Assembly: GCA_027624715.1 (NCBI GenBank)
Contig: JAQBTV010000004.1
Location: 1 to 64,000 of the forward strand
DNA from: Pseudomonadota bacterium
Lineage (GTDB): Bacteria; Pseudomonadota; Gammaproteobacteria; Burkholderiales; Eutrophovitaceae
DNA: 64,000 bases
Direction of reading: 5' to 3'
Part shown: piece after piece, positions 1-64,000 of the stretch
Position numbering within the stretch: the stretch's first letter is position 1
Layout: every line of letters begins with the position of its first letter
The notes under the pieces: model-generated
Seen by the model: the letters and a program-made list of their open reading frames with translations, nothing else
Told to the model about the DNA's origin: nothing
Databases searched by the model: none
Translations under genes and position numbers: made by a program

Positions 1-195
1 AGCTGCTGGCTTTTTCTTAGCTGCTGGCTTTTTCTTAGCTGCTGGCTTTTTCTTAGCTGCTGGCTTTTTAGCTGCTACTTTCTTAGCTGCTGGCTTTTTC
101 TTAGCTGCTGGCTTTTTCTTAGCTGCTGGCTTTTTCTTAGCTGCTACTTTCTTAGCTGCTGGCTTTTTCTTAGCTACAGGTTTCTTTTTAACTGC
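1..195 (-). repeat. Tandem 15/18-nt coding repeat (PAAKKK units)
   Basis: On the plus strand the unit agctgctggctttttctt recurs head to tail, interrupted by shorter agctgctactttctt units that encode VAAKK. The repeat lies wholly inside the H1-like gene and keeps its frame. Confidence 0.9.
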
Positions 196-198
196 CAT
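1..198 (-). CDS. Histone H1-like Lys/Ala/Pro-repeat protein (5' part, runs off window)
   Basis: An ATG at 198 follows a strong Shine-Dalgarno (AGAAGGAGG, about 205-213), and the frame stays open for 66 codons to the window edge. The product begins MAVKKKPVAKKK and continues as PAAKKK and VAAKK units, almost entirely Lys, Ala, Pro and Val. This composition matches bacterial histone H1-like (AlgP/HctB-type) C-terminal tails, which bind DNA through charge and have no fixed fold; a nucleoid-binding role is inferred. The DNA is a tandem array of about 18-nt units, so its length may vary between strains by slippage. The C-terminus lies outside the window, so a folded domain beyond the repeats cannot be excluded. 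Confidence 0.8.
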   Translation of the reverse strand, partial: MAVKKKPVAKKKPAAKKVAAKKKPAAKKKPAAKKKPAAKKVAAKKPAAKKKPAAKKKPAAKKKPAA

Positions 199-673
199 TG
201 GAATTACCTCCTTCTAAGGTTAAAAAACTCGGCATAACTACATATTGGGTATTAATATGCCGTTACTGATGAAAAACGCGTACCTAAGTCCGCGCTCTGG
301 TCAGTCCATGACAAAAGGGCACACAAGCATTTACTCTTGTACACTCTTTTTTTATTTGTAAGGGTAGAAGGCCAATGAGCGTGCAAAAAATTAACGCCGC
401 TCGGCAGTGAGGGATTCGAATCATCCCCGATGTAAGATAAACAAGAGGTCATAATAATCTTGCTTATTGGCTCGCCATTTGGTGAGTACGCTTTTTTCTC
501 AAACATTGAGAACACGTAGTTCTAGTCATTCAGCTCCGTCTTGCGTCATTCCGAATTCGACAATTAATATTACTTAATCACTTTGTGGCGAGATTATTAT
601 CATTTAAAGAGTATCCCGCAAATTATTCTTATATTTTTTTTAAAATGTGTATGTTTTTTACCACTCAATATTT
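199..673. other. Intergenic stretch between the H1-like gene and nrdB
   Basis: Both flanking genes lie on the minus strand. The right part should contain the nrdB transcript end, but I see no convincing GC stem followed by a T-run. The left part is the leader of the H1-like gene. An open frame at 252-515 (minus) has no Shine-Dalgarno and no recognisable protein pattern, so I do not call it. No tRNA or other RNA gene could be folded. Confidence 0.5.
225..262 (-). promoter_or_regulatory. Inverted repeat with T-run in the leader of the H1-like gene (possible attenuator)
   Basis: Read on the minus strand, CGGCATA (262-256) pairs with TATGCCG (236-230) across 19 nt and is followed by AGTTTTTT, 20-30 nt before the start codon. 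A nested alternative pairing, CATATT/AATATG, shares the left arm. This looks like an intrinsic terminator inside a leader, but the stem is short and AT-rich. Confidence 0.3.
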
Positions 674-1780
674 TCAGTCCCAATTAAGAGCACCACCTGT
701 TTGATATTCAGTAACGCGTGTTTCAAAAAAGTTTTTCTCTTTTTTAAGATCAATCATCTCAGACATCCAAGGAAACGGATTATTTGCATTTTCGAAAATC
801 ATGTCTATACCAATTTGCTGACAACGTCGATTCGCAACGTAACGCAAATACTCTTTAAACATTGGAGCGTTTAATCCAAGCACACCTCTCGGCATCGTAT
901 CTTCCGCATACCGGTACTCTAACTCCACACCTTTTTTCATGAGACCTTGAATATCCTTCTTAAACTCTTCGGTCCATAGATGGGGATTTTCCTGCTTAAT
1001 TTGATTGATCATATCTATTCCAAAATTACAGTGCATTGACTCATCACGCAGAATGTATTGATATTGTTCTGCTGCACCCATCATTTTATTTTGTCTCCCT
1101 AGGGCCAGTATTTGCACGAATCCTACATAGAAAAATAAGCCCTCCATAATGCAAGCGAACACGATCAGGCTTCTCAAAAAATCTCTATCTGACTCAGGTG
1201 TTCCTGTTTTGAAATTCGGATCTGACAATACTTCAATGAATGGAATTAGGAATTGATCTTTATCTCTAATACTCTTTATCTCGTTATAAGCATTAAAGAT
1301 TTCGCTCTCATCAAGACCTAGGCTTTCAACAATATACTGATACGCATGCGTATGAATTGCCTCCTCGAAGGCCTGCCTCAATAAATATTGTCTGCATTCA
1401 GGCGCTGTGATGTGCCGGTAGGTGCCCAAGACAATATTATTCGCCGCCAAGGAATCCGCAGTCACAAAAAAACCCAGATTACGTTTTACGATAAGACGTT
1501 CATCGTCAGTCAGCCCGACAGGATCCTTCCAAGTCGCGATATCCCGGGTCATGTTGATCTCCTGTGGCATCCAATGGTTCGCGCACCCAGCCAGATACTT
1601 ATCCCAAGCCCAATTGTATTTAAAAGGAACAAGCTGGTTTACGTCTGCCGAACCATTGATGACCCGCTTATCCTCAACACGAACCCTTTTATTTGTCGCT
1701 TCAACCAATGGATCAGATTCTTCCACCACCTTTCTAACGGTATTGGTAATGGTCACTGGTGTATCTTCAAACTGGAGCAT
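674..1780 (-). CDS. nrdB: Ribonucleoside-diphosphate reductase, class Ia, beta subunit (NrdB)
   Basis: This 368-residue radical-carrying subunit pairs with NrdA to make deoxyribonucleotides aerobically. The diiron/tyrosyl pattern is visible: D109, E140-x2-H143 and Y147 in [10 protein letters not shown], and later a RDESMHC segment giving another Glu and His ligand. The start follows a clear Shine-Dalgarno (AAGGAA, 6 nt). nrdA ends 231 bp upstream on the same strand, so nrdA-nrdB probably form one transcript under the NrdR-boxed promoter near 5080. Length and motifs are ordinary for the family. The gene ends in TGA, which shows that TGA is used as a stop codon here. Confidence 0.97.
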
Positions 1781-1799
1781 GCTATTTCCTTATCAATAC

Positions 1800-1827
1800 T
1801 TATTAAAGTTTATTAAATCTTATTAAA
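1800..1827. repeat. Three phased TTATTAAA direct repeats upstream of nrdB
   Basis: TTATTAAA occurs at 1800-1807, 1810-1817 and 1820-1827, exactly 10 bp apart, directly upstream of the nrdB Shine-Dalgarno. On the transcribed strand it reads as tandem TTTAATAA decamers. It may be a phased A/T-tract or chance low complexity; its function is unknown. Confidence 0.6.
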
Positions 1828-2011
1828 ATAATACCGACATATTCGTTAGCGATATTGTCTATTTAGCTCAAAACAAAAATCTAAAACGATTTTTTCTATT
1901 AACGATGTTTTTAACTTTAGTGTCGCCATTCAGCTTATCTATAGGGTTAGAGTTAGCCCCGAAAAAATTTCTTCCTTCGCCTAAGTGCAGAATGAATTTT
2001 TTTCAATAACG

Positions 2012-4858
2012 TCATTGACAAACCTCGCACTCAGGATCATCGATTACGCAGAACTTTGGCTCAACAGACTCCATTGATGAAGACACAGCATTCAGTTGCC
2101 CCGCAGCCACGGTAGATTTCTCCGCTGATGTAGCCGCCATAGTTCTCAAGTAGTAAGTTGTCTTCAGGCCTCGATGCCAGGCCAGCTTGTATATATCATC
2201 CAATTTCTTACCTGAAGCTCCTGCCATGTAAATGTTTAGAGACTGCGCTTGATCGATCCACTTCTGGCGCCGCGCAGCACACTCAACCAACCAAACAGGA
2301 TCCATTTCAAAAGCAGTTGCGTACACTGATCTCAGCTCCTCCGGTATGCGGTCTATTTTTGAAAGCGCACCATCAAAGTATTTGAGATCTGAAATCATAA
2401 CTTCATCCCAAAGACCACGTTTTTTTAGATCATTAACTAAATAACTGTTGGTCACTGTGAACTCACCTGACAGATTGGACTTCACATATAGATTTTGATA
2501 CGTTGGTTCGATTGATGCTGAAACCCCAATAATATTTGCTATCGTTGCCGTGGGTGCGATCGCCACACAGTTTGAATTCCGCATGCCCACTGATTGAATG
2601 CGGTCTCGAAGCCAGTCCCAATCAAGCGATTTCTTTCGATCAACCTCTAGGTATCCGCCTCTCTGTTGCTCTAAAAGTTCAATCGAATCGATCGGCAGAA
2701 TGCCCTTGGACCATAGCGATCCATCAAACGTTGCGTATCGACCCCGCTCCTCTGCCAAATTCGTTGAGGACCAGTACGCGTAGTAACATACCGCCTCAGT
2801 GGACTCATCGGCAAACGAAACCGCCTCATCCGATCCGTATGGGATTTTTAGCTCATGAAGACAGTCCTGAAACCCCATCATTCCCATCCCAACCGGTCGG
2901 TGCTTTAGATTAGAATTCCGAGCTTTATCCACAGCATAAAAGTTAATATCAACTACGTTATCCAACATCCTGATCGCGGTAGAGATTGTTCTCTTTAATT
3001 TTTCATGATCTAACTTCCCATCTTTTAGGTGCGCAATAAGATTAACCGATCCCAGGTTACAAACAGCGATCTCACTTTCAGAGGTGTTCAACGTAATTTC
3101 TGTACACAAATTAGAGCTGTGTACAGATCCAATATGTTTTTGAGGCGAGCGAATATTGCATGGATCCTTAAACGTGATCCATGGGTGCCCTGTCTCAAAC
3201 AACATAGAGAGCATCTTTCTCCAAATCTGTATGGCCGGGAGCTGCTTGAACAGTTTAATTTCACCCGCTAACGCCATCTGCTCATACCGAGTATAGGCTT
3301 GCTCAAAAGGCTCTCCGTAGAGATCATGCAAATCTGGCACTTCTGAAGGAGTGAAGAGTGTCCATGGTTTATTTTGCATCACCCGCTTCATGAATAAATC
3401 TGGTATCCAATTCGCCGTATTCATGTCGTGGGTTCTGCGACGATCGTCCCCTGTGTTTTTTCTTAACTCCAGAAACTCCTCTATATCCATATGCCAGGTT
3501 TCGAGGTAAGCACACACGGCCCCCTTGCGCTTGCCACCTTGATTAACAGCAACAGCGGTATCGTTAACTACTTTTAGGAATGGCACAACACCTTGGGACT
3601 TACCGTTTGTGCCTTTAATATGAGAGCCCATGGATCGAACAGGAGTCCAGTCATTACCCAAGCCTCCCGCATATTTTGAGAGCAACGCATTTTCTTTAAT
3701 TGCCTCGTAGATTCCGTCCAAGTCGTCATCAACAGTAGTCAAATAACAACTCGATAGCTGTGGTCGCGTGGTCCCAGAATTAAATAACGTTGGTGTAGAG
3801 CTCATAAAATCGAATGACGACAATATGTTATAAAACTCTACAGCTCTCGCCTCTCTCTGTGCCTCCCCCAAAGATAAGCCCATCGCAACGCGCATAAAAA
3901 ACGCTTGCGGCAACTCTATACGACGATCTTCTACGTGCAGAAAGTAACGATCATAAAGTGTTTGGAGCCCTAAATAACCAAATTGTTCATCCCGCTCAGG
4001 CTTTAGCGCAGCACCTAGTAATACCAAATCGAATTGAAGCATGCGCTCATCCAGGAGCTCTGCGTCTACCCCCCTTTTGATAAACTCAGGAAAATACGTC
4101 GGATAGCGAACTACCATTTCTTCTCTAGTCAGCTCTGTTCCTACAGCTTCACGACGCAAATCATTAAGTAGCAATCTAGCAGTAACAAAACTATAGGCAG
4201 GATCCTTTTCGATTAAAGATCTTGCCGACAAGATCAAACTCTTGTTAACCTCATTAACAGGCACACCATCATAAAGATCCCGGACCGTTAACGACAAAAC
4301 CTTGTCTGCTTTCACTTCCGTACCGAGTCCTGAACAGGCATCCTCGATCAATCTCTTTAAGTTATTTAAATCAAGTGGCTGAGACACCCCATCGACTAAC
4401 ATATTCAATGCAAAAGGAGCTTCGCTTTGATCAATTGCAGCCTCTTTCTTAGCTCGGACTCGCTCCTGGTTTCTCTCTTCCCTATAGAGCACATATGATC
4501 TAGCAACCCCTTGCTCGCCGTGCCTCATTAACGCCAGCTCTACCTGATCCTGAATGTCCTCAATATGGACCGTGCCGCCCGTTGGATTCCTTCGTTTGAG
4601 CGCGACAATTACATGTTGCGTCAACTGTGATACCAGCTCCCGAACACGAGCTGATGCGGCGCCTTGCCCTCCGCTCACCGCGAGGAAAGCTTTGGTCATT
4701 GCTATTGATATCTTTGACGGCTCGAAGCCTACTACCGACCCATTTCGACGAAGAACCTTCATCATTCCTGAATCCATGCGCGCGGCCTCACTTTGAATTT
4801 CTCTTATATTTTCTAAGCTCAAATTAGTTGCTTCACTCACATTAGCCATCAATTGCAT
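2012..4858 (-). CDS. nrdA: Ribonucleoside-diphosphate reductase, class Ia, alpha subunit (NrdA) with two ATP-cones
   Basis: This is the catalytic subunit that reduces ribonucleoside diphosphates. At 948 residues it is longer than E. coli NrdA (about 760). The extra N-terminus holds an ATP-cone at about residues 33-125 (VLRRNGSVVGFEPSKI) and a second, more degenerate cone at about 150-250, an arrangement known from Pseudomonas-type NrdA. The catalytic core shows the redox cysteines in LSSCYL and CNLGSVNL and the radical cysteine with its Glu in NLCTE; the C-terminus ends CEVCQ, the mobile CxxC that is re-reduced by thioredoxin or glutaredoxin. The start is supported by GAGGAG 7 nt upstream. 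The ATP-cones should give dATP feedback inhibition (family knowledge). Confidence 0.97.
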   Translation of the reverse strand: MQLMANVSEATNLSLENIREIQSEAARMDSGMMKVLRRNGSVVGFEPSKISIAMTKAFLAVSGGQGAASARVRELVSQLTQHVIVALKRRNPTGGTVHIEDIQDQVELALMRHGEQGVARSYVLYREERNQERVRAKKEAAIDQSEAPFALNMLVDGVSQPLDLNNLKRLIEDACSGLGTEVKADKVLSLTVRDLYDGVPVNEVNKSLILSARSLIEKDPAYSFVTARLLLNDLRREAVGTELTREEMVVRYPTYFPEFIKRGVDAELLDERMLQFDLVLLGAALKPERDEQFGYLGLQTLYDRYFLHVEDRRIELPQAFFMRVAMGLSLGEAQREARAVEFYNILSSFDFMSSTPTLFNSGTTRPQLSSCYLTTVDDDLDGIYEAIKENALLSKYAGGLGNDWTPVRSMGSHIKGTNGKSQGVVPFLKVVNDTAVAVNQGGKRKGAVCAYLETWHMDIEEFLELRKNTGDDRRRTHDMNTANWIPDLFMKRVMQNKPWTLFTPSEVPDLHDLYGEPFEQAYTRYEQMALAGEIKLFKQLPAIQIWRKMLSMLFETGHPWITFKDPCNIRSPQKHIGSVHSSNLCTEITLNTSESEIAVCNLGSVNLIAHLKDGKLDHEKLKRTISTAIRMLDNVVDINFYAVDKARNSNLKHRPVGMGMMGFQDCLHELKIPYGSDEAVSFADESTEAVCYYAYWSSTNLAEERGRYATFDGSLWSKGILPIDSIELLEQQRGGYLEVDRKKSLDWDWLRDRIQSVGMRNSNCVAIAPTATIANIIGVSASIEPTYQNLYVKSNLSGEFTVTNSYLVNDLKKRGLWDEVMISDLKYFDGALSKIDRIPEELRSVYATAFEMDPVWLVECAARRQKWIDQAQSLNIYMAGASGKKLDDIYKLAWHRGLKTTYYLRTMAATSAEKSTVAAGQLNAVSSSMESVEPKFCVIDDPECEVCQ

Positions 4859-5006
4859 TTAGTCTCCTCAATTTTCATCCTATTGCTTCTTTGACGCATC
4901 GCTGTTTTATTGCAATTTCAATCAAAGCCTTCTACACAGACCAACTCTGGCCATAACGGACATGGGACAATGAATAATGACTAAATTCTTACAAACCACC
5001 CACAAG

Positions 5007-5015
5007 TTATGCACA
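5007..5015 (+). promoter_or_regulatory. DnaA box in the nrdA leader
   Basis: TTATGCACA is an exact match to TTATNCACA, just downstream of the proposed nrdA start site. DnaA control of nrdAB is established in E. coli; here it is inferred from a single site. Confidence 0.45.
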
Positions 5016-5021
5016 CGTAAC

Positions 5022-5069
5022 ACACAACATATTGTGCTATGACTCAGAACATAACACTAATTCTAGTGT
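5022..5069. promoter_or_regulatory. Pair of NrdR boxes
   Basis: Two 16-bp palindromic sites, ACACAACATATTGTGC (5022-5037) and ACACTAATTCTAGTGT (5054-5069), match 12/16 and 13/16 of the ACACTATATATAGTGT-type NrdR consensus. Their centres are 32 bp apart, about three helical turns, the usual arrangement for cooperative NrdR binding. The upstream box covers the nrdA -10. NrdR itself is not encoded in the window. Confidence 0.8.
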
Positions 5070-5087
5070 TGGCGCGCCCAGTGTCAA
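5060..5087 (-). promoter_or_regulatory. Sigma70-type promoter of nrdA
   Basis: On the minus strand a perfect -35 TTGACA (5087-5082) is followed, after 16 bp, by -10 TAGAAT (5065-5060), 5/6 to consensus. Transcription would start near 5053. The -10 lies inside the distal NrdR box, as expected for a repressed promoter. Confidence 0.75.
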
Positions 5088-5219
5088 GGTTTTCTTATAC
5101 GAATTTTGGTGGGGGGGTTTAACGATCTTATGATAAATACTTCGATTTCAGATTTTTTTTCATCTCTAAATCAATGTTTTTCAATCTTAAAGGTATTAAA
5201 TTAAAATCGACCGAGCACG

Positions 5220-5789
5220 CTATTTTGGCAGGTCGATATTTTTTACCGATGAGAGCTCGCTCCAATCAAATCCAACCCCAGGATCTTTTTTACGGCCCAT
5301 TGGCAACGCGATATGTGAGTGCCCCACGCAGGCCTCGATCGGATAAGACACAACTAACGATTGACAAAGCTTTCTCAAGCTGACGTACTGCCTCAGCTCA
5401 AAGTCATCCGTTTCAGTACCTTCAAGCTCAATTCCGATCGAATAATTGTTGCAGTTTAGCTCACCTCTCCAGCGCGACTCTCCAGCGTGCCAAGCCCTAT
5501 GCAAACAAGACACAAACTGTGTAATGCAACCAACACGATCAATCAAAAAATGTGTTGAAACTTTTAAGCCGCGAAGCTGCTGATAGAACGGGTGGGCATT
5601 GGTATCAAGTTGGTTCGTGAATAAGCGGCGGATATCAGCCCCGCCAAACTCTCCAGGAGGCAGACTAATGGAATGAATAACGATGAGACTCGGCCGAACA
5701 TTACTTGGCCTGTCATCGTAGTTGGGTGAATAACACCTCTCAGCGTCTATTAGATAACCATCCTCAATTCGACAGCGAGGGTCAGTCAT
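5220..5789 (-). CDS. ampD: 1,6-anhydro-N-acetylmuramyl-L-alanine amidase AmpD
   Basis: This cytoplasmic zinc amidase cleaves the stem peptide from 1,6-anhydroMurNAc during peptidoglycan recycling, and its loss derepresses ampC in species that have it. Its 189 residues form a single Amidase_2 domain. The expected ligands and catalytic residues are visible: H39 in VIHSIS, E121 in GIELEG, H157 in VGHSHI, and K167/D169 in GRKKDP. It has no signal peptide, which separates it from AmiD. The start overlaps the stop of the upstream PP0621-like gene by ATGA, implying translational coupling. No ampR or beta-lactamase gene is nearby. Confidence 0.93.
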   Translation of the reverse strand: MTDPRCRIEDGYLIDAERCYSPNYDDRPSNVRPSLIVIHSISLPPGEFGGADIRRLFTNQLDTNAHPFYQQLRGLKVSTHFLIDRVGCITQFVSCLHRAWHAGESRWRGELNCNNYSIGIELEGTETDDFELRQYVSLRKLCQSLVVSYPIEACVGHSHIALPMGRKKDPGVGFDWSELSSVKNIDLPK

Positions 5790-6046
5790 GAGGGCGTCTT
5801 ATCCCTCAATTCGAGATGCTCACTGGAGCAAAAGATTCGACCGCTCGACCGAAAACCTTCACTTAAAGGAAAATGTACACCACAATGAGCACAACGAGCC
5901 ATGTCTTCAACAGCAGGCGCTGAACGCACCCCATCAGAAGACCTCGTGCTTGTTTTTCGCCCCTTCGTCTTAATGAAGACATAGGCCAGAACACACAATA
6001 ATAGCAATAATAGATACTTAACCACACGCGTCTCCAATGAACCCAC
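5786..6046 (-). CDS. PP0621-like small membrane-anchored Zn-ribbon protein
   Basis: This 86-residue protein has one N-terminal transmembrane helix (about residues 9-24, YLLLLLLCVLAYVFI), a basic linker, and a C-terminal CAHCGVHFP...FCSSEH segment resembling a small zinc ribbon. It matches PP0621-family proteins, which often sit beside ampD or two-component genes; their function is unknown. The start is uncertain: the frame opens with GTG at 6046 and has a TTG three codons later, with no strong Shine-Dalgarno. It overlaps ampD by 4 bp and is probably co-transcribed with it. Confidence 0.75.
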   Translation of the reverse strand: MGSLETRVVKYLLLLLLCVLAYVFIKTKGRKTSTRSSDGVRSAPAVEDMARCAHCGVHFPLSEGFRSSGRIFCSSEHLELRDKTPS

Positions 6047-6181
6047 TCATAACCGTAGGTGTTTACCCATCAAAACTGCCCGAATACTAGCCTTAACCCC
6101 AAAAATCACATTCTGATATTAAAAAGCTTGCAACCAATAGCAAATAAATACAATACCTTGAGCAATAAACAACTTACGGGC

Positions 6182-7144
6182 TTAATTTATGCGAGACAAC
6201 GAGTTTCGGGCTAAATCAATCATGCAATCTTTAAAAGGTGAATGCGGCAAACTTGAAATACTTTGCTCCGCTGACGCTATCTCCCTACGGGCGAGCCTGC
6301 GCGAATAATCGAGCGAATCTAACTTACGAAAAATATCGACTACACCACCTAAACCTCTGACCCCACCCGTGAGAATCGCCTCTCGAATAACTTTGACATC
6401 ATCTTCCGAACCGCGTTCTAACGCGTGTATGACTGGCAAGGTAACTTTACCTTCCGCCAAATCATCCCCCGGTTTTTTTCCAATCTCGCTCTCAACCCCA
6501 TCATAATCCAATATGTCGTCGACAATCTGGAAAGCGGTGCCAATGTGAACTCCATATCGCCCCAAATCTTCAATGATTTCTTTACTGCCCCCAGAAACAA
6601 TACCGCCCAACATAGCCGCCGCCTCAAACAACCTAGAGGTTTTTGCGCGAATCATTTCAAAATAGGAGTCCACAGTAAGTTCGAGGTTCTGGATATTTGA
6701 GAGCTGAAGTACTTCACCCTCAGAGATAGCGTTTGTTGCATCAGCCATTACCCTGAAGACATCCCCCTCACCAACATCTACCATGATTTGAAACGCCCTA
6801 GAATACAAGAAATCACCAACCAACACTGCAGCCGCATTGCCAAAGCGCTCATTCGCCGTTTGCAATCCCCTGCGAACCGCAGATCTATCCACCACATCAT
6901 CATGCAATAGTGTTGCCGTATGAACAAACTCTATCGCGGCAGCCAACTGAATCGCAGGTCGCTCCTCATAACCTAAGCTAGCAGCGGACAATAATAATAA
7001 AATAGGCCTCAGTCTCTTGCCACCATTATTAATTGTGTACCGAGCGACCTCTCCCACCAAGGGTACTTGTGACACGAGTTGGGTGCCGATCTCTTCACTC
7101 AGGCGCGCCAAAAGGTCACTGGTAATGGAGTTGGAGGATTTCAT
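6182..7144 (-). CDS. ispB: Octaprenyl diphosphate synthase (long-chain trans-polyprenyl synthase)
   Basis: This enzyme extends farnesyl diphosphate with IPP to make the ubiquinone side chain, which fits the complex I genes at the other end of the window. Its 320 residues contain both Asp-rich motifs, DDVVD at 82-86 and DDILD at 209-213, plus GGKRLRP near the start. It diverges from rplU, the common arrangement in beta- and gammaproteobacteria. The exact chain length cannot be read from sequence. No good Shine-Dalgarno precedes the ATG. Confidence 0.93.
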   Translation of the reverse strand: MKSSNSITSDLLARLSEEIGTQLVSQVPLVGEVARYTINNGGKRLRPILLLLSAASLGYEERPAIQLAAAIEFVHTATLLHDDVVDRSAVRRGLQTANERFGNAAAVLVGDFLYSRAFQIMVDVGEGDVFRVMADATNAISEGEVLQLSNIQNLELTVDSYFEMIRAKTSRLFEAAAMLGGIVSGGSKEIIEDLGRYGVHIGTAFQIVDDILDYDGVESEIGKKPGDDLAEGKVTLPVIHALERGSEDDVKVIREAILTGGVRGLGGVVDIFRKLDSLDYSRRLARREIASAEQSISSLPHSPFKDCMIDLARNSLSRIN

Positions 7145-7247
7145 GAGCCACGAAAGATAATGAATCGGGTAAGGTATTGGCGGTTAACAACTAGGTGGGT
7201 TGATGTTATGAGCCTCTCTCTTAGGTGTCAAATAAGTTTCTGAATTA

Positions 7248-7276
7248 TTGCGTAATTTGACGAAATCTTGTATGCT
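7248..7276 (+). promoter_or_regulatory. Probable promoter of rplU-rpmA
   Basis: TTGCGT (7248-7253), a 17-bp spacer and TATGCT (7271-7276) lie about 64 bp upstream of rplU in the ispB-rplU divergent spacer. Spacing is ideal; both hexamers are imperfect. Confidence 0.45.
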
Positions 7277-7339
7277 ACGCTCCCTTTTTGGTAAGAAATA
7301 ACGGTTAATAGCCGCTTGAACTCAGGATAAAATAAAGCC

Positions 7340-7654
7340 ATGTATGCTGTAATTAAAACTGGTGGGAAGCAGTACAAAGTCGCCACTGGAGAAAAATTAA
7401 AGATTGAAACGTTGGGCGCTGAGGTTGGCGAAAATATCACGCTCGACCAAGTCCTGATGGTTGTTGACGGCGCCAACGTCTCAATAGGCACCCCCATTAT
7501 TGATGGCGCGAGTGTTGCGGCAACAGTTTTAGGCCATGGCCGCGGCAAAAAAGTTAGAATATTTAAACTGCGAAGACGAAAGCACTATAAAAGGCAGCAG
7601 GGTCATCGTCAAAATTTTACTGAGGTCGTTATCGGCGACATTACAAGCCAGTAA
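7340..7654 (+). CDS. rplU: 50S ribosomal protein L21
   Basis: This 104-residue protein has the typical start [14 protein letters not shown] and the basic C-terminal [14 protein letters not shown] segment of bL21, which binds 23S rRNA. It is followed 35 bp later by rpmA, the near-universal L21-L27 pair. Length is standard. Confidence 0.98.
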
Positions 7655-7689
7655 CCACGCGACTTTACGTTTTGAAAGGCAATTAATTT

Positions 7690-7947
7690 ATGGCACATAA
7701 AAAAGCGGGCGGTAGTTCTAGAAACGGACGCGACTCAAACGCCAAACGACTTGGCGTCAAACGCTTTGGCGGAGAACTGATCTCTGCAGGTAGCATTATC
7801 ATTCGACAACGCGGCACAGTGGTTCATCCTGGCGAGAATGTCGGTATAGGTCGAGACCACACCTTGTTTGCAAAAGTGCATGGGCACGTTTTATTCGGAA
7901 AAACCGGCCCGTTAAATAAGAAAATCGTTAGTATTGTTCCAGCGTAG
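7690..7947 (+). CDS. rpmA: 50S ribosomal protein L27
   Basis: This 85-residue protein starts [19 protein letters not shown], the conserved bL27 N-terminal arm that reaches the peptidyl transferase centre. There is no Firmicutes-type N-terminal extension needing cleavage. A strong terminator follows at once, so rplU-rpmA form a self-contained ribosomal unit. Confidence 0.98.
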
Positions 7948-7962
7948 GGTTTAACTTATTTC

Positions 7963-7996
7963 AAAAAACCCTGCCTACGAGGCGGGGTTTTTTTTT
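7963..7996 (+). terminator. Rho-independent terminator after rpmA
   Basis: CCCTGCC (7969-7975) pairs with GGCGGGG (7981-7987) across a 5-nt loop with one G-T pair. Flanking A/T extends the stem and nine T residues follow. It ends 24 bp before obgE. Confidence 0.9.
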
Positions 7997-8020
7997 ACCT
8001 GACTATATAAAAACAAAACA

Positions 8021-9064
8021 ATGAAGTTTGTTGATGAAGCAAATATAGAAGTGCATGCAGGCAAAGGAGGCAATGGCGTTGCCGCCTTTCGTCGCGAAAA
8101 ATTTGTTCCTAACGGGGGGCCCAGCGGCGGAGATGGAGGCCGAGGTGGATCTATTTATGTTCGCGCCTCCAGGGATATCAATACCCTTTTAGATTACCGT
8201 TTTAAAAGAATTTTTCACGCTAAAAATGGCGAGAATGGTCAGGGTAAAGACTGTTATGGTAAATCAGGCGATGACCTCTATCTAGAAGTTCCCATGGGCA
8301 CGATCATTTACGATGACTCAGACAATTCTATAATTTTTGATTTAAGCCAAGATGGGCAAACGGAACAAATATGCAAAGGAGGCAAGGGGGGGCTGGGCAA
8401 TATACACTTCAAATCGAGCACGAACCGCGCACCTAGACAGTTCACCAGTGGCGAGCTCGGTGAGGACAGATCGATTCGCATGGAGCTCAGCGTGCTTGCG
8501 GACGTTGGGTTATTGGGATTTCCAAATGCAGGGAAATCGACTCTCATCACGTCGGTATCCGCTGCGAAGCCCAAAATAGCCGACTATCCTTTTACGACAT
8601 TACATCCTCATTTAGGCGTTGTTCGTTCTGGGTTTAGAGGCAGCTTTGTTATCGCCGACATCCCTGGGCTTATTGCTGGGGCCTCAGAGGGAGCAGGGCT
8701 GGGACATCAGTTCCTAAAGCATCTACAACGAACGAAATTATTAGTTCATGTAATCGATATTGGCACTGAATACGCAAATACAGAATCAATCGTGCAAGGA
8801 GCTAACGATATCTGTCTGGAATTACAAAAATATGATGAGGCACTATTTAAAAAACCAAGATGGATCGCATTAAATAAAATGGACTTAATTCCTCATGAGG
8901 AACAAGGAGCATGCATTGCGGAGATATCCGCCGCCCTTAAAAAAGGACTCGCAAATAGCGAGCAGATTTTCCCTATCTCATCGCTGTCCGCGGAAGGCAC
9001 TCCAGCACTCATGAATAGCATTATGGAATACATGAGTAAATTAGAAGAATACAAAAAATCCTAA
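8021..9064 (+). CDS. obgE: GTPase ObgE/CgtA
   Basis: This conserved GTPase acts in late 50S assembly and stress control. Its 347 residues comprise the glycine-rich Obg domain (about 1-158) and a G domain with P-loop GFPNAGKST (166-174), DIPG (213-216) and NKMD; the C-terminal extension is short. The ATG has no visible Shine-Dalgarno and sits only 24 bp after the rpmA terminator, with TATATAA at about 8004-8010 as the only -10-like element. Its transcript is therefore either a readthrough product or has a very short leader. proB follows 20 bp downstream. Confidence 0.96.
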   Translation: MKFVDEANIEVHAGKGGNGVAAFRREKFVPNGGPSGGDGGRGGSIYVRASRDINTLLDYRFKRIFHAKNGENGQGKDCYGKSGDDLYLEVPMGTIIYDDSDNSIIFDLSQDGQTEQICKGGKGGLGNIHFKSSTNRAPRQFTSGELGEDRSIRMELSVLADVGLLGFPNAGKSTLITSVSAAKPKIADYPFTTLHPHLGVVRSGFRGSFVIADIPGLIAGASEGAGLGHQFLKHLQRTKLLVHVIDIGTEYANTESIVQGANDICLELQKYDEALFKKPRWIALNKMDLIPHEEQGACIAEISAALKKGLANSEQIFPISSLSAEGTPALMNSIMEYMSKLEEYKKS

Positions 9065-9084
9065 TAACTGGGTCCTGACGAGAG

Positions 9085-10206
9085 ATGAACGCTAAGGCGC
9101 ATCACATGAAACGAATCGTCGTTAAGATTGGCAGTAGCCTGATTACGGCTAATGGCCAAGGGCTAGACTTGTCCGCCCTCAAAGAGTGGACGCGACAAGT
9201 TGCACAGATCAAAAAAGAGGGGTCTGAAATCATTCTTGTTTCTAGTGGAGCCGTCGCCGAAGGGATGCTCCGTTTAGGCTGGAAAGTGCGCCCTACCATG
9301 ATTCATGATCTTCAAGCCGCAGCCGCAGTCGGGCAGATGGGCTTAATCAGGGCCTATGAAGACGCCTTTCAGGTCTTGGGTTTACACACCGCTCAAATTT
9401 TACTCACTCATGATGATCTAGCGAACAGAACACGATACTTAAATGCTCGATCCACACTTCGCACATTGGTCGACCTGGGCATTGTGCCTATTGTGAACGA
9501 GAACGACTCAATCGCAACAGAAGAAATTAAGTTTGGCGATAATGACACTTTAGCCGCACTTGTCGCGAACTTGGTTGAGGCAGATACGCTCATTATTCTT
9601 ACCGATCAAGATGGACTCTTTACTGGCGACCCAAGAACGTCTCAGGATGTTAAAAAAATTGATGTTGCCGAAGCAGGCGATCCCTCACTAGAACAAATGG
9701 CGACAGGTAATGGCTCCAACTTAGGTAGCGGCGGAATGCTCACGAAATTGCGTGCGGCAAAACGAGCTGCCCGTAGCGGAACGCATACCGTAATAGCCAA
9801 CGGGAAAGAGGTGGATGTCTTATTACGCATACTGTCTGGTGAAAACATTGGGAGCAGGCTAAACGCTTCCAAACCTGTGATGACAGCCAGAAAACAATGG
9901 CTGAGCAATCATTTACAAGTTCGTGGCTCACTCACTCTTGATGAAGGTGCAATACGCGCCATAACCATAAATCATAAAAGTTTGTTACCAATAGGTGTGA
10001 CAGCCATTAAAGGACACTTCGACCGAGGAGATGTTGTCGCCTGCACTAACGCATCGGGACAGATCATTGCGTACGGGCTCATCAACTACAACTTCACAGA
10101 AATTAACAGTATTAAGGGGTTGCCGTCAGAAAAAATAGCAGATGTACTAGGCTACGTGGATGATCTCGAACTCATAAACAGAGATAATCTGGCGCTTGAC
10201 GAATAG
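9085..10206 (+). CDS. proB: Glutamate 5-kinase
   Basis: This enzyme phosphorylates glutamate in the first step of proline synthesis. Its 373 residues consist of an amino-acid-kinase domain (about 1-260, starting [16 protein letters not shown] and GSGGMLTKL for substrate and ATP binding) and a C-terminal PUA domain (about 280-360). Two starts are possible, ATG at 9085 or ATG at 9106; AAGG precedes the second at a usable distance and its product (MKRIVVKIG) matches homologues well. It is downstream of obgE, as in many betaproteobacteria. No proA is present here. Confidence 0.95.
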
Positions 10207-10228
10207 ACGTTCGACTCGTCACCTATAA

Positions 10229-10852
10229 TCATTGCCTCAATCGGCCGGCTTTCAAGCGCATTTTTCCTTTCCTGAAGTATGCCTGCAATTGCCGCTCATT
10301 TGGGATATTAATGCCATCGCTACAAATATAGTATTTCAACAAATCACCCCGGTAACTATTGGCAGTTTGGTATTGTGCTGCGCGCCATTGGGGATTTTTA
10401 ACAGGCATCCATGCCTCATCAAATCCAAAACTCGATGCATACAATTTGTATTCACCGGTTTCACAGCGAAACCCCTCATAGGTAATATTCTCACTGCCTT
10501 TGGGAGAGACCGCACGTAAAACTATACTTACTACCCCATCCTCCCCAAGCCGGATTGAAGAGATGTCAACAAAAAATTGAAAGCTAGACTGGCTTGTGGT
10601 CTGGAATTGACTAAACCTGGTTTTTTGAGGCAGTAGTGGCAAATCAACATCCAACTCATTCCAAACTCGTGGTTTCTCGTATTTGTTTAACGTATTTATA
10701 GCTCCGTCCCGATTAAGGCTTCGTCCTGATGAATCGGTCTGAGCATGTGCTTCAAGGTGCATAGTGGATCCGAACGCGGCACAAACCAAGAACAAGGTCA
10801 AGCCTACGAGGCTCCGGACTCGCAAACTCAATATCTCTAAAAAAAGGTGCAT
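10229..10852 (-). CDS. CNP1-like family secreted protein
   Basis: This 207-residue protein has an N-terminal hydrophobic signal (about residues 11-37, cleavage near AHA-Q) followed by a CNP1-like domain; the ENITYEGFRCETGEYKLYA region and the CSDG segment near the end are family-like. CNP1 is a neisserial cryptic protein of unknown role, and homologues in betaproteobacteria tend to lie next to proB, as here, where the genes converge with 22 bp between them. A periplasmic or envelope location is inferred from the signal peptide only. Confidence 0.8.
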   Translation of the reverse strand: MHLFLEILSLRVRSLVGLTLFLVCAAFGSTMHLEAHAQTDSSGRSLNRDGAINTLNKYEKPRVWNELDVDLPLLPQKTRFSQFQTTSQSSFQFFVDISSIRLGEDGVVSIVLRAVSPKGSENITYEGFRCETGEYKLYASSFGFDEAWMPVKNPQWRAAQYQTANSYRGDLLKYYICSDGINIPNERQLQAYFRKGKMRLKAGRLRQ

Positions 10853-11068
10853 ATCAACTTTCTTAAAAACACATCTAACTTTAAGAATATATGTACTGAC
10901 GGGTCTGTGGATGGGAAACCTTACCTGAAGCAGAGGCTTTTGTGCCTAATATCTGCAAAATAAAAGCCATCCGCGATCAAAGGCATAAGCAGTTCCAGCC
11001 ATATAAATTCCCCAATTCGGTAACGCCCTTCTCAAATTAGAGCTGTGGTGTAACTTTTAAAGTCGTTC

Positions 11069-11656
11069 TCAGCTATCCGCTACCAGATCGCTTACCAAAG
11101 AGTCGCGAAAGCTTTCAGGCACCTCTTCAATGTCTACCTTGTAGTTGGGATGATCTATTCCAATACGCAGCGAGGAGCCATGAAGAAGCGACTTCTTCAT
11201 ATCACTCGAGAGCTCAAATCGAAGAAAATGTACCGCAGAGGTTTTCTCAGCATTTTCCCGGTTTAAGTCTTCATCCGCAAAAGGGAAAACCTTATCAAAC
11301 CCAGGAACCTGCACCCAAACACGATCTTCAAGATCAATGAGCTTCGACAGGGCGATTTTTCTTTCATCCTCATTAGGGTACTCAATTAACAGCGTTGCCT
11401 TCCAGTTACTTCCATCTGGAACTAGAGGCAGATAAGCGTGTAATTCCTCATGGATGGCTTCTTCTTCAAAAATGCGCTCTACCCGAAGCATTTCCTGAAC
11501 TTGATATTGCACGGTTAAAGCATTCTCAAACAACAGAGTCACATGCTCACCTAAATGGACCTTCCTAGTTTTTTTATGCTCCATAACTTCGGTACGAAAC
11601 GAGGATCTACGCTTGGCATATTCTTCTAGCGACATCAAGCTTGCTCTATTCAACAT
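11069..11656 (-). CDS. DUF3501 family protein
   Basis: This 195-residue cytoplasmic protein has no signal peptide or membrane segment. It matches DUF3501, whose members almost always follow a rubrerythrin and a GlpC-like Fe-S protein, as they do here (17 bp after the Fe-S gene). The N-terminal half has the RHxVxLGxxxTLxFEN-like pattern (KVHLGEHVTLLFEN). Function is unknown; a role in the peroxide-handling or metal-handling task of the operon is inferred. A good Shine-Dalgarno (GGAGAG) supports the start. Confidence 0.85.
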   Translation of the reverse strand: MLNRASLMSLEEYAKRRSSFRTEVMEHKKTRKVHLGEHVTLLFENALTVQYQVQEMLRVERIFEEEAIHEELHAYLPLVPDGSNWKATLLIEYPNEDERKIALSKLIDLEDRVWVQVPGFDKVFPFADEDLNRENAEKTSAVHFLRFELSSDMKKSLLHGSSLRIGIDHPNYKVDIEEVPESFRDSLVSDLVADS

Positions 11657-11673
11657 TTTTTTCTCTCCAATTC

Positions 11674-13008
11674 TTATAAACCATAAGCAATACGCAATAA
11701 CGTAATGGGGTGACGTTTTTTGACGTCACTCACATCGTGCTTCTCTTCTATACCTTGTACGATATGCGTCGCAGCAATAGCACAATCCGAGCTGATGTAA
11801 TGCGGAGTTTTCTCAATCATCTGATGGAAAACTGGCCGACCAATTTTCATCGAATCGGCGAAGTATTCCTTCTTAACGCCCCATGTGCCGTCATGTCCGG
11901 AGCACCGCTCCACCGTATTCACGGTGGTACCTGGAACCCGTTCCAACATTTCTTTTGTCTTTAGCCCAATATTTTGCACGCGCAAATGACAGGGTACGTG
12001 ATACGAAACTTGCCCCAAAGATTCTTTAAAGTCGGTATTGAGAAGGCCATCACGATCACGCATCACAAAATATTCAAATGGATCGAACATAGCCTTCGCT
12101 ACCAACTGCACATCCTCATCATCGGCGAAAAGAAGTGGTAATTCCTGCTTAAACATTAAAGTGCATGATGGCACAGCGGTCATGAGTGCATAGCCCTGCC
12201 GGGCGTACTTAACCATTTGAGGGATATTTTTTTCTTTTAATTTTTTAACTGCTTCGAGGTCACCCAGCTCTAACTTAGGCATCCCGCAACAAGCCTCTTT
12301 TTGAACCGCGACAGCCAAAATTTGATTATGGTCGAGCACCTTAAATAGGTCGTCACCAATATTCGGTTCGTTGTAGTTCACGTAACACGTAACGAACACG
12401 GCCACCCTTCCAGGAGTTCTCTGACCTTCTTGAGACGAGACTGTACCCGCTTTGGGTAAGTGGGATCTAAAGGTTTTACCCGCGTATTTTGGTAACTTGC
12501 GATCCTTGTGAATACCAAGCGTTTTGTCCATTATCGAGCGCGTCACCTTGTTCGTGTTAACAGCATTAATCGTCTGAACAACCACAGGAATGGACGAGAG
12601 TTTTCCCAGTACATCCGTATTGGACAATAATTTATCCCTAAACTTTGTCTGACCGTTTTTGAATTTTTGTGCCTTCGCACGCAACATTAAATGGGGGAAA
12701 TCAACATTCCATTCGTGCGGTGGCACATACGGACATTTACTCATGTAACACATGTCGCACAAATAGCACTTATCAACTACTTTTGAATAATCCTCTTTAG
12801 CAACACCGTCCACCTCCATCGTGGAGCTTTCATCAATTAAATCGAAGAGCGTTGGGAAAGTCGTGCATAAATTGACGCAACGCCGACACCCATGACAAAT
12901 ATCAAATACACGCTCCATCTCTTCATAAAGCGGCTCTTCCTTGTAGAACTCCTCATCCTCCCAGTTCAGAGGGTGACGCGTTGGTGCTTCTAGACTACCT
13001 TCTCGCAT
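11674..13008 (-). CDS. GlpC/heterodisulfide-reductase-like Fe-S protein
   Basis: This 444-residue protein has two N-terminal [4Fe-4S] motifs (CHGCRRCVNLC and CYLCDMCYMSKC, within about residues 38-92) and two CCG domains (ACCGMPKLELGD in the middle; HVPCHLRVQN and RCSGHDGTWG near the C-terminus). The layout resembles GlpC and HdrB/D subunits, which pass electrons between flavoproteins and quinones or thiols. It has no transmembrane helix. Its place between rubrerythrin and DUF3501 suggests that it feeds electrons to rubrerythrin in place of a rubredoxin; that is an inference. It is not glpC itself, as glpA and glpB are absent. Confidence 0.87.
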   Translation of the reverse strand: MREGSLEAPTRHPLNWEDEEFYKEEPLYEEMERVFDICHGCRRCVNLCTTFPTLFDLIDESSTMEVDGVAKEDYSKVVDKCYLCDMCYMSKCPYVPPHEWNVDFPHLMLRAKAQKFKNGQTKFRDKLLSNTDVLGKLSSIPVVVQTINAVNTNKVTRSIMDKTLGIHKDRKLPKYAGKTFRSHLPKAGTVSSQEGQRTPGRVAVFVTCYVNYNEPNIGDDLFKVLDHNQILAVAVQKEACCGMPKLELGDLEAVKKLKEKNIPQMVKYARQGYALMTAVPSCTLMFKQELPLLFADDEDVQLVAKAMFDPFEYFVMRDRDGLLNTDFKESLGQVSYHVPCHLRVQNIGLKTKEMLERVPGTTVNTVERCSGHDGTWGVKKEYFADSMKIGRPVFHQMIEKTPHYISSDCAIAATHIVQGIEEKHDVSDVKKRHPITLLRIAYGL

Positions 13009-13108
13009 AAAACATCTACCGTAAAATACTCGTCCAACAAAAAAGCGTGAGCAAGAGTTATCTAATGCTCACGCTTACTACTACTCAATTAAACTGATCA
13101 GCTAAGAA

Positions 13109-13531
13109 TTAATCTTCTAGTGCATCAAGAGCTTTTTGGAATCGGTTCGCATGGGATCGCTCTGCTTTAGCGAGCGTCTCAAACCAATCTGCGATTTCAT
13201 CAAAACCCTCATCGCGAGCAGTTTTTGCCATACCAGGATACATATCCGTGTACTCATGTGTCTCGCCAGCTACGGAAGCGGTCAGATTGTCTCTTGTGCC
13301 ACCAATCGGTAAGCCGGTAGCCGGATCACCAACCTGCTCCAAATATTCAAGATGCCCATGAGCATGCCCAGTCTCACCTTCAGCAGTAGAGCGGAATACT
13401 GCCGCTACGTCGTTTTGACCCTCAACGTCCGCCTTGTTCGCAAAATACAAATATCTTCGGTTTGCTTGAGACTCGCCTGCAAACGCATCTTTGAGACTTT
13501 TTTCAGTCTTTGATCCTTTTAAACCAGCCAT
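13109..13531 (-). CDS. Rubrerythrin (lacking the rubredoxin domain)
   Basis: This ferritin-like diiron protein has 140 residues. Members reduce hydrogen peroxide. The diiron ligands are visible as E in [11 protein letters not shown]-x2-H in [11 protein letters not shown] in AGETHEY and E-x2-H in [10 protein letters not shown]. The C-terminal rubredoxin-like FeCys4 domain of classical rubrerythrin is missing, so another electron donor is needed; the Fe-S protein 100 bp downstream is the obvious candidate. A strong Shine-Dalgarno (AAGGGAG) and a well-formed promoter region lie upstream. Confidence 0.93.
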
Positions 13532-13609
13532 TTATAAGCTCCCTTTCGTTTTTCATTTACCAATGATTATTACCTTCCAGCGCTTTTCGTGCCGCGAAAA
13601 CAACTAATC

Positions 13610-13648
13610 TTTGATATGTGGACTATCAAACTTTAGACAAGTTCTAAA
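13610..13648. promoter_or_regulatory. Two adjacent palindromes, candidate operator for rubrerythrin
   Basis: TTTGATA-N7-TATCAAA (13610-13630) and TTTAGA-N5-TCTAAA (13632-13648) are perfect inverted repeats one base apart, just downstream of the proposed transcription start. Half-site-like GATA, CTAT, TTAG and CTAA elements fall about every 10-11 bp, recalling OxyR/LysR-type spacing. The regulator is not identified. Confidence 0.45.
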
Positions 13649-13662
13649 TTTTTGATCTAGGT

Positions 13663-13691
13663 AGTGTATTTTTTCAGGCTCTTTCTGTCAA
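13663..13691 (-). promoter_or_regulatory. Promoter of the rubrerythrin operon
   Basis: On the minus strand a perfect -35 TTGACA (13691-13686) is followed, after 17 bp, by -10 TACACT (13668-13663). Initiation near 13656 would give a leader of about 125 nt that includes the paired palindromes. Confidence 0.55.
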
Positions 13692-13722
13692 TTTATACTC
13701 TGCAGAAAATTCAGCAAATCGT

Positions 13723-13741
13723 TCTCATGATTATCATTAGC
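13723..13741. promoter_or_regulatory. Fur-box-like site upstream of rubrerythrin
   Basis: GCTAATGATAATCATGAGA (minus strand) matches 15 of 19 positions of the Fur consensus GATAATGATAATCATTATC. It lies upstream of the proposed promoter rather than over it, so its role is uncertain. Confidence 0.45.
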
Positions 13742-13790
13742 TTAAAACCGTCAGAGGCAATAAGAAATGAGCTATATGCTGTGTTTATTT

Positions 13791-14615
13791 TCAAGCTTTT
13801 TTGTTCTCAGACCTTTTGGGGCGAAAATACGAATCGTTGAGAAAAAATTCTAATTTCTCATTGTCTTCCCAACAACCAGGCAATCCAAGCATCGGTAATG
13901 GTGAAAAGTTGCGCCCAGAACCAAACAATTCCAGATTCGGAATTATTTGAGATAACTCAGCGTCGATGGCTGCTGTCGAAAGCACTGAGCAAGTCGCAGC
14001 CTCACCCTTTGGGTCCTCGATTATCAAGGCCTTACCCGTCATCCCTACATATGGATTCATCGATTTTTCCAGTAAGGCATGTCCAAAAATTCTGAACGAC
14101 ATATCTTGCATCACCTCACCGCGAGATTCATAAAAAATATCAACCCACTTAAGCTCTTTCAGCAACCGGGTCAAACCGGGGTTTCTGGACACAACGATCA
14201 CCCCGTCTTCATCAAAAATCGTAAGCGCGTCCCCTTGAGGTGATCGCCCTCTCGCCGCATCATGCTGGAGGACCGCGAAATGTCGCGCATTAAGTGCCGC
14301 CTTTGACTTGGGAAATAAGAACCACACCAATGCATTCAATAAGTCGTGCCAATTTTGAGATCTAACTTGCACCTCGCCAGTCAAAAAAGTACGCTGCTCA
14401 AATCCTGCCTCAAAAATCTTTGGCCTCTTTAATTGAGGCACAAATTGAATTTCAGTTCCGTTCAGATTCAAAATAGCTTCAGATTGCTGTGTAACGAGTC
14501 GATTCAATTCCTCACACGTGGGCCAATTTGATGCATTCAAGCTTAAAAGATAAACTTTGATATCTTCACAAAATTTACCTTCCAATAATTTTTTTCGACC
14601 CTCTGGGTAATCCAC
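13791..14615 (-). CDS. DUF3025 domain-containing protein
   Basis: This 274-residue cytoplasmic protein carries the DUF3025 signature around residues 78-118 (RTFLTGEVQVRSQNWHDLLN, then WFLFPKSKAALNARH) and continues through an FGHALLEK segment. The family is common in beta- and gammaproteobacteria and has no known function. The start is GTG at 14615 without a convincing Shine-Dalgarno. It diverges from the FAD oxidoreductase across 81 bp. Rubrerythrin lies 259 bp downstream on the same strand but has its own promoter. Confidence 0.82.
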   Translation of the reverse strand: MDYPEGRKKLLEGKFCEDIKVYLLSLNASNWPTCEELNRLVTQQSEAILNLNGTEIQFVPQLKRPKIFEAGFEQRTFLTGEVQVRSQNWHDLLNALVWFLFPKSKAALNARHFAVLQHDAARGRSPQGDALTIFDEDGVIVVSRNPGLTRLLKELKWVDIFYESRGEVMQDMSFRIFGHALLEKSMNPYVGMTGKALIIEDPKGEAATCSVLSTAAIDAELSQIIPNLELFGSGRNFSPLPMLGLPGCWEDNEKLEFFLNDSYFRPKRSENKKA

Positions 14616-14696
14616 TGTCTGACGGCGTTAAAATAGATTGCCATAATAGTAGCTCAGATAGAGTTATAACAAAAAAATTAAGGATTGATACGCTAA

Positions 14697-15809
14697 GTGG
14701 ATCGAATTGAATGTGTAGTCATTGGTGCAGGAGTAATTGGTCTCTCGATTGCTCGTGCATTAGCGCTAGAAGGCAAGGAAGTGCTCATTATAGAAGCCGA
14801 GGATACATTTGGCATGCATACAAGCTCGAGAAATTCTGAGGTTATTCATGCGGGCATTTATTACCCAAAAGACTCACTCAAAGCAACTCTATGTGTCTCT
14901 GGGAAAAAACTGCTCTACGAGTACTGTGAGCTTCGTGACATTCCGTTTAAACGTATTGGGAAATTAATTGTAGCAACAGACGATTCGGAAATTGAAACGG
15001 TTAAACAATATATCTCCAAAGCAGCTGAAAATGGAGTGAATGACCTCACATGGCTCAACCAAAAAGAAGCTCTAGAACTTGAGCCAGAAATCCGATGCGT
15101 TGGCGCTGTCTTCTCTCCCTCGACCGGCATCATTGACTCGCATGCTTACATGCTGAGCCTTTTAGGAGATGCAGAAAATGCAGGTGGCATCGTCGCCTAT
15201 CACACGTCAATTGAATCTATTGCGTCCGACAAGCATGGATTCATCCTAAAGACGGGTGGGTCGAACGCCCATGAGATTCATACCAAACTCTTAATTAACG
15301 CTGCAGGGTTACGGGCATGCGATGTAGCCAACTCAATGACGGGTTTGGACAAAACATTGGTTCCGATTTCCTACTATGCGAAGGCCCACTATTATTCACT
15401 CTCCATGCGAAGTCCGTTCAAACACCTTATTTACCCGATCGCTCGTAAGCATGGCCTCGGCGTCCATGTCACAGTCGATATGGGAGGAAATGCACGATTT
15501 GGTCCAGATATCGATTGGATACCAAACATCGATTACACATTTGATAATTCTCGTGAAGCACTGTTTTATGATGCTATTCGCCGCTACTGGCCTACAGCAA
15601 ATCAAAAACAACTACAGCCAGGATACACCGGCATAAGGCCAAAAATATCTGGCCCTGGAGAGCCTGCTGCGGATTTTATGATTCAATCTGAAAAGGACCA
15701 CGGCCTGAGAGGACTCGTTAATCTATTTGGTATCGAATCTCCAGGGCTAACCTCTAGCTTAGCGATAGCTGAATTGGTCAAAAAGCTATTAAGCAGGAAC
15801 ACCTCATAG
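14697..15809 (+). CDS. FAD-dependent oxidoreductase, L-2-hydroxyglutarate oxidase-like (DAO family)
   Basis: This 370-residue flavoprotein opens with a Rossmann FAD motif, GAGVIG (10-15), and a Glu at the second strand (LIIEAED). The HTSSRNSEVIHAGIYYP segment is characteristic of the L-2-hydroxyglutarate dehydrogenase (LhgO/L2HGDH) branch of the DAO family, and the C-terminal GIESPGLTSSLAIA is the second FAD contact region. Likely substrates are L-2-hydroxyglutarate or a related 2-hydroxyacid. Translation starts at GTG with AGGA about 11 nt upstream. It converges with the aldolase gene downstream. The exact substrate is not settled. Confidence 0.88.
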   Translation: MDRIECVVIGAGVIGLSIARALALEGKEVLIIEAEDTFGMHTSSRNSEVIHAGIYYPKDSLKATLCVSGKKLLYEYCELRDIPFKRIGKLIVATDDSEIETVKQYISKAAENGVNDLTWLNQKEALELEPEIRCVGAVFSPSTGIIDSHAYMLSLLGDAENAGGIVAYHTSIESIASDKHGFILKTGGSNAHEIHTKLLINAAGLRACDVANSMTGLDKTLVPISYYAKAHYYSLSMRSPFKHLIYPIARKHGLGVHVTVDMGGNARFGPDIDWIPNIDYTFDNSREALFYDAIRRYWPTANQKQLQPGYTGIRPKISGPGEPAADFMIQSEKDHGLRGLVNLFGIESPGLTSSLAIAELVKKLLSRNTS

Positions 15810-15859
15810 GGGCATAGGCACCAACCCCAGATCAATATCAATCAGTATCGGCACCCAGA

Positions 15860-16891
15860 CTAGGAAGTCACCGCTTTTTTTTGCTGCGCGCTCAATAGGT
15901 CCAGCGCGACGTCAACGATCATATCCTCTTGACCACCGACCATTCGCCTTCGCCCAAGCTCCACCAAGATATCGATTGTTTTCAATCCGTACTGTTTCGC
16001 AGCTTTCTCAGCATGTAATAAAAAGCTTGAATATACCCCAGCATAACCCAGAGCCAACGTTTCGCGATCAACCCTGACCGGACGATCTTGTAGAGGCCGC
16101 ACGATATCCTCTGCCGCATCAATTAATTTGTAAAGATCACAACCGTGGTTCCAGCCAAGACGATCCGCAGCCGCAATAAAAACTTCTAATGGTGCATTTC
16201 CAGCCCCAGCACCCATGCCCGCCAAACTCGCATCGACTCGGTCACACCCCTCCTCAACGGCCACGATTGAATTGGCGACTCCGAGACTTAGATTATGATG
16301 AGCGTGCATACCAGTTTGCGTCTCAGGCTTAAGGACGTCCTTAATTGCTTTGAAACGATCGCGGACATCATTCATGTTTAGCGCCCCTCCCGAATCAACC
16401 ACATACACACATACTGCCCCATAGCTTTCCATGAGCTTAGCTTGCTGAGCAAGACCGGAAGGACTATTCATATGACTCATCATCAGGAAACCAACCGGTT
16501 CCATTCCAATCTCTCGAGCATATTCAAGATGCTGTCGCGAAATGTCGGCCTCTGTGCAGTGAGTCGCCACGCGAACAACCCGTGCCCCAGCATCAAAGGC
16601 AGCCTTTAAATCATGAACGGTACCTATTCCAGGAATCAATAAGGTTGCCACTTTGGCGACAGATAATTCTTCAGCAGCAGCTGCAATCCACTCGACATCC
16701 GTATGACGCCCAAATCCATAGTTGAATGATGATCCTTGTAGCCCGTCACCATGCGCCACCTCAATTGAATCCACGTTCGCTTCATCTAAGGCTCTAGCAA
16801 TTTTTTTTACGTGCTCAATGCTGTACTGATGACGTATTGCGTGCGAACCATCCCGCAGCGTAACGTCGGAAATATATATTTTCTTATTCAT
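15860..16891 (-). CDS. 4-hydroxy-2-oxovalerate aldolase
   Basis: This HMGL-like TIM-barrel enzyme (343 residues from the preferred start) cleaves 4-hydroxy-2-oxopentanoate to pyruvate and acetaldehyde, the last step of meta-cleavage pathways (DmpG/BphI/MhpE). VTLRDGSH near the N-terminus provides the metal-binding Asp, and TGMHAHHNL the two metal-binding His residues. The frame extends 22 codons further up, but ATG at 16891 has a GGGGGGAT Shine-Dalgarno and gives the family-typical [15 protein letters not shown]. It lies 16 bp after the acetaldehyde dehydrogenase gene, its obligate channelling partner. Confidence 0.95.
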
Positions 16892-16907
16892 ATTAGGATC
16901 CCCCCGT

Positions 16908-17861
16908 TCAAGCAACAGCTGGCGACAACTGCAATAATCTCTCAGCAAGTTTTTCACCTGTCGCTAGCGCTGCTGACGTCATGATGTCAAGATTACCCGC
17001 ATAAGAAGGTAAATAATGAGCCGCTCCTTCAACTTGAAGAAACACCGTGGTCTTAATGCCACTGAATTGCCCAATGCCAGCAATGTGGCAGGGATTATCG
17101 AGACCAAATTCTTCGAATTGAATACGCTGTTTGAGACGATACCCAGGGACGTATGCATGAACCTTAGCGACCATGTCCTCAATGGCTTGCTCAATTTTTG
17201 AAGTATCAACTTTCGAAGACAAAACATAAACTGTATCTCGCATGAGCATCGGCGGCTCAGCTGGATTCAGAACAATAATTGCCTTTCCTTTCCTAGCCCC
17301 GCCAATGACCTCGATTCCTCGAGAGGTGGTTTCCGTGAATTCGTCGATATTGGCACGAGTCCCAGGCCCTGCCGAACGACTGGAAATTGATGCAATAATT
17401 TCAGCGTAGTGAACCTCGGCCACACTCGATACCGCAGCCACAATCGGAATCGTGGCCTGCCCACCGCACGTCACCATATTCACGTTCAGCTCATCCAGGT
17501 GTTGTGTTAAATTTACTACCGGCACGCAATATTTACCAATTGCCGCCGGCGTCAAATCCACCATCTTTACATCAGGTTTAACAGTCCGAATAAGTCGATC
17601 ATTCTCAATGTGTACGCTGGCTGAAGTCGCATCAAACACTAACTCGATCTCCGGCATAATGTCGTCGCCTATCAACCCGGTGACACCTTCAGAAATCGTC
17701 ATTACACCAAGTTGTCTCGCTCGCTCTAGGCCATCCGACTTGGGATCTATACCGACCAGTGCTGCCATCTCGATAAACTGACCATGCCTCATGATCTTCA
17801 TCATCAAATCTGTACCGATATTGCCGGATCCAATAATCGCTGCTTTGACTTTTGCCATCAT
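16908..17861 (-). CDS. Acetaldehyde dehydrogenase (acetylating)
   Basis: This 317-residue enzyme converts acetaldehyde, NAD+ and CoA to acetyl-CoA, taking acetaldehyde directly from the aldolase encoded next. It has an N-terminal NAD-binding GSGNIG motif (11-16), [16 protein letters not shown], and the catalytic cysteine C132 in [12 protein letters not shown]. It is a DmpF/BphJ/MhpF-type enzyme. GGGAG precedes the ATG. The gene pair is the end of an aromatic or alkyl-catechol lower pathway; the preceding hydratase lies 18 kb away at 35991-36791. Confidence 0.96.
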
Positions 17862-17957
17862 CTATACTCCCGTAATTTCTTTGCAAAACATTACGCTAAG
17901 AAATAGCATCGAAGATCGCTTATCTTAGGTACCCTGCAAAAACGTACTTTTTGAGTC

Positions 17958-17965
17958 ATTATAAT
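17958..17965. promoter_or_regulatory. Shared palindromic -10 between two divergent catabolic units
   Basis: ATTATAAT is self-complementary and gives a perfect TATAAT on each strand, midway in the 198-bp spacer between the acetaldehyde dehydrogenase and SDR genes. A GTTACA -35 candidate (17987-17982, minus, 18-bp spacer) exists; the plus-strand -35 is weak. Confidence 0.35.
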
Positions 17966-18059
17966 CACCTATACGCGTTTCTGTAACTTCGCCTCAAAGA
18001 ATCAAATATAGAGTTAGAACACAATATCTTCTATCAATTAAAGACTTAAGGATAACATC

Positions 18060-18794
18060 ATGAATCAGTTAGACATGAAGGGAAGAACCGCAATTGTGAC
18101 TGGAGGCGCCTCTGGCATTGGCGAGGCAACAGTTCATAGAATGATCTCCTCTGGCGCAACCGTGATCATTTGGGATTTGCAGACGGACAAGTTTAAAAAA
18201 TTCGAGAAAGAATCACAGTGCATCAAAGTCAATATTGCTGAAGAGACCGACGTATATCGCGCTCTTGAGGAAACACTTAAATCTCACCCCAAGATCGACG
18301 TTCTGGTTAACTCAGCTGGTATTAATGGCGTCAATGAGCTGTTACACAAGTACCCTACTGATATTTGGAAACAAGTGATTGACGTTAATCTAACCGGTGT
18401 TTTCCTAGCTTGCAAAGCAATCGTACCCCACATGATTGAAAACTCTTATGGACGAATCGTCAACCTGTCTTCCGTGGCGGGTAAAGAAGGGAACCCAACC
18501 GCTTCGGCTTACTCCGCATCAAAAGCTGCCGTTATTGCGCTGACGCGGTCCTTGGGCAAAGAGCTCGCAACATCAGGTGTGCTCGTAAATGCCGTAACGC
18601 CAACGACTGTCGACACACCAATTCTCAAGCAAGTGCCACAGAGTCATATCGATTATATGAAATCAAAAATTCCCATGGAGCGGCTCGGAACGGCGGAAGA
18701 ACTCGCGTCCTTAATTACGTGGCTGTGCACTGAAGACTGTTCATTCAGCACAGCTGCCGTATTTGATGCCTCCGGAGGCCGAACAACATACTAA
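18060..18794 (+). CDS. SDR family NAD(P)-dependent oxidoreductase
   Basis: This 244-residue classical short-chain dehydrogenase has TGGASGIG (cofactor binding, about 15-22), NSAG (variant of NNAG), a catalytic Ser in NLSSVAG, and YSASK as the YxxxK motif. It resembles 3-oxoacyl-ACP reductase-like or 2,3-dihydrodiol dehydrogenase-like SDRs; the substrate cannot be read. AAGGA lies before the ATG. It heads a plus-strand set, SDR-ADH-RraA, that diverges from the aldolase/dehydrogenase pair. Confidence 0.9.
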   Translation: MNQLDMKGRTAIVTGGASGIGEATVHRMISSGATVIIWDLQTDKFKKFEKESQCIKVNIAEETDVYRALEETLKSHPKIDVLVNSAGINGVNELLHKYPTDIWKQVIDVNLTGVFLACKAIVPHMIENSYGRIVNLSSVAGKEGNPTASAYSASKAAVIALTRSLGKELATSGVLVNAVTPTTVDTPILKQVPQSHIDYMKSKIPMERLGTAEELASLITWLCTEDCSFSTAAVFDASGGRTTY

Positions 18795-18820
18795 CTATTT
18801 TATAAACTTAAGGAAATTCC

Positions 18821-19945
18821 ATGAAAATGAAAGCGGCGGTCATTCGTCAAATGGGAGTAGAACAACCCTACGCGGACTCAAAACCGTTAACCATTGAGGA
18901 AGTAGACATCGCCTCTCCCCAAGAACGAGAACTGCTCGTAAAAATCAAAGCCGCTAGCCTCTGTCATTCAGATCTATCGAGCGTGAACGGTACCAGACCG
19001 AGGCCGACACCCATGATTCTGGGTCACGAAGCTGCCGGCATTGTCGTTGAGTGCGGCCCTGGAATCACAGACATAGTGACTGGAGATCACGTAGCGTTGG
19101 TCTTCGCCCCCAGTTGTGGAGAGTGCATTTCATGCAAAGAGGGCCGCCCCGGGCAATGTGAGCCTGGACAGCAAGCCAACGGCGCCGGCACACTGCTTGG
19201 AGGAGGCATTCGCCTGAGCCAAAATGGCGAACCGATTTACCACCATGTCGGGGTGTCCGCATTTGCCGAATACTGCGTGGTCAACCGCGGGTCTCTCATA
19301 AAAATTGACAAAAGCCTTCCGTTTAATGAAGCCGCATTATTTGGGTGTGCTGTACTAACTGGGGTTGGGGCAGCATTAAATACGGCGGGCGTATTTCCAG
19401 GTGCCACCGTAGGTGTTGTCGGCTTAGGCGGTGTCGGCCTTAATACATTACTTGGCGCAAAAGTCGCTGGAGCGAGTCAAATTATTGCTATCGATGTACA
19501 TGACGACAAACTCGACATCGCAAAGAGACTCGGCGCAACCGCAACCGTAAATGCCAAAGATGACAAAGCCATTGAAAAAGTCAAGGAATTGACTCAGGGC
19601 GGGGTTAATTTCGGTTTCGAAATGGCTGGATCTGTACAAGCCATGGAATTAGCGTACCGAATCACACGAAGAGGTGGTACGACGGTTACAGCGGGACTTC
19701 CTCACCCAAAAGCGCGTTGGGAGTTGCAACACGTGAACTTAACTGCGGAAGAGCGCACCGTGAAAGGAAGTTACATGGGGTCATGCGTACCCACTAGAGA
19801 TGTGCCTCGCTACATTGACTTATACAAACGGGGCATGTTGCCTGTCGACCAACTTTTGAGTGACCATATAAAAATAGAAGACATTAATGAAGGGTTTGAC
19901 AGATTGCAATCAGGGCATACCGTTCGACAAATCATCATGATGTAG
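18821..19945 (+). CDS. Zinc-dependent alcohol dehydrogenase (MDR family, class III-like)
   Basis: This 374-residue medium-chain dehydrogenase contains the catalytic zinc ligands in SLCHSDLS and GHEAAG, the structural zinc cysteines in CGECISCKEGRPGQC, and the NAD site in GVVGLGGVGLNTL with an Asp in IIAIDVHDDK. The overall pattern is like class III or allylic/benzyl alcohol dehydrogenases. It follows the SDR gene by 26 bp with AGGAA before its ATG. The likely task is oxidation of an alcohol feeding the neighbouring pathway, but the substrate is unknown. Confidence 0.92.
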   Translation: MKMKAAVIRQMGVEQPYADSKPLTIEEVDIASPQERELLVKIKAASLCHSDLSSVNGTRPRPTPMILGHEAAGIVVECGPGITDIVTGDHVALVFAPSCGECISCKEGRPGQCEPGQQANGAGTLLGGGIRLSQNGEPIYHHVGVSAFAEYCVVNRGSLIKIDKSLPFNEAALFGCAVLTGVGAALNTAGVFPGATVGVVGLGGVGLNTLLGAKVAGASQIIAIDVHDDKLDIAKRLGATATVNAKDDKAIEKVKELTQGGVNFGFEMAGSVQAMELAYRITRRGGTTVTAGLPHPKARWELQHVNLTAEERTVKGSYMGSCVPTRDVPRYIDLYKRGMLPVDQLLSDHIKIEDINEGFDRLQSGHTVRQIIMM

Positions 19946-20001
19946 CGCGGATTCATCCCTTTTAACATTCGCATGAATAACTCTCACTAAGTGCAAGGTT
20001 T

Positions 20002-20655
20002 ATGGAAATGCAAACACTGACAAGCAGACTTTCTCGACTACATGCTTCAGCCGTCCATGACGTACTAAGACAGTTGGGATGCGAGAACTTTGTACTGCCA
20101 GCCACGATCAGACCATTAAATAAGCAACAAAAATTAGCAGGGCCAATCTTCACAATTGAGGGGCAAATTACCGCGTCTCATACCCCACACGAGACCTTGA
20201 TCGAGTGGACATCTTTACTCTCAAGCATTCCACCAAATTATGTTGCGGTGTGTCAACCAAATACCACTGAAGTTGCGCTAATGGGTGAGCTGTCAGCTGA
20301 AACACTGCAAAAACGCGGTGTCATCGGATACCTGGTGGATGGTGGTTGTCGCGATGTAGCGATTATCAACGCGCTCAATTTTCCTGTTTTCTATTCCTTC
20401 AACACACCAAAAGATGTTGTTGGCCGTTGGATCCCAACTAAACTCGGCAATCCGATCGTCATCGGTGATTGCTGGATTGAAAAAGAGGACTATATTCTGG
20501 CGGACTTAGATGGTGCCGTAGTGATCCCAAACAAGCATTTAGAGGCAACAATCACTCAGGCCGAATTAGTGTTGCGTACGGAAAATGCTGTAAGAGAAGC
20601 CATCATGTCAGGAATCGACCCAAAAGAAGCTTACTTAAAATTTGGCAAGTTTTAA
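20002..20655 (+). CDS. RraA-like / 4-hydroxy-4-methyl-2-oxoglutarate aldolase family protein
   Basis: This 217-residue protein has the RraA/HMG-aldolase fold signature: GELSAETLQKRGVIGYLVDG, then the DGGCRD metal/oxalate site, and DLDGAVVIP near the C-terminus. Two sub-roles exist in the family: a pyruvate-forming class II aldolase, or the RNase E inhibitor RraA. The catabolic neighbourhood, with a second pyruvate-forming aldolase nearby, favours the aldolase role. Start ATG at 20002, or 20008 with better Shine-Dalgarno spacing from AAGG. Confidence 0.85.
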   Translation: MEMQTLTSRLSRLHASAVHDVLRQLGCENFVLPATIRPLNKQQKLAGPIFTIEGQITASHTPHETLIEWTSLLSSIPPNYVAVCQPNTTEVALMGELSAETLQKRGVIGYLVDGGCRDVAIINALNFPVFYSFNTPKDVVGRWIPTKLGNPIVIGDCWIEKEDYILADLDGAVVIPNKHLEATITQAELVLRTENAVREAIMSGIDPKEAYLKFGKF

Positions 20656-20754
20656 TTGATGAGATCCATAGAACCACTTGAATCACATCAAATATTAAAT
20701 AAACAAATATAAAAGGTAAAATCCGTCGCAATAATTTAAATTATTGGAGGAGTC

Positions 20755-23358
20755 ATGCGGAAATATATTGAATTAATCGTCCAGTTTCGGTGGCTCGTTA
20801 TTGCGGTCATTTTTGGATTAACGGTTTTTTTCGTAAAGAACCTCGGAAATCTAACCGTCATCATTGACCCGAATACTATTGTTCCCCAATCTCATCCTTT
20901 CGTATCAACTACTCTTAAGATTGAAGAAGTGTTTGGATCGCGATACGTTGCAGCGATAGGCGTAAGTCCAAAAAATGGGGATGTCTTCCAGCCAGAGATT
21001 CTTGCCAAAGTCCAGCGAATTACGCAGAGGCTAAGCGAGACACCGCGAGTTGTTCAAACAAATCTGTTATCGGTGGCGGCCAATAGAGTCAAGGATATAA
21101 AAGGTACCGTGGATGGAATGCAAGTCCAACAGATGATGGAGGAAGTGCCGACCACACCTGAAGGTTTAGCGGCATTAAAAGAGGCATTAATTCGCAATGA
21201 TTCGTATATGAATACGGTTGTCTCAGAGGACTTCAAAACCCTTACAATCCTCGCTGAGGTTAGAGATGCCTCTCCCACAGACAAAAAGGAAGGCCGCGTC
21301 GGATTTACGTATGTCTCGGATCGCATCAGTGAAGCCGTTGATCCGGAGCGAGATGACTCAGTTACCATCGAAGTTACGGGGTATCCCCCTTTCATAGCAT
21401 TAATTGAAAAATTTGCTAAAAGAACTCCCTTCTTATTGATGCTTGCGATAATCATTATCGGAATTATTCATTTTGAAGCATTTCGAACTCTGCAAGGATT
21501 AATACTTCCATTGGTGACTCCTATAATCGCAGTGATCTGGGCGCTGGGTTTCATGGGGCTGGCGAATGTTCCATTGGATATATTTAATACTTTAACGCCG
21601 ACCTTAGTACTGGCGGTAGGGGCCGGACACGCAGTACAGCTGCTCAAGAGGTACTACGAGGAATACAATAATGCCCAACCAAATGGAGCTGAATATACAA
21701 AAACAAAATTCTTCGATGTGAGCCGTGTTCTCGGCAAGCTATCGCCCATTATGCTTGGCGTTCCGATCTTATGGGGACTTTACAAAGGATTTCAAACAGG
21801 TGAATTCAGTGACGGAGTGTCCGCAACTCTCCAGGTAGGCTCGGTTTCACTTATACCGGTTTGGCTATTTTTCCTCTGGGCATCAATACGGTTAATTATT
21901 TATATTTTTAAACCGAAGAGTATTGTTTCAGATGATGCCAGCATTTTTGCAAATCGCCAAGCTGTGATCGACTCTATCGTAAAAATTGGTCCCGTCATGC
22001 TGACAGCAGGGATCATAGCATCTTGCGGATTTTTCTCATTAATCGTTTTTGACATAGTGTCAATCAGAGTTTTTGGTGTATTTTCTGGCGTCGGCATTCT
22101 TAGCATCTTGGTAGTTGAAATGACATTCATTCCAGCGCTAAGAGCCATTCTTCCACCCCCAAGTCAAGGCGAAACTAAATTAGAGAAGGAAGAAAGAATC
22201 TGGGACAGAATCACTGGTTTTTATGCAAAAACTATTCTCGGGCCGAATAGAAAACATATCTTTAGTATTACTGCGGTTCTAATTGTCGTGTCTATTTATG
22301 GAATGTCAAAATTGAGTATCGATAGCTCTTTAAAAGGCTATTTTTCACCAGACTTAGAAGTGATGAAGAACGATCGTTCGCTGAATGCACGAATGGCAGG
22401 CACCAATAGCATTTATCTCATGATTGAAGGCAAGGACCAAGACGCTATTAAAGATCCGGCTGTTCTAAAAGCGATGGATAAATTGGCTCAATTTATCGAG
22501 ACTGAACCCAATATCGGTAAGGTCATGTCGATAGCTGGCTTTATTAAACAGATGAACAAGTCAATGAATGCTGATGATCCTAGTTATTACCGGATACCAG
22601 ACGACAGAAACACGATAGCTGAGTACCTATTGATCTACTCTATGTCTGGTTCCCCCGGGGACTTTGATCCTTACGTAGACTATGACTACAAGTTAGCTAA
22701 CATGGTAGTGTTTACTCACAGCGATAACACCACAGATATGCTTAATCTGTGGGGTAAGATTCAGAATTTCGTTGATGAAAACTTCCCACCAACGATAACT
22801 GTAAATGTTGGAGGAAGCGTTGCTCAAAGTGCTGCTCTAGCAGAAGTTATCGTGAAGGATAAACTGCTTAATATTGCTCAAATTGCGGGAGTGGTATTTT
22901 TATTTGCTTCGATAATATTCAGAACCCCGGTGGCTGGGTTACTCGTCGTCACGCCATTGCTACTCTCAGTTTTAACTAATATGGGTCTAATGGGCATACT
23001 TGGACTGAGTTTAAATATCCCTACCGCATTGGTATCATCACTAGCTATCGGAATTGGCGCAGACTATGCGATCTATATGCTTTTCCGCCTTAGGGAGGAG
23101 CTGGCGGAAGGCACGGGAATCGATGAAGCCTTTCATAAAGTGCTTCGTACCGCTGGGAAGGCTTGTTTATTTGTAGCAACAGCTGTGGCTGGAGGATATG
23201 CAGTGCAAGCATTCTCGCGTGGATACTACCCACACACTTGGACGGCATTATTAATAGGCACGGCGATGATTGTAAGTGTTACAGCAGCTTTAACAATAAT
23301 GCCGTCTCTAATACTCAAATTCAGACCAAAATTTATCTTTGATGGAGTAAAGAAATGA
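20755..23358 (+). CDS. RND family transporter (MMPL), with an extra membrane segment
   Basis: This 867-residue inner-membrane transporter has an N-terminal helix (about 13-30), a periplasmic domain (about 35-220), a first membrane block from about 224, a second periplasmic domain (about 500-700) and a last membrane block (about 705-860). TPTLVLAVGAGHAVQLLKRYY and GADYAIYMLFR are the MMPL/SSD-type motifs. Between YYEEY (about 304) and NRQAVIDS (about 400), where relatives as I recall them have a short linker, about 90 residues carry two further hydrophobic stretches. A strong GGAGGAG precedes the ATG. The next gene overlaps by ATGA. Export of a hydrophobic molecule or lipid is inferred. Confidence 0.9.
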   Translation: MRKYIELIVQFRWLVIAVIFGLTVFFVKNLGNLTVIIDPNTIVPQSHPFVSTTLKIEEVFGSRYVAAIGVSPKNGDVFQPEILAKVQRITQRLSETPRVVQTNLLSVAANRVKDIKGTVDGMQVQQMMEEVPTTPEGLAALKEALIRNDSYMNTVVSEDFKTLTILAEVRDASPTDKKEGRVGFTYVSDRISEAVDPERDDSVTIEVTGYPPFIALIEKFAKRTPFLLMLAIIIIGIIHFEAFRTLQGLILPLVTPIIAVIWALGFMGLANVPLDIFNTLTPTLVLAVGAGHAVQLLKRYYEEYNNAQPNGAEYTKTKFFDVSRVLGKLSPIMLGVPILWGLYKGFQTGEFSDGVSATLQVGSVSLIPVWLFFLWASIRLIIYIFKPKSIVSDDASIFANRQAVIDSIVKIGPVMLTAGIIASCGFFSLIVFDIVSIRVFGVFSGVGILSILVVEMTFIPALRAILPPPSQGETKLEKEERIWDRITGFYAKTILGPNRKHIFSITAVLIVVSIYGMSKLSIDSSLKGYFSPDLEVMKNDRSLNARMAGTNSIYLMIEGKDQDAIKDPAVLKAMDKLAQFIETEPNIGKVMSIAGFIKQMNKSMNADDPSYYRIPDDRNTIAEYLLIYSMSGSPGDFDPYVDYDYKLANMVVFTHSDNTTDMLNLWGKIQNFVDENFPPTITVNVGGSVAQSAALAEVIVKDKLLNIAQIAGVVFLFASIIFRTPVAGLLVVTPLLLSVLTNMGLMGILGLSLNIPTALVSSLAIGIGADYAIYMLFRLREELAEGTGIDEAFHKVLRTAGKACLFVATAVAGGYAVQAFSRGYYPHTWTALLIGTAMIVSVTAALTIMPSLILKFRPKFIFDGVKK

Positions 23359-24170
23359 AAATAAATGCGACAACGTTTACCTGGAATGTGATGTTTGCGA
23401 CGCTTGGAACGATCATCTGCCTTACGCCCCTCGCAAGTTTTGCTCAGTCTGCAGTTGAGATCATGGAAAAGAATTTCGTTATAACTAAAGTTACGGATTC
23501 AGAATCTGAGAGCACATTCATTCTACGAAATAAGTCAGGGATAGAGCGAGTGCGTAAGACTTTCGGAACTACCAAACTAAGAAAAAATGGAATTGATAAT
23601 ATGCGAATGACGCGATTTATCGAACCAAATGACGTTCGGGGTATGGTATCTCTCTTGATAGAACAATCTGAGACGGATGATGATATTTGGCTCTATCTGC
23701 CTAGTATGAAAAAAATCAGGAGACTTGTTTCCAGTAACAAAAAAGACAGCTTTGTTGGCACTGACTTTTCATATGGAGACGTAATTGGGCACAAGGTTCA
23801 AGATTGGGACCATGCCATTATGGGAGAAGAACTCATTGACGGTTTTAAGTGCTACGTCATTGAGTCAACGCCAAAAAATAAGACCACAGCAAAAAATACC
23901 GGTTACTCGAAACGTGTCTCTTGGATTCAAAAAGAAGCTTACGTCACTCGCAAGGCGGAAATGTATAACCTATCGGGCGCGCTGTATAAGCAGATGAGCT
24001 TTAAAAATTTACAGCTTGTCGATTCAGAACAGAATAGGTGGGTTGCACGGGAGCTAAGAGCAACTGATGTGATATCAGGCCATTCAACGATTATTAAAGT
24101 AGACAAACTAAAAGTGAATGTCGGAGTTAAAGATACTTATTTCACAACGCGATATATGGAAAGTGAGTGA
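23355..24170 (+). CDS. Outer membrane lipoprotein-sorting (LolA-like) periplasmic protein
   Basis: This 271-residue protein begins with a signal peptide (about 1-30, cleavage after SFA-Q) and continues as a LolA-like barrel: VRKTFGTTKLRKNG, FIEPNDVRGMVSLL, and the DIWLYLPSMKKIRRLVSSNKKDSFVGTDFSY region typical of the outer membrane lipoprotein-sorting family next to RND/MMPL genes. It starts inside the transporter stop (ATGA overlap), so the two are translationally coupled. It probably carries a lipid-like cargo across the periplasm between the transporter and the barrel protein that follows. Confidence 0.88.
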   Translation: MKINATTFTWNVMFATLGTIICLTPLASFAQSAVEIMEKNFVITKVTDSESESTFILRNKSGIERVRKTFGTTKLRKNGIDNMRMTRFIEPNDVRGMVSLLIEQSETDDDIWLYLPSMKKIRRLVSSNKKDSFVGTDFSYGDVIGHKVQDWDHAIMGEELIDGFKCYVIESTPKNKTTAKNTGYSKRVSWIQKEAYVTRKAEMYNLSGALYKQMSFKNLQLVDSEQNRWVARELRATDVISGHSTIIKVDKLKVNVGVKDTYFTTRYMESE

Positions 24171-24178
24171 TTCGGTAA

Positions 24179-25546
24179 TTGTTAGTTTCCAAATCGGAGC
24201 AACTTAAAGTTTCCGGGATCGCTTTTTTAATATCCCTTGTAATTCTAAGTAATCAAGCAGCATTATCGCAGGATAATGACCTGGTTGTGGCTAATGAGCC
24301 ACCGTTTATTCCAGAAATGAGCTTCGAAAGCGAACGCGGAGCAGAGAGTAAAGATTGGTCTTCGCCACTTAATAAACTTGGAGTCACAGGCTCATTAAGA
24401 GGCGGGTACTGGTCATCAAATCGTTTAAATAATAATGATAAAGACCTAATTACGAGTTCGGTATGGTTTACACTCGAAAAGCATCTAACACATGGCCTCA
24501 AGCTATATACAGATGGATATGTGTACAACAAAGACTCTTTGGGGATTGAAAGTAGCGATGATCGCGTCAAGGAAATCTACCTTCACTTTCGAACGGGAAA
24601 TTGGGATTACCGACTTGGGCGTCAAATCATTGCTTGGGGCAGAGCGGATCGAATAAACCCCACTGACAATCTTACACCCCGAGATTTCACGCTATTATCA
24701 CCAGAAGCTGATGAAGAACGGATGGGGACAGAGGCTGTAAAAATCAGCAAGGTGTTTGGCTTGCAATCAAGTCTTACAGCTATTTGGCTCATAAACTTTG
24801 AGCCTAATAAACTTCCTCCTGCAAATACATCTGGGTTACAGTTTGTTGATAGCACTCCTACTAATCATCAACAATACGCGCTAAAATTTGATCAATCTGG
24901 AGGAAATATTGATTGGTCAATTTCTTATTTTTCTGGGATTGACCTGAATACTGATTTAACTTTTACGGGAACATCCGGCGCTGATATCTTAGTCAGCAAA
25001 AAGTACAACGAGGTGAATATTATTGGCGCCGATCTAGCGACGGTCGTAGGCTCTAATCGGTACGCGATCGAAGCTGCGCATACCCAAACGAAAGATACAT
25101 CAGGGGTAGATGCTTCTATAAAAAACTCATTTACCCATATTGTTGTTGGTGTTGAGCGAGACTTTGGAAAAAATTTAAGTGCTATCGGTCAAGGTTTTTA
25201 TCGCAGAGTTTATGATTATCAAGACCCTAGAGAGATCGCTGATGAATCTCGTAGGAAAGTAGCATCTTTGAGCGCGCTAACAAACCATCAACTCGACAAG
25301 GACGAATACGGCATGAGCATTCGTGTCGGAAAAAAGTGGCTTAACGATACTCTTGAGGTAGAGTTTGCTGCAAGCACGCTGTTTAAACGACATGGTTATG
25401 CTGTTCGTCCAAAGATGACCTATTCCATCAACGATCATTTCAAAGCAACCACTGGGTTGGAATATTTTGATGGGGCTGCTGACACTATTTTTTCACTTCA
25501 AAATAAAAATAAAACCATATTCTCAGAGCTGAGATATTTCTTTTAA
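24179..25546 (+). CDS. Outer-membrane beta-barrel protein (DUF1302-like)
   Basis: This 455-residue protein has a signal peptide (hydrophobic residues about 13-30, cleavage near ALS-Q) and alternating beta-strand sequence ending in an aromatic residue (ELRYFF), the hallmark of outer-membrane barrels. LGRQIIAWGRADRINPTDNL is a conserved segment of barrels associated with RND/MMPL and LolA-like genes. Translation must start at TTG (24179), since a stop codon lies directly before it and the next Met falls past the signal peptide. It lies 8 bp after the LolA-like gene, giving an inner-membrane, periplasm and outer-membrane set. I am sure of the location, not of the cargo. Confidence 0.82.
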   Translation: MLVSKSEQLKVSGIAFLISLVILSNQAALSQDNDLVVANEPPFIPEMSFESERGAESKDWSSPLNKLGVTGSLRGGYWSSNRLNNNDKDLITSSVWFTLEKHLTHGLKLYTDGYVYNKDSLGIESSDDRVKEIYLHFRTGNWDYRLGRQIIAWGRADRINPTDNLTPRDFTLLSPEADEERMGTEAVKISKVFGLQSSLTAIWLINFEPNKLPPANTSGLQFVDSTPTNHQQYALKFDQSGGNIDWSISYFSGIDLNTDLTFTGTSGADILVSKKYNEVNIIGADLATVVGSNRYAIEAAHTQTKDTSGVDASIKNSFTHIVVGVERDFGKNLSAIGQGFYRRVYDYQDPREIADESRRKVASLSALTNHQLDKDEYGMSIRVGKKWLNDTLEVEFAASTLFKRHGYAVRPKMTYSINDHFKATTGLEYFDGAADTIFSLQNKNKTIFSELRYFF

Positions 25547-25915
25547 GTCAACCCTTCAACGCATTATTCTAAAATAATTTAATTAAAAACATATGTTTAT
25601 ATAGCTGAGCGGCAGTCATCACCCAACAAGCTTTTTCCAAATCAGAGTTTGAGACTTACATTGATACCAACCCTGCCACACCCGTGATTCTCATATTAAA
25701 ACACTTAACGACTCCACATGGATCAAACCGAAGATCAGGGTTTTAGAAGAAAAGAACCTATAAGTCATAAAAATTTATATTTCTAAAAAGTAAATTGATA
25801 ACAATTTATGGGTTAAATTTATGTTTCTATATTGTACCCAGCGCCGCTATAAGCAGTCTCCCACGGTAGGACAAAAAGCGATGCCTATTAGCTTGAAGAT
25901 TAAACTGGAAAGATT
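25547..25915. other. Intergenic stretch before rluE
   Basis: This AT-rich spacer is 369 bp long. An imperfect direct repeat (AAATTTATATTTCTA at 25771-25785 and AAATTTATGTTTCTA at 25815-25829, 14/15 identical, 44 bp apart) is the only structure seen. No clear terminator follows the barrel gene and no RNA gene was recognised. TTGATA at about 25796 could be part of the rluE promoter. Confidence 0.4.
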
Positions 25916-26467
25916 TTGATCATTCTTTTTAATAAACCCTTTGGAGTTCTCTCCCAATTCACAGATAACCATGACCGAAAAACATTGTCGGATTTCATCT
26001 GCATGAAACAAGTGTACCCAGCTGGGCGCTTAGATTTAGACAGCGAAGGACTGCTCATTCTCACTGACGACAGACGACTACAACAACGCCTGTCCAACCC
26101 CAAATTTAAAAAAAAGAAAATCTATTGGGCGCAAATTGAAGGCGAACCATCGGACGCAGCAATCATTCGACTGGAACATGGGGTCTTGATTGAGAAACGG
26201 ATGACACGCCCGGCGACGGCAAAACGAATCGCTGAACCTCGGTTATGGGATAGGGAGCCGCCCATTCGCTACCGACAGTCCATATCAACCTCATGGATAG
26301 AACTAGGCTTAACTGAGGGCCGCAATAGACAGGTACGCAAGATGACCGCAGCCGTTGGTCACCCCACCCTCAGACTTATCCGCCATTCAATTGGAGAATT
26401 CTCCATCAACGGACTGTCTCCTGGAGAATGGCGACTCATTGAGAATCATTCGAGATATTCACTGTGA
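25916..26467 (+). CDS. rluE: 23S rRNA pseudouridine(2457) synthase RluE
   Basis: This 183-residue RsuA/RluB/E/F-type pseudouridine synthase lacks an S4 domain. [10 protein letters not shown] opens the fold, [16 protein letters not shown] carries the catalytic Asp, and [21 protein letters not shown] is the C-terminal family block. RluE-type length and the missing S4 domain support the specific call. Translation appears to start at a rare codon: TTG at 25916, or ATT one codon earlier, since a stop lies four codons further up. ygiQ starts 43 bp downstream. Confidence 0.88.
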
Positions 26468-26510
26468 TACATTAGACTATCGCCAATCTCTCAATCACAC
26501 ATCTTTAATA

Positions 26511-28616
26511 ATGAACGCTCCTCAGAGTATTTTTCAATATAAGAAGTATTGGGCCAAACGTTTTGGCACAGCTCAATTCCTCCCCATGTCAAAAGAAGAA
26601 ATGGAAAATTTGGGATGGGATCAGTGCGACATAATTTTAGTCACAGGCGATGCCTACGTTGATCACCCTAGCTTTGGTATGGCCATTGTTGGTCGACTTT
26701 TAGAGCACCAAGGTTTCAGAGTGGGAATCATCGCGCAGCCAGAATGGCACGACGTCAGTGCATTTAAGGTGCTCGGTGAACCAAAATTATTTTTTGGTGT
26801 GACCGCTGGTAACATGGATTCCATGGTCAACCGGTACACCTCTGATAAAAAAATAAGAACAGATGATGCTTATACACCCAATGCAGCACCAGGGAAAAGG
26901 CCAGACCGCAGTGTCATTGTGTATAGCCAAAAAGTTCGACAAGCATACAAAAACGTTCCCATTATTCTCGGCGGTATTGAAGCCAGCCTTAGACGTATTG
27001 CTCATTATGATTACTGGTCAGAGAAAGTTCGACGCTCTGTACTTATGGATGCAAAGGCAGATCTCTTACTCTTTGGGAATGCCGAGCGCGCACTAGTTGA
27101 TGTGGCACACCGGATTGCTTCTGGTACAACCATTAAAGACATTACTGATATTAGAGGCACCGCATTTACGGTCGACTCAATTGGGTCTGATTGGATTGAG
27201 CAAGACTCAACCACGCTTGATAAACCTGGACAGCTATCTCTGCCCGTTAATCCGTATCAAATGCTTACTCCAGAGAGGACAAAACAAGTCGATGCTACAG
27301 CGAGTATCGCCCAATCAAAAAATTATTCTCGAGAAAAAATTGTAGTGCGACTACCGTCATATGAATCAGTATGTGACGATCCAATTATGTATGCACATAC
27401 ATCACGCGTATTACACCTAGAGTCCAATCCTGGTAACGCACGAATTCTTGTGCAACGGTTCGGTGATCGCGACCTCTGGATTAATCCACCACCAATTCCT
27501 CTTGAGATGGATGAGATGGATCAGCTATATGAATTACCCTATGCACGGGAGCCTCACCCAAGCTATGGAAAACAAAAGATACCCGCATTTGACATGATTA
27601 GATTCTCTGTCACGATCCAACGAGGATGTTTTGGTGGGTGTACGTTTTGCTCTATCACAGAGCATGAGGGACGAATCATCCAAAATAGATCTGAAGGTTC
27701 TATTGTTCGAGAAGTGGAACACATCCGTGACAATGCCTCTGATTTCACGGGTGTCATTTCCGATCTCGGTGGCCCAACAGCTAACATGTATCGATTGGCT
27801 TGCAAAAGCAAAACCATAGAGTCGTCATGCAGGAAACTATCATGTGTCTATCCGCGTATTTGTCCAAATTTAGACACCAATCATTCTTCCCTCATTAACT
27901 TATACCGAAAAGTTCGATCACTTTCAGGCATCAAAAAGGTATTGATTGGATCTGGAGTTCGTTACGATCTTGCAATTGAATCTCCTGACTATGTCAAGGA
28001 GCTGGCCCAACACCATGTGGGCGGCTATCTCAAAATAGCTCCTGAAGCTATTGGAGAAGGTCCACTATCCAAAATGATGAAACCCGGAGTCGGGACTTAT
28101 TATCGGTTCAAAGAACTTTTTGATCGGTATTCAAAGCAAGTAGGGAAAGAACAATACTTAATCCCTTATTTCATTGCCGCACACCCAGGGACAACAGACA
28201 AAGACATGCTGGAACTCGCAGTCTGGCTGAAAGCGAACGGTTTTCGAGCAGATCAAGTGCAATCATTTTTACCCTCGCCTATGGCGCTGGCAACGGCAAT
28301 GTACCACTCGGAAAAAAACCCTCTTCGAAAAGTTACAAGTGACAGCGAAGATGTCATTGTTCCAAAGGGCCTGAGACAACGGAGACTTCATAAAGCCTTT
28401 CTGAGATACCACGATCCTGAGAACTGGCCGTTATTACGTGATGCTTTAAAAAAGATGGGTAGAACGGATTTGATTGGGCCTGGAAAAAAACATCTCATTC
28501 CACAATATCAACCCAAGGGGACTGGATTTAATCCTGAGGGATCAAGACGACCTAAAAAATATCTGGCGTTTCGTACAACTCATACTGGACTGCCTAGAAA
28601 TCCAAAGTCCAATTAA
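26511..28616 (+). CDS. YgiQ family radical SAM protein
   Basis: This radical SAM protein has 701 residues from the preferred ATG. It carries a cobalamin-binding-like N-terminal domain, the radical SAM cluster CFGGCTFC (CxxxCxxC) in the middle, and [10 protein letters not shown] and [17 protein letters not shown] downstream, all typical of YgiQ. The frame runs 52 codons further upstream inside rluE, but ATG at 26511 gives the family N-terminus ([11 protein letters not shown]). No clear Shine-Dalgarno is present. The YgiQ reaction is not established. The gene stops 3 bp before the end of a convergent crotonase gene. Confidence 0.93.
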
Positions 28617-28619
28617 TCC

Positions 28620-29408
28620 TTACTCACCGCAGAATTTTGGATCACGCTTCTCTCGAAAGCTACTGACCCCCTCTTTAAAATCCTTTGTGTTGACTAACTC
28701 TCTTTGGGCAGAACCGAGCCCAGCGTGCGCGTAGGACTGCCCATGCATAAGTCCAGCTTGGGCATTCTGGATGATCGCTTTAATCGCGAGAGGTGCGCAA
28801 TTACATAAACTTTGCGCCAGAGATAATGCACGTAAACGTTCCTCACCTGAATTCACCACCTCCTGAACAAATCCGAGCGACTTAGCGGTATCAACATCAA
28901 ACTCCTCTCCAGTGAGTAAATAACGCATCGCATTACCCCAACCTGACCTAGAAACCATACGGGTTGTTGCACCACCAGTTGGCATAATTCCTCGCTTTAC
29001 TTCAATCTGTGCAAATCGAGAATTTGATGCAGCAACGACGATATCGGCCGCCAACATCAGCTCAATACCTAGTGTGAAACAAATACCTTTAACCGCATAA
29101 ATAATCGGTTTTGTGCGGTATGGTGGTCGTAACCCAAAAAGATCGATTTCCTCTTTTTTAGTCAGGATATAATCATCCGACAGATGCGGGACCATTTTTT
29201 GAAGATCAAGGCCCGCAGTAAAATGCTCTCCGTTCGCGGTCACGACTGCACATCGGGATGTAGGGTCCCACTCATACGCTTGATAGGCTTCAATTAATTC
29301 CCGAAACATTTTAGGCGTAAACCCGTTCAATTTAAGTGGGCGATCAATAATCATTTCAAACACGCTACCTTCACGTCGCGTGTGGATATATCCTTCCTCA
29401 GAACCCAT
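28620..29408 (-). CDS. Enoyl-CoA hydratase/isomerase (crotonase) family protein
   Basis: This 262-residue crotonase has the oxyanion-hole segments HFTAGLDLQKM and VKGICFTLGIELMLAADIV. At the second position the usual catalytic Glu region reads KRGIMPTGGATTRM, so Glu/Gly pairing of the classic hydratase is not evident and an isomerase or lyase role is possible. It ends an operon of SDR, methyltransferase and crotonase with gaps of 33 and 24 bp. The substrate is unknown. Confidence 0.88.
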   Translation of the reverse strand: MGSEEGYIHTRREGSVFEMIIDRPLKLNGFTPKMFRELIEAYQAYEWDPTSRCAVVTANGEHFTAGLDLQKMVPHLSDDYILTKKEEIDLFGLRPPYRTKPIIYAVKGICFTLGIELMLAADIVVAASNSRFAQIEVKRGIMPTGGATTRMVSRSGWGNAMRYLLTGEEFDVDTAKSLGFVQEVVNSGEERLRALSLAQSLCNCAPLAIKAIIQNAQAGLMHGQSYAHAGLGSAQRELVNTKDFKEGVSSFREKRDPKFCGE

Positions 29409-29432
29409 TGGACCTCCATGTTGTGTCCATCA

Positions 29433-30275
29433 TTACAATTTTTTAAATACACCCTGATAAACAGCAATCAATCCCTGATCTATATTTTCAACTACGTTTT
29501 GTCTCATCACTGAAGACTGCCCTCCCAGCATAAGGTGTACGCCCATAATTGGACGTTTCAAGACATCACTAGTATTCTTTGCAAGCGCTCGGTACTCCTC
29601 CATGTATTGGCTCGTCGCATTCTTCCATATCTGTTCGATAAACCCGCAGTTCAAAATCGAATTTCTAATTGCCTCTGGCGCCCAAAGGAAACTCATGTTC
29701 GTTTCTCGCGCCCAAGGGACTGGGAACTGGATGGCGCTGCCTTGAGCACCAGCGAGCACCTCCTGAAAGACATAAGTACCACCAGGCTTGAGCACTCGAA
29801 ATGCCTCGGACAACATTCGATCTTTATCGTCGATGTTCATGCAAGATTGTTGTGTCCAAACCACATCGTAACTATTCGGTTCACCTGGCAAATTAAGGGC
29901 ATCACCTTGGAAAAATTTTGCTTTCTCCGTAAGACCTGTCATTCGAGTTAATTCATTCGCAACCACACAAAATTCGTGCGTTAAATCGACGCCTTCAACA
30001 ATAGCTCCAAATTCCTCTGCTAGCGTCCGAGCCGGACCACCCAACCCAGAACCAATATCAAGGACTTTGTCTCCAGTTCGTAATTGAGCCATTGTTGCTA
30101 ACTCGATTGTTGCTCCTCGACCACCAATGTGAAACTCAGAAACAGAGGAAAAATCACTAGAGCGAGCTTCATTCAACACAATTCCAGCATCAAGCGCTGC
30201 GGCAAGAATTCTATCCAGAAGCCCTTCATTACCATAATGCTCATTCACCAACGTATGTAACGTTTGATTAACCAT
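29433..30275 (-). CDS. Class I SAM-dependent methyltransferase
   Basis: This 280-residue methyltransferase has motif I VLDIGSGLGGPART (about 91-104), an acidic VEGVDLT post-I motif, GDALNLP, and VWTQQSCMNIDDKDRM followed by LKPGGTYVFQEV. The HIGGRGATIELA block before motif I and the QQSCMNI segment are shared with glycine/sarcosine-type and related small-molecule N- or C-methyltransferases. It sits between an SDR and a crotonase in one operon, which suggests methylation of a small carbonyl or acid rather than of DNA or protein. This is inferred. Confidence 0.88.
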   Translation of the reverse strand: MVNQTLHTLVNEHYGNEGLLDRILAAALDAGIVLNEARSSDFSSVSEFHIGGRGATIELATMAQLRTGDKVLDIGSGLGGPARTLAEEFGAIVEGVDLTHEFCVVANELTRMTGLTEKAKFFQGDALNLPGEPNSYDVVWTQQSCMNIDDKDRMLSEAFRVLKPGGTYVFQEVLAGAQGSAIQFPVPWARETNMSFLWAPEAIRNSILNCGFIEQIWKNATSQYMEEYRALAKNTSDVLKRPIMGVHLMLGGQSSVMRQNVVENIDQGLIAVYQGVFKKL

Positions 30276-30308
30276 AAAATTCCTTAATTTTACGCATCCT
30301 GCCTAATG

Positions 30309-31076
30309 TCAGTAGGCCGATACTCCGCCGTCAACGGTATAAACTCCGCCAGTACAAGCGCTTGACTCATCCGATGCCAAAAATGTAATCATGTTCACGA
30401 CTTCTTCCGGCGTTCCGTAACGGCCCAATGGGATACCCTTCAAAACATCTTTCTTTGCTAGCTCAGCAGATCCGGGAGACCGATTTTCTTCAATAGAGCG
30501 CATCATTCTCGTTTCAGTTGGTCCAGGCAAAACACAATTGACTCGAATATTACTCGACGCATTTTCTATCGCTGCGGTCCTCATTAGCCCTATTTCAGCA
30601 TGCTTACTGGCTACATAGGCAGAGTTTCCAAGTCCACGTGCCTTAAGTCCAGCAACAGAAGAAGTGATAATAATACTTCCTCCCTTCGAAGTCATGAGTG
30701 GAATCGTATGCTTGAGCCCGAGAAAAACGCCGCGCACATTAATCGCGATAACGTCATCAAAAACGTTTGTAGGGTAATCAGGTATGAGCGCTGCAGCCCC
30801 CTCAATACCTGCATTAATTAAAGCAATATCAGGCTCGCCAAATCGACTACGACACGCCTCAACCATATTTTTATTCGTGCTCTCAAGAGCAACATCGCCA
30901 ACCATCACATCACTTTTCTCAGCCGTGAGCTCCGTCAGTAAATCCTGCAGAGCCTTCTCATTTCTTCCAATCAAAAAAACTTTTGCGCCCTCAGCAACGA
31001 AACGCCGAGCAGCTGCAGCTCCAATACCATTACTGGCACCAGTAATAATCGCAACCTTATGACTTAATCGAGACAT
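30309..31076 (-). CDS. SDR family oxidoreductase
   Basis: This 255-residue classical SDR has TGASNGIG (13-20), INAGIEG in place of NNAG, Ser in ITSSVAG, and YVASK. The C-terminal GGVYTVDGGVSAY is the usual dimer-contact end. It resembles glucose-1-dehydrogenase or 3-oxoacyl reductase-type SDRs. It is the first gene of a minus-strand operon continuing with a methyltransferase and a crotonase. The substrate is not evident. Confidence 0.9.
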   Translation of the reverse strand: MSRLSHKVAIITGASNGIGAAAARRFVAEGAKVFLIGRNEKALQDLLTELTAEKSDVMVGDVALESTNKNMVEACRSRFGEPDIALINAGIEGAAALIPDYPTNVFDDVIAINVRGVFLGLKHTIPLMTSKGGSIIITSSVAGLKARGLGNSAYVASKHAEIGLMRTAAIENASSNIRVNCVLPGPTETRMMRSIEENRSPGSAELAKKDVLKGIPLGRYGTPEEVVNMITFLASDESSACTGGVYTVDGGVSAY

Positions 31077-31147
31077 CTATCCCCCTGGTTATCTAACCTC
31101 AAAATAAACGTTTTATCTGAATAATTCTAAATGCTTTACAAACCCCG

Positions 31148-31177
31148 AAAAAAAACCCCACCACCATGGCGGGGTTT
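31148..31177 (-). terminator. Rho-independent terminator after the beta-propeller lipoprotein gene
   Basis: On the minus strand AAACCCC pairs with GGGGTTT around GCCATGGTGGT, with the T-run extended to eight T. It lies 16 bp after the stop codon at 31193. Confidence 0.85.
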
Positions 31178-31192
31178 CCGATTACAAAATAT

Positions 31193-32296
31193 TTACTGCC
31201 AAACAGAATCAAGACTTCCCACAGACTTAGGATAGGTCACAATGCCCCATGGCATAGCGAAGCCAGTCAATCTTTTTAACACTGACATATTAGAGGCATC
31301 AAGTACCACTACCTCATCTGATTTTCCGCACGCTACAAGAATTTTTGAATCATCCGGAGTAAACGTAAAATGCCAACATCGTTTTCCAATTTCTCCGCGG
31401 CCTACCTCTTCCCAACTCTTGGTATCAAAAACTTGTATCGCCTGTCCCTTTGCTAGCGCGACATAAAGCTTGCTTCCGTCACGACTAAAAGATAAACCAT
31501 ACGGAACCTCTCCCGTTTTAATAGTTTTAATGATTTCAAAATCACTATTCATCACAACCAATTTATTACCGTACTCAACACTAGCGACATACACACCGCC
31601 ATCAGGAGAGACCTTGATACCTCTGGGTCTATAGCCATAATCTCGCGTGCTGATTGTTTTAATCAGCTCTCCTGTCTGTAAATCATGCACCGTAATATTC
31701 TCATCCGCCTCATTTGTAATAATCAAATTAGATTGATCGGGAGACAGTTCAATACCTTCAGTCTCCATCCCTCCTGTAATTACTTTTTCAACGATGCCGG
31801 AGGCGATATTCACTACGGCTATTTTTGCAGGCTCCGCATCCTCTTTTTCTCGATCCGCCTCCAGTTTCTGAGCCTCTTCCGATCCAGGCGTTGGCGGAGG
31901 ACCTCCTAGCGAGGCAGGCTCAAACGAAATATAAGCTCGATTACCGATGACCCGAACAAACTCAGGATTTTCTCCGATCTCGATATGTTTATTGATCTTA
32001 CGGCTTTCACGATCAATTAAAGTAATGTCACCACCGTCTAAATTAGCAACAACTATTGTTTTTCCATCTGACGTAATACCGATTCCACGCGGCCCTTTGC
32101 CGTCAACATTAATTTCAGAAACAATCTCTAAACTCACTAAATCGATAACCGTAATATTACCTTTTTGATTTGTAACATACGCCATCGGAGCAGCTGAGCC
32201 AGTTGCCGATGACTCCGACGATTCATTGGAACATCCAACGATCAAAAAACTAAAACCTACCAATAACAACATTGAAACTTTAAATCGAATTACCAC
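31193..32296 (-). CDS. YVTN/YncE-like beta-propeller lipoprotein
   Basis: This 367-residue protein has a lipoprotein signal (about residues 1-22; lipobox IVGC, lipidated Cys about 22) followed by seven-bladed-type repeats such as YVTNQKGNITVIDLVS, IVVANLDGGDITLID, LIITNEADENITVHDL and LVACGKSDEVVVLDAS. Such propellers bind partners or small ligands and often accompany PQQ-dependent dehydrogenases; none is seen here. A Pro/Gly/Glu-rich insertion (about 125-155) interrupts one blade. It stands alone, with its own terminator and a long upstream spacer. Confidence 0.88.
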   Translation of the reverse strand: MVIRFKVSMLLLVGFSFLIVGCSNESSESSATGSAAPMAYVTNQKGNITVIDLVSLEIVSEINVDGKGPRGIGITSDGKTIVVANLDGGDITLIDRESRKINKHIEIGENPEFVRVIGNRAYISFEPASLGGPPPTPGSEEAQKLEADREKEDAEPAKIAVVNIASGIVEKVITGGMETEGIELSPDQSNLIITNEADENITVHDLQTGELIKTISTRDYGYRPRGIKVSPDGGVYVASVEYGNKLVVMNSDFEIIKTIKTGEVPYGLSFSRDGSKLYVALAKGQAIQVFDTKSWEEVGRGEIGKRCWHFTFTPDDSKILVACGKSDEVVVLDASNMSVLKRLTGFAMPWGIVTYPKSVGSLDSVWQ

Positions 32297-32809
32297 TGCA
32301 ATTACTCCTTAAGTTATTCAGAATTAGGATCAACAAAAAATTTATGACTCTCCATTTTTTAACGCCTGGACCATTTTACATGCATTTTATTCTCTACTTG
32401 CTCACGCTGTACAAATCGCATCTCTTAAAACTTCGAAAAACAAGCATACGTCATTAAAGGCAGGGCGAAAATTGTAGTGCAAATATATTATTGATTTCAT
32501 ACTTTATCCTCTTAATGTAGCTTTTTTTGCGATGAAAATTCCGCTCTAATGCCCTAATTCTGTGGTCTTAGATACACTATACAAGCCACTCACTGGAAGA
32601 TTAACCAGATGAAAGGATCAATAAAATATTAACAATAGTATTACTCCCCCATTATGTTTTAATACGGGAGCAAATCCTCCGGACAGTATATTCAATCTAG
32701 GGCTCGACTGCGTATTTGTCAAAGATATGGGCGGCGTGAAAAAAGATAAGCTATCATTTCTATGATCTCAAAGCTAAAAAGTTTCGAATGAAAATAGAGG
32801 AGCAAGACA
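32297..32809. other. Divergent intergenic region
   Basis: These 513 bp separate the lipoprotein gene (minus) from dienelactone hydrolase (plus). An inverted repeat CTCCC/GGGAG (about 32645-32671) and GGAG-CAAAT-CCTCC next to it could form small competing hairpins about 140 bp before the hydrolase. No tRNA, convincing small ORF or clear promoter pair was found. Confidence 0.4.
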
Positions 32810-33514
32810 ATGGCGGGGCACTGGATTGATATCGAAGCAAACGACGGTGCATCATTTAGTGGGTACCTCTCCATTCCAAGAATCGGCAAAGGACCAGGCA
32901 TTATCCTATGCCAAGAAATATTTGGGGTTAATCCGTACATCCAATCTGTAGCGGACTATTATGCTGAGGAAGGTTACGTGGTATTCGCACCGGACCTTTT
33001 CTGGCGCATTGAACCGGGCGTTCAGCTTGGCTATACCGAGAAAGACTTCGAAAGAGCCTTTGAACTCTTTGCGCAATTTGATACGGATCAAGGCATGCAT
33101 GACATCAGTGCGTCTGTTAAAGCGCTACGAGCCAAACCCGAAGTTGTGGGTCAACTTGGGGCACTCGGATTTTGTTTAGGTGGCAGGCTTGCTTACTTGG
33201 CGGCCGCTCGATCAGGTGTTGATTGCGCAGTTGCCTATTATGGCGTGACCATTGATGAATATCTGCATGAAGCAAAAAATATCAACGTCCCAATGGCCTT
33301 ACACTTTGCCGAGAACGATCAATATGCTCCTATGGCTTCGGTGACTAACATTCAATCTGCTTTTAAAGATCATATTGAGACCGAGATCTTTGTCTATCCA
33401 GGCGTTGATCACGGGTTTTCAAGAACCGAGTCTAAACACTTTCATAAACCAACAGCGCAGCTAGCTCATCAACGATCCATTGCCTTATTTCGTAAAACAA
33501 TGGGGCCGCACTAA
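32810..33514 (+). CDS. Dienelactone hydrolase family protein
   Basis: This 234-residue alpha/beta hydrolase has the DLH catalytic triad: Cys in GFCLGGRLAY, Asp in FAENDQYAP and His in YPGVDHGFSR. The QEIFGVN segment supplies the Glu that activates the Cys in this family. It may open dienelactones from modified ortho-cleavage or act on other lactones and esters; no chlorocatechol genes are near. GAGGAG lies about 7 nt before the ATG. It is a single-gene unit. Confidence 0.92.
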   Translation: MAGHWIDIEANDGASFSGYLSIPRIGKGPGIILCQEIFGVNPYIQSVADYYAEEGYVVFAPDLFWRIEPGVQLGYTEKDFERAFELFAQFDTDQGMHDISASVKALRAKPEVVGQLGALGFCLGGRLAYLAAARSGVDCAVAYYGVTIDEYLHEAKNINVPMALHFAENDQYAPMASVTNIQSAFKDHIETEIFVYPGVDHGFSRTESKHFHKPTAQLAHQRSIALFRKTMGPH

Positions 33515-33560
33515 AATTTCTCTCACTCACGGAACAAACATTGTGAATATGAATTTGCGA

Positions 33561-33605
33561 CAAGGGATGTGGCGCCACTATGGCGACCATGGTCAGTGAG
33601 CCTTG
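33561..33605. repeat. Cluster of small palindromes between convergent genes
   Basis: Two perfect 10-bp palindromes, GTGGCGCCAC (33569-33578) and GACCATGGTC (33585-33594), lie inside outer arms CAAGG (33561-33565) and CCTTG (33601-33605). The set could fold as a small three-way structure. It lacks a T-run, so it is not a standard terminator. Confidence 0.5.
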
Positions 33606-33651
33606 CGTCAACTATATCCCCGCAATGACAGATGGCGTTGCTTAGGGATCT

Positions 33652-34044
33652 CTAGCGACAAGCCTGCCAGAGCCAATCATCTTCTTGACTGCCAAGAGGC
33701 GGCTTATGAAAATCCTCTGCTCCGGGGGGTATCATGATCATTTTTAATGATTTGCCCTCAAAATTTCGAAGATCGATGACGTAAGGGGCTAGCTCTTTAA
33801 CGTCACATCGTGCTCGGTAGGTTATTCTTCTCGAAAAAAGGGCTTGGGGGGCTACCGATTCGGTATCAACCAACCTAATCATCACCTCAAAATGTCGCTC
33901 ACCGAACTTATCCCTAACGCTCTGCGGATAAAATTTGGCAATTTCCCCTTCTCGCACGACAGCAATTGTATCCACTGCATATTCAAGAGCATAAGGAGCC
34001 GAACACAGAAACATCCCAAAGATCCAGACTAAACATCGCATCAT
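33652..34044 (-). CDS. Hypothetical secreted protein
   Basis: From ATG at 34044 this is a 130-residue protein with a signal peptide (MMRCLVWIFGMFLCSAPYA, cleavage near ALE) and a small mature domain with two cysteines (RARCDV and the terminal QACR) that could form a disulfide. The frame also has an ATG eight codons upstream. I do not recognise the family; the pattern of short periplasmic proteins with late paired Cys is loosely like surface-adhesin protein E-type betaproteobacterial proteins, without enough identity to call it. It converges with dienelactone hydrolase. Confidence 0.6.
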   Translation of the reverse strand: MMRCLVWIFGMFLCSAPYALEYAVDTIAVVREGEIAKFYPQSVRDKFGERHFEVMIRLVDTESVAPQALFSRRITYRARCDVKELAPYVIDLRNFEGKSLKMIMIPPGAEDFHKPPLGSQEDDWLWQACR

Positions 34045-34128
34045 TACAATTTTCTCTCTGTTGAGCATACGTAACTACTTATCTTCGACCAAAGCCGCTA
34101 TAAAAGTTTCACTAGAACAAAATAAAAT

Positions 34129-34956
34129 TTACTCACCAAACTTAGGCTCTCGACCGGTGCCCTGATAAAACAACTTAAACGACTCTTCCACAATCCGTGT
34201 ATGCGTTGCAATTTCCGAATCACCTAAAGATACTTTAGGACAAGGCTCGTGTTCAAAATGGTTGTATTCGTCATGTCCTCGAACAAGCGTTGCATAATCT
34301 TTAACGCCGTTCACTTGACTCAAGTCTGTCGGGATAAAACGAATGGCTAAGCCAATACGCCGATCTGAACTAGTGTTGGCCTCAGAGCCATGAATAATAC
34401 GCACATGATGCAGGGAAACTTCCCCTGGTTCTAATTCAATCCAAGCCACATTTTCATCTGCGATCTGCTGATCAATCTTTTGTCCACGGGTCAATAAATT
34501 TCCCGGCTCAAAGGTGTCGGTATGTGCCAACTGCTCCAGCTTGTGACTCCCTGAAACCATTTTCATCGCACCGTTTGCGCGTCGACTCGGACTTAAAGCA
34601 ATCCAAACAGTTAGAACATCAGGACGCGACAAGCCCCAATAAGTCGAATCTTGATGCCAAGAAACAAATGTGCCGTCATTTGGCTCTTTGATGAAAAAAT
34701 TTGTACCCCATACGAGTAAGTTTGGTCCAAGTATGCTTTCAACAATATCTGAAATTTTGGGGTCCCTAATGACTTCAGCTACCCAAGGAAAGATAAGATG
34801 CGGCTTATTTCGGTAAGGGGTTTTCATTACGGGCCCGTGCATTGATTCATAATCTTCGAGCTGCGCACGCAATAATCCCGCTTTCTCCTCTGAAAAAACT
34901 TTAATCGGGGATAAAAATCCGTCCTTCCGATAACAATTTAACTGTGCCTGATTCAT
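34129..34956 (-). CDS. Phytanoyl-CoA dioxygenase (PhyH) family protein 1
   Basis: This Fe(II)/2-oxoglutarate oxygenase has 275 residues from the preferred ATG. The HxD facial-triad pair is in WHQDSTYWG, the distal His in HHVRIIHGSEA, and the 2-oxoglutarate-binding Arg in DRRIGLAIRF. It hydroxylates an unknown small molecule. The frame extends to 35013 and would overlap the upstream PhyH gene; ATG at 34956 yields the family start NQAQLNCYRKDGF. It follows a second PhyH gene on the same strand. Confidence 0.9.
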   Translation of the reverse strand: MNQAQLNCYRKDGFLSPIKVFSEEKAGLLRAQLEDYESMHGPVMKTPYRNKPHLIFPWVAEVIRDPKISDIVESILGPNLLVWGTNFFIKEPNDGTFVSWHQDSTYWGLSRPDVLTVWIALSPSRRANGAMKMVSGSHKLEQLAHTDTFEPGNLLTRGQKIDQQIADENVAWIELEPGEVSLHHVRIIHGSEANTSSDRRIGLAIRFIPTDLSQVNGVKDYATLVRGHDEYNHFEHEPCPKVSLGDSEIATHTRIVEESFKLFYQGTGREPKFGE

Positions 34957-34993
34957 AAACTTACCGTCCGAATGAATACTCAAAGTGACTACC

Positions 34994-35857
34994 TCAATTA
35001 AAGAAACGATCAACTAAAATAGTCTGGTTCTCATAAATCGAACCCTGTCTTTTAGCGAGTGGAAACGGCATGCGAATAGGCACATTTTCAGCGCGAGGCT
35101 CGACGGTTGGGCTCCCTACGATCATCCGACTGTTAAATTCTGCCAAATCTGAAAACCTGAGATAAGGCCACGCATCTGCAGCAGCACACTCATACAACAT
35201 AAGTCGACGCGTATTTTGTGATCGATTCTGGGCAGACCCATGCACCAGACGGACATGATGAAAAGAACAATCCCCGGCCTGACCCAAACATGGAATTGCA
35301 TTTTTAAAATCGATATCTGTATTCACACTGGGTGATATCGCCCCACAAAATTGTCCATCCTGATGATGATCCCACACTTTTTCAATGCGGTGGCTCCCAG
35401 GAACCAAAAGCAAAGGCCCATTCTCCAGCGTCATGTCATCTAACATCAGACCCACGGCAAGCACGTGATCATTTGAATGTGGGTAAAAAGCCCAATCTTG
35501 ATGCCACTCAACAGCTGAGCCATCACCTGCTGATTTGAGGTTCAGCTTTGAACCGTGCAGTCTCACGTCTTTACCAAGAAGACGAGTCAAACAAGCAATC
35601 ATTTTAGGAGATTGGATTAACTCCCAGAAAATCGGATGCCACTTATGTGGTGTTTTAATCCTTCTGACATTAGGTACTTTTGCAGTATGAGACGGCTCTA
35701 AATCGAACTTATCATTATGGTCAAGCAGGCCTTGCGCTTCGTTGAGCATCTCAACCACCACGCCACGTAGACGTTTAAGCAAGTCGTCATCGATCAAGGA
35801 GCGGGCGATGACATATCCGTCTGAATGATATTGGCTGATTTGTTCGTCGCTTAACAT
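34994..35857 (-). CDS. Phytanoyl-CoA dioxygenase (PhyH) family protein 2
   Basis: This 287-residue PhyH oxygenase starts with the usual SDEQISQYHSDGYVIARSL helix, with HxD in EWHQDWAFYP, the distal His in HHVRLVHGSAQN and Arg in NTRRLMLYEC. It forms a tandem with the next gene (37 bp apart), yet the two are only distantly similar outside the metal motifs, so they probably act on different substrates or successive positions rather than being a recent duplication. Confidence 0.9.
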   Translation of the reverse strand: MLSDEQISQYHSDGYVIARSLIDDDLLKRLRGVVVEMLNEAQGLLDHNDKFDLEPSHTAKVPNVRRIKTPHKWHPIFWELIQSPKMIACLTRLLGKDVRLHGSKLNLKSAGDGSAVEWHQDWAFYPHSNDHVLAVGLMLDDMTLENGPLLLVPGSHRIEKVWDHHQDGQFCGAISPSVNTDIDFKNAIPCLGQAGDCSFHHVRLVHGSAQNRSQNTRRLMLYECAAADAWPYLRFSDLAEFNSRMIVGSPTVEPRAENVPIRMPFPLAKRQGSIYENQTILVDRFFN

Positions 35858-35990
35858 CTGAGATCCTTATTAAAAAAAATTAGTGGGATGTCTCAGTTTA
35901 AAACACCAAGGTAATACCAACTCTACAGAATAATAACTATTCCGACTCAAAGTCAAGGATACAAGGAATCAGGTTTAATAAGCGCCGCAG

Positions 35991-36791
35991 CTATTCAACC
36001 ACGAGGCTTACCGAGCCCAGTGAGTCGATCGCGACCCCAGCCACATCTCCCGCCTCCAGCCATTTGGTCTCAACGACGCTACCGAGCATGACAAATTGAC
36101 CTTTTTTCAATGTCAAACCACGACTCATCATGCATTTCACGAACCAACGAAGCGCATTTAATGGAGCTCCCATAATCAGCGCACCGCGTCCTTCCCCCAA
36201 AACAACTCCGTTAACTCTGGTAACACCCGATAAATTATTAAGATCTAATTTATCCCAACGCGTAACTGCGTCCCCGAGTACGCAACCACTGTTGAAAAAA
36301 TTATCAGCGATCAACGTCGGCACCCCTAAAGCCTTGTAATTTTCGTACCGATCATCAACAATTTCCATCCCTACCATCATGGATCCAATGACATCCATAG
36401 GTGAAAAATTTGCCTCAGAATAATCAGCGGGAGAAAGGGTTTCAGAAATCGAAACCACAATTTCACACTCCACCCCAATTCTTCTGAAGCCATTTCTAGG
36501 GACCCTCCCGTGACCGGTCAGAACTGTGCGAGAAAAAATTTCTCCAGCGCAAGGGGTTGGAATCCCGAGGAATTGCTGCATCACGGGAGTTGTACACCCG
36601 ATCTTATGCCCGACGATCGGCCCCAGTTGCCGCTGAAGTAGACGATTGACGTGCCCTTGCAACAGATAACCCTCTGCCTCATTGGCTGGCTGCAACCGTT
36701 GCGGCAGTGCCTGTATCGGCATCAGGCTTTTACGTTGTGACGTCACAATAACAGCCGCCTGAGCCAAACTTAGAGAATTTTTCAATGGCAT
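35991..36791 (-). CDS. 2-oxopent-4-enoate hydratase family protein (MhpD/DmpE-like)
   Basis: This 266-residue protein of the FAA-hydrolase superfamily is closest in pattern to 2-keto-4-pentenoate hydratases: GHKIGCTTPVMQQFLG, VECEIVV with the metal-binding Glu residues, and a DNFFNSGCVLG segment. The reaction adds water to 2-oxopent-4-enoate, giving 4-hydroxy-2-oxovalerate, exactly the substrate of the aldolase encoded at 15860-16891. It could instead be a 4-oxalocrotonate decarboxylase-type relative. It stands apart from that operon, downstream of a large inverted repeat. Confidence 0.87.
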   Translation of the reverse strand: MPLKNSLSLAQAAVIVTSQRKSLMPIQALPQRLQPANEAEGYLLQGHVNRLLQRQLGPIVGHKIGCTTPVMQQFLGIPTPCAGEIFSRTVLTGHGRVPRNGFRRIGVECEIVVSISETLSPADYSEANFSPMDVIGSMMVGMEIVDDRYENYKALGVPTLIADNFFNSGCVLGDAVTRWDKLDLNNLSGVTRVNGVVLGEGRGALIMGAPLNALRWFVKCMMSRGLTLKKGQFVMLGSVVETKWLEAGDVAGVAIDSLGSVSLVVE

Positions 36792-36879
36792 TACGTCGAT
36801 TTTTAGTCAAAAGTTCAATAATTTACGAGAGGGTACACCAAATCATGCATACCTAACCCCAATCATATTGCAAGTAATC

Positions 36880-36976
36880 AACGGCGCGTATAGGATGTAT
36901 TTTTCGGTGGCACCAGATATCTGAGCTTCGAACCCTATCTGGTGCCGATCGAAAAATACATCCTATACGCGCCGTT
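36880..36976. repeat. 97-nt long inverted repeat (27-bp perfect arms plus 11-bp inner stem)
   Basis: The arm at 36880-36906 is an exact reverse complement of 36950-36976 (27 of 27). Inside, GGCACCAGATA (36909-36919) pairs with TATCTGGTGCC (36936-36946), leaving a 2/3-nt bulge and a 16-nt loop. It fills the spacer between the porin end and the hydratase start, both on the minus strand. No transposase, no clear target-site duplication and no second copy in the window were seen. It could be a MITE-like element, a strong RNA hairpin or an assembly artefact. Confidence 0.9.
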
Positions 36977-37029
36977 TGAGTTTTCGTAACTATATTGAAC
37001 GCAACGACGAGGAAGATGGAAGACTATAT

Positions 37030-38349
37030 TTAGAACATCCAACCTATACCAATATTTGTTCGATCATTATTACTATTGATATCGTAGGCCTGATGGTCGA
37101 ATTTAAAAACAACGTCCGGATGAATGCGCCAACTGAGGCCGTACGTAATCGCCACATCTGAATTCAACGGGTCAATAGTGAACCCCGATGCCACTTTCTC
37201 TTGGGTGTTATAGTCCTCGTACCTCACAAATGGGGCAACGGCATAATCACCATCTCGATAAGCCTCATACGCGGCTTCAACGTACCAACCGCTAAACTCC
37301 TCCGGAGCCGCATCATCAGATCCTGCGCTTATCCCTGTCGCCGCATTAATCTCCGAGGTATCTCCGAGTGTTCCTGCGGCGTAGAGTACACTCACCTGAA
37401 AACGATCTGCCGAATAACGGGCATGGGCATCCCATATTGTAAGCGGGGCGTCAACATTTGCCAGCTGAGCCTTAACCGTCTTGCCTTGCCCATTTTGCGC
37501 CGTATTTCCTGCCCAAACAGTTGCTCCAGCCTTCAATCCCGGAATTCCTGTGTAGTTAAAACCAGCAAAATACCCCATATCATTTGCAGTAACTTGCTTA
37601 CCGCTTACTCTCATATCTTTAAAACCAGTAGAGCTACTGGTAGTTTTAAACTTACTCGCGTCTGGCGTTGTAGAAATGCCGGCGAAATAACCTAGCCCAC
37701 CGACTGTTTTACCGTTCAGTCCGAATACAATCTCTCTCCATGTTGAAGGAATAATACGGGTTTCGATTTCATTTCTTTCAACACCATAAAATACTGGTGG
37801 CTCATGGTACTCATTGAGTAAACCTATCGGAATGATTTGCATACCAGCTCTAAAGTTAATGCCCTCTCCCAAAGCATGCTCAATATAAGCCTGTTCGATC
37901 GCGACTTCACCGCCGGACTCTCCCCCCTTCACTTGCGCGTGTTCAAACTCGATCTCAGAATATAGGCGAGTTTTATCATCAAACTTATGCCCAAGAAACA
38001 GGATAAAACGCTGCATATCAAACTCGTCCGCCGTACTGCCGTCATAGTTGAGGTAATTAATCTCACCGTATCCACCCACGTAGGTGTCTGACACCCCAGA
38101 GGTTTTTTGTTCTATATGCTGGACAGCTTGTTTTTGAACCTCTAGTTTCTCTAATGTTGCCTCTTGGGCCTCACTCTGAGCTTTGAGCAGTTTTTTAAGC
38201 TCTAGCAATTCCTGCTCAAGTGTGTCGATCCGCTCGTTAACATCCTCATCGCTCCAGCTAGGCATTGCCATTAGCATTATCGATAACGCGAAAAATGTTG
38301 TCAGAAAATAACGAAACGTAAATGATTTTGACATTTGTGCTGCCTCCAA
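37030..38349 (-). CDS. OprO/OprP-type outer-membrane porin with coiled coil
   Basis: This 439-residue protein has a signal peptide (about 1-33, cleavage near SWS-D), an N-terminal coiled coil (about 38-80, NERIDTLEQELLELKKLL), and a beta-barrel ending in an aromatic residue (GIGWMF). GGYGEINYL and the RFILFLGHKFDDKTRLYSEIE region match the phosphate-selective porin O/P family. Despite the family name, the gene is preceded by a Fur box over its promoter, which suggests iron-limited expression. The start has GGAGGC upstream. The substrate is unknown. Confidence 0.88.
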   Translation of the reverse strand: MEAAQMSKSFTFRYFLTTFFALSIMLMAMPSWSDEDVNERIDTLEQELLELKKLLKAQSEAQEATLEKLEVQKQAVQHIEQKTSGVSDTYVGGYGEINYLNYDGSTADEFDMQRFILFLGHKFDDKTRLYSEIEFEHAQVKGGESGGEVAIEQAYIEHALGEGINFRAGMQIIPIGLLNEYHEPPVFYGVERNEIETRIIPSTWREIVFGLNGKTVGGLGYFAGISTTPDASKFKTTSSSTGFKDMRVSGKQVTANDMGYFAGFNYTGIPGLKAGATVWAGNTAQNGQGKTVKAQLANVDAPLTIWDAHARYSADRFQVSVLYAAGTLGDTSEINAATGISAGSDDAAPEEFSGWYVEAAYEAYRDGDYAVAPFVRYEDYNTQEKVASGFTIDPLNSDVAITYGLSWRIHPDVVFKFDHQAYDINSNNDRTNIGIGWMF

Positions 38350-38386
38350 TAGTTAAGGTCTGAGTGTTTTACAAACCATTGGAAGA

Positions 38387-38416
38387 AGTATAAACGCAAA
38401 TGAGAATGATTCGCAA
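38387..38416 (-). promoter_or_regulatory. Promoter of the porin gene
   Basis: On the minus strand -35 TTGCGA (38416-38411) and -10 TATACT (38392-38387) are separated by 18 bp, placing the start near 38380, about 31 nt before the ATG. Confidence 0.6.
38401..38415. promoter_or_regulatory. Fur box over the porin promoter
   Basis: TGAGAATGATTCGCA fits the Fur 7-1-7 inverted repeat TGATAAT-N-ATTATCA at 11 of 14 positions and differs at one base from the common GAGAATGATTCTC core. It overlaps the -35 and spacer, so bound Fur should block transcription. Confidence 0.65.
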
Positions 38417-38578
38417 TTACTTTTTTGATAGGAGCTAAAGAAAAGACTTAAATATATGATTAATTGATATAAAATGAAAAGAAATACGGTGAAATATTCC
38501 CAAAATAATCTTCAATGACGCTGGCGAGCGATGCAATTATCCAAGCTCAAGCCATAGAAAACAGGCAAATCATTTTAC

Positions 38579-39364
38579 CTACCAAAGATTCTCGAGTGCG
38601 AGATGCCCCGGTTGCGATCGACGACTGACCGTATAGCCGTTATCGGTAAACCATGCCCGAGTGTCATCCACCATCTCCGGATTTCCACAAATCATGATCC
38701 GACTTCGATGCGGATCAAGTAATAAGCCTATTTTTTTCTCGAGCTCGCCACTTTCCAAAAGAACGGGAATACGCTTGCTTAAAGCACCCTCGAGTTTCTC
38801 TCGTGTCACAATGGGGAGAAATCTAAATTTGTGGGAAAACCCCCCAAAATACTCATGATCTTTGAGACCCTCGATCATCTCCATATATGCCAGCTCTTTA
38901 GTTTCTCTAACGCTATACACCAGAATTATGTTTTCGTACTTATCCCATGTTTCGAGCTCATACAAAATGCTGATAAATGGTGCTAACCCCGTGCCTGTCG
39001 CAAGCATCCACAGATCTTTACCCTCCTCGAAACGTGCAGTCGTCAGGAGACCATAATTCATTTTCTCAACAAGCACTTCATCACCAACCTTCAATTGTGA
39101 CAAGCGACTGGTAAAGTCACCATCAGGAACCACAATTGAAAAATATTCTAAATATTCGTCATAGCTTGCCGACACAATTGAGTAAGCGCGCCAAACGATA
39201 GACCCATCATCTTTCTTAAGGCCAAGCCGCGAGAATTGTCCAGGAATAAATCGATATCCAGTATATCGAGTCAACTTGAAGCTGAATAAATTTGGCGCCC
39301 AAGTTGTAATTTCGATGATTTTTTCCGCAGTATATTTGTCTTCTTTTGGCATTGAATGGGTCAA
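38579..39364 (-). CDS. fpr: Ferredoxin--NADP+ reductase
   Basis: This 261-residue flavoprotein has an FAD domain (RAYSIVS for FAD binding, about 60-66; GPGQFSRLGL-type region as FIPGQFSRLGL) and an NADP domain (ATGTGLAPFIS; MICGNPEMVDD), ending in aromatic ENLW. This is the bacterial subclass used by Pseudomonas and Azotobacter. It moves electrons between NADPH and ferredoxin or flavodoxin, often for oxidative-stress or iron-release roles. It lies upstream of the Fur-boxed porin but is transcribed as its own unit. Confidence 0.95.
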   Translation of the reverse strand: MTHSMPKEDKYTAEKIIEITTWAPNLFSFKLTRYTGYRFIPGQFSRLGLKKDDGSIVWRAYSIVSASYDEYLEYFSIVVPDGDFTSRLSQLKVGDEVLVEKMNYGLLTTARFEEGKDLWMLATGTGLAPFISILYELETWDKYENIILVYSVRETKELAYMEMIEGLKDHEYFGGFSHKFRFLPIVTREKLEGALSKRIPVLLESGELEKKIGLLLDPHRSRIMICGNPEMVDDTRAWFTDNGYTVSRRSQPGHLALENLW

Positions 39365-39510
39365 TTTATCGTGATCCGCTGAAACGTGGCAACCGCGTTC
39401 GTATTCACGTTCTTCAAGTTTAACTCATCCGGATAGGGTATAGGGAATAAAACTGACAAATTACATCGAATTGTGAGTTTGATCGAAACTCGACGAATTG
39501 CACCTCTTGA

Positions 39511-40290
39511 TTACTTATCAGACAAGTCTCTCAAAACATCGATACCCGCCTTAAGGGCCGACTGCAGCAACGTTGAGTCAACCCCAACAGCAAATAATCG
39601 AAAATCTTTTAACCAATATTCCCTACTCCACTCGTCATTTGCTGACATACACGCGAGCACCTTGCCATACCGCCTTGCAGCATCACGAAGACGCTCAACT
39701 GCATCCAAATACTTTGGATTAGAAAACTCTCCTGGGATGCCTAAAAAGTTCGTCAAATCAAAATGACCCAACCATAGAACATCAATGCCAGGCACCGCCG
39801 CAATCTCATTGATGTTTTCAATACCATCCTTTGTTTCAATTAACGCCATGACCAAAGTGCGCTGATTAGCTATTTCAATTTTTTCGCTGACATTTCCACC
39901 CAAATAATCATCAGATGCAAATCCAAATGCAGCCCCTCTCCTGCCTTTTGGAGGGTACTGAGTACAGGAGACAATAAACTCCGCTTCTTGTGCACTACCC
40001 ACCATGGGTGCCATGATGCCGAGCGCACCCAAATCTAGAGCGCGAGAAATATAGTGATATTGATTTGATGGAATACGGCACATCGGAACTAAATCAAGCC
40101 CACGACACAGTGCAATCTGTGTTTTTAAAGTTTCGTAACTGACACCTGAATGCTCCATATCAATCAGCAAAAAATCGGCACCTGAGGACTTAACGATTTG
40201 AGGTAAACCAGGGACTAAGAACTCCCACCCGAAGGTTCCGAATACAGGCTCTCCGGCAAGAACTTTTTTCTTTATAATGTTATCTCGCAT
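39511..40290 (-). CDS. HpcH/HpaI aldolase family protein
   Basis: This 259-residue TIM-barrel class II aldolase has DMEHSGVSYE near the N-terminus, a metal-binding Glu in LIETKDGIEN and Asp in LWLGHFDLTNFLG. Such enzymes cleave 2-oxo-4-hydroxy acids to pyruvate or glyoxylate and an aldehyde (HpaI, GarL, 2-keto-3-deoxy sugar acid aldolases). The exact substrate is open. A 2-hydroxyacid dehydrogenase gene lies 49 bp upstream on the same strand and may act on the same compound. Confidence 0.92.
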   Translation of the reverse strand: MRDNIIKKKVLAGEPVFGTFGWEFLVPGLPQIVKSSGADFLLIDMEHSGVSYETLKTQIALCRGLDLVPMCRIPSNQYHYISRALDLGALGIMAPMVGSAQEAEFIVSCTQYPPKGRRGAAFGFASDDYLGGNVSEKIEIANQRTLVMALIETKDGIENINEIAAVPGIDVLWLGHFDLTNFLGIPGEFSNPKYLDAVERLRDAARRYGKVLACMSANDEWSREYWLKDFRLFAVGVDSTLLQSALKAGIDVLRDLSDK

Positions 40291-40339
40291 ATTTTTACAT
40301 CACTCGAAAATTATGTCTTCAAAAATTAAAGCTATCCAT

Positions 40340-41362
40340 TTACGACCATTGATCGACCCACGATGGATGCGTTAAAACCTCAGGATTAACCAAATCGCCT
40401 GGCTTACGTCCATAAGAAAGATCAACGGCAGCTTGAAACGATTGCTCCCCAAGGAGACGCATACACTCATCGGTGTGACAAATAGCATGGGGCGCAACAA
40501 TCACATTATCAAACTGAAGTAGTGGATTATTCAGATCAACAGGCTCGTGCTCAAACACATCAATTGCCGCACCCGATATCAAATCGTTCTCTAACGCAGC
40601 GATGAGTGCGCTCTCGTCAACTACCGGGCCACGAGAGGTATTGATAAAATAAGCTGAAGCCTTCATCAGCCTAAATTGTTCGTGACTGATTAAACCCTTG
40701 GTCTTTTCGTTTAATAAACAATTGACGGAAACAAAATCAGATTCTTTAAGTAATGTTGTCAAATCAGCCTTGGTAGCACCCAGTGCCTCAATGTCTGATT
40801 GAGACACATTAGGATCGCACCCGAGCAAATTCAAATTAAATGGCTTTGCTAAACGCAGAACTTCTGCGCCGATATTACCTACGCCAATCACCCCCAAAGT
40901 TCGGCCTATTAAACCCATTCCAAGAAAATTTCCTTTATCGAGCCATCGCCCTTCTCTAACCAATCTGTCTTTAAGAAACATACGATGAGCCAATGCAAGC
41001 ACATACGCCATCACCGATGCAGCTACAGGCCTTCTAACCCCATCGGGGGTAATCGTAAGTAACACGCCAAAATTATTACAAGCGGACACATCAACAGAGT
41101 CATAACCCACCCCAAATCTAGCGATGAGCTTCAATTTTCGGTCTTTCCGACTCAGGGTTTGGCGTGTCACCGGCGCACTCATCAAACAAATCGCATCAAA
41201 TTCCGCCGCATGGTCTGGCGTGACAGCCGCAGACTGATCCTCAAGAATTGCCCACTCTACATTAGCATCCTCAAGAATCTGGGTTGCTTCTTCACCAAAA
41301 ATCGTTCTGCCATCTTTCGTAATAGCTTCTCTGCTGACGCCAATTCGAAATTTATTTATCAT
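40340..41362 (-). CDS. D-isomer-specific 2-hydroxyacid dehydrogenase
   Basis: This 340-residue NAD(P) enzyme has the Rossmann motif GVGNIGAEVL (about 159-168) with an Asp in LLGCDPN favouring NAD, the catalytic Arg in INTSRGPVVDE, Glu in FEHEPVD and His in APHAICHTDE. It lies in the SerA/GhrB-like group and is probably a hydroxypyruvate, glyoxylate or 2-oxoacid reductase. There is no ACT or ASB domain, so it is not the regulated SerA. It sits between an SDR and the HpaI aldolase. Confidence 0.92.
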   Translation of the reverse strand: MINKFRIGVSREAITKDGRTIFGEEATQILEDANVEWAILEDQSAAVTPDHAAEFDAICLMSAPVTRQTLSRKDRKLKLIARFGVGYDSVDVSACNNFGVLLTITPDGVRRPVAASVMAYVLALAHRMFLKDRLVREGRWLDKGNFLGMGLIGRTLGVIGVGNIGAEVLRLAKPFNLNLLGCDPNVSQSDIEALGATKADLTTLLKESDFVSVNCLLNEKTKGLISHEQFRLMKASAYFINTSRGPVVDESALIAALENDLISGAAIDVFEHEPVDLNNPLLQFDNVIVAPHAICHTDECMRLLGEQSFQAAVDLSYGRKPGDLVNPEVLTHPSWVDQWS

Positions 41363-41440
41363 ACACCGCCCTCACACACTAACAGCCTCAAACATAAAAC
41401 AACTCTATCTCTAATATAAAAGGAATGGAGTAAACGAAAG

Positions 41441-42202
41441 TCACATGGAGATGCTGAACCCGCCATCTACCGTCAACACATGACCATTCACGTAGGCGGA
41501 CTCGTCAGAGGCTAAAAATACAGCCGCAGACCCTATTTCATCAACCTCACCCCAACGCCTTACGGGCACGCGCGAGCATACCCAATGGTTAAAATCTTTA
41601 TCCTCTATAAGGGCTTCGTTCATTTCTGTCGCAAAATATCCAGGTGCTATCACGTTGGCAGTAATGCCTTTATCACCCAACTCAACCGCCAACTGTCTCG
41701 CAAGCGAATGCACACCTCCTTTTGACGCAATATATGCGGATATAGTCGGTCGACCTAGTTGCGCCGTAATGGAACCGGTAAAAATAATTCGTCCAGAGCG
41801 AGCCTGAACCATAGACTTCGACACTTCTTTGGCTAATGCCCATACACCGATCAAATTAGTATCCATAACGCGCCGGAAATCGTCTTCATCAAACTCACTG
41901 ATCGGTGCACGATGCTGTATGCCTGCATTCGCAACAAGAATATCTATGCGCCCCTGCTCGCTAACAATTTGGGCAACAGCTCGCTTAATCTTTGCAGATT
42001 GGGTAACATCAAAAGCCATCGCCGTTGCCAATAATCTGTTCTCAGTTAACTCCAAAACACGTTTACCTAAACTGACAGGATCTCGACCATTCAAAAATAC
42101 ATGAGCTCCCTGACTTGCTAGCGCCTTTGCCATACCCCAACCAAGTCCACGCGAGGCTCCAGAAACCAGCGCGATTTTTCCGTCCAAACGAAACATATGC
42201 AC
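41441..42202 (-). CDS. SDR family oxidoreductase (gluconate/3-oxoacyl-like)
   Basis: This 253-residue SDR has SGASRGLG (cofactor), VANAGIQHRAP, Ser in FTGSITAQ, YIASK and the end VNGHVLTVDGGFSISM. It resembles gluconate 5-dehydrogenase (idnO-like) and 2-deoxygluconate dehydrogenases. It precedes a 2-hydroxyacid dehydrogenase and a HpaI aldolase on the same strand, a combination seen in sugar-acid breakdown. The substrate is inferred only. Confidence 0.9.
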   Translation of the reverse strand: MHMFRLDGKIALVSGASRGLGWGMAKALASQGAHVFLNGRDPVSLGKRVLELTENRLLATAMAFDVTQSAKIKRAVAQIVSEQGRIDILVANAGIQHRAPISEFDEDDFRRVMDTNLIGVWALAKEVSKSMVQARSGRIIFTGSITAQLGRPTISAYIASKGGVHSLARQLAVELGDKGITANVIAPGYFATEMNEALIEDKDFNHWVCSRVPVRRWGEVDEIGSAAVFLASDESAYVNGHVLTVDGGFSISM

Positions 42203-42286
42203 TCCTTAGATTAGCCAATCAAACGTCAATGTTACCCTTACATACACCTCTAAGTTAGCCCATACTCAGATCTAGATAAAGCAGAC

Positions 42287-42317
42287 AAAAAAAAGCCGCT
42301 AAACGCGGCATTTTTTT
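42287..42317. terminator. Bidirectional rho-independent terminator
   Basis: GCCGC-TAAAC-GCGGC (42295-42309) is flanked by A8 on the left and T7 on the right, so it works on both strands. On the minus strand it closes the quinone oxidoreductase gene. Confidence 0.9.
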
Positions 42318-42329
42318 CAACATAAACGA

Positions 42330-43301
42330 TCAAGGCATCAAAATCGTTGAACCCGTAGTTTTCCGAGCTTCAAGATCTCTGTGCGCGTTAGCAGCATCGG
42401 CTAATGCATATCGCTGATTAATATCTATTTTTACTTTACCGGACTTGACCATACTAAAAAGTTCTTTCGCCCCGGCTTCCAGATCTGAACGCATCGCCGT
42501 ATAAATCATGATGGAGGGTCTAGTAAGGTAAAAAGAACCTTTCGCGAGTATATTCACATCAATGTCCCTCACCGGGCCTGAACCATTACCAAATACAGTC
42601 AACAGTCCTCTCGGCTGGAGACAATCCAACGAGCCGTGAAATGTATCCTTGCCCACTGAGTCGAACACCACCGGCACTCCTCGACCTTTAGTAATTTCCC
42701 GAACACGCTCAGCAAAATTTTCATTAGTGTAATTAATCGTGTAGTGACATCCATGCGCTTTAGCAATTTTCGCTTTTGCATCTGAACCAACCGTACCAAT
42801 CACCTTGACACCTAGGGCATTGAGCCACTGACAAGCAATCAAACCAACCCCACCAGCGGCCGCATGGAATAAAACTGTCTCACCTTTTTGTACACGGTAG
42901 ACACGACGTATGAGCATTTGTACTGTCAGACCCTTGAGCATCATTGCTGCCGCATCCTCATCAGAGACTCCAGCAGGCACTTTAACCAACTTAGTAGCGG
43001 GCATCACTCTTTCCTGCGCATAAGCTCCAGGAGGGCCTCCAGCATATACCACTCGGTCACCGGGCTTGATGTGCGTTACCCCAGCTCCAATCGCCTCAAC
43101 CACGCCTGCGCCCTCTAAACCAACACCACTAGGTAATGGAAGCGGATAAAGGCCAGATCGATGATAAGTATCGATAAAGTTTAAGCCGATCGCCGTGTGT
43201 CGAACACGAGCCTCTCCTAGTTTAGGCTTGCCAACAATCATATTCTCTAGTGACAAAACCTGAGGACCACCCGTCTTGTGAAACTTAACTACTTTTGTCA
43301 T
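42330..43301 (-). CDS. NADPH:quinone oxidoreductase (zinc-free MDR, QorA-like)
   Basis: This 323-residue medium-chain reductase starts VKFHKTGGPQVL, has GVGLEGAGVVEAIG, and the NADPH site AAAGGVGLIACQW, without zinc-ligand cysteines. This matches E. coli QorA-type quinone oxidoreductases. The start has GGAG upstream. It is followed at once by a strong terminator and is a single-gene unit. Confidence 0.94.
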   Translation of the reverse strand: MTKVVKFHKTGGPQVLSLENMIVGKPKLGEARVRHTAIGLNFIDTYHRSGLYPLPLPSGVGLEGAGVVEAIGAGVTHIKPGDRVVYAGGPPGAYAQERVMPATKLVKVPAGVSDEDAAAMMLKGLTVQMLIRRVYRVQKGETVLFHAAAGGVGLIACQWLNALGVKVIGTVGSDAKAKIAKAHGCHYTINYTNENFAERVREITKGRGVPVVFDSVGKDTFHGSLDCLQPRGLLTVFGNGSGPVRDIDVNILAKGSFYLTRPSIMIYTAMRSDLEAGAKELFSMVKSGKVKIDINQRYALADAANAHRDLEARKTTGSTILMP

Positions 43302-43372
43302 TCATATCTCCAATGTAACAATCGCTGAATAAAAATAATGATGCCTTATTTAGTTTACTAGGAATCAAAAAC

Positions 43373-44368
43373 TTAAACAGAAAACCTCTCCTGCATCAAA
43401 CCAATTTGCTCTCGCATATGGCCTAAATGCTCTTCCCAATATCGCTGTGATCCAAACCATGGAAAAGCGACCTGGAACGCAGGATCTTTCCATCGCTGAG
43501 CCAACCAGCCAGAGTAGTTGATCATGCGTAGCGTTCGAAGGGGCTCGATTAAGGCGATCTGTTGGTAGTCGAAGGTCATAAATTGCTCATAGCCTATTAA
43601 GACTTTCCGCAACTGCTGCGCCATAGATTCCCGATCTCCCGACAACAACATCCATAAATCCTGAACGGCCGGACCCATAACAGCATCATCCAAGTCAACA
43701 AAACTCGGGCCATCTTCCATCCACAAAATATTCCCTGGGTGGCAGTCTCCCAACAAACGAATGAAGGATAAGCCTTGTACTCCTTTTAAAGCCTCATCAA
43801 TCGCCGTTAAAGCGAGATCCACAAGATCTTCGTACGTCTTACGTAATTCAACAGGAATGAACCCTTTACTTATTATGAAGTTAACGGGATCCCTACCGAA
43901 CTGGTCCGTGCTTATAGTAGGACGATACCGGAACGATTGCGTCGCGGATACCGCATGAATACGACCGATCAATCGACCAATCCACCCCAATACAAAGTCA
44001 TCCTCTAGATTAGGCGCTCGTCCACCTTTTTTTTCAAATACGGCAAATTGAAATTGCTCAGCCTTAAAAAGAGACTCTTTATTGATCCTAATAGGAGCAA
44101 TCACCGGAAGCTCAACATCGGACAAATCAAACGTAAATCTGTGCTCCTCCAGCAATTGATTTTTGGACCACCTACCAGGACGATAAAATTTTGCGACTAC
44201 ATCGAATTCCAAATCGTCATCATAAACGCCAATTTGATAAACCCGGTTCTCGAAACTATTTAGAGGAATTAACTTTCCTGTGGTTTTCCACCCAACATGG
44301 TCAAGCGCATTAAGAATCAGGTCTGGGCCTAGACCGAAATATGGTGTCTCCTCAGCCTGAAACTTCAA
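43373..44368 (-). CDS. srkA: Stress response serine/threonine kinase SrkA (YihE)
   Basis: This 331-residue APH-like kinase has VVAKFYRPGRWS (ATP-binding Lys), the catalytic loop LLGDCHPGNILW with its Asp and Asn, and FVDLDDAVMGP as the metal-binding Asp. LNSFENRVYQIG at the N-terminus is a YihE signature. In E. coli it counters MazF-type stress death; dsbA, its usual partner, is not here. The start is TTG at 44368, matched to the family N-terminus but lacking a Shine-Dalgarno. Confidence 0.92.
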   Translation of the reverse strand: MKFQAEETPYFGLGPDLILNALDHVGWKTTGKLIPLNSFENRVYQIGVYDDDLEFDVVAKFYRPGRWSKNQLLEEHRFTFDLSDVELPVIAPIRINKESLFKAEQFQFAVFEKKGGRAPNLEDDFVLGWIGRLIGRIHAVSATQSFRYRPTISTDQFGRDPVNFIISKGFIPVELRKTYEDLVDLALTAIDEALKGVQGLSFIRLLGDCHPGNILWMEDGPSFVDLDDAVMGPAVQDLWMLLSGDRESMAQQLRKVLIGYEQFMTFDYQQIALIEPLRTLRMINYSGWLAQRWKDPAFQVAFPWFGSQRYWEEHLGHMREQIGLMQERFSV

Positions 44369-44423
44369 GGAGTAAAAACCCTAGCGGACGAAATAACAGC
44401 AACTGCAAAATCGGAAGTATTCA

Positions 44424-45107
44424 TCATCGAGAGTAGGAACCACCATTTACGTCAACAGTAGTTCCAGAAACATAAGCCGGACTTTCCGCTCCCAACCAAA
44501 AAATAGCCTCCGCGACCTCCTCTGGCAAACAAGGTCGTCCGCTATGCACACTGCTCATTACCGATTCTTTTCTGGAATCAGGTAATTGCTCATACATCAT
44601 TGTCAAAGTTGGTCCAGGTGCAACCGCATTCACAAATATATTATCTCGGCCGAGATGCGAAGCATAACTCTTTGTAAGATTTAGTAACGCCGCCTTCGTC
44701 GCGCCATACCAAAGATCAGGATGCCCGGTAAATGCCGAAACTGAACCAACCGAAACAATACGGCCACCGCCTCGAGATCTCATACCCAATGAGACAGACT
44801 CAATCAATCTCGCAGGGGCTAAAAGATTAACCTCTAGAATCTCCTGTATATGATCCTGAGGTATTAAATCCATCGGGTCACAAAATAGTACTGCTGCATT
44901 ATTAACCAACGTATCAATTGGCCCTAATTGATCTATTAAATACGGAATTTTATCGAGAGATCTCAAGTCGAATACAATACGTTCCCCAATACAGATGGCT
45001 TGGAACTCTTTATCTAGAGATAACACAATCCAACCCATCGATGAGAATTTTTTAGCGACAGCCAAACCTATGCCTCTACCAGCACCAGTGACCAATACTG
45101 TTTTCAT
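44424..45107 (-). CDS. SDR family oxidoreductase
   Basis: This 227-residue SDR is shorter than most. It has TGAGRGIG (7-14), VNNAAVLF, Ser in VGSVSAF, and YGATK. The PGPTLTMM and VSGTTVDVNGG segments complete the fold. AAAAGG before the ATG supports the start. It is preceded 38 bp upstream by an unrecognised gene on the same strand. The substrate is unknown. Confidence 0.88.
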   Translation of the reverse strand: MKTVLVTGAGRGIGLAVAKKFSSMGWIVLSLDKEFQAICIGERIVFDLRSLDKIPYLIDQLGPIDTLVNNAAVLFCDPMDLIPQDHIQEILEVNLLAPARLIESVSLGMRSRGGGRIVSVGSVSAFTGHPDLWYGATKAALLNLTKSYASHLGRDNIFVNAVAPGPTLTMMYEQLPDSRKESVMSSVHSGRPCLPEEVAEAIFWLGAESPAYVSGTTVDVNGGSYSR

Positions 45108-45145
45108 AAAAACCTTTTAATGAAAATTAAGCGCAGAAACAAACG

Positions 45146-46195
45146 TTACGTTTCGCAGTTAACATATTTCTCTTCGCCTTCAGATACTTTTAACTGGTAA
45201 CGCTGAATACCTATGTCTCTAAAAAACTGATCAATCGTCGCAAGCGCTTGATCATGTGACTCATAAGGTGCAACAGGGAAATCGTACGTCCTATCGAACG
45301 ACTCATCAAACAAAGACGATAATCGCGTCAATACTTTACCACCCGCACTTGAATCAATTGATATATCTGGCTCTCCAAATTTTAGGCGAGCATGATTGAT
45401 CGCATTGCTAGCGAACAACTGAAAACCAACTTCTCTCACTGCCCAATATCCCTCCTCTAGAGATCTGATAAGAGGTCTCGGTAGCCGAGGTAACGCCAAC
45501 ACCGAACAATCCGCCGTAGATAACTGAGCACTTACCGCCTCGGAAAATTTAATTCCCCATCTACCAATATCCCCCGCCGATTCAAAAACCGAAGGCGCAG
45601 AGGTAGGACTGAGTGCTACACCACAGAGAAATCGCAAATGAGCAGCTTCTACTCCAGCTAAAACGTCGATTGGATCATCCGGAAAATCTAACACCACTAT
45701 ATTTTTTAATTCGTCGTATTGACCAGCCAGCCTCCACGAATCAAGAGGATATTGATGCAAGGCCTCATAGTCCGTTAAACAATTAGCCAACCCAAAGTTC
45801 TTACAATGACCCAGGACACCCAGACTTTCTAAAATGCCAGTCAAGGCGGCTACATCATTCAATACGGTCGAAATAGTGTTTCTTTTCTGGGCACCAATAA
45901 CCAAAATGATCGGCATGACAAATAAATCTAATCGAAATGCACTTCCTTTTCGGTCCGCTGTTATCGCTGCGTCCGCCACCTGTCTTGCCATACGCCCAGC
46001 CAAGATAGAATTAGGATGCCAACACGCCTGTTTCACGGCATCACTCAGTCCGGAATCGACGAACGCATCAACCAATTTATACAACGGTGTTTGGTCCACA
46101 GACACGTGATCTAGAGGTGCCTTCGACGCTAAATCGTTAGCAAGAGCCATCAATTGTTCATAAGAACTCATATTTGGTATTCGACTATCGTTCAT
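45146..46195 (-). CDS. Unrecognised cytoplasmic protein
   Basis: I do not recognise this family. From ATG at 46195 it has 349 residues, mixed alpha/beta composition, no signal peptide and no clear membrane helix; FVMPIILVIGA (starting near residue 95) is the only strongly hydrophobic strand, and VVLDFPDDPIDVLAG and CSVLALPRLPRPLIRS are the most distinctive segments. The frame stays open to a TTG at 46378, but that would run antisense into the 5' end of acpH. A perfect TATAAT (minus, 46235-46230) lies 35 bp before 46195, which supports the shorter form. The SDR gene follows after 38 bp. Confidence 0.7.
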   Translation of the reverse strand: MNDSRIPNMSSYEQLMALANDLASKAPLDHVSVDQTPLYKLVDAFVDSGLSDAVKQACWHPNSILAGRMARQVADAAITADRKGSAFRLDLFVMPIILVIGAQKRNTISTVLNDVAALTGILESLGVLGHCKNFGLANCLTDYEALHQYPLDSWRLAGQYDELKNIVVLDFPDDPIDVLAGVEAAHLRFLCGVALSPTSAPSVFESAGDIGRWGIKFSEAVSAQLSTADCSVLALPRLPRPLIRSLEEGYWAVREVGFQLFASNAINHARLKFGEPDISIDSSAGGKVLTRLSSLFDESFDRTYDFPVAPYESHDQALATIDQFFRDIGIQRYQLKVSEGEEKYVNCET

Positions 46196-46229
46196 TAAAG
46201 GTAGATTTTCCTTTTGGTGTGTAGCCCTG

Positions 46230-46235
46230 ATTATA
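46230..46235 (-). promoter_or_regulatory. -10 element before the unrecognised gene
   Basis: TATAAT on the minus strand, followed by ATG at 46195 about 27 nt after the expected start site. No good -35 is present at 16-18 bp. Confidence 0.35.
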
Positions 46236-46344
46236 ACGACTGCATCTTCAGATAAAATCATAGTGGGCTCAAAGTAAGCACTATACTTGTGTTGCGACCA
46301 TGACAAATAAGACAGTAAATCTTTAGGTAAGAAGTATATTAGCC

Positions 46345-46443
46345 GTGAATTACCTCGCACATCTTTTTTTATCCCCAAATGATGAGGACTGACAACTAGG
46401 CAGCATCCTTGGGGCCTTTGTAAACGGTCCTATAGATGAGCGG
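46345..46443 (+). pseudogene. acpH: 5' part of acpH, interrupted by an in-frame TGA
   Basis: GTG at 46345 opens a frame reading MNYLAHLFLSPNDED, then TGA (46390-46392, codon 16), then QLGSILGAFVNGPIDER, continuing without a shift into the intact frame at 46444. MNxLAHLxL and the GxxLxxFVxG block are the conserved start of AcpH, so the coding sequence clearly once ran through. A single change (CGA or TGG to TGA) would explain it. Where E. coli AcpH has Asp in LADFV, this copy has Ala. A nonsense mutation, a sequencing error or readthrough could all account for it. Confidence 0.75.
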
Positions 46444-46962
46444 ATGCTAGCGGTTAACCACTATAACGTCGTTAATGGGATCAAACTTCACAGGAAAATT
46501 GATCTTTTTTCGGACCAGTCAGACATTTTCAGGAAAAGCTGCAAAAGCATTAAGCCCGAGCAAAGACGATTTTCTCGGATACTGATCGATATGTATTTCG
46601 ATCATATTCCTGCTAGGCACTGGTCGCAGTTACATTCCAAAAAATTGATAGATTTCAGCCAACACATTTACCAAGTAGTCCTCAAAGATCGACCTGAAAA
46701 TACACAAAATTTTAGAAAAGTCTCTCGATTAATTGTTGAACAAGACTGGTTCAGAACATACACATCAATAGATGGTATTGCTCAGCAAATCGAGCGATTG
46801 GGTTCTAGGTTAAAGCGAGGAAACGCACTTTTAGGCGGCGCGATAGATCTCGTGAGGCACCTGAACTCATTTGAGTTAGATTTTTTTCAGTTCATTGAAG
46901 AGGCCGAAGAGTTCTCAGATGATTACGCGAAAAAACTCACATTCAACAACGATAAAGCATAG
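46444..46962 (+). CDS. acpH: Acyl carrier protein phosphodiesterase AcpH (N-terminally truncated frame)
   Basis: The intact frame gives 172 residues. GIKLHRKIDLFSD, IDMYFDHIPARHWSQL and WFRTYTSIDGI match AcpH, which removes the phosphopantetheine arm from acyl carrier protein and is an atypical HD-type phosphodiesterase. The full gene should start about 33 codons upstream, at GTG 46345, but a TGA interrupts it (separate entry). Translation could restart at ATG 46444, without the conserved N-terminal helix, which would probably be inactive. It converges with the cupin gene 7 bp away. Confidence 0.82.
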   Translation: MLAVNHYNVVNGIKLHRKIDLFSDQSDIFRKSCKSIKPEQRRFSRILIDMYFDHIPARHWSQLHSKKLIDFSQHIYQVVLKDRPENTQNFRKVSRLIVEQDWFRTYTSIDGIAQQIERLGSRLKRGNALLGGAIDLVRHLNSFELDFFQFIEEAEEFSDDYAKKLTFNNDKA

Positions 46963-46969
46963 CTAAAAA

Positions 46970-47350
46970 TTAACTCTCCATTGTCTCAAAGACCCCTGGC
47001 ATAACAATCTCTATCAACTCTAAGTCGTCACTATGTTCGATCTCTTTATGATGAATCCCGGGCGGCTGATGTACACATGTTCCAGCCGTTAACCGCTTTC
47101 GTCCGACCCCCGCATAATCGAACTCTACCCAACCTTTTAAAATGTAGATCATTTGAAATGTGACATCATGATAATGTTGGCGAGGGACTGTATGCTCGCC
47201 GGGAACCGCTCGAATAACGTGCGCAACAACAGCCCCATTGGTCGCCTCTTTTATGCCTAAATCCCTGTACTCAAAAAAAGGGCGCAAACCATCTTTTTTG
47301 AATTCTCTGTCATCTAAATGATTACAAGAAAATTTCTTTTTATCGCTCAT
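46970..47350 (-). CDS. Cupin domain-containing protein
   Basis: From ATG at 47350 (GGGGGG just upstream) this is a single-domain cupin of 126 residues. Motif 1 is degenerate (PRQHYHDVTFQMIYILKGWVEF) and motif 2 is TCVHQPPGIHH. Two or three His could bind a metal. Such small cupins are often dioxygenases, isomerases or sugar-binding regulators; I cannot say which. The frame has another ATG seven codons up. It follows DUF599 by 36 bp on the same strand and may be co-transcribed. Confidence 0.85.
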   Translation of the reverse strand: MSDKKKFSCNHLDDREFKKDGLRPFFEYRDLGIKEATNGAVVAHVIRAVPGEHTVPRQHYHDVTFQMIYILKGWVEFDYAGVGRKRLTAGTCVHQPPGIHHKEIEHSDDLELIEIVMPGVFETMES

Positions 47351-47386
47351 AATCCCCCCATTAAATGTCAAGTCGCTGCGACTTAC

Positions 47387-48106
47387 TTAATTACATGAGC
47401 CTTTACTTAAATCATTTCCAAGCATTGCTTTTAACGCATCAGACTTAAATTCTCGATGGTAAAGAATGCCTATCACCATCATGTTAGACAAAATAAAGAG
47501 CCAGGCATTTAAAAACCAAGGCAAGACTGATAGGCCAAAGTAATAAGCACGCAATCCGTCGTTAAAGGTATTAGAAGCAATACTCGCCATTTTCGAGCCA
47601 CGCTGAATGAATTGTTCGTGCACATCAGGTGTGGCATCAGTATCCGGTGCTGCGCCCACCATTACCGAACAAAAAAAATGCTGCCTTAGAGACCAGGTAA
47701 ACTTAAAGAAAGCATATATAAATATAGCGAGCAGTAATACTATTTTACAGTTCCATGCCAAGGTGTCGTTCTCAACCGCAAATGGCAAATCAGCAAGAAT
47801 CATTATCACTCGGTCGGCGTTACCCAATAGCGCCAGTAGCGCACCCAAGATCAAAATAGTCGTTGAAGCAAAAAACGTAGCGCCATTTGCTAAGGTGAGA
47901 ATAATGTTTGCATCAACGATCTTTAGATCTCTCCGAATAGTCCCGCGCCACCATTGCTCTCGGTAACGCACCATAACACTCATCAAACTAGGCATTCCCT
48001 TGTCAGCAGCACGCCTTGCGAATTTGGCATAGCCAACCCAACCGAAATAGAATATGGCAATTGCCAAATAGTCAATGACGGTAAACGATGTGTTATCCAT
48101 TGTCAT
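47387..48106 (-). CDS. DUF599 family membrane protein
   Basis: This 239-residue inner-membrane protein has four predicted helices (about 9-25, 68-92, 116-136, and 195-217). The RYREQWW...NIILTLANGATFFAST region is the DUF599 signature. The function is unknown. It diverges from the crotonase gene across 122 bp and is followed by the cupin gene. Confidence 0.87.
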   Translation of the reverse strand: MTMDNTSFTVIDYLAIAIFYFGWVGYAKFARRAADKGMPSLMSVMVRYREQWWRGTIRRDLKIVDANIILTLANGATFFASTTILILGALLALLGNADRVIMILADLPFAVENDTLAWNCKIVLLLAIFIYAFFKFTWSLRQHFFCSVMVGAAPDTDATPDVHEQFIQRGSKMASIASNTFNDGLRAYYFGLSVLPWFLNAWLFILSNMMVIGILYHREFKSDALKAMLGNDLSKGSCN

Positions 48107-48228
48107 AAAAGGTTGCGATCCGTTGTCGTGTCATCGTATAACATTGAAAACAATGCTCTTCATAATTTAATTTGATGGAATTATTTACGTTATACTACTC
48201 TAAAAATGCGTGTCAAAAAGGGCTTAAT

Positions 48229-49038
48229 ATGACTGTTACAAACACGGCGAAAGTAAACGTCAACGAAACCGTATTGCTTAGAACAGATGAAGGTGGCGTT
48301 GCCACACTGAGACTTAACCGCCCAAAAGCATACAACGCGCTCTCTGAGGAACTTCTGGCAACACTTCAAATGCAATTAGATACCATCAGCAATGATTCAT
48401 CAGTTCGAGTCGTCATCATTGAGGGGAGCGGAGACGCATTTTGTGCTGGCCATGACCTTAAACAAATGCGGGCAAACCGAAGCCAAGAGTATTATGACGC
48501 GCTGTTCAAAACCTGCAGTCAATTCATGCTCACCCTAATGAGGATCCCTCAACCTGTCATCGCTAAAGTACATGGCATTGCGACAGCTGCTGGCTGTCAA
48601 CTCGTTGGGGCCTGCGATCTTGCTATTGCATCAGAAGAAGCGAAATTTGCAACTTCTGGAGTTAATTACGGCTTATTTTGTTCAACACCGGCAGTTGCCG
48701 TATCTCGAAACATTCATCGGAAAAAAGCTGCAGAATTACTATTTACTGGTGAATTCATTGACGCGCGTACCGCAGAGTCACTCGGACTAATCAACAAAGC
48801 TGTTCCTGCAAAACAACTGAATGCCGAAGTGCTCCAGATGGCTAATTTAATTATTCGCAAGTCGGCGGTTGCCGTTTCAACGGGAAAACGAATGCTCTAT
48901 CGGCAAATTGAAATGGGCATCGATGACGCCTACAAATTCGCGGCCGAGACTATGGCCTGCAATATGATGGCTCTTGATGTCAGCGAAGGGATAGATGCAT
49001 TTATTGAAAAAAGGTCGGCAACCTGGAAGCATGTGTAA
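48229..49038 (+). CDS. Enoyl-CoA hydratase
   Basis: This crotonase has 269 residues from the preferred ATG (AAGGG 6-7 nt upstream). LRLNRPKAYNALS, the oxyanion-hole segment DAFCAGHDLKQM and GIATAAGCQLVGACDLAIA are typical; the second catalytic position reads VNYGLFCSTPAVAV. It resembles the enoyl-CoA hydratase domain-containing protein 3-like group, in which the usual catalytic Glu is replaced. The frame extends 19 codons further up without a better start. It converges with the phosphatidyltransferase gene. Confidence 0.9.
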   Translation: MTVTNTAKVNVNETVLLRTDEGGVATLRLNRPKAYNALSEELLATLQMQLDTISNDSSVRVVIIEGSGDAFCAGHDLKQMRANRSQEYYDALFKTCSQFMLTLMRIPQPVIAKVHGIATAAGCQLVGACDLAIASEEAKFATSGVNYGLFCSTPAVAVSRNIHRKKAAELLFTGEFIDARTAESLGLINKAVPAKQLNAEVLQMANLIIRKSAVAVSTGKRMLYRQIEMGIDDAYKFAAETMACNMMALDVSEGIDAFIEKRSATWKHV

Positions 49039-49081
49039 GTCTAAGCTACCCTTTGATTGCCCAAATAACAAGAAGATAAAA

Positions 49082-49642
49082 CTACATAGATGCTGCTGAT
49101 GTGGCGCGACCATTAAGGCGAACACGCCGCCACTCGACAAAATATACGACGGTAGAAATAGATAAAGTTACTAATAATGCTGGTAGCATCACGTCTAGGA
49201 TTAAATCGCCCACGAATAATTTGGCCTCTTGCGCAATAGCAAGTGCAATAGCTAGAAACGCGAGTGCCGCATGTGACTTACCCCATAGATTAGGTAACAC
49301 TCGAATATCTCTTAATGTGCTGTCAAGCAGTCCAACACTCAGCATCACAATGTCTCTTAAAACTAGAGGAATGCCAATCCACAGAGGTAATAACCCGTCC
49401 CAGGCTAAGATCGATGCACAGGTAATGACCAACAACTTATCGGCAACAGGATCCAGTATCGTTCCTGCCGTTGTGATTGCATTGAATCGACGAGCAATAT
49501 ACCCATCCAAACCGTCCGAAAAGCTTAAAACTAAAAAAAACCAAAAAGCCAGTTGATAGTCGTGGCTTGACAATATGATTGCCAAAAACGGAACTGACAA
49601 CAATCGACCAAGGGTAATGGTATTCGGAAGCACACTAATCAT
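49082..49642 (-). CDS. CDP-alcohol phosphatidyltransferase (PgsA-like)
   Basis: This integral membrane enzyme has 186 residues from ATG 49642 (TTAGGAG 5-6 nt upstream). The diagnostic motif DG-x2-AR-x8-G-x3-D-x3-D is complete (DGYIARR...AGTILDPVADK). Five or six hydrophobic helices follow the family pattern. The N-terminus NTITLGRLLSVPFL fits phosphatidylglycerophosphate synthases, so it may make PGP from CDP-DAG and glycerol-3-phosphate; some bacteria have a second paralogue, so I leave the symbol open. Confidence 0.9.
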   Translation of the reverse strand: MISVLPNTITLGRLLSVPFLAIILSSHDYQLAFWFFLVLSFSDGLDGYIARRFNAITTAGTILDPVADKLLVITCASILAWDGLLPLWIGIPLVLRDIVMLSVGLLDSTLRDIRVLPNLWGKSHAALAFLAIALAIAQEAKLFVGDLILDVMLPALLVTLSISTVVYFVEWRRVRLNGRATSAASM

Positions 49643-49733
49643 CGCGACTCCTAACCAATAACTACATAACACCGCTAAATGAGAGCCCTTTAACCACCCT
49701 CGCTCTGAAATGTATCTTCAGAACGTCATGGAA

Positions 49734-51647
49734 TCAAGTACTTTGAGGCAGACTCAAGATTAAATTATTCAATTTGACGATAAACGCCGCAGGATCCTCA
49801 AGTGAGCCGCCATCAGCCAACATAGCCTGATCAAAGATAATTGAGCTCCAGTCCGAAAAGCGGGCGACTTCTTTCTCGGCCGCCATTTTCTTCACAATCG
49901 GATGATGAATATTAATTTCCAGAATCGGTTCAATTAAAGGCGATTCTTGTCCTGCAGCCTTCAACATTCTTGAAAGATTCATACTCATTTCATCCTCATC
50001 AGATACCAAACATGAAGGAGAATCGACTAGTCGAGTCGACACACGAACATCTTTGACTTTCCCCGCTAACGCCTCCTTAATACGCTTCACTAAGTCACCA
50101 CCGTCAGCATCTACCTCATCAGACTTACCATCAAGTTTCTTATCATCAATTGGACCTAAATCAAGAGAACCTTTAGCTACTGAGACGAGTTTTTTTTCAT
50201 CGAACTCTTGGAGATTAGAGACTACCCACTCATCAACCCGGTCAGAGAGCAAAAGAACCTCAATATCTTTTTTCTTAAATATTTCCAGATGAGGACTTGA
50301 TTTCGCCGCAGCATGCGTCTCAGCGGTAATGTAGTAGATCTTATCCTGCCCCTCTTTCATACGTGCAATATAATCACTTAGGGTAACAACTTCACCCTTA
50401 TCAATTTGAGCAGTCGTTGAGAATCGAAGTAACTTAGCAATGCGCTCTTTATTGCTCCAATCTTCCCCAAGACCTTCTTTGAGAACGCGACCAAATTCTT
50501 TCCAAAATTCCTTAAATTTATCCTGTTGATTTTCAGCCATATCCTCAAGCATGGCCAGAACTCGATTAATACACCCCTTACGAATGGCATCAACATCTCT
50601 AGATTCTTGCAATATTTCCCTGGAAACATTTAACGGTAGATCTGAGGAATCTACAACACCTCTGACGAAACGAAGATACCCAGGTAATAACTGCTCTGCA
50701 TCCTCCATAATAAATACACGGCGAACATAGAGCTTTAACCCTCGTCTATGATCCCTGTTCCAGAGGTCAAAAGGAGCTTTACTCGGAAGATACAACAAGT
50801 GGGTATATTCACTTTTCCCCTCAACTCGAGCATGAGCCCATGCTAACGGCTTCTCAAAATTGTGAGAGATATGCTTGTAAAAATCCTCATATTGCTCATC
50901 AGTTACATCGGTTTTCGGTCGAGCCCATATCGCTGATGCTTGATTAATTTGTTCAGATTCATTCTGAAGAACGTACTTATTTTCTTTGGCATCCCATTCT
51001 TCTTTAGGCATAAAAATAGGGAGATTAATATGGTCTGAGTAACGCTGAGCAATTGTTTTTAGGCGATACCCTTCCAGCAAATCGTCTTCATCCGCCCTCA
51101 AATGCAGAATAACTTGTGTGCCTCGACTCAGCTTGGACGTACTTTCGACCGTGAACTCCCCCTTACCCTCAGACTCCCAGAGCACCGATTCAGACTCCTC
51201 CAATCCAATCCGTCTAGAAATAAGCGTCACCTTATCTGCGACAATAAAGGAGGAATAAAAACCGACTCCAAATTGCCCAATAAGCGTAGCATCTTGAGCC
51301 TGATCTCCCGTGAGCTTACTGAAAAACTCTTTAGTTCCGGATTTTGCAATCGTCCCGATGTTCTGTATCACTTCCTCTCGAGACATTCCGATCCCGTTGT
51401 CCGAGATAGAAATAGTTCTATTTTCACGATCAACCGAGATGTCAATCTTAAGAACTACATCGTCACCCATGAGCGAAGCATCTGTGAGTGACTCAAATCT
51501 GAGTTTATCGCAAGCGTCAGAAGCATTTGAAATCAACTCTCTTAGAAAAATTTCCTTGTTTGAATACAAGGAATGAATCATCAATTTAAGTAATTGGCTT
51601 ACTTCCGTTTGAAACCCGAGCGTCTCTTTAGCAGCAGCATCTGACAT
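49734..51647 (-). CDS. htpG: Chaperone HtpG (Hsp90)
   Basis: This 637-residue bacterial Hsp90 has an N-terminal GHKL ATPase ([31 protein letters not shown]), a middle domain ([13 protein letters not shown]) and a C-terminal dimerisation domain. It lacks the eukaryotic MEEVD tail. A near-consensus heat-shock promoter lies about 50-75 bp upstream of the start. Length and motifs are normal; it stands alone downstream of the nuo operon. Confidence 0.97.
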
Positions 51648-51693
51648 TAAATTTCACCCTATTTAAATGGATTGTATTACCTATAGATCAACG

Positions 51694-51723
51694 AGATGGG
51701 GGCAAGAACTGAAAATTCAAGGG
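51694..51723 (-). promoter_or_regulatory. Sigma32 (RpoH) heat-shock promoter of htpG
   Basis: On the minus strand CCCTTGAA (51723-51716), a 14-bp spacer and CCCCATCT (51701-51694) match the sigma32 consensus CCCTTGAA-N13/14-CCCCATNT at every informative position. Initiation near 51687 gives a leader of about 40 nt. Confidence 0.88.
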
Positions 51724-51897
51724 TTTAAAAAACCCAACACTATTCAGGATCTTATTTAAGACGGATCCCTTTCCGGAAATTCTCAGATCAGAGTAATGCA
51801 ATGATTGTCGTAGCATCCTTTATCTTTCCTCAAGCATTCCGACCCTGTATGCTATGCGCGAATCTAACTAATTTTCAGTAAAGTCCTAACTCATTAA

Positions 51898-53358
51898 TCA
51901 AAAAGTTCGGACTGAACTAACAATTAACGATTCACAAAGGGACAGGAGCCAACCGGGGAACAAACCCAGACCAAGCAGCAACAAACCATTGACTGCGAAG
52001 ACTGCCATTCCCACCGAATATTTGACGGTATTGATTGCCGACTCACTCGCATCAAAGTACATAATTTTAACAACTCGCAAATAATAATAAGCCCCAATGA
52101 GAGACGTCATTACGGCAGTCACAGCAAGACCTACATAACCTAAATCCATAATTGACTGAATCACAAATAACTTAGACCAAAAACCTACTGTTGGCGGTAT
52201 GCCCGCCATAGAAAATAAAATAATCATTAAAAGAAATGCACACCAAGGATTTGTCTGACTCAACCCCCTCAAATCGCTAAGTTCTTCTGCCTCAAATCCA
52301 TCCCTAGATAGAAGCAAAATTACACCAAAACCACCCAACGCCATAACAACGTACGTTAAAACATAAAATAATGACGCGCTATACCCATTAATGGAGCCCG
52401 TCATGAAACCAACCAACAAAAACCCCATATGGGCAATCGTCGAATACGCCAACATGCGCTTAAAGTTAGTTTGAGCAATCGCCACAACGTTACCAATGAT
52501 CAGTGAAGCGACGGCAAGAACGGTTAGCATTTGACTCCAATCCTGATGTAACGATGGATGCCCAAGAGCTTCAGCGAGCAAACGTAACACAAACGCAAAG
52601 GCGGCTACTTTAGGCGCAGTACCAATAAGTAGAGTCACTGAGGTGGGAGAGCCTTGGTAAACATCAGGTATCCACATATGAAATGGAACAGCCCCGAGTT
52701 TGAAGCCGATTCCTACGATAACAAACACCACTCCGAGCCGAAGCAGATTAGAATCACTATGTCCAGAAAGTATGGAAGATACAATTGCTTCAATGTTCAG
52801 ATGTCCGGTGGCACCGTAGATCATAGACATACCATAAAGTAGCATACCCGAAGCAATCGCCCCTAAAACAAAGTACTTAATAGCCGCCTCAGAACTACGG
52901 CCAGAATCACGCTGGAGAGCCACCATCGCATACAAACTTAAACTTAATAGCTCAAGACCCAGATATAGACTTAGGAAATGGTTGGATGAGATCATAACCA
53001 TCATCCCTAGGGTCGCAAACAACGTCAGTGAAAAGTACTCCCCTCGATATAACCCGCGCGATAATAGGTAGTTCTTTGAATACACAAGACCAGCCGTAAT
53101 GAGCACACACACCATCGACTTAAGAGCCGCTCCTAGTGCGTCGGAGACAATAAATCCGCTCATAATGACTCTAGGGTCTGCGTCATAAAAAAACCACGGC
53201 AGAACACTCGTCACAATTAAAACTATAAGAGATAGTGCGTACGTAATACCACGCTGCTCCTTACTTAAAAATAAGTCGAGTAATAAAATAACGCTAACCC
53301 CGACGAGCAAAAAAATCTCAGGCAAGAGCGTGCATAGATCTGATAATTGAAAATACAT
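51898..53358 (-). CDS. nuoN: NADH-quinone oxidoreductase subunit N
   Basis: This 486-residue antiporter-like subunit of complex I has about 14 transmembrane helices. The discontinuous-helix region AVPFHMWIPDVYQGSPTSVT and the Lys/Glu-bearing membrane segments mark it as NuoN in the proton-pumping arm. It is the last gene of the nuo run, 40 bp after nuoM. No clear terminator was found in the 250 bp that follow. Confidence 0.97.
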   Translation of the reverse strand: MYFQLSDLCTLLPEIFLLVGVSVILLLDLFLSKEQRGITYALSLIVLIVTSVLPWFFYDADPRVIMSGFIVSDALGAALKSMVCVLITAGLVYSKNYLLSRGLYRGEYFSLTLFATLGMMVMISSNHFLSLYLGLELLSLSLYAMVALQRDSGRSSEAAIKYFVLGAIASGMLLYGMSMIYGATGHLNIEAIVSSILSGHSDSNLLRLGVVFVIVGIGFKLGAVPFHMWIPDVYQGSPTSVTLLIGTAPKVAAFAFVLRLLAEALGHPSLHQDWSQMLTVLAVASLIIGNVVAIAQTNFKRMLAYSTIAHMGFLLVGFMTGSINGYSASLFYVLTYVVMALGGFGVILLLSRDGFEAEELSDLRGLSQTNPWCAFLLMIILFSMAGIPPTVGFWSKLFVIQSIMDLGYVGLAVTAVMTSLIGAYYYLRVVKIMYFDASESAINTVKYSVGMAVFAVNGLLLLGLGLFPGWLLSLCESLIVSSVRTF

Positions 53359-53398
53359 ATGTGACTTAAATACCTTTTATAATGGACTATCGCTTTAT

Positions 53399-54886
53399 TT
53401 AGTTCTTAATCACCGAGGCGAGTTCTAATACTGTAGTCACCGAAACATCAATCACATCTGTAAACGGCTTGGGGTACAAGCCCACACCAATTACCATTAG
53501 TGCTAGGACAAGCAACATTGCGAATTCGCGCACATTAACATCCTTTAATCCTATTACCCGTTCGCTACCGGAATCTCCAAAAACAACTCGCTTATACATC
53601 CAAAGCGTATACGCGGCACCTAAGATAAGGGTCATAGCCGCTGCAAACGCATACCAAAAATTAGTCGCCATCGCACCCATGATGACAAGAAACTCACCCA
53701 CAAACCCACTTGTTCCAGGTAAGCCAGCGTTAGCCATCGCAAATACGAGAAACAGCGCTGCGAACATTGGCATCGAATTAACGACGCCTCCATATGCAGA
53801 AATTTCCCTTGAGTGCATTCGGTCATACAAGACCCCAACACACAGGAATAATGCCGTAGAGATAAAGCCGTGCGACACCATTTGGATAACAGCACCCTGC
53901 ATTCCTTCGACATTAAATATAAAAATACCTAGAGTCACAAAGCCCATATGAGATATCGATGAATAGGCAATTAGCTTTTTCATGTCTCGCTGAACAAGCG
54001 CAACAAATCCAATATAAACAATAGCAATTAAAGAGAGTCCAATTACGAAGGGTGCCAATTCTCTCGCCGCATCGGGCACAATCGGCAACGACAATCTTAA
54101 AAATCCGTACCCACCGAGCTTGAGCATAACCGCCGCCAAAACAACCGATCCACCAGTAGGTGCCTCAACGTGCGCGTCGGGCAACCAAGTGTGAACTGGC
54201 CACATCGGTATCTTCACGGCAAAAGCGGCAAAGAGCGCTAAAAAAATTAAAACCTGAGCACTCTGTGGAATTGATACCGCATAAAAATTCTCGATCGCAA
54301 AACTGCCCCCAGTGGACCGATAGAGATAAATGAGTGCAACTAGCGTTAATAACGACCCTGCTAACGTGTAGAGAAAAAACTTAATTGCTGCATAAACTCG
54401 ATTTGGCCCACCCCATACTCCGATAATGAGAAACATTGGGATAAGCGTTGCCTCAAAAAAAACATAGAACAACATTGCATCTAGCGAACAAAAAACCCCA
54501 TTAATAATCCCAGACAAAATTAAAAATGAGGCGAAATAATGAGATACTTTCTTAGTGATTACTTCCCAGCCTGCAACAACAACAAAGACGGTGGTCAATA
54601 CGTTCAACAAAATAAGTACTAGAGATATGCCATCTATACCCAAGTGATAATTGATATTGAAGATCTCAATCCAAGGGATGAACTCAATAAATTGAAATTC
54701 AGATTGCGTCGCATCAAATTGTCTCCATACGGGGATCACAACCAGAGCGCTCAGAATAGAGCCGACTAAGGACATCCAGCGAGCGACGCACTCTCGTCCA
54801 TCTCGACCAACTAGCAATACGGCAATGCCAAAGATTATGGGTAACCAAACAATGAGTGACAAAGAACCGATTACGTGGGTCAACAT
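53399..54886 (-). CDS. nuoM: NADH-quinone oxidoreductase subunit M
   Basis: This 495-residue subunit has about 14 helices and the proton-channel residues in FYVFFEATLIPMF (conserved Glu) and KIPMWPVHTWLPDAHVEAPT (conserved Lys and broken helix). It ends 40 bp before nuoN and begins 19 bp after nuoL, the standard nuoL-M-N order. Confidence 0.97.
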   Translation of the reverse strand: MLTHVIGSLSLIVWLPIIFGIAVLLVGRDGRECVARWMSLVGSILSALVVIPVWRQFDATQSEFQFIEFIPWIEIFNINYHLGIDGISLVLILLNVLTTVFVVVAGWEVITKKVSHYFASFLILSGIINGVFCSLDAMLFYVFFEATLIPMFLIIGVWGGPNRVYAAIKFFLYTLAGSLLTLVALIYLYRSTGGSFAIENFYAVSIPQSAQVLIFLALFAAFAVKIPMWPVHTWLPDAHVEAPTGGSVVLAAVMLKLGGYGFLRLSLPIVPDAARELAPFVIGLSLIAIVYIGFVALVQRDMKKLIAYSSISHMGFVTLGIFIFNVEGMQGAVIQMVSHGFISTALFLCVGVLYDRMHSREISAYGGVVNSMPMFAALFLVFAMANAGLPGTSGFVGEFLVIMGAMATNFWYAFAAAMTLILGAAYTLWMYKRVVFGDSGSERVIGLKDVNVREFAMLLVLALMVIGVGLYPKPFTDVIDVSVTTVLELASVIKN

Positions 54887-54905
54887 GTTTTTATCTATCT
54901 TATTT

Positions 54906-56873
54906 TTAAAAAAGCCAAATTGTGACGAGAGTGAAAGCCCCTAATATCATCACAAACGCATAATGAGACACAAAACCTGTTTGTACCCGGCGGAGCTTCA
55001 TCCCTATCCGACCGACTAACTTAGCAGAGCCATTAACCATGAGCCCATCAATGATTTTTTGATCACCAATCCTCCAAAGTAAACCACCTAGAGACTTCGC
55101 TCCTTGCGCAAAAAACCACTCATTAAATTTATCTAGGAAGTATTTCTCATCGAATAATTTGGTAAGCGGTGAAAATATGACCAGTTTTTTTCTGGAGTTC
55201 GGTGAATACACAAAAAGAAACCATGCGACAAAGACACCAGTAACCGCCAACCAAAAGGGCAACGTTTGGAACCCATGCAACCCCATTGCAAACCATCCAT
55301 AGAAGTGCTCCCCAAATTGCCGGACCACATCATGAGATCCAGTAACAAATATGACATCCTCAAAATAATTTCCGAACAGAATAGGTTGTATTGCGATCGC
55401 CCCACTAAAAACTGACAAAACTGCTAAGACGACCAAAGGGGCCCAAACCACCATTGGTGATTCGTGAGGCTCATGCTTTCCTTCGATGCCATTATCATGA
55501 TGGTGCGCCCCTCCTCGATATTTACCCTCAAACACCAAAAAGTACATCCGGAAACTATAGAGAGCGGTAACAAAAACCCCTACCAGCAAGGCAAAGTACG
55601 CAAAACCAGCACCAGGTATTGTTGACAAATGGGTACTTTCAATGATGCTATCTTTTGAGTAAAAACCAGATAGGAACGGGAATCCAATCAATGCCAAAGA
55701 CCCAACTAATGACACCAACCAAGTAATGGGCATTTTTCGTCTCAATCCGCCCATAAAGCGCATATCTTGCTCATGATGCATACCGATAATCACAGAGCCA
55801 GCCGCGAGGAAGAGCAAAGCCTTGAAGAAAGCATGGGTCATCAGATGGAACATCGCAGCAGAATATGCGGAAACACCTAACGCAACGGTCATGTATCCAA
55901 GTTGGGATAATGTCGAATACGCAACCACACGCTTGATATCATTTTGAACTAAACCTAAAAGCCCCATAAACAGCGCAGTAATAGAACCGATAACCAGCAC
56001 GAAAGACAGCGCTGCTTCTGACAGTTCGAATAAGGGGGACATACGAGCCACCATGAATATGCCGGCGGTGACCATGGTCGCCGCATGAATGAGCGCAGAA
56101 ATTGGTGTTGGACCCTCCATTGAATCTGGCAACCAAACGTGAAGGGGAAATTGTGCTGATTTTGCCATCGCGCCAATGAACAGGCAGATACAAATTACTG
56201 TCACCAAAGACCAGTCAAGGCCTGCGAACAACTCAATTTCTTGAGCAGCGAGGTTATCGCTTTGATCAAATACCGCAGCATAATCTAACGTTCCAGCGTA
56301 ATGTAGAATCAGCGCAATACCTAGTAAAAATCCAAAATCACCTACTCGATTAACGAGGAATGCTTTAAGATTTGCGTAAATCGCAGAATCTTTTTTATAC
56401 CAAAAACCTATCAACAGATAGGAAACCAATCCAACCGCTTCCCATCCAAAGAACAGCTGAAGAAAATTATTGCTCATGACCAACATCAGCATGGCAAATG
56501 TAAACAAAGATATATAACTGAAAAACCTCTGATATCCAGGATCTTTCTGCATATACCCTATCGTATAAATGTGAACCAGAAACGACACACTAGTGACGAC
56601 AATCATCATGAGTGAAGACAAACGATCAATCAAAAATCCTACTTCAAAACGAACGTCTCCAATTAATGCCCAAGTGTAAACCGCCCCATTAAAAACATGC
56701 CCATCTAAAACGTCGATAAAAATCATGATCGACGCGACCAACGAGATGAAGACCCCAAAAATCGTCAAAAAATGTGCAGCCGACCGACCAATTTGTTTAC
56801 CAAAAAGACCGGCAATTAGCGCAAAAAACAATGGGGATAGCGCAGCAAGGAGGTATATATTCATGCCATTCAT
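54906..56873 (-). CDS. nuoL: NADH-quinone oxidoreductase subunit L
   Basis: This 655-residue subunit is the largest antiporter-like one. QLFFGWEAVGLVSYLLIGFW (conserved Glu), KSAQFPLHVWLPDSMEGPTP (Lys and broken helix) and the long C-terminal lateral helix region (about 560-655) fit NuoL. It is spaced 7 bp from nuoK and 19 bp from nuoM. Confidence 0.98.
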   Translation of the reverse strand: MNGMNIYLLAALSPLFFALIAGLFGKQIGRSAAHFLTIFGVFISLVASIMIFIDVLDGHVFNGAVYTWALIGDVRFEVGFLIDRLSSLMMIVVTSVSFLVHIYTIGYMQKDPGYQRFFSYISLFTFAMLMLVMSNNFLQLFFGWEAVGLVSYLLIGFWYKKDSAIYANLKAFLVNRVGDFGFLLGIALILHYAGTLDYAAVFDQSDNLAAQEIELFAGLDWSLVTVICICLFIGAMAKSAQFPLHVWLPDSMEGPTPISALIHAATMVTAGIFMVARMSPLFELSEAALSFVLVIGSITALFMGLLGLVQNDIKRVVAYSTLSQLGYMTVALGVSAYSAAMFHLMTHAFFKALLFLAAGSVIIGMHHEQDMRFMGGLRRKMPITWLVSLVGSLALIGFPFLSGFYSKDSIIESTHLSTIPGAGFAYFALLVGVFVTALYSFRMYFLVFEGKYRGGAHHHDNGIEGKHEPHESPMVVWAPLVVLAVLSVFSGAIAIQPILFGNYFEDVIFVTGSHDVVRQFGEHFYGWFAMGLHGFQTLPFWLAVTGVFVAWFLFVYSPNSRKKLVIFSPLTKLFDEKYFLDKFNEWFFAQGAKSLGGLLWRIGDQKIIDGLMVNGSAKLVGRIGMKLRRVQTGFVSHYAFVMILGAFTLVTIWLF

Positions 56874-56880
56874 AGAATCA

Positions 56881-57186
56881 CTAGCCTCTTAACACACCGA
56901 TATCATCAACATTAATTGTCTTCAAGTTTCTAAATAACACCACCAAAATAGCAAGCCCGATTGCTGATTCAGCAGCCGCCACCGTCAGTATAAAAAAGAC
57001 AAAAATTTGACCCGATAAATCGCCTAAATAATGTGAGAACGCCAGAAAGTTAATATTGACCGCGAGCAACATCAGCTCAATCGACATCAAAATAATGATG
57101 ATGTTTTTACGATTCAAAAATATTCCCGCGATACTGATTGAAAAAAGAATCGCACCCAACACTAGGTAATGAGATAGGGTAATCAT
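56881..57186 (-). CDS. nuoK: NADH-quinone oxidoreductase subunit K
   Basis: This 101-residue protein has three helices and the conserved acidic residues of the E-channel ([11 protein letters not shown] and [11 protein letters not shown]). It overlaps nuoJ by 4 bp. Confidence 0.97.
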
Positions 57187-57800
57187 GGATTATCCTCGCT
57201 ACGTTTATTTTCAACCGGCATAGAGATTATTTTCAGTCGATTAGCCCGGGTCGCTGAGAGCTGTTGGTTCGTATCCAGACGCTTTATGTCATTGCGGCGC
57301 CTGAGGGTTAATGCGATAGCAGCCACAATAGCCACAAGCAATATCACCGCAGCTAACTCAAACGCATATAAATATTCCGTATACAGCAAACGACCTAATT
57401 GAAGCGTATTACCCTCACTGGAAATCGCCGCGGCAACCTCTGACGGTTTGTCAAACACTACCCGCCCCCCGACAAGGACAATGATTTCTGCCATAAAAAT
57501 TCCAGATACAACTAATGCTGGTAACAAATAATTCCAGTACCCCTCTTTCATGCGATTCAAGTTGATATCCAACATCATCACAACGAATAAAAAAAGAACC
57601 ATTACTGCACCCACGTAAACCAATATAAGGGAGACCGCCAAAAATTCTGCCTCAAGAATGAGCCACATACCCGCAGAGGTGAAAAACGCCAATACTAAAG
57701 AGAGGGCTGCATGTACCGGATTACGCGAAAAAATAACACTCAGCCCTGCCCCAACAAGGACGGAGGAAAATAAGTAGAAGGTGAAATACTCAAAGTTCAT
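57183..57800 (-). CDS. nuoJ: NADH-quinone oxidoreductase subunit J
   Basis: This 205-residue membrane subunit has five helices; [14 protein letters not shown] and the [18 protein letters not shown] stretch with the family pi-bulge are diagnostic. The C-terminal tail (about 170-205) is polar and cytoplasmic. It lies 44 bp after nuoI and overlaps nuoK by ATGA. Confidence 0.97.
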
Positions 57801-57844
57801 TTAGGTTGTATGTTATTTTTTGAATATTGACCCATATTCATACA

Positions 57845-58336
57845 TTATCGATATTTGGCATCAGACTCTCGGTCCTTAGAAATCTGATCTTCGTATCGAT
57901 CACCGATGGCTAACAAAATGTCCTTCGTGTACACCAAATCTCCACGCTGCTCGCCGTGATACTCAAAAATTCTTGTTTCGACGATAGCGTCGACTGGACA
58001 AGATTCTTCACAAAAACCGCAAAATATACATTTAGTCAGATCAATGTCATAGCGCGTCGTACGCCGACTACCATCATCTCTTTGCTCGGACTCAATAGTG
58101 ATAGCCACCGCAGGACATACCGCCTCACACAATTTGCAAGCGATGCAGCGCTCTTCGCCATTCGGATATCGTCTCAATGCATGCAGTCCACGAAACCGAG
58201 CGCTCTGAGGAGTCTTCTCCTCTGGGAACTGCACAGTAATCTTTGGTGCAAACAAGTATTTTAATGTGAGCATCAACCCCTTACGTAGCTCCGTAAGTAG
58301 AAAGGTCTTTGATGCATCACGAATAAACCCAAACAT
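57845..58336 (-). CDS. nuoI: NADH-quinone oxidoreductase subunit I
   Basis: This 163-residue ferredoxin-like subunit carries clusters N6a and N6b: [12 protein letters not shown] and [12 protein letters not shown] each give CxxCxxCxxxCP. It transfers electrons from the peripheral arm toward the quinone site. It lies between nuoH and nuoJ as in other bacteria. Confidence 0.98.
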
Positions 58337-58361
58337 TTTTATTAATTCCTTTATGTCAAAA

Positions 58362-59387
58362 CTACCAAGGCCACCAATCCATTCTCATGAGCAAACCAAT
58401 GAGAACAAGCCAAACAATGGTTACGGGAATGAATACCTTCCAACCTAAACGCATAATCTGATCGTATCGGTAACGCGGGAATGTGGCCCGAAACCATAGA
58501 AAGAAAAAGAGCATGAATGCGACTTTAGCCGCTAGCCAACCGAACCCATGCGGTATACCGGGTACTGGCGAGAGCCAACCACCTAAAAACATGATCGACG
58601 CTAATGCTGCAATCAAAATCATGTTGGCATACTCAGCCAAAAAAAATACCGCAAATGTTGTTCCCGAATATTCGACGTGGAATCCAGCAACAATCTCTGA
58701 CTCACCCTCTGCCACATCAAATGGCGCCCGGTTAGTCTCAGCAACGCCTGATATAAAGTACACGACAAACATAGGAAATAATGGGATTAAATTCCAGCCG
58801 AGAAACCCCATTCCAGTTCGCTGCGTATCGACTATCGTCGTTAAATTCAAGCTTCCTGACATCATCAAGACACACACTAAGGCAAAACCCATAGCAATTT
58901 CATACGCCACAATTTGCGCACCACTTCTCATGGCGCCGAGCAACGCGTACTTCGAATTAGAAGCCCAGCCTGCCACAATGACGCCATAAACGCCCATGGA
59001 AGTAATAGCCAAGATGTAAAGTAGTCCGGCGTCAATATTAGACAACACTAAGCCGTCAGCAAAAGGAATTACCGCCCAAGCAGCTAACGCCGGCATCAAG
59101 GACAACATGGGAGCGATGACAAATAAAAATTTGTTCGCTCCGTTAGGGATGATAATTTCTTTTGTCAGTAACTTCAAAACGTCAGCAAAGGGTTGCAACA
59201 AGCCCTTAGGACCGACACGATTGGGGCCCAAACGAAGTTGCATGTACCCTATCACCTTTCTCTCAGCGAGAGTAAGGTAGGCAACACAGAGTGTCACTGG
59301 AATCAGAATCGCCAAAACTTTAATCAAAGTCCAACTAAAGTACGCAAAGTCTTCACCAATATAAGTACTTAAAAAATCAACGATCAT
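58362..59387 (-). CDS. nuoH: NADH-quinone oxidoreductase subunit H
   Basis: This 341-residue membrane subunit forms the quinone chamber. [20 protein letters not shown] and [21 protein letters not shown] are the signature blocks. It has eight helices. It starts within the last codons of nuoG (4-bp overlap). Confidence 0.98.
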
Positions 59388-61732
59388 GCAACCGCCCCTA
59401 CAGATTGGAGCTTAGCGACTTGAACTGAACCACCGATACCACCAAGCACCTTTGAGGCATCACTGGTCATAGGTATTCGAATGACAGCGCGCGCAAGGTT
59501 TGGATCAATTCGAGCAGGCAGCTCAAAGAAATGACCTCCTTGCTTAACCCTAACCATATCTTCATTCACGACATCAAGTTCTTGGGCAAGATCTGAACCC
59601 AACCATACATAGTTGGACAACGCGTCTTTAGTCAACTGTAATGCCTGCGCGCGACGAACAATCGAGTCGACGCTATACATAGGCACATCTGACAGTCTTT
59701 CAATCAACAAAGATTCCGCAGATGCGACCGGAATTTCATTTGACATATTAGGCAGCGATTGCAGTCGACGGGACAAACCATCAAAGCAGTCTTTCAATGC
59801 ACTGCGAACGGCCTCTATGGATTCATACTCAAAATTAGAAAATTCAAATAATTTTCCAAGCGCAACGAGCAGCCTCCATCCGGGACGGCTAAGTCCCTTT
59901 GTTGGAGCAACCGGACCAAATGATTGCGCCACACCCTCCATATTGATAAACGTACCCGCAGTTTCAGAAAATGGACTAATTGGCAGCAATACCGTTGCGT
60001 ACTCAGCAACCTCATCTTTGAATGCACACATGGCCACGACCAGCTGAGCAGACTTCATAGCCTCAATGGCCGCACCTGGCACACATGAGTCACCGCCCAT
60101 CTCAGCATGCAATAAAAAGTATGCATCTAGCGGTGTATCAATCATTTGAATCGCATTAAGTCCGCTAGGGCCAGGCAACACATTAGTACATTCTGCACCT
60201 AATGAATTAGGTCCGTCCGAGAGCAACCCTACTTTCGCACCCACTAATTCCCCTAGCAGATGACTGATTTGCTCTATTTTTGATCGATCTGGATGATGTC
60301 GGGAAAAAGATCCGACTAATATCAACTTCTGCTGCCCAGAAACTAAAAGCTGCGCGATTTGCTCAGCATTGGATTCAACCAAAATATCAGCCAACGCATC
60401 TGCAACAGGTCGACCAAGCCCAAGACATACAGCCTTAACGACTTGTAGCAATAATCCCGTCACACGGCTAGGTGCGACAAGGTAATCCTTGGCCATCGGA
60501 ACCAAGGAATCACTATTTATTGGATTGATAAATGCGAGTAAGGCATGATTTATTTTTGTCGCCTGTCGAATTCTATGCGCTAGAAGTGGTTGTTCTTTAC
60601 GTATGTTGGAACCAATCACCAGAATACGGTCCAACTTCTCAACATCGGAAATACTCATGCCCAACCACGGTACCTGAGCGGATACCTCACAGTCAGCTTG
60701 TCTCAATCGATAATCAATATTTTCTGAGCCTAGAGCTCGAATCAATTTTTGAAATAAATAGCATTCTTCAGTCGTCGCCTGAGAAGTTGCTAGTGCGCCA
60801 ATACGCTCTCGTTTAATATTCGGAGACGCTAATTTGGTTTTAATGTGGTCTAGAGCTGTAGCCCAATCAACTTCCTCCCAACGACTGTCAACTTTTATCA
60901 TGGGAGAAAGTAAACGATCCGTTGCATTCAATCCTTCGTATGAGAAGCGATCTCGATCAGAAATCCAACATTCATTAATTTCTATATTTTCATGAGGGAC
61001 GACACGAATAACCATATCCCCTTTAATTTGAGCGGTTAAATTAGATCCGAGTGCATCGTGTGGACTGATCGTTTTTCGACGAGCCAACTCCCATGTTCGC
61101 GCAGCATACCTAAACGGCTTAGATGTTAAAGCTCCAACCGGACAAACATCAATCATATTCCCAGATAATTCGGAATCTACTGTCGAGCCAACAAAGGCCA
61201 TAATTTCTGAGTGCTCTCCTCGACCCGCCATTCCCAATTCCATAACCCCAGCAATTTCCTGACCAAACCTGACACAGCGCGTGCAGTGAATACATCTAGA
61301 CATCTCTGCGGCCGAAACTAATGGGCCAAGTTCTTTCGTGCTCACGATGCGTTTCGATTCTTTAAAACGCGACCCTGATCTTCCGTAACCGACTGCCAAA
61401 TCTTGTAATTGACACTCGCCGCCTTGATCACATATCGGACAATCAAGCGGATGATTAATGAGCAAAAACTCCATTACCCCTTTTTGAGCAGTTTTTGCTT
61501 GCTCCGATAAGGTATGAACTTTCATATCTTGTACCGCTTGGGTCGCGCAGGCGGGTAGCGGCTTTGACGCCTTTTCAACCTCAACCAAACACATACGGCA
61601 GTTTGCTGCAATGGATAATTTCTTGTGGTAACAAAAATGCGGAACGTGAATTCCAAGCTTATTCGCGGCATCCATAACCGTACTGCCGTGATCCACCTCT
61701 ACGGTTTTACCATTTATCTCAAGAGTGATCAT
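59384..61732 (-). CDS. nuoG: NADH-quinone oxidoreductase subunit G
   Basis: This 782-residue iron-sulfur subunit has an N-terminal [2Fe-2S] (C34, C45, C48, C62), a His-Cys3 cluster N5 in [14 protein letters not shown], and [4Fe-4S] sites in [10 protein letters not shown] with CPVGAL. The rest is a molybdopterin-oxidoreductase-like domain without cofactor. The extra N7 cluster motif of E. coli NuoG is not obvious. It overlaps nuoF and nuoH by 4 bp each. Confidence 0.97.
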
Positions 61733-63036
61733 ATTGATTCAACCTGACTTTTTTTATGTTTAATCAGGTACTCAAACTCAGGCCGGAAGTGTTTTATGAA
61801 ACTCTTAACTGGAAGAGCAGCCGCTTCCCCTAACGCACAAATTGTTCTACCTGCAATATTGTCCGATATTGACAGCAGTTGTTCGATGTCGCCCTCTTCC
61901 CCTAATCCATTTTGAATACGTTTAACCAATCGGTACAACCATCCTGTACCCTCCCTACATGGCGTGCACTGGCCGCAAGATTCCTCATGATAAAAATACG
62001 AGAGGCGCAATAAACAACTCACCATGCATCGCGTTTCATCCATAACAATGACCGCTCCCGAGCCAAGCATAGAACCAGCTTTAGCGATCGAATCATAATC
62101 CATATCAGTCGCCATCATGACGTCAGCAGGTAAAACAGGAATTGACGAACCACCAGGAATAACTGCTTTTAAGCGGTTACCATCACGCACCCCGCCCGCC
62201 ATTCGTAACAACTCAGCAAATGGGGTACCGAGACGAACTTCATAGTTACCTGGATTTTCAACATCACCGGAAACAGAAAATATTTTCGTGCCACCGTTGT
62301 TAGGTTTTCCTAAAGCCAAAAACGCATTGGCCCCATCTAAAATTAACGATGGTATGGCAGCAAAAGTTTCTGTGTTATTTATGGTCGTGGGACACCCATA
62401 AAGTCCGTAGGACGCAGGAAATGGTGGCTTAAATCGTGGCTGACCTCTCTTCCCTTCTATCGACTCGAGTAATGCGGTCTCCTCGCCACATATGTAAGCA
62501 CCAAACCCATGATGCGCATGCAGATCAAACGAGAACTGTGACCCCAAAATTCCTTTACCCAAATATCCTGCCGCACTTGCCTCGCCTAATGCTTTCTCAA
62601 AGCGCTCGTAAACTTCCCAAATTTCCCCGTGGATGTAGTTGTACCCTACAGATGCCCCTATGGCATAAGCAGCGATAGCCATACCTTCAATCACAACATG
62701 CGGGTTATATCTGAGAAGATCTCGATCTTTAAATGTGCCAGGCTCTCCCTCATCAGAATTGCAAATCACATACTTTTGACCTTCTCCTTTGGGCATAAAA
62801 CTCCACTTAAGCCCAGTGGGGAATCCAGCTCCGCCTCTACCCCTGAGCGCTGAATTCTTCACTTCCGTAATCACCTCCGCAGGAGAGATACCTTCCGTGA
62901 GAATTTTTCGGAGCGCTTGATATCCACCCCTCTTTGCATAATCTGCAAGATTCCAGTTCAGGCCGTCGATACCCTTCATAATGACGGCATCCGGACCATA
63001 ACTGGTGGTGGGAAATGGAGGATTTGATGTAATCAT
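61729..63036 (-). CDS. nuoF: NADH-quinone oxidoreductase subunit F
   Basis: This 435-residue subunit binds NADH, FMN and cluster N3: [13 protein letters not shown], the NADH site [12 protein letters not shown], and [14 protein letters not shown] with a later Cys in [12 protein letters not shown]. It accepts electrons from NADH into complex I. It overlaps nuoE and nuoG by ATGA. Confidence 0.98.
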
Positions 63037-63527
63037 CGGGCTTTTAACTCCTCTACCAATCCATCAACGTCTTCAACGCTTACCTTACCGCGCATCTCGC
63101 GATCATTAATAATGACCACCGGCGCATCTCCACAGGCTCCCATACACTCCGCCTCTTTTAAAGTTACAGAGCCATCCGAGGCGGTCTCATTGAAGTAAAT
63201 GCCAAGGGTTGCTTTCAACCGATCGGCCGTTTGATTGGCACCCCGTAATGCACAAGGTAAGCTCGTGCAAATCGCTAATTTAAAACGCCCAGGTTTCTCT
63301 AAGTTGTACATGCCATAAAACGTTACCACTTCCCATACCGCTATAGCGCGCATCTCTAGGTACGCCGCGATATCTTCTACAACCGATTCGGAAACCCAAC
63401 CTAATTCATTTTGCGCTATCGCTAAAGCGGCCATAACTGCGGAAGACTTGCGATCCGCAGGATACTTCGAGATCTCCTTATCAATTGTGCGATAAGCCTC
63501 TGCACTCAATAGCCTGACACCTCTCAT
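63033..63527 (-). CDS. nuoE: NADH-quinone oxidoreductase subunit E
   Basis: This 164-residue thioredoxin-like subunit carries cluster N1a: CTSLPC (C-x4-C) and CMGAC (C-x3-C). It works with NuoF. It overlaps nuoD and nuoF by 4 bp each, so nuoD-E-F-G-H are translationally coupled. Confidence 0.98.
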
Positions 63528-64000
63528 CGATCAATCTCTCCGAACACCACATCCTGTGTACCAATTATGGCCACAAGGTCAGCGATCATATGTCCCCTAG
63601 TCATTTCGTCTATTGCCGATAAATGCGCGAACCCTGGCGCTCTTATTTTTAACCGGTAGGGCTTATTGGCCCCGTCCGAGATCAAATAAATTCCAAACTC
63701 CCCCTTTGGCGCTTCGACGGCACAGTAAGTCTCACCAAGCGGAACATGCATCCCTTCTGTAAACAACTTAAAGTGATGGATGAGATCTTCCATATTCACC
63801 TTCATATCTTCACGTGAAGGTGGGGCAATTTTAGTATTTGTCGTAATAATTGGTCCTGGGTTTTTTCTAAGCCACTCAATACATTGCTTGATGATGTGAT
63901 TCGACTGGCGCATCTCTTCAACACGCACTAAATAGCGGTCGTAACAGTCTCCGTTCGTACCCACAGGAACATCGAAATCAACCAAATCATAAGCGTCGTA
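63524..64000 (-). CDS. nuoD: NADH-quinone oxidoreductase subunit D (C-terminal part)
   Basis: The frame is open to the window edge, leaving the last 158 residues of Nuo[26 protein letters not shown], then [28 protein letters not shown] and the end DVVFGEIDR are the conserved quinone-site blocks of the 49-kDa-type subunit. nuoC is separate or fused outside the window. The true start is not in view. Confidence 0.97.

Follow-up and report, generated by a model that had tools for sequence, protein, structure and literature searches.

A premature TGA very probably makes acpH a recently inactivated gene in a Pseudomonadota genome

In described bacterial nonsense pseudogenes, as in the acpH gene considered here, a single-copy gene carries one premature stop while its sister orthologues are intact; conserved residues have been lost, and a relative has lost the gene separately. 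A second point of reference is the AcpH / ACP_PD family itself (PF04336), which serves to recycle the carrier protein of fatty-acid synthesis and which our copy resembles in sequence, in length and in most conserved residues. The introduction of one research article (PMC8557913) states that mutations of the metal-binding residues of AcpH significantly reduce its activity, and that AcpH has been reported as not essential in E. coli. The third is UGA recoding (selenocysteine, codes in which UGA means Trp, and leaky UGA), with which our locus has in common an in-frame UGA followed by an open frame.

The source genome is a 1.77-Mb draft (97% complete, 32 contigs), and our window, meaning the whole 64,000-nucleotide stretch that was analysed, is the start of its 170-kb contig C4. 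A preliminary description of this window offered three options for a TGA inside acpH: a fresh nonsense mutation, a base error or a recoded stop. For family comparisons we used 77 AcpH homologues (78 loci submitted) with frames open for at least 110 residues, a set in which broken copies are under-counted. The features of the locus are as follows.

46345-46962, plus strand: acpH (ACP phosphodiesterase / ACP hydrolase, PF04336), very probably a pseudogene, from GTG to TAG, broken at codon 16
46390-46392, plus strand: in-frame TGA of acpH, codon 16; TGG (Trp) in all six intact congeners
46414-46416, plus strand: acpH codon 24, GCC (Ala); Asp in 74 of the 77 homologues and in each of the six intact congeners
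46609-46611, plus strand: acpH codon 89, CCT (Pro), two residues past D86-H87; Leu in all 77 homologues, Leu or Ile in the six congeners
46444-46962, plus strand: 172-aa open reading frame from the first ATG 3' of the TGA, without the conserved N-terminus (H6 and residue 24 included)

Translated from 46345, the frame reads V N Y L A H L F L S P N D E D, meets the TGA, goes on as Q L G S I L G A F V N G, and remains open until the TAG at 46960-46962. The profile match to PF04336 exceeds the family cut-off, and the part 3' of the TGA matches Pfam ACP_PD with E = 3.6e-38; translation and Pfam thus agree with the description that the AcpH N-terminus runs in frame from the GTG past the stop. Searched with the Pfam ACP_PD profile, the whole genome gave a single copy above cut-off, at C4:46348-46902 with one TGA inside, and no second copy. 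The 15 codons ahead of the TGA encode the conserved N-terminus of the family (N2 in 77/77 homologues, L4 and H6 each in 76/77, L9 in 73/77, A5 in 68/77), and the AcpH proteins of six congeners can be aligned over the site position by position. Because of these two observations, we ruled out that the TGA is an artefact of a misplaced start. The gene reads in one frame on both sides of the TGA, in line with the claim that no frameshift is needed. When we searched for a solved AcpH structure through a congener's AcpH, only weak matches were returned (best E 0.36).

Our genus sample comprises nine genomes including the source genome, and acpH has a DNA match in all nine. Six of the eight others (G001, G002, G003, G004, G006 and G007) have an intact gene, and all six begin with ATG, have TGG as codon 16 and encode Asp at position 24. 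Support for the TGG comes from several independent sequencing projects, fewer than six, as two bins seem to be from one project. A premature in-frame stop against six of six intact orthologues is what the comparison with sister genomes was expected to reveal if the nonsense change were new, and of the three options it favours this one. A point mutation would have turned the TGG codon of Trp-16 into the stop TGA, and the native start would then yield a peptide of 15 residues. Position 16 varies across the family, with Leu in 38 of the 77 homologues, so Trp-16 is a feature of the genus rather than a family-wide residue. The GTG start of the window copy, as opposed to ATG in the congeners, says little, because in the wider family the stop-to-stop frame opens with Val or Leu in 26 of the 77 homologues, as would be expected of GTG or TTG starts.

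Compared with G004, the window acpH has no indel in 615 bases. The break therefore looks recent; the gene cannot have been inactive for long, and may still be under some constraint. In G005 a contig end falls inside acpH. In G008 the gene carries several indels and in-frame stops, lesions unlike those of the window copy, and it has none of the window copy's TGA-16, D24A, K27N and L89P; at the codon-16 point it has the Trp letters, but frameshifted. From their sequences, then, the two losses look independent, and the genus would count at least two separate breaks of acpH. Outside the genus, in the same-family genome G015, the acpH match falls into two pieces (L022 and L026), one with a TGA inside, possibly a broken copy.

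The neighbourhood of acpH shows a local mosaic among the relatives. Across positions 43373-51647 of the window, compared with L114, L115 and L116, G004 shows about 94-96% DNA identity to G008 in four genes (the APH-type gene, the DUF599 gene, the enoyl-CoA hydratase gene and the gene at 49734-51647). In the SDR gene, the gene at 45146 and acpH, G004 is 91-93% identical to G001 and 74-86% to G008. This pattern suggests homologous recombination around acpH in one of the G004, G008 or G001 lineages. The gene at 45146-46195 (minus strand) encodes a 349-aa protein present in each of the eight genus members compared, the window among them; it has no Pfam match, and a longer reading of its frame has no Pfam or NCBIfam match. 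The cupin gene adjoining acpH (window 46970-47350) appears broken in G004 (L114; 66.9% identity, two stops in the alignment), and its orthologues in G001, G002 and G008 are 80-87% identical with no stops.

Beyond the stop, the window AcpH has lost residues that the family keeps. The Asp-to-Ala change in the LGDF/LADF motif, pointed out in the preliminary description, is real and lies at residue 24, which is Asp in 74, Asn in two and Glu in one of the 77 homologues. Residue 89 is Leu in every homologue and Pro here; residue 120 is Pro in 72 of 77 and Thr here; at residue 27, Asn here, 54 homologues have Lys and 12 have Arg. A near-invariant set of His and Asp residues (H6, D24, H49, D53, D82, D86 and H87), which we take to be the metal or active-site set, is otherwise retained, D24 alone being replaced. 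That residue 24 is an active-site or metal residue is our assumption, from its conservation and from a 2007 mutagenesis study that reportedly addressed AcpH active-site residues. The rest of the frame is as yet unbroken by indels but carries D24A, L89P and P120T at rarely or never changed residues with a presumed functional role. A full-length read-through product is therefore probably inactive, as judged from sequence, and replacements at family-conserved residues suggest that acpH was probably dispensable in this genome. We infer the absence of an active enzyme and the order of these changes.

The same replacements bear on the hint of relaxed selection that had been drawn from residue 24: K27N, L89P and P120T strengthen it, and raised dN/dS adds to it only weakly. 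We used a custom codon model with the window TGA masked, testing seven branches per gene (p values uncorrected), on tree topologies picked by likelihood from a short list. Without G008, the window acpH branch had an omega of 0.53 against a background of 0.15 (p 0.013; against omega = 1, p 0.41). With G008 included (lesions masked, 188 of 205 codons usable; the three topologies tried lie within 3 log units of one another), it was 0.53 against 0.145 (p 0.002; against 1, p 0.21). The G008 branch had an omega of 0.30, with omega = 1 rejected, and the stem omega of 12 in this model is uninformative, as equality to background was not rejected (p 0.23). Omega was likewise raised on the branch of the intact G007 acpH (0.39, p 0.035), where a value of 1 was not rejected (p 0.09). 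It was raised, too, on the source-genome branch in four of six neighbouring, functional-looking genes (DUF599 gene, p 0.001; 49734-51647 gene, p 0.0004; enoyl-CoA hydratase gene, p 0.016; APH-type gene, p 0.049), with omega = 1 rejected in three of the four. Given these raised values in four neighbours and in an intact acpH, dN/dS alone is weak. With the TGA masked, the window acpH has private changes at nine of 111 otherwise invariant columns, eight of them real because one is only the start codon, GTG, translated as Met; the other six copies each have one to six at 103-108 columns. In three neighbour genes the source genome has 9-10 private changes at 177-228 columns.

Could the TGA instead have been introduced by base calling or assembly, acpH being otherwise open? 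The assembly is a draft in 32 contigs, one base separates TGA from the congeners' TGG, and acpH is free of indels elsewhere, all of which would fit such an error. To set against this we have a survey of C4 with 273 ORFs from contigs of G002 and G006, in which 249 best matches at 50% identity or more cover about 149 kb (some of these ORFs match the same gene, and some short ones may be spurious). Sorting the stops by inspection, we came across a lone deep-internal stop in no conserved gene but acpH; the remaining stops lay ahead of likely starts, near gene ends, or clustered in three loci (a PagL-like gene at about 129.8-130.2 kb, and short ORFs at 7496-7802 and 117641-117895, both without a Pfam match). 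An error would also have to fall in the same single gene that has lost D24 and L89. We thus consider an error unlikely, and infer that the organism itself carries the TGA.

Two loci on C4 came up alongside. The PagL-like (lipid A 3-O-deacylase) gene lies outside the window at about 129840-130240 (minus strand, L111), with TGA, TAG and TAA in frame at 50% identity; G002 and G006 have it as an open frame of 154 aa (Pfam was run on the G002 copy), and the sequence of the source copy makes it probably a second pseudogene on the contig. The gene at 32810-33514, presumably dienelactone hydrolase-like, gave the impression of truncation in the survey, which we rejected: the frame is unbroken, and it is the relative's ORF that extends further.

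The survey also speaks to the reading of TGA in this genome. On contig C4, about one-tenth of the genome, 627 codons aligned to a relative's Trp: 601 are TGG, 24 are other sense codons and two are TGA, one being that of acpH and the other (139827) lying at residue 4 of a relative's ORF, upstream of a Met that is the likelier start. Among 124 ortholog-supported gene ends on the same contig, 38 are TGA, 53 TAA and 33 TAG. RF2 is present in the genome, and nrdB (674-1780, minus strand) terminates in TGA, as had been said. A general reassignment of TGA to Trp is therefore ruled out, in agreement with the earlier claim. Selenocysteine was rejected as well, by Trp at the site in congeners and by the lack of a SelB match above cut-off (best 183.1 bits against 242.25).

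This leaves read-through restricted to acpH, by a near-cognate tRNA-Trp at a leaky UGA-C or by recoding, which would give little full-length AcpH. Near-cognate read-through of UGA inserts Trp, and UGA-C is a leaky context; our TGA stands at a Trp codon, is followed by C, and has an open frame 3' of it. Folding of the 50 nucleotides 3' of the TGA is slightly more favourable than that of shuffled sequence (z -2.35, equalled by 4 of 200 shuffles), but the two 100-nucleotide folds are unremarkable (z -1.32 and -1.27, equalled by 20 and 19 of 200). A scan of 45500-47500 with Rfam yielded one match, on the opposite strand and at chance level (18.3 bits, the gathering score being 36), and we found no tRNA genes in the 64-kb window. 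No congener that is readable at the site has a stop there, and the product would be without D24 and with Pro at 89, so that there is no evident selective reason for read-through. Nothing speaks for it beyond the replaced Trp, the UGA-C and the weak 50-nucleotide stem. We regard read-through as highly improbable, and gene-specific recoding of this TGA as very unlikely. It is tempting to speculate that the stop is real but leaky and that traces of a catalytically dead, full-length AcpH are kept for a non-enzymatic role such as ACP binding. This would explain an indel-free frame despite a changed near-invariant Asp, and we give it the slightest of probabilities.

Translation could also restart at the ATG at 46444, where a 172-aa ORF does exist, to give a shortened protein with some function. 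Such a protein would be missing the N-terminal 33 residues, including the near-invariant N2, L4, H6 and G19 as well as position 24, and by eye there is no clear ribosome-binding site; we find this scarcely credible.

It seems far more likely that acpH here is a recently inactivated gene, a fresh nonsense pseudogene. In the simplest account, the nonsense mutation would have struck a gene that was already at liberty to decay. We hold this to be very probable, mainly on account of the congeners' TGG and of the family residues that have been lost. Ordinary gene decay, rather than unusual decoding, is the most likely account of this case. A possible recoding case is thereby removed, which matters little in itself; automatic annotation could nevertheless list the truncated 172-aa AcpH as a gene.

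Compared with other bacterial nonsense pseudogenes, this acpH is at an early stage, with one disabling stop and no indel. It differs from the AcpH / ACP_PD family in its interruption at codon 16 and in D24A and L89P. Unlike genes with recoded UGA, it has a UGA that is absent from its congeners, in a genome without SelB above cut-off and on a contig where TGA is a stop, and its AcpH has lost conserved residues.
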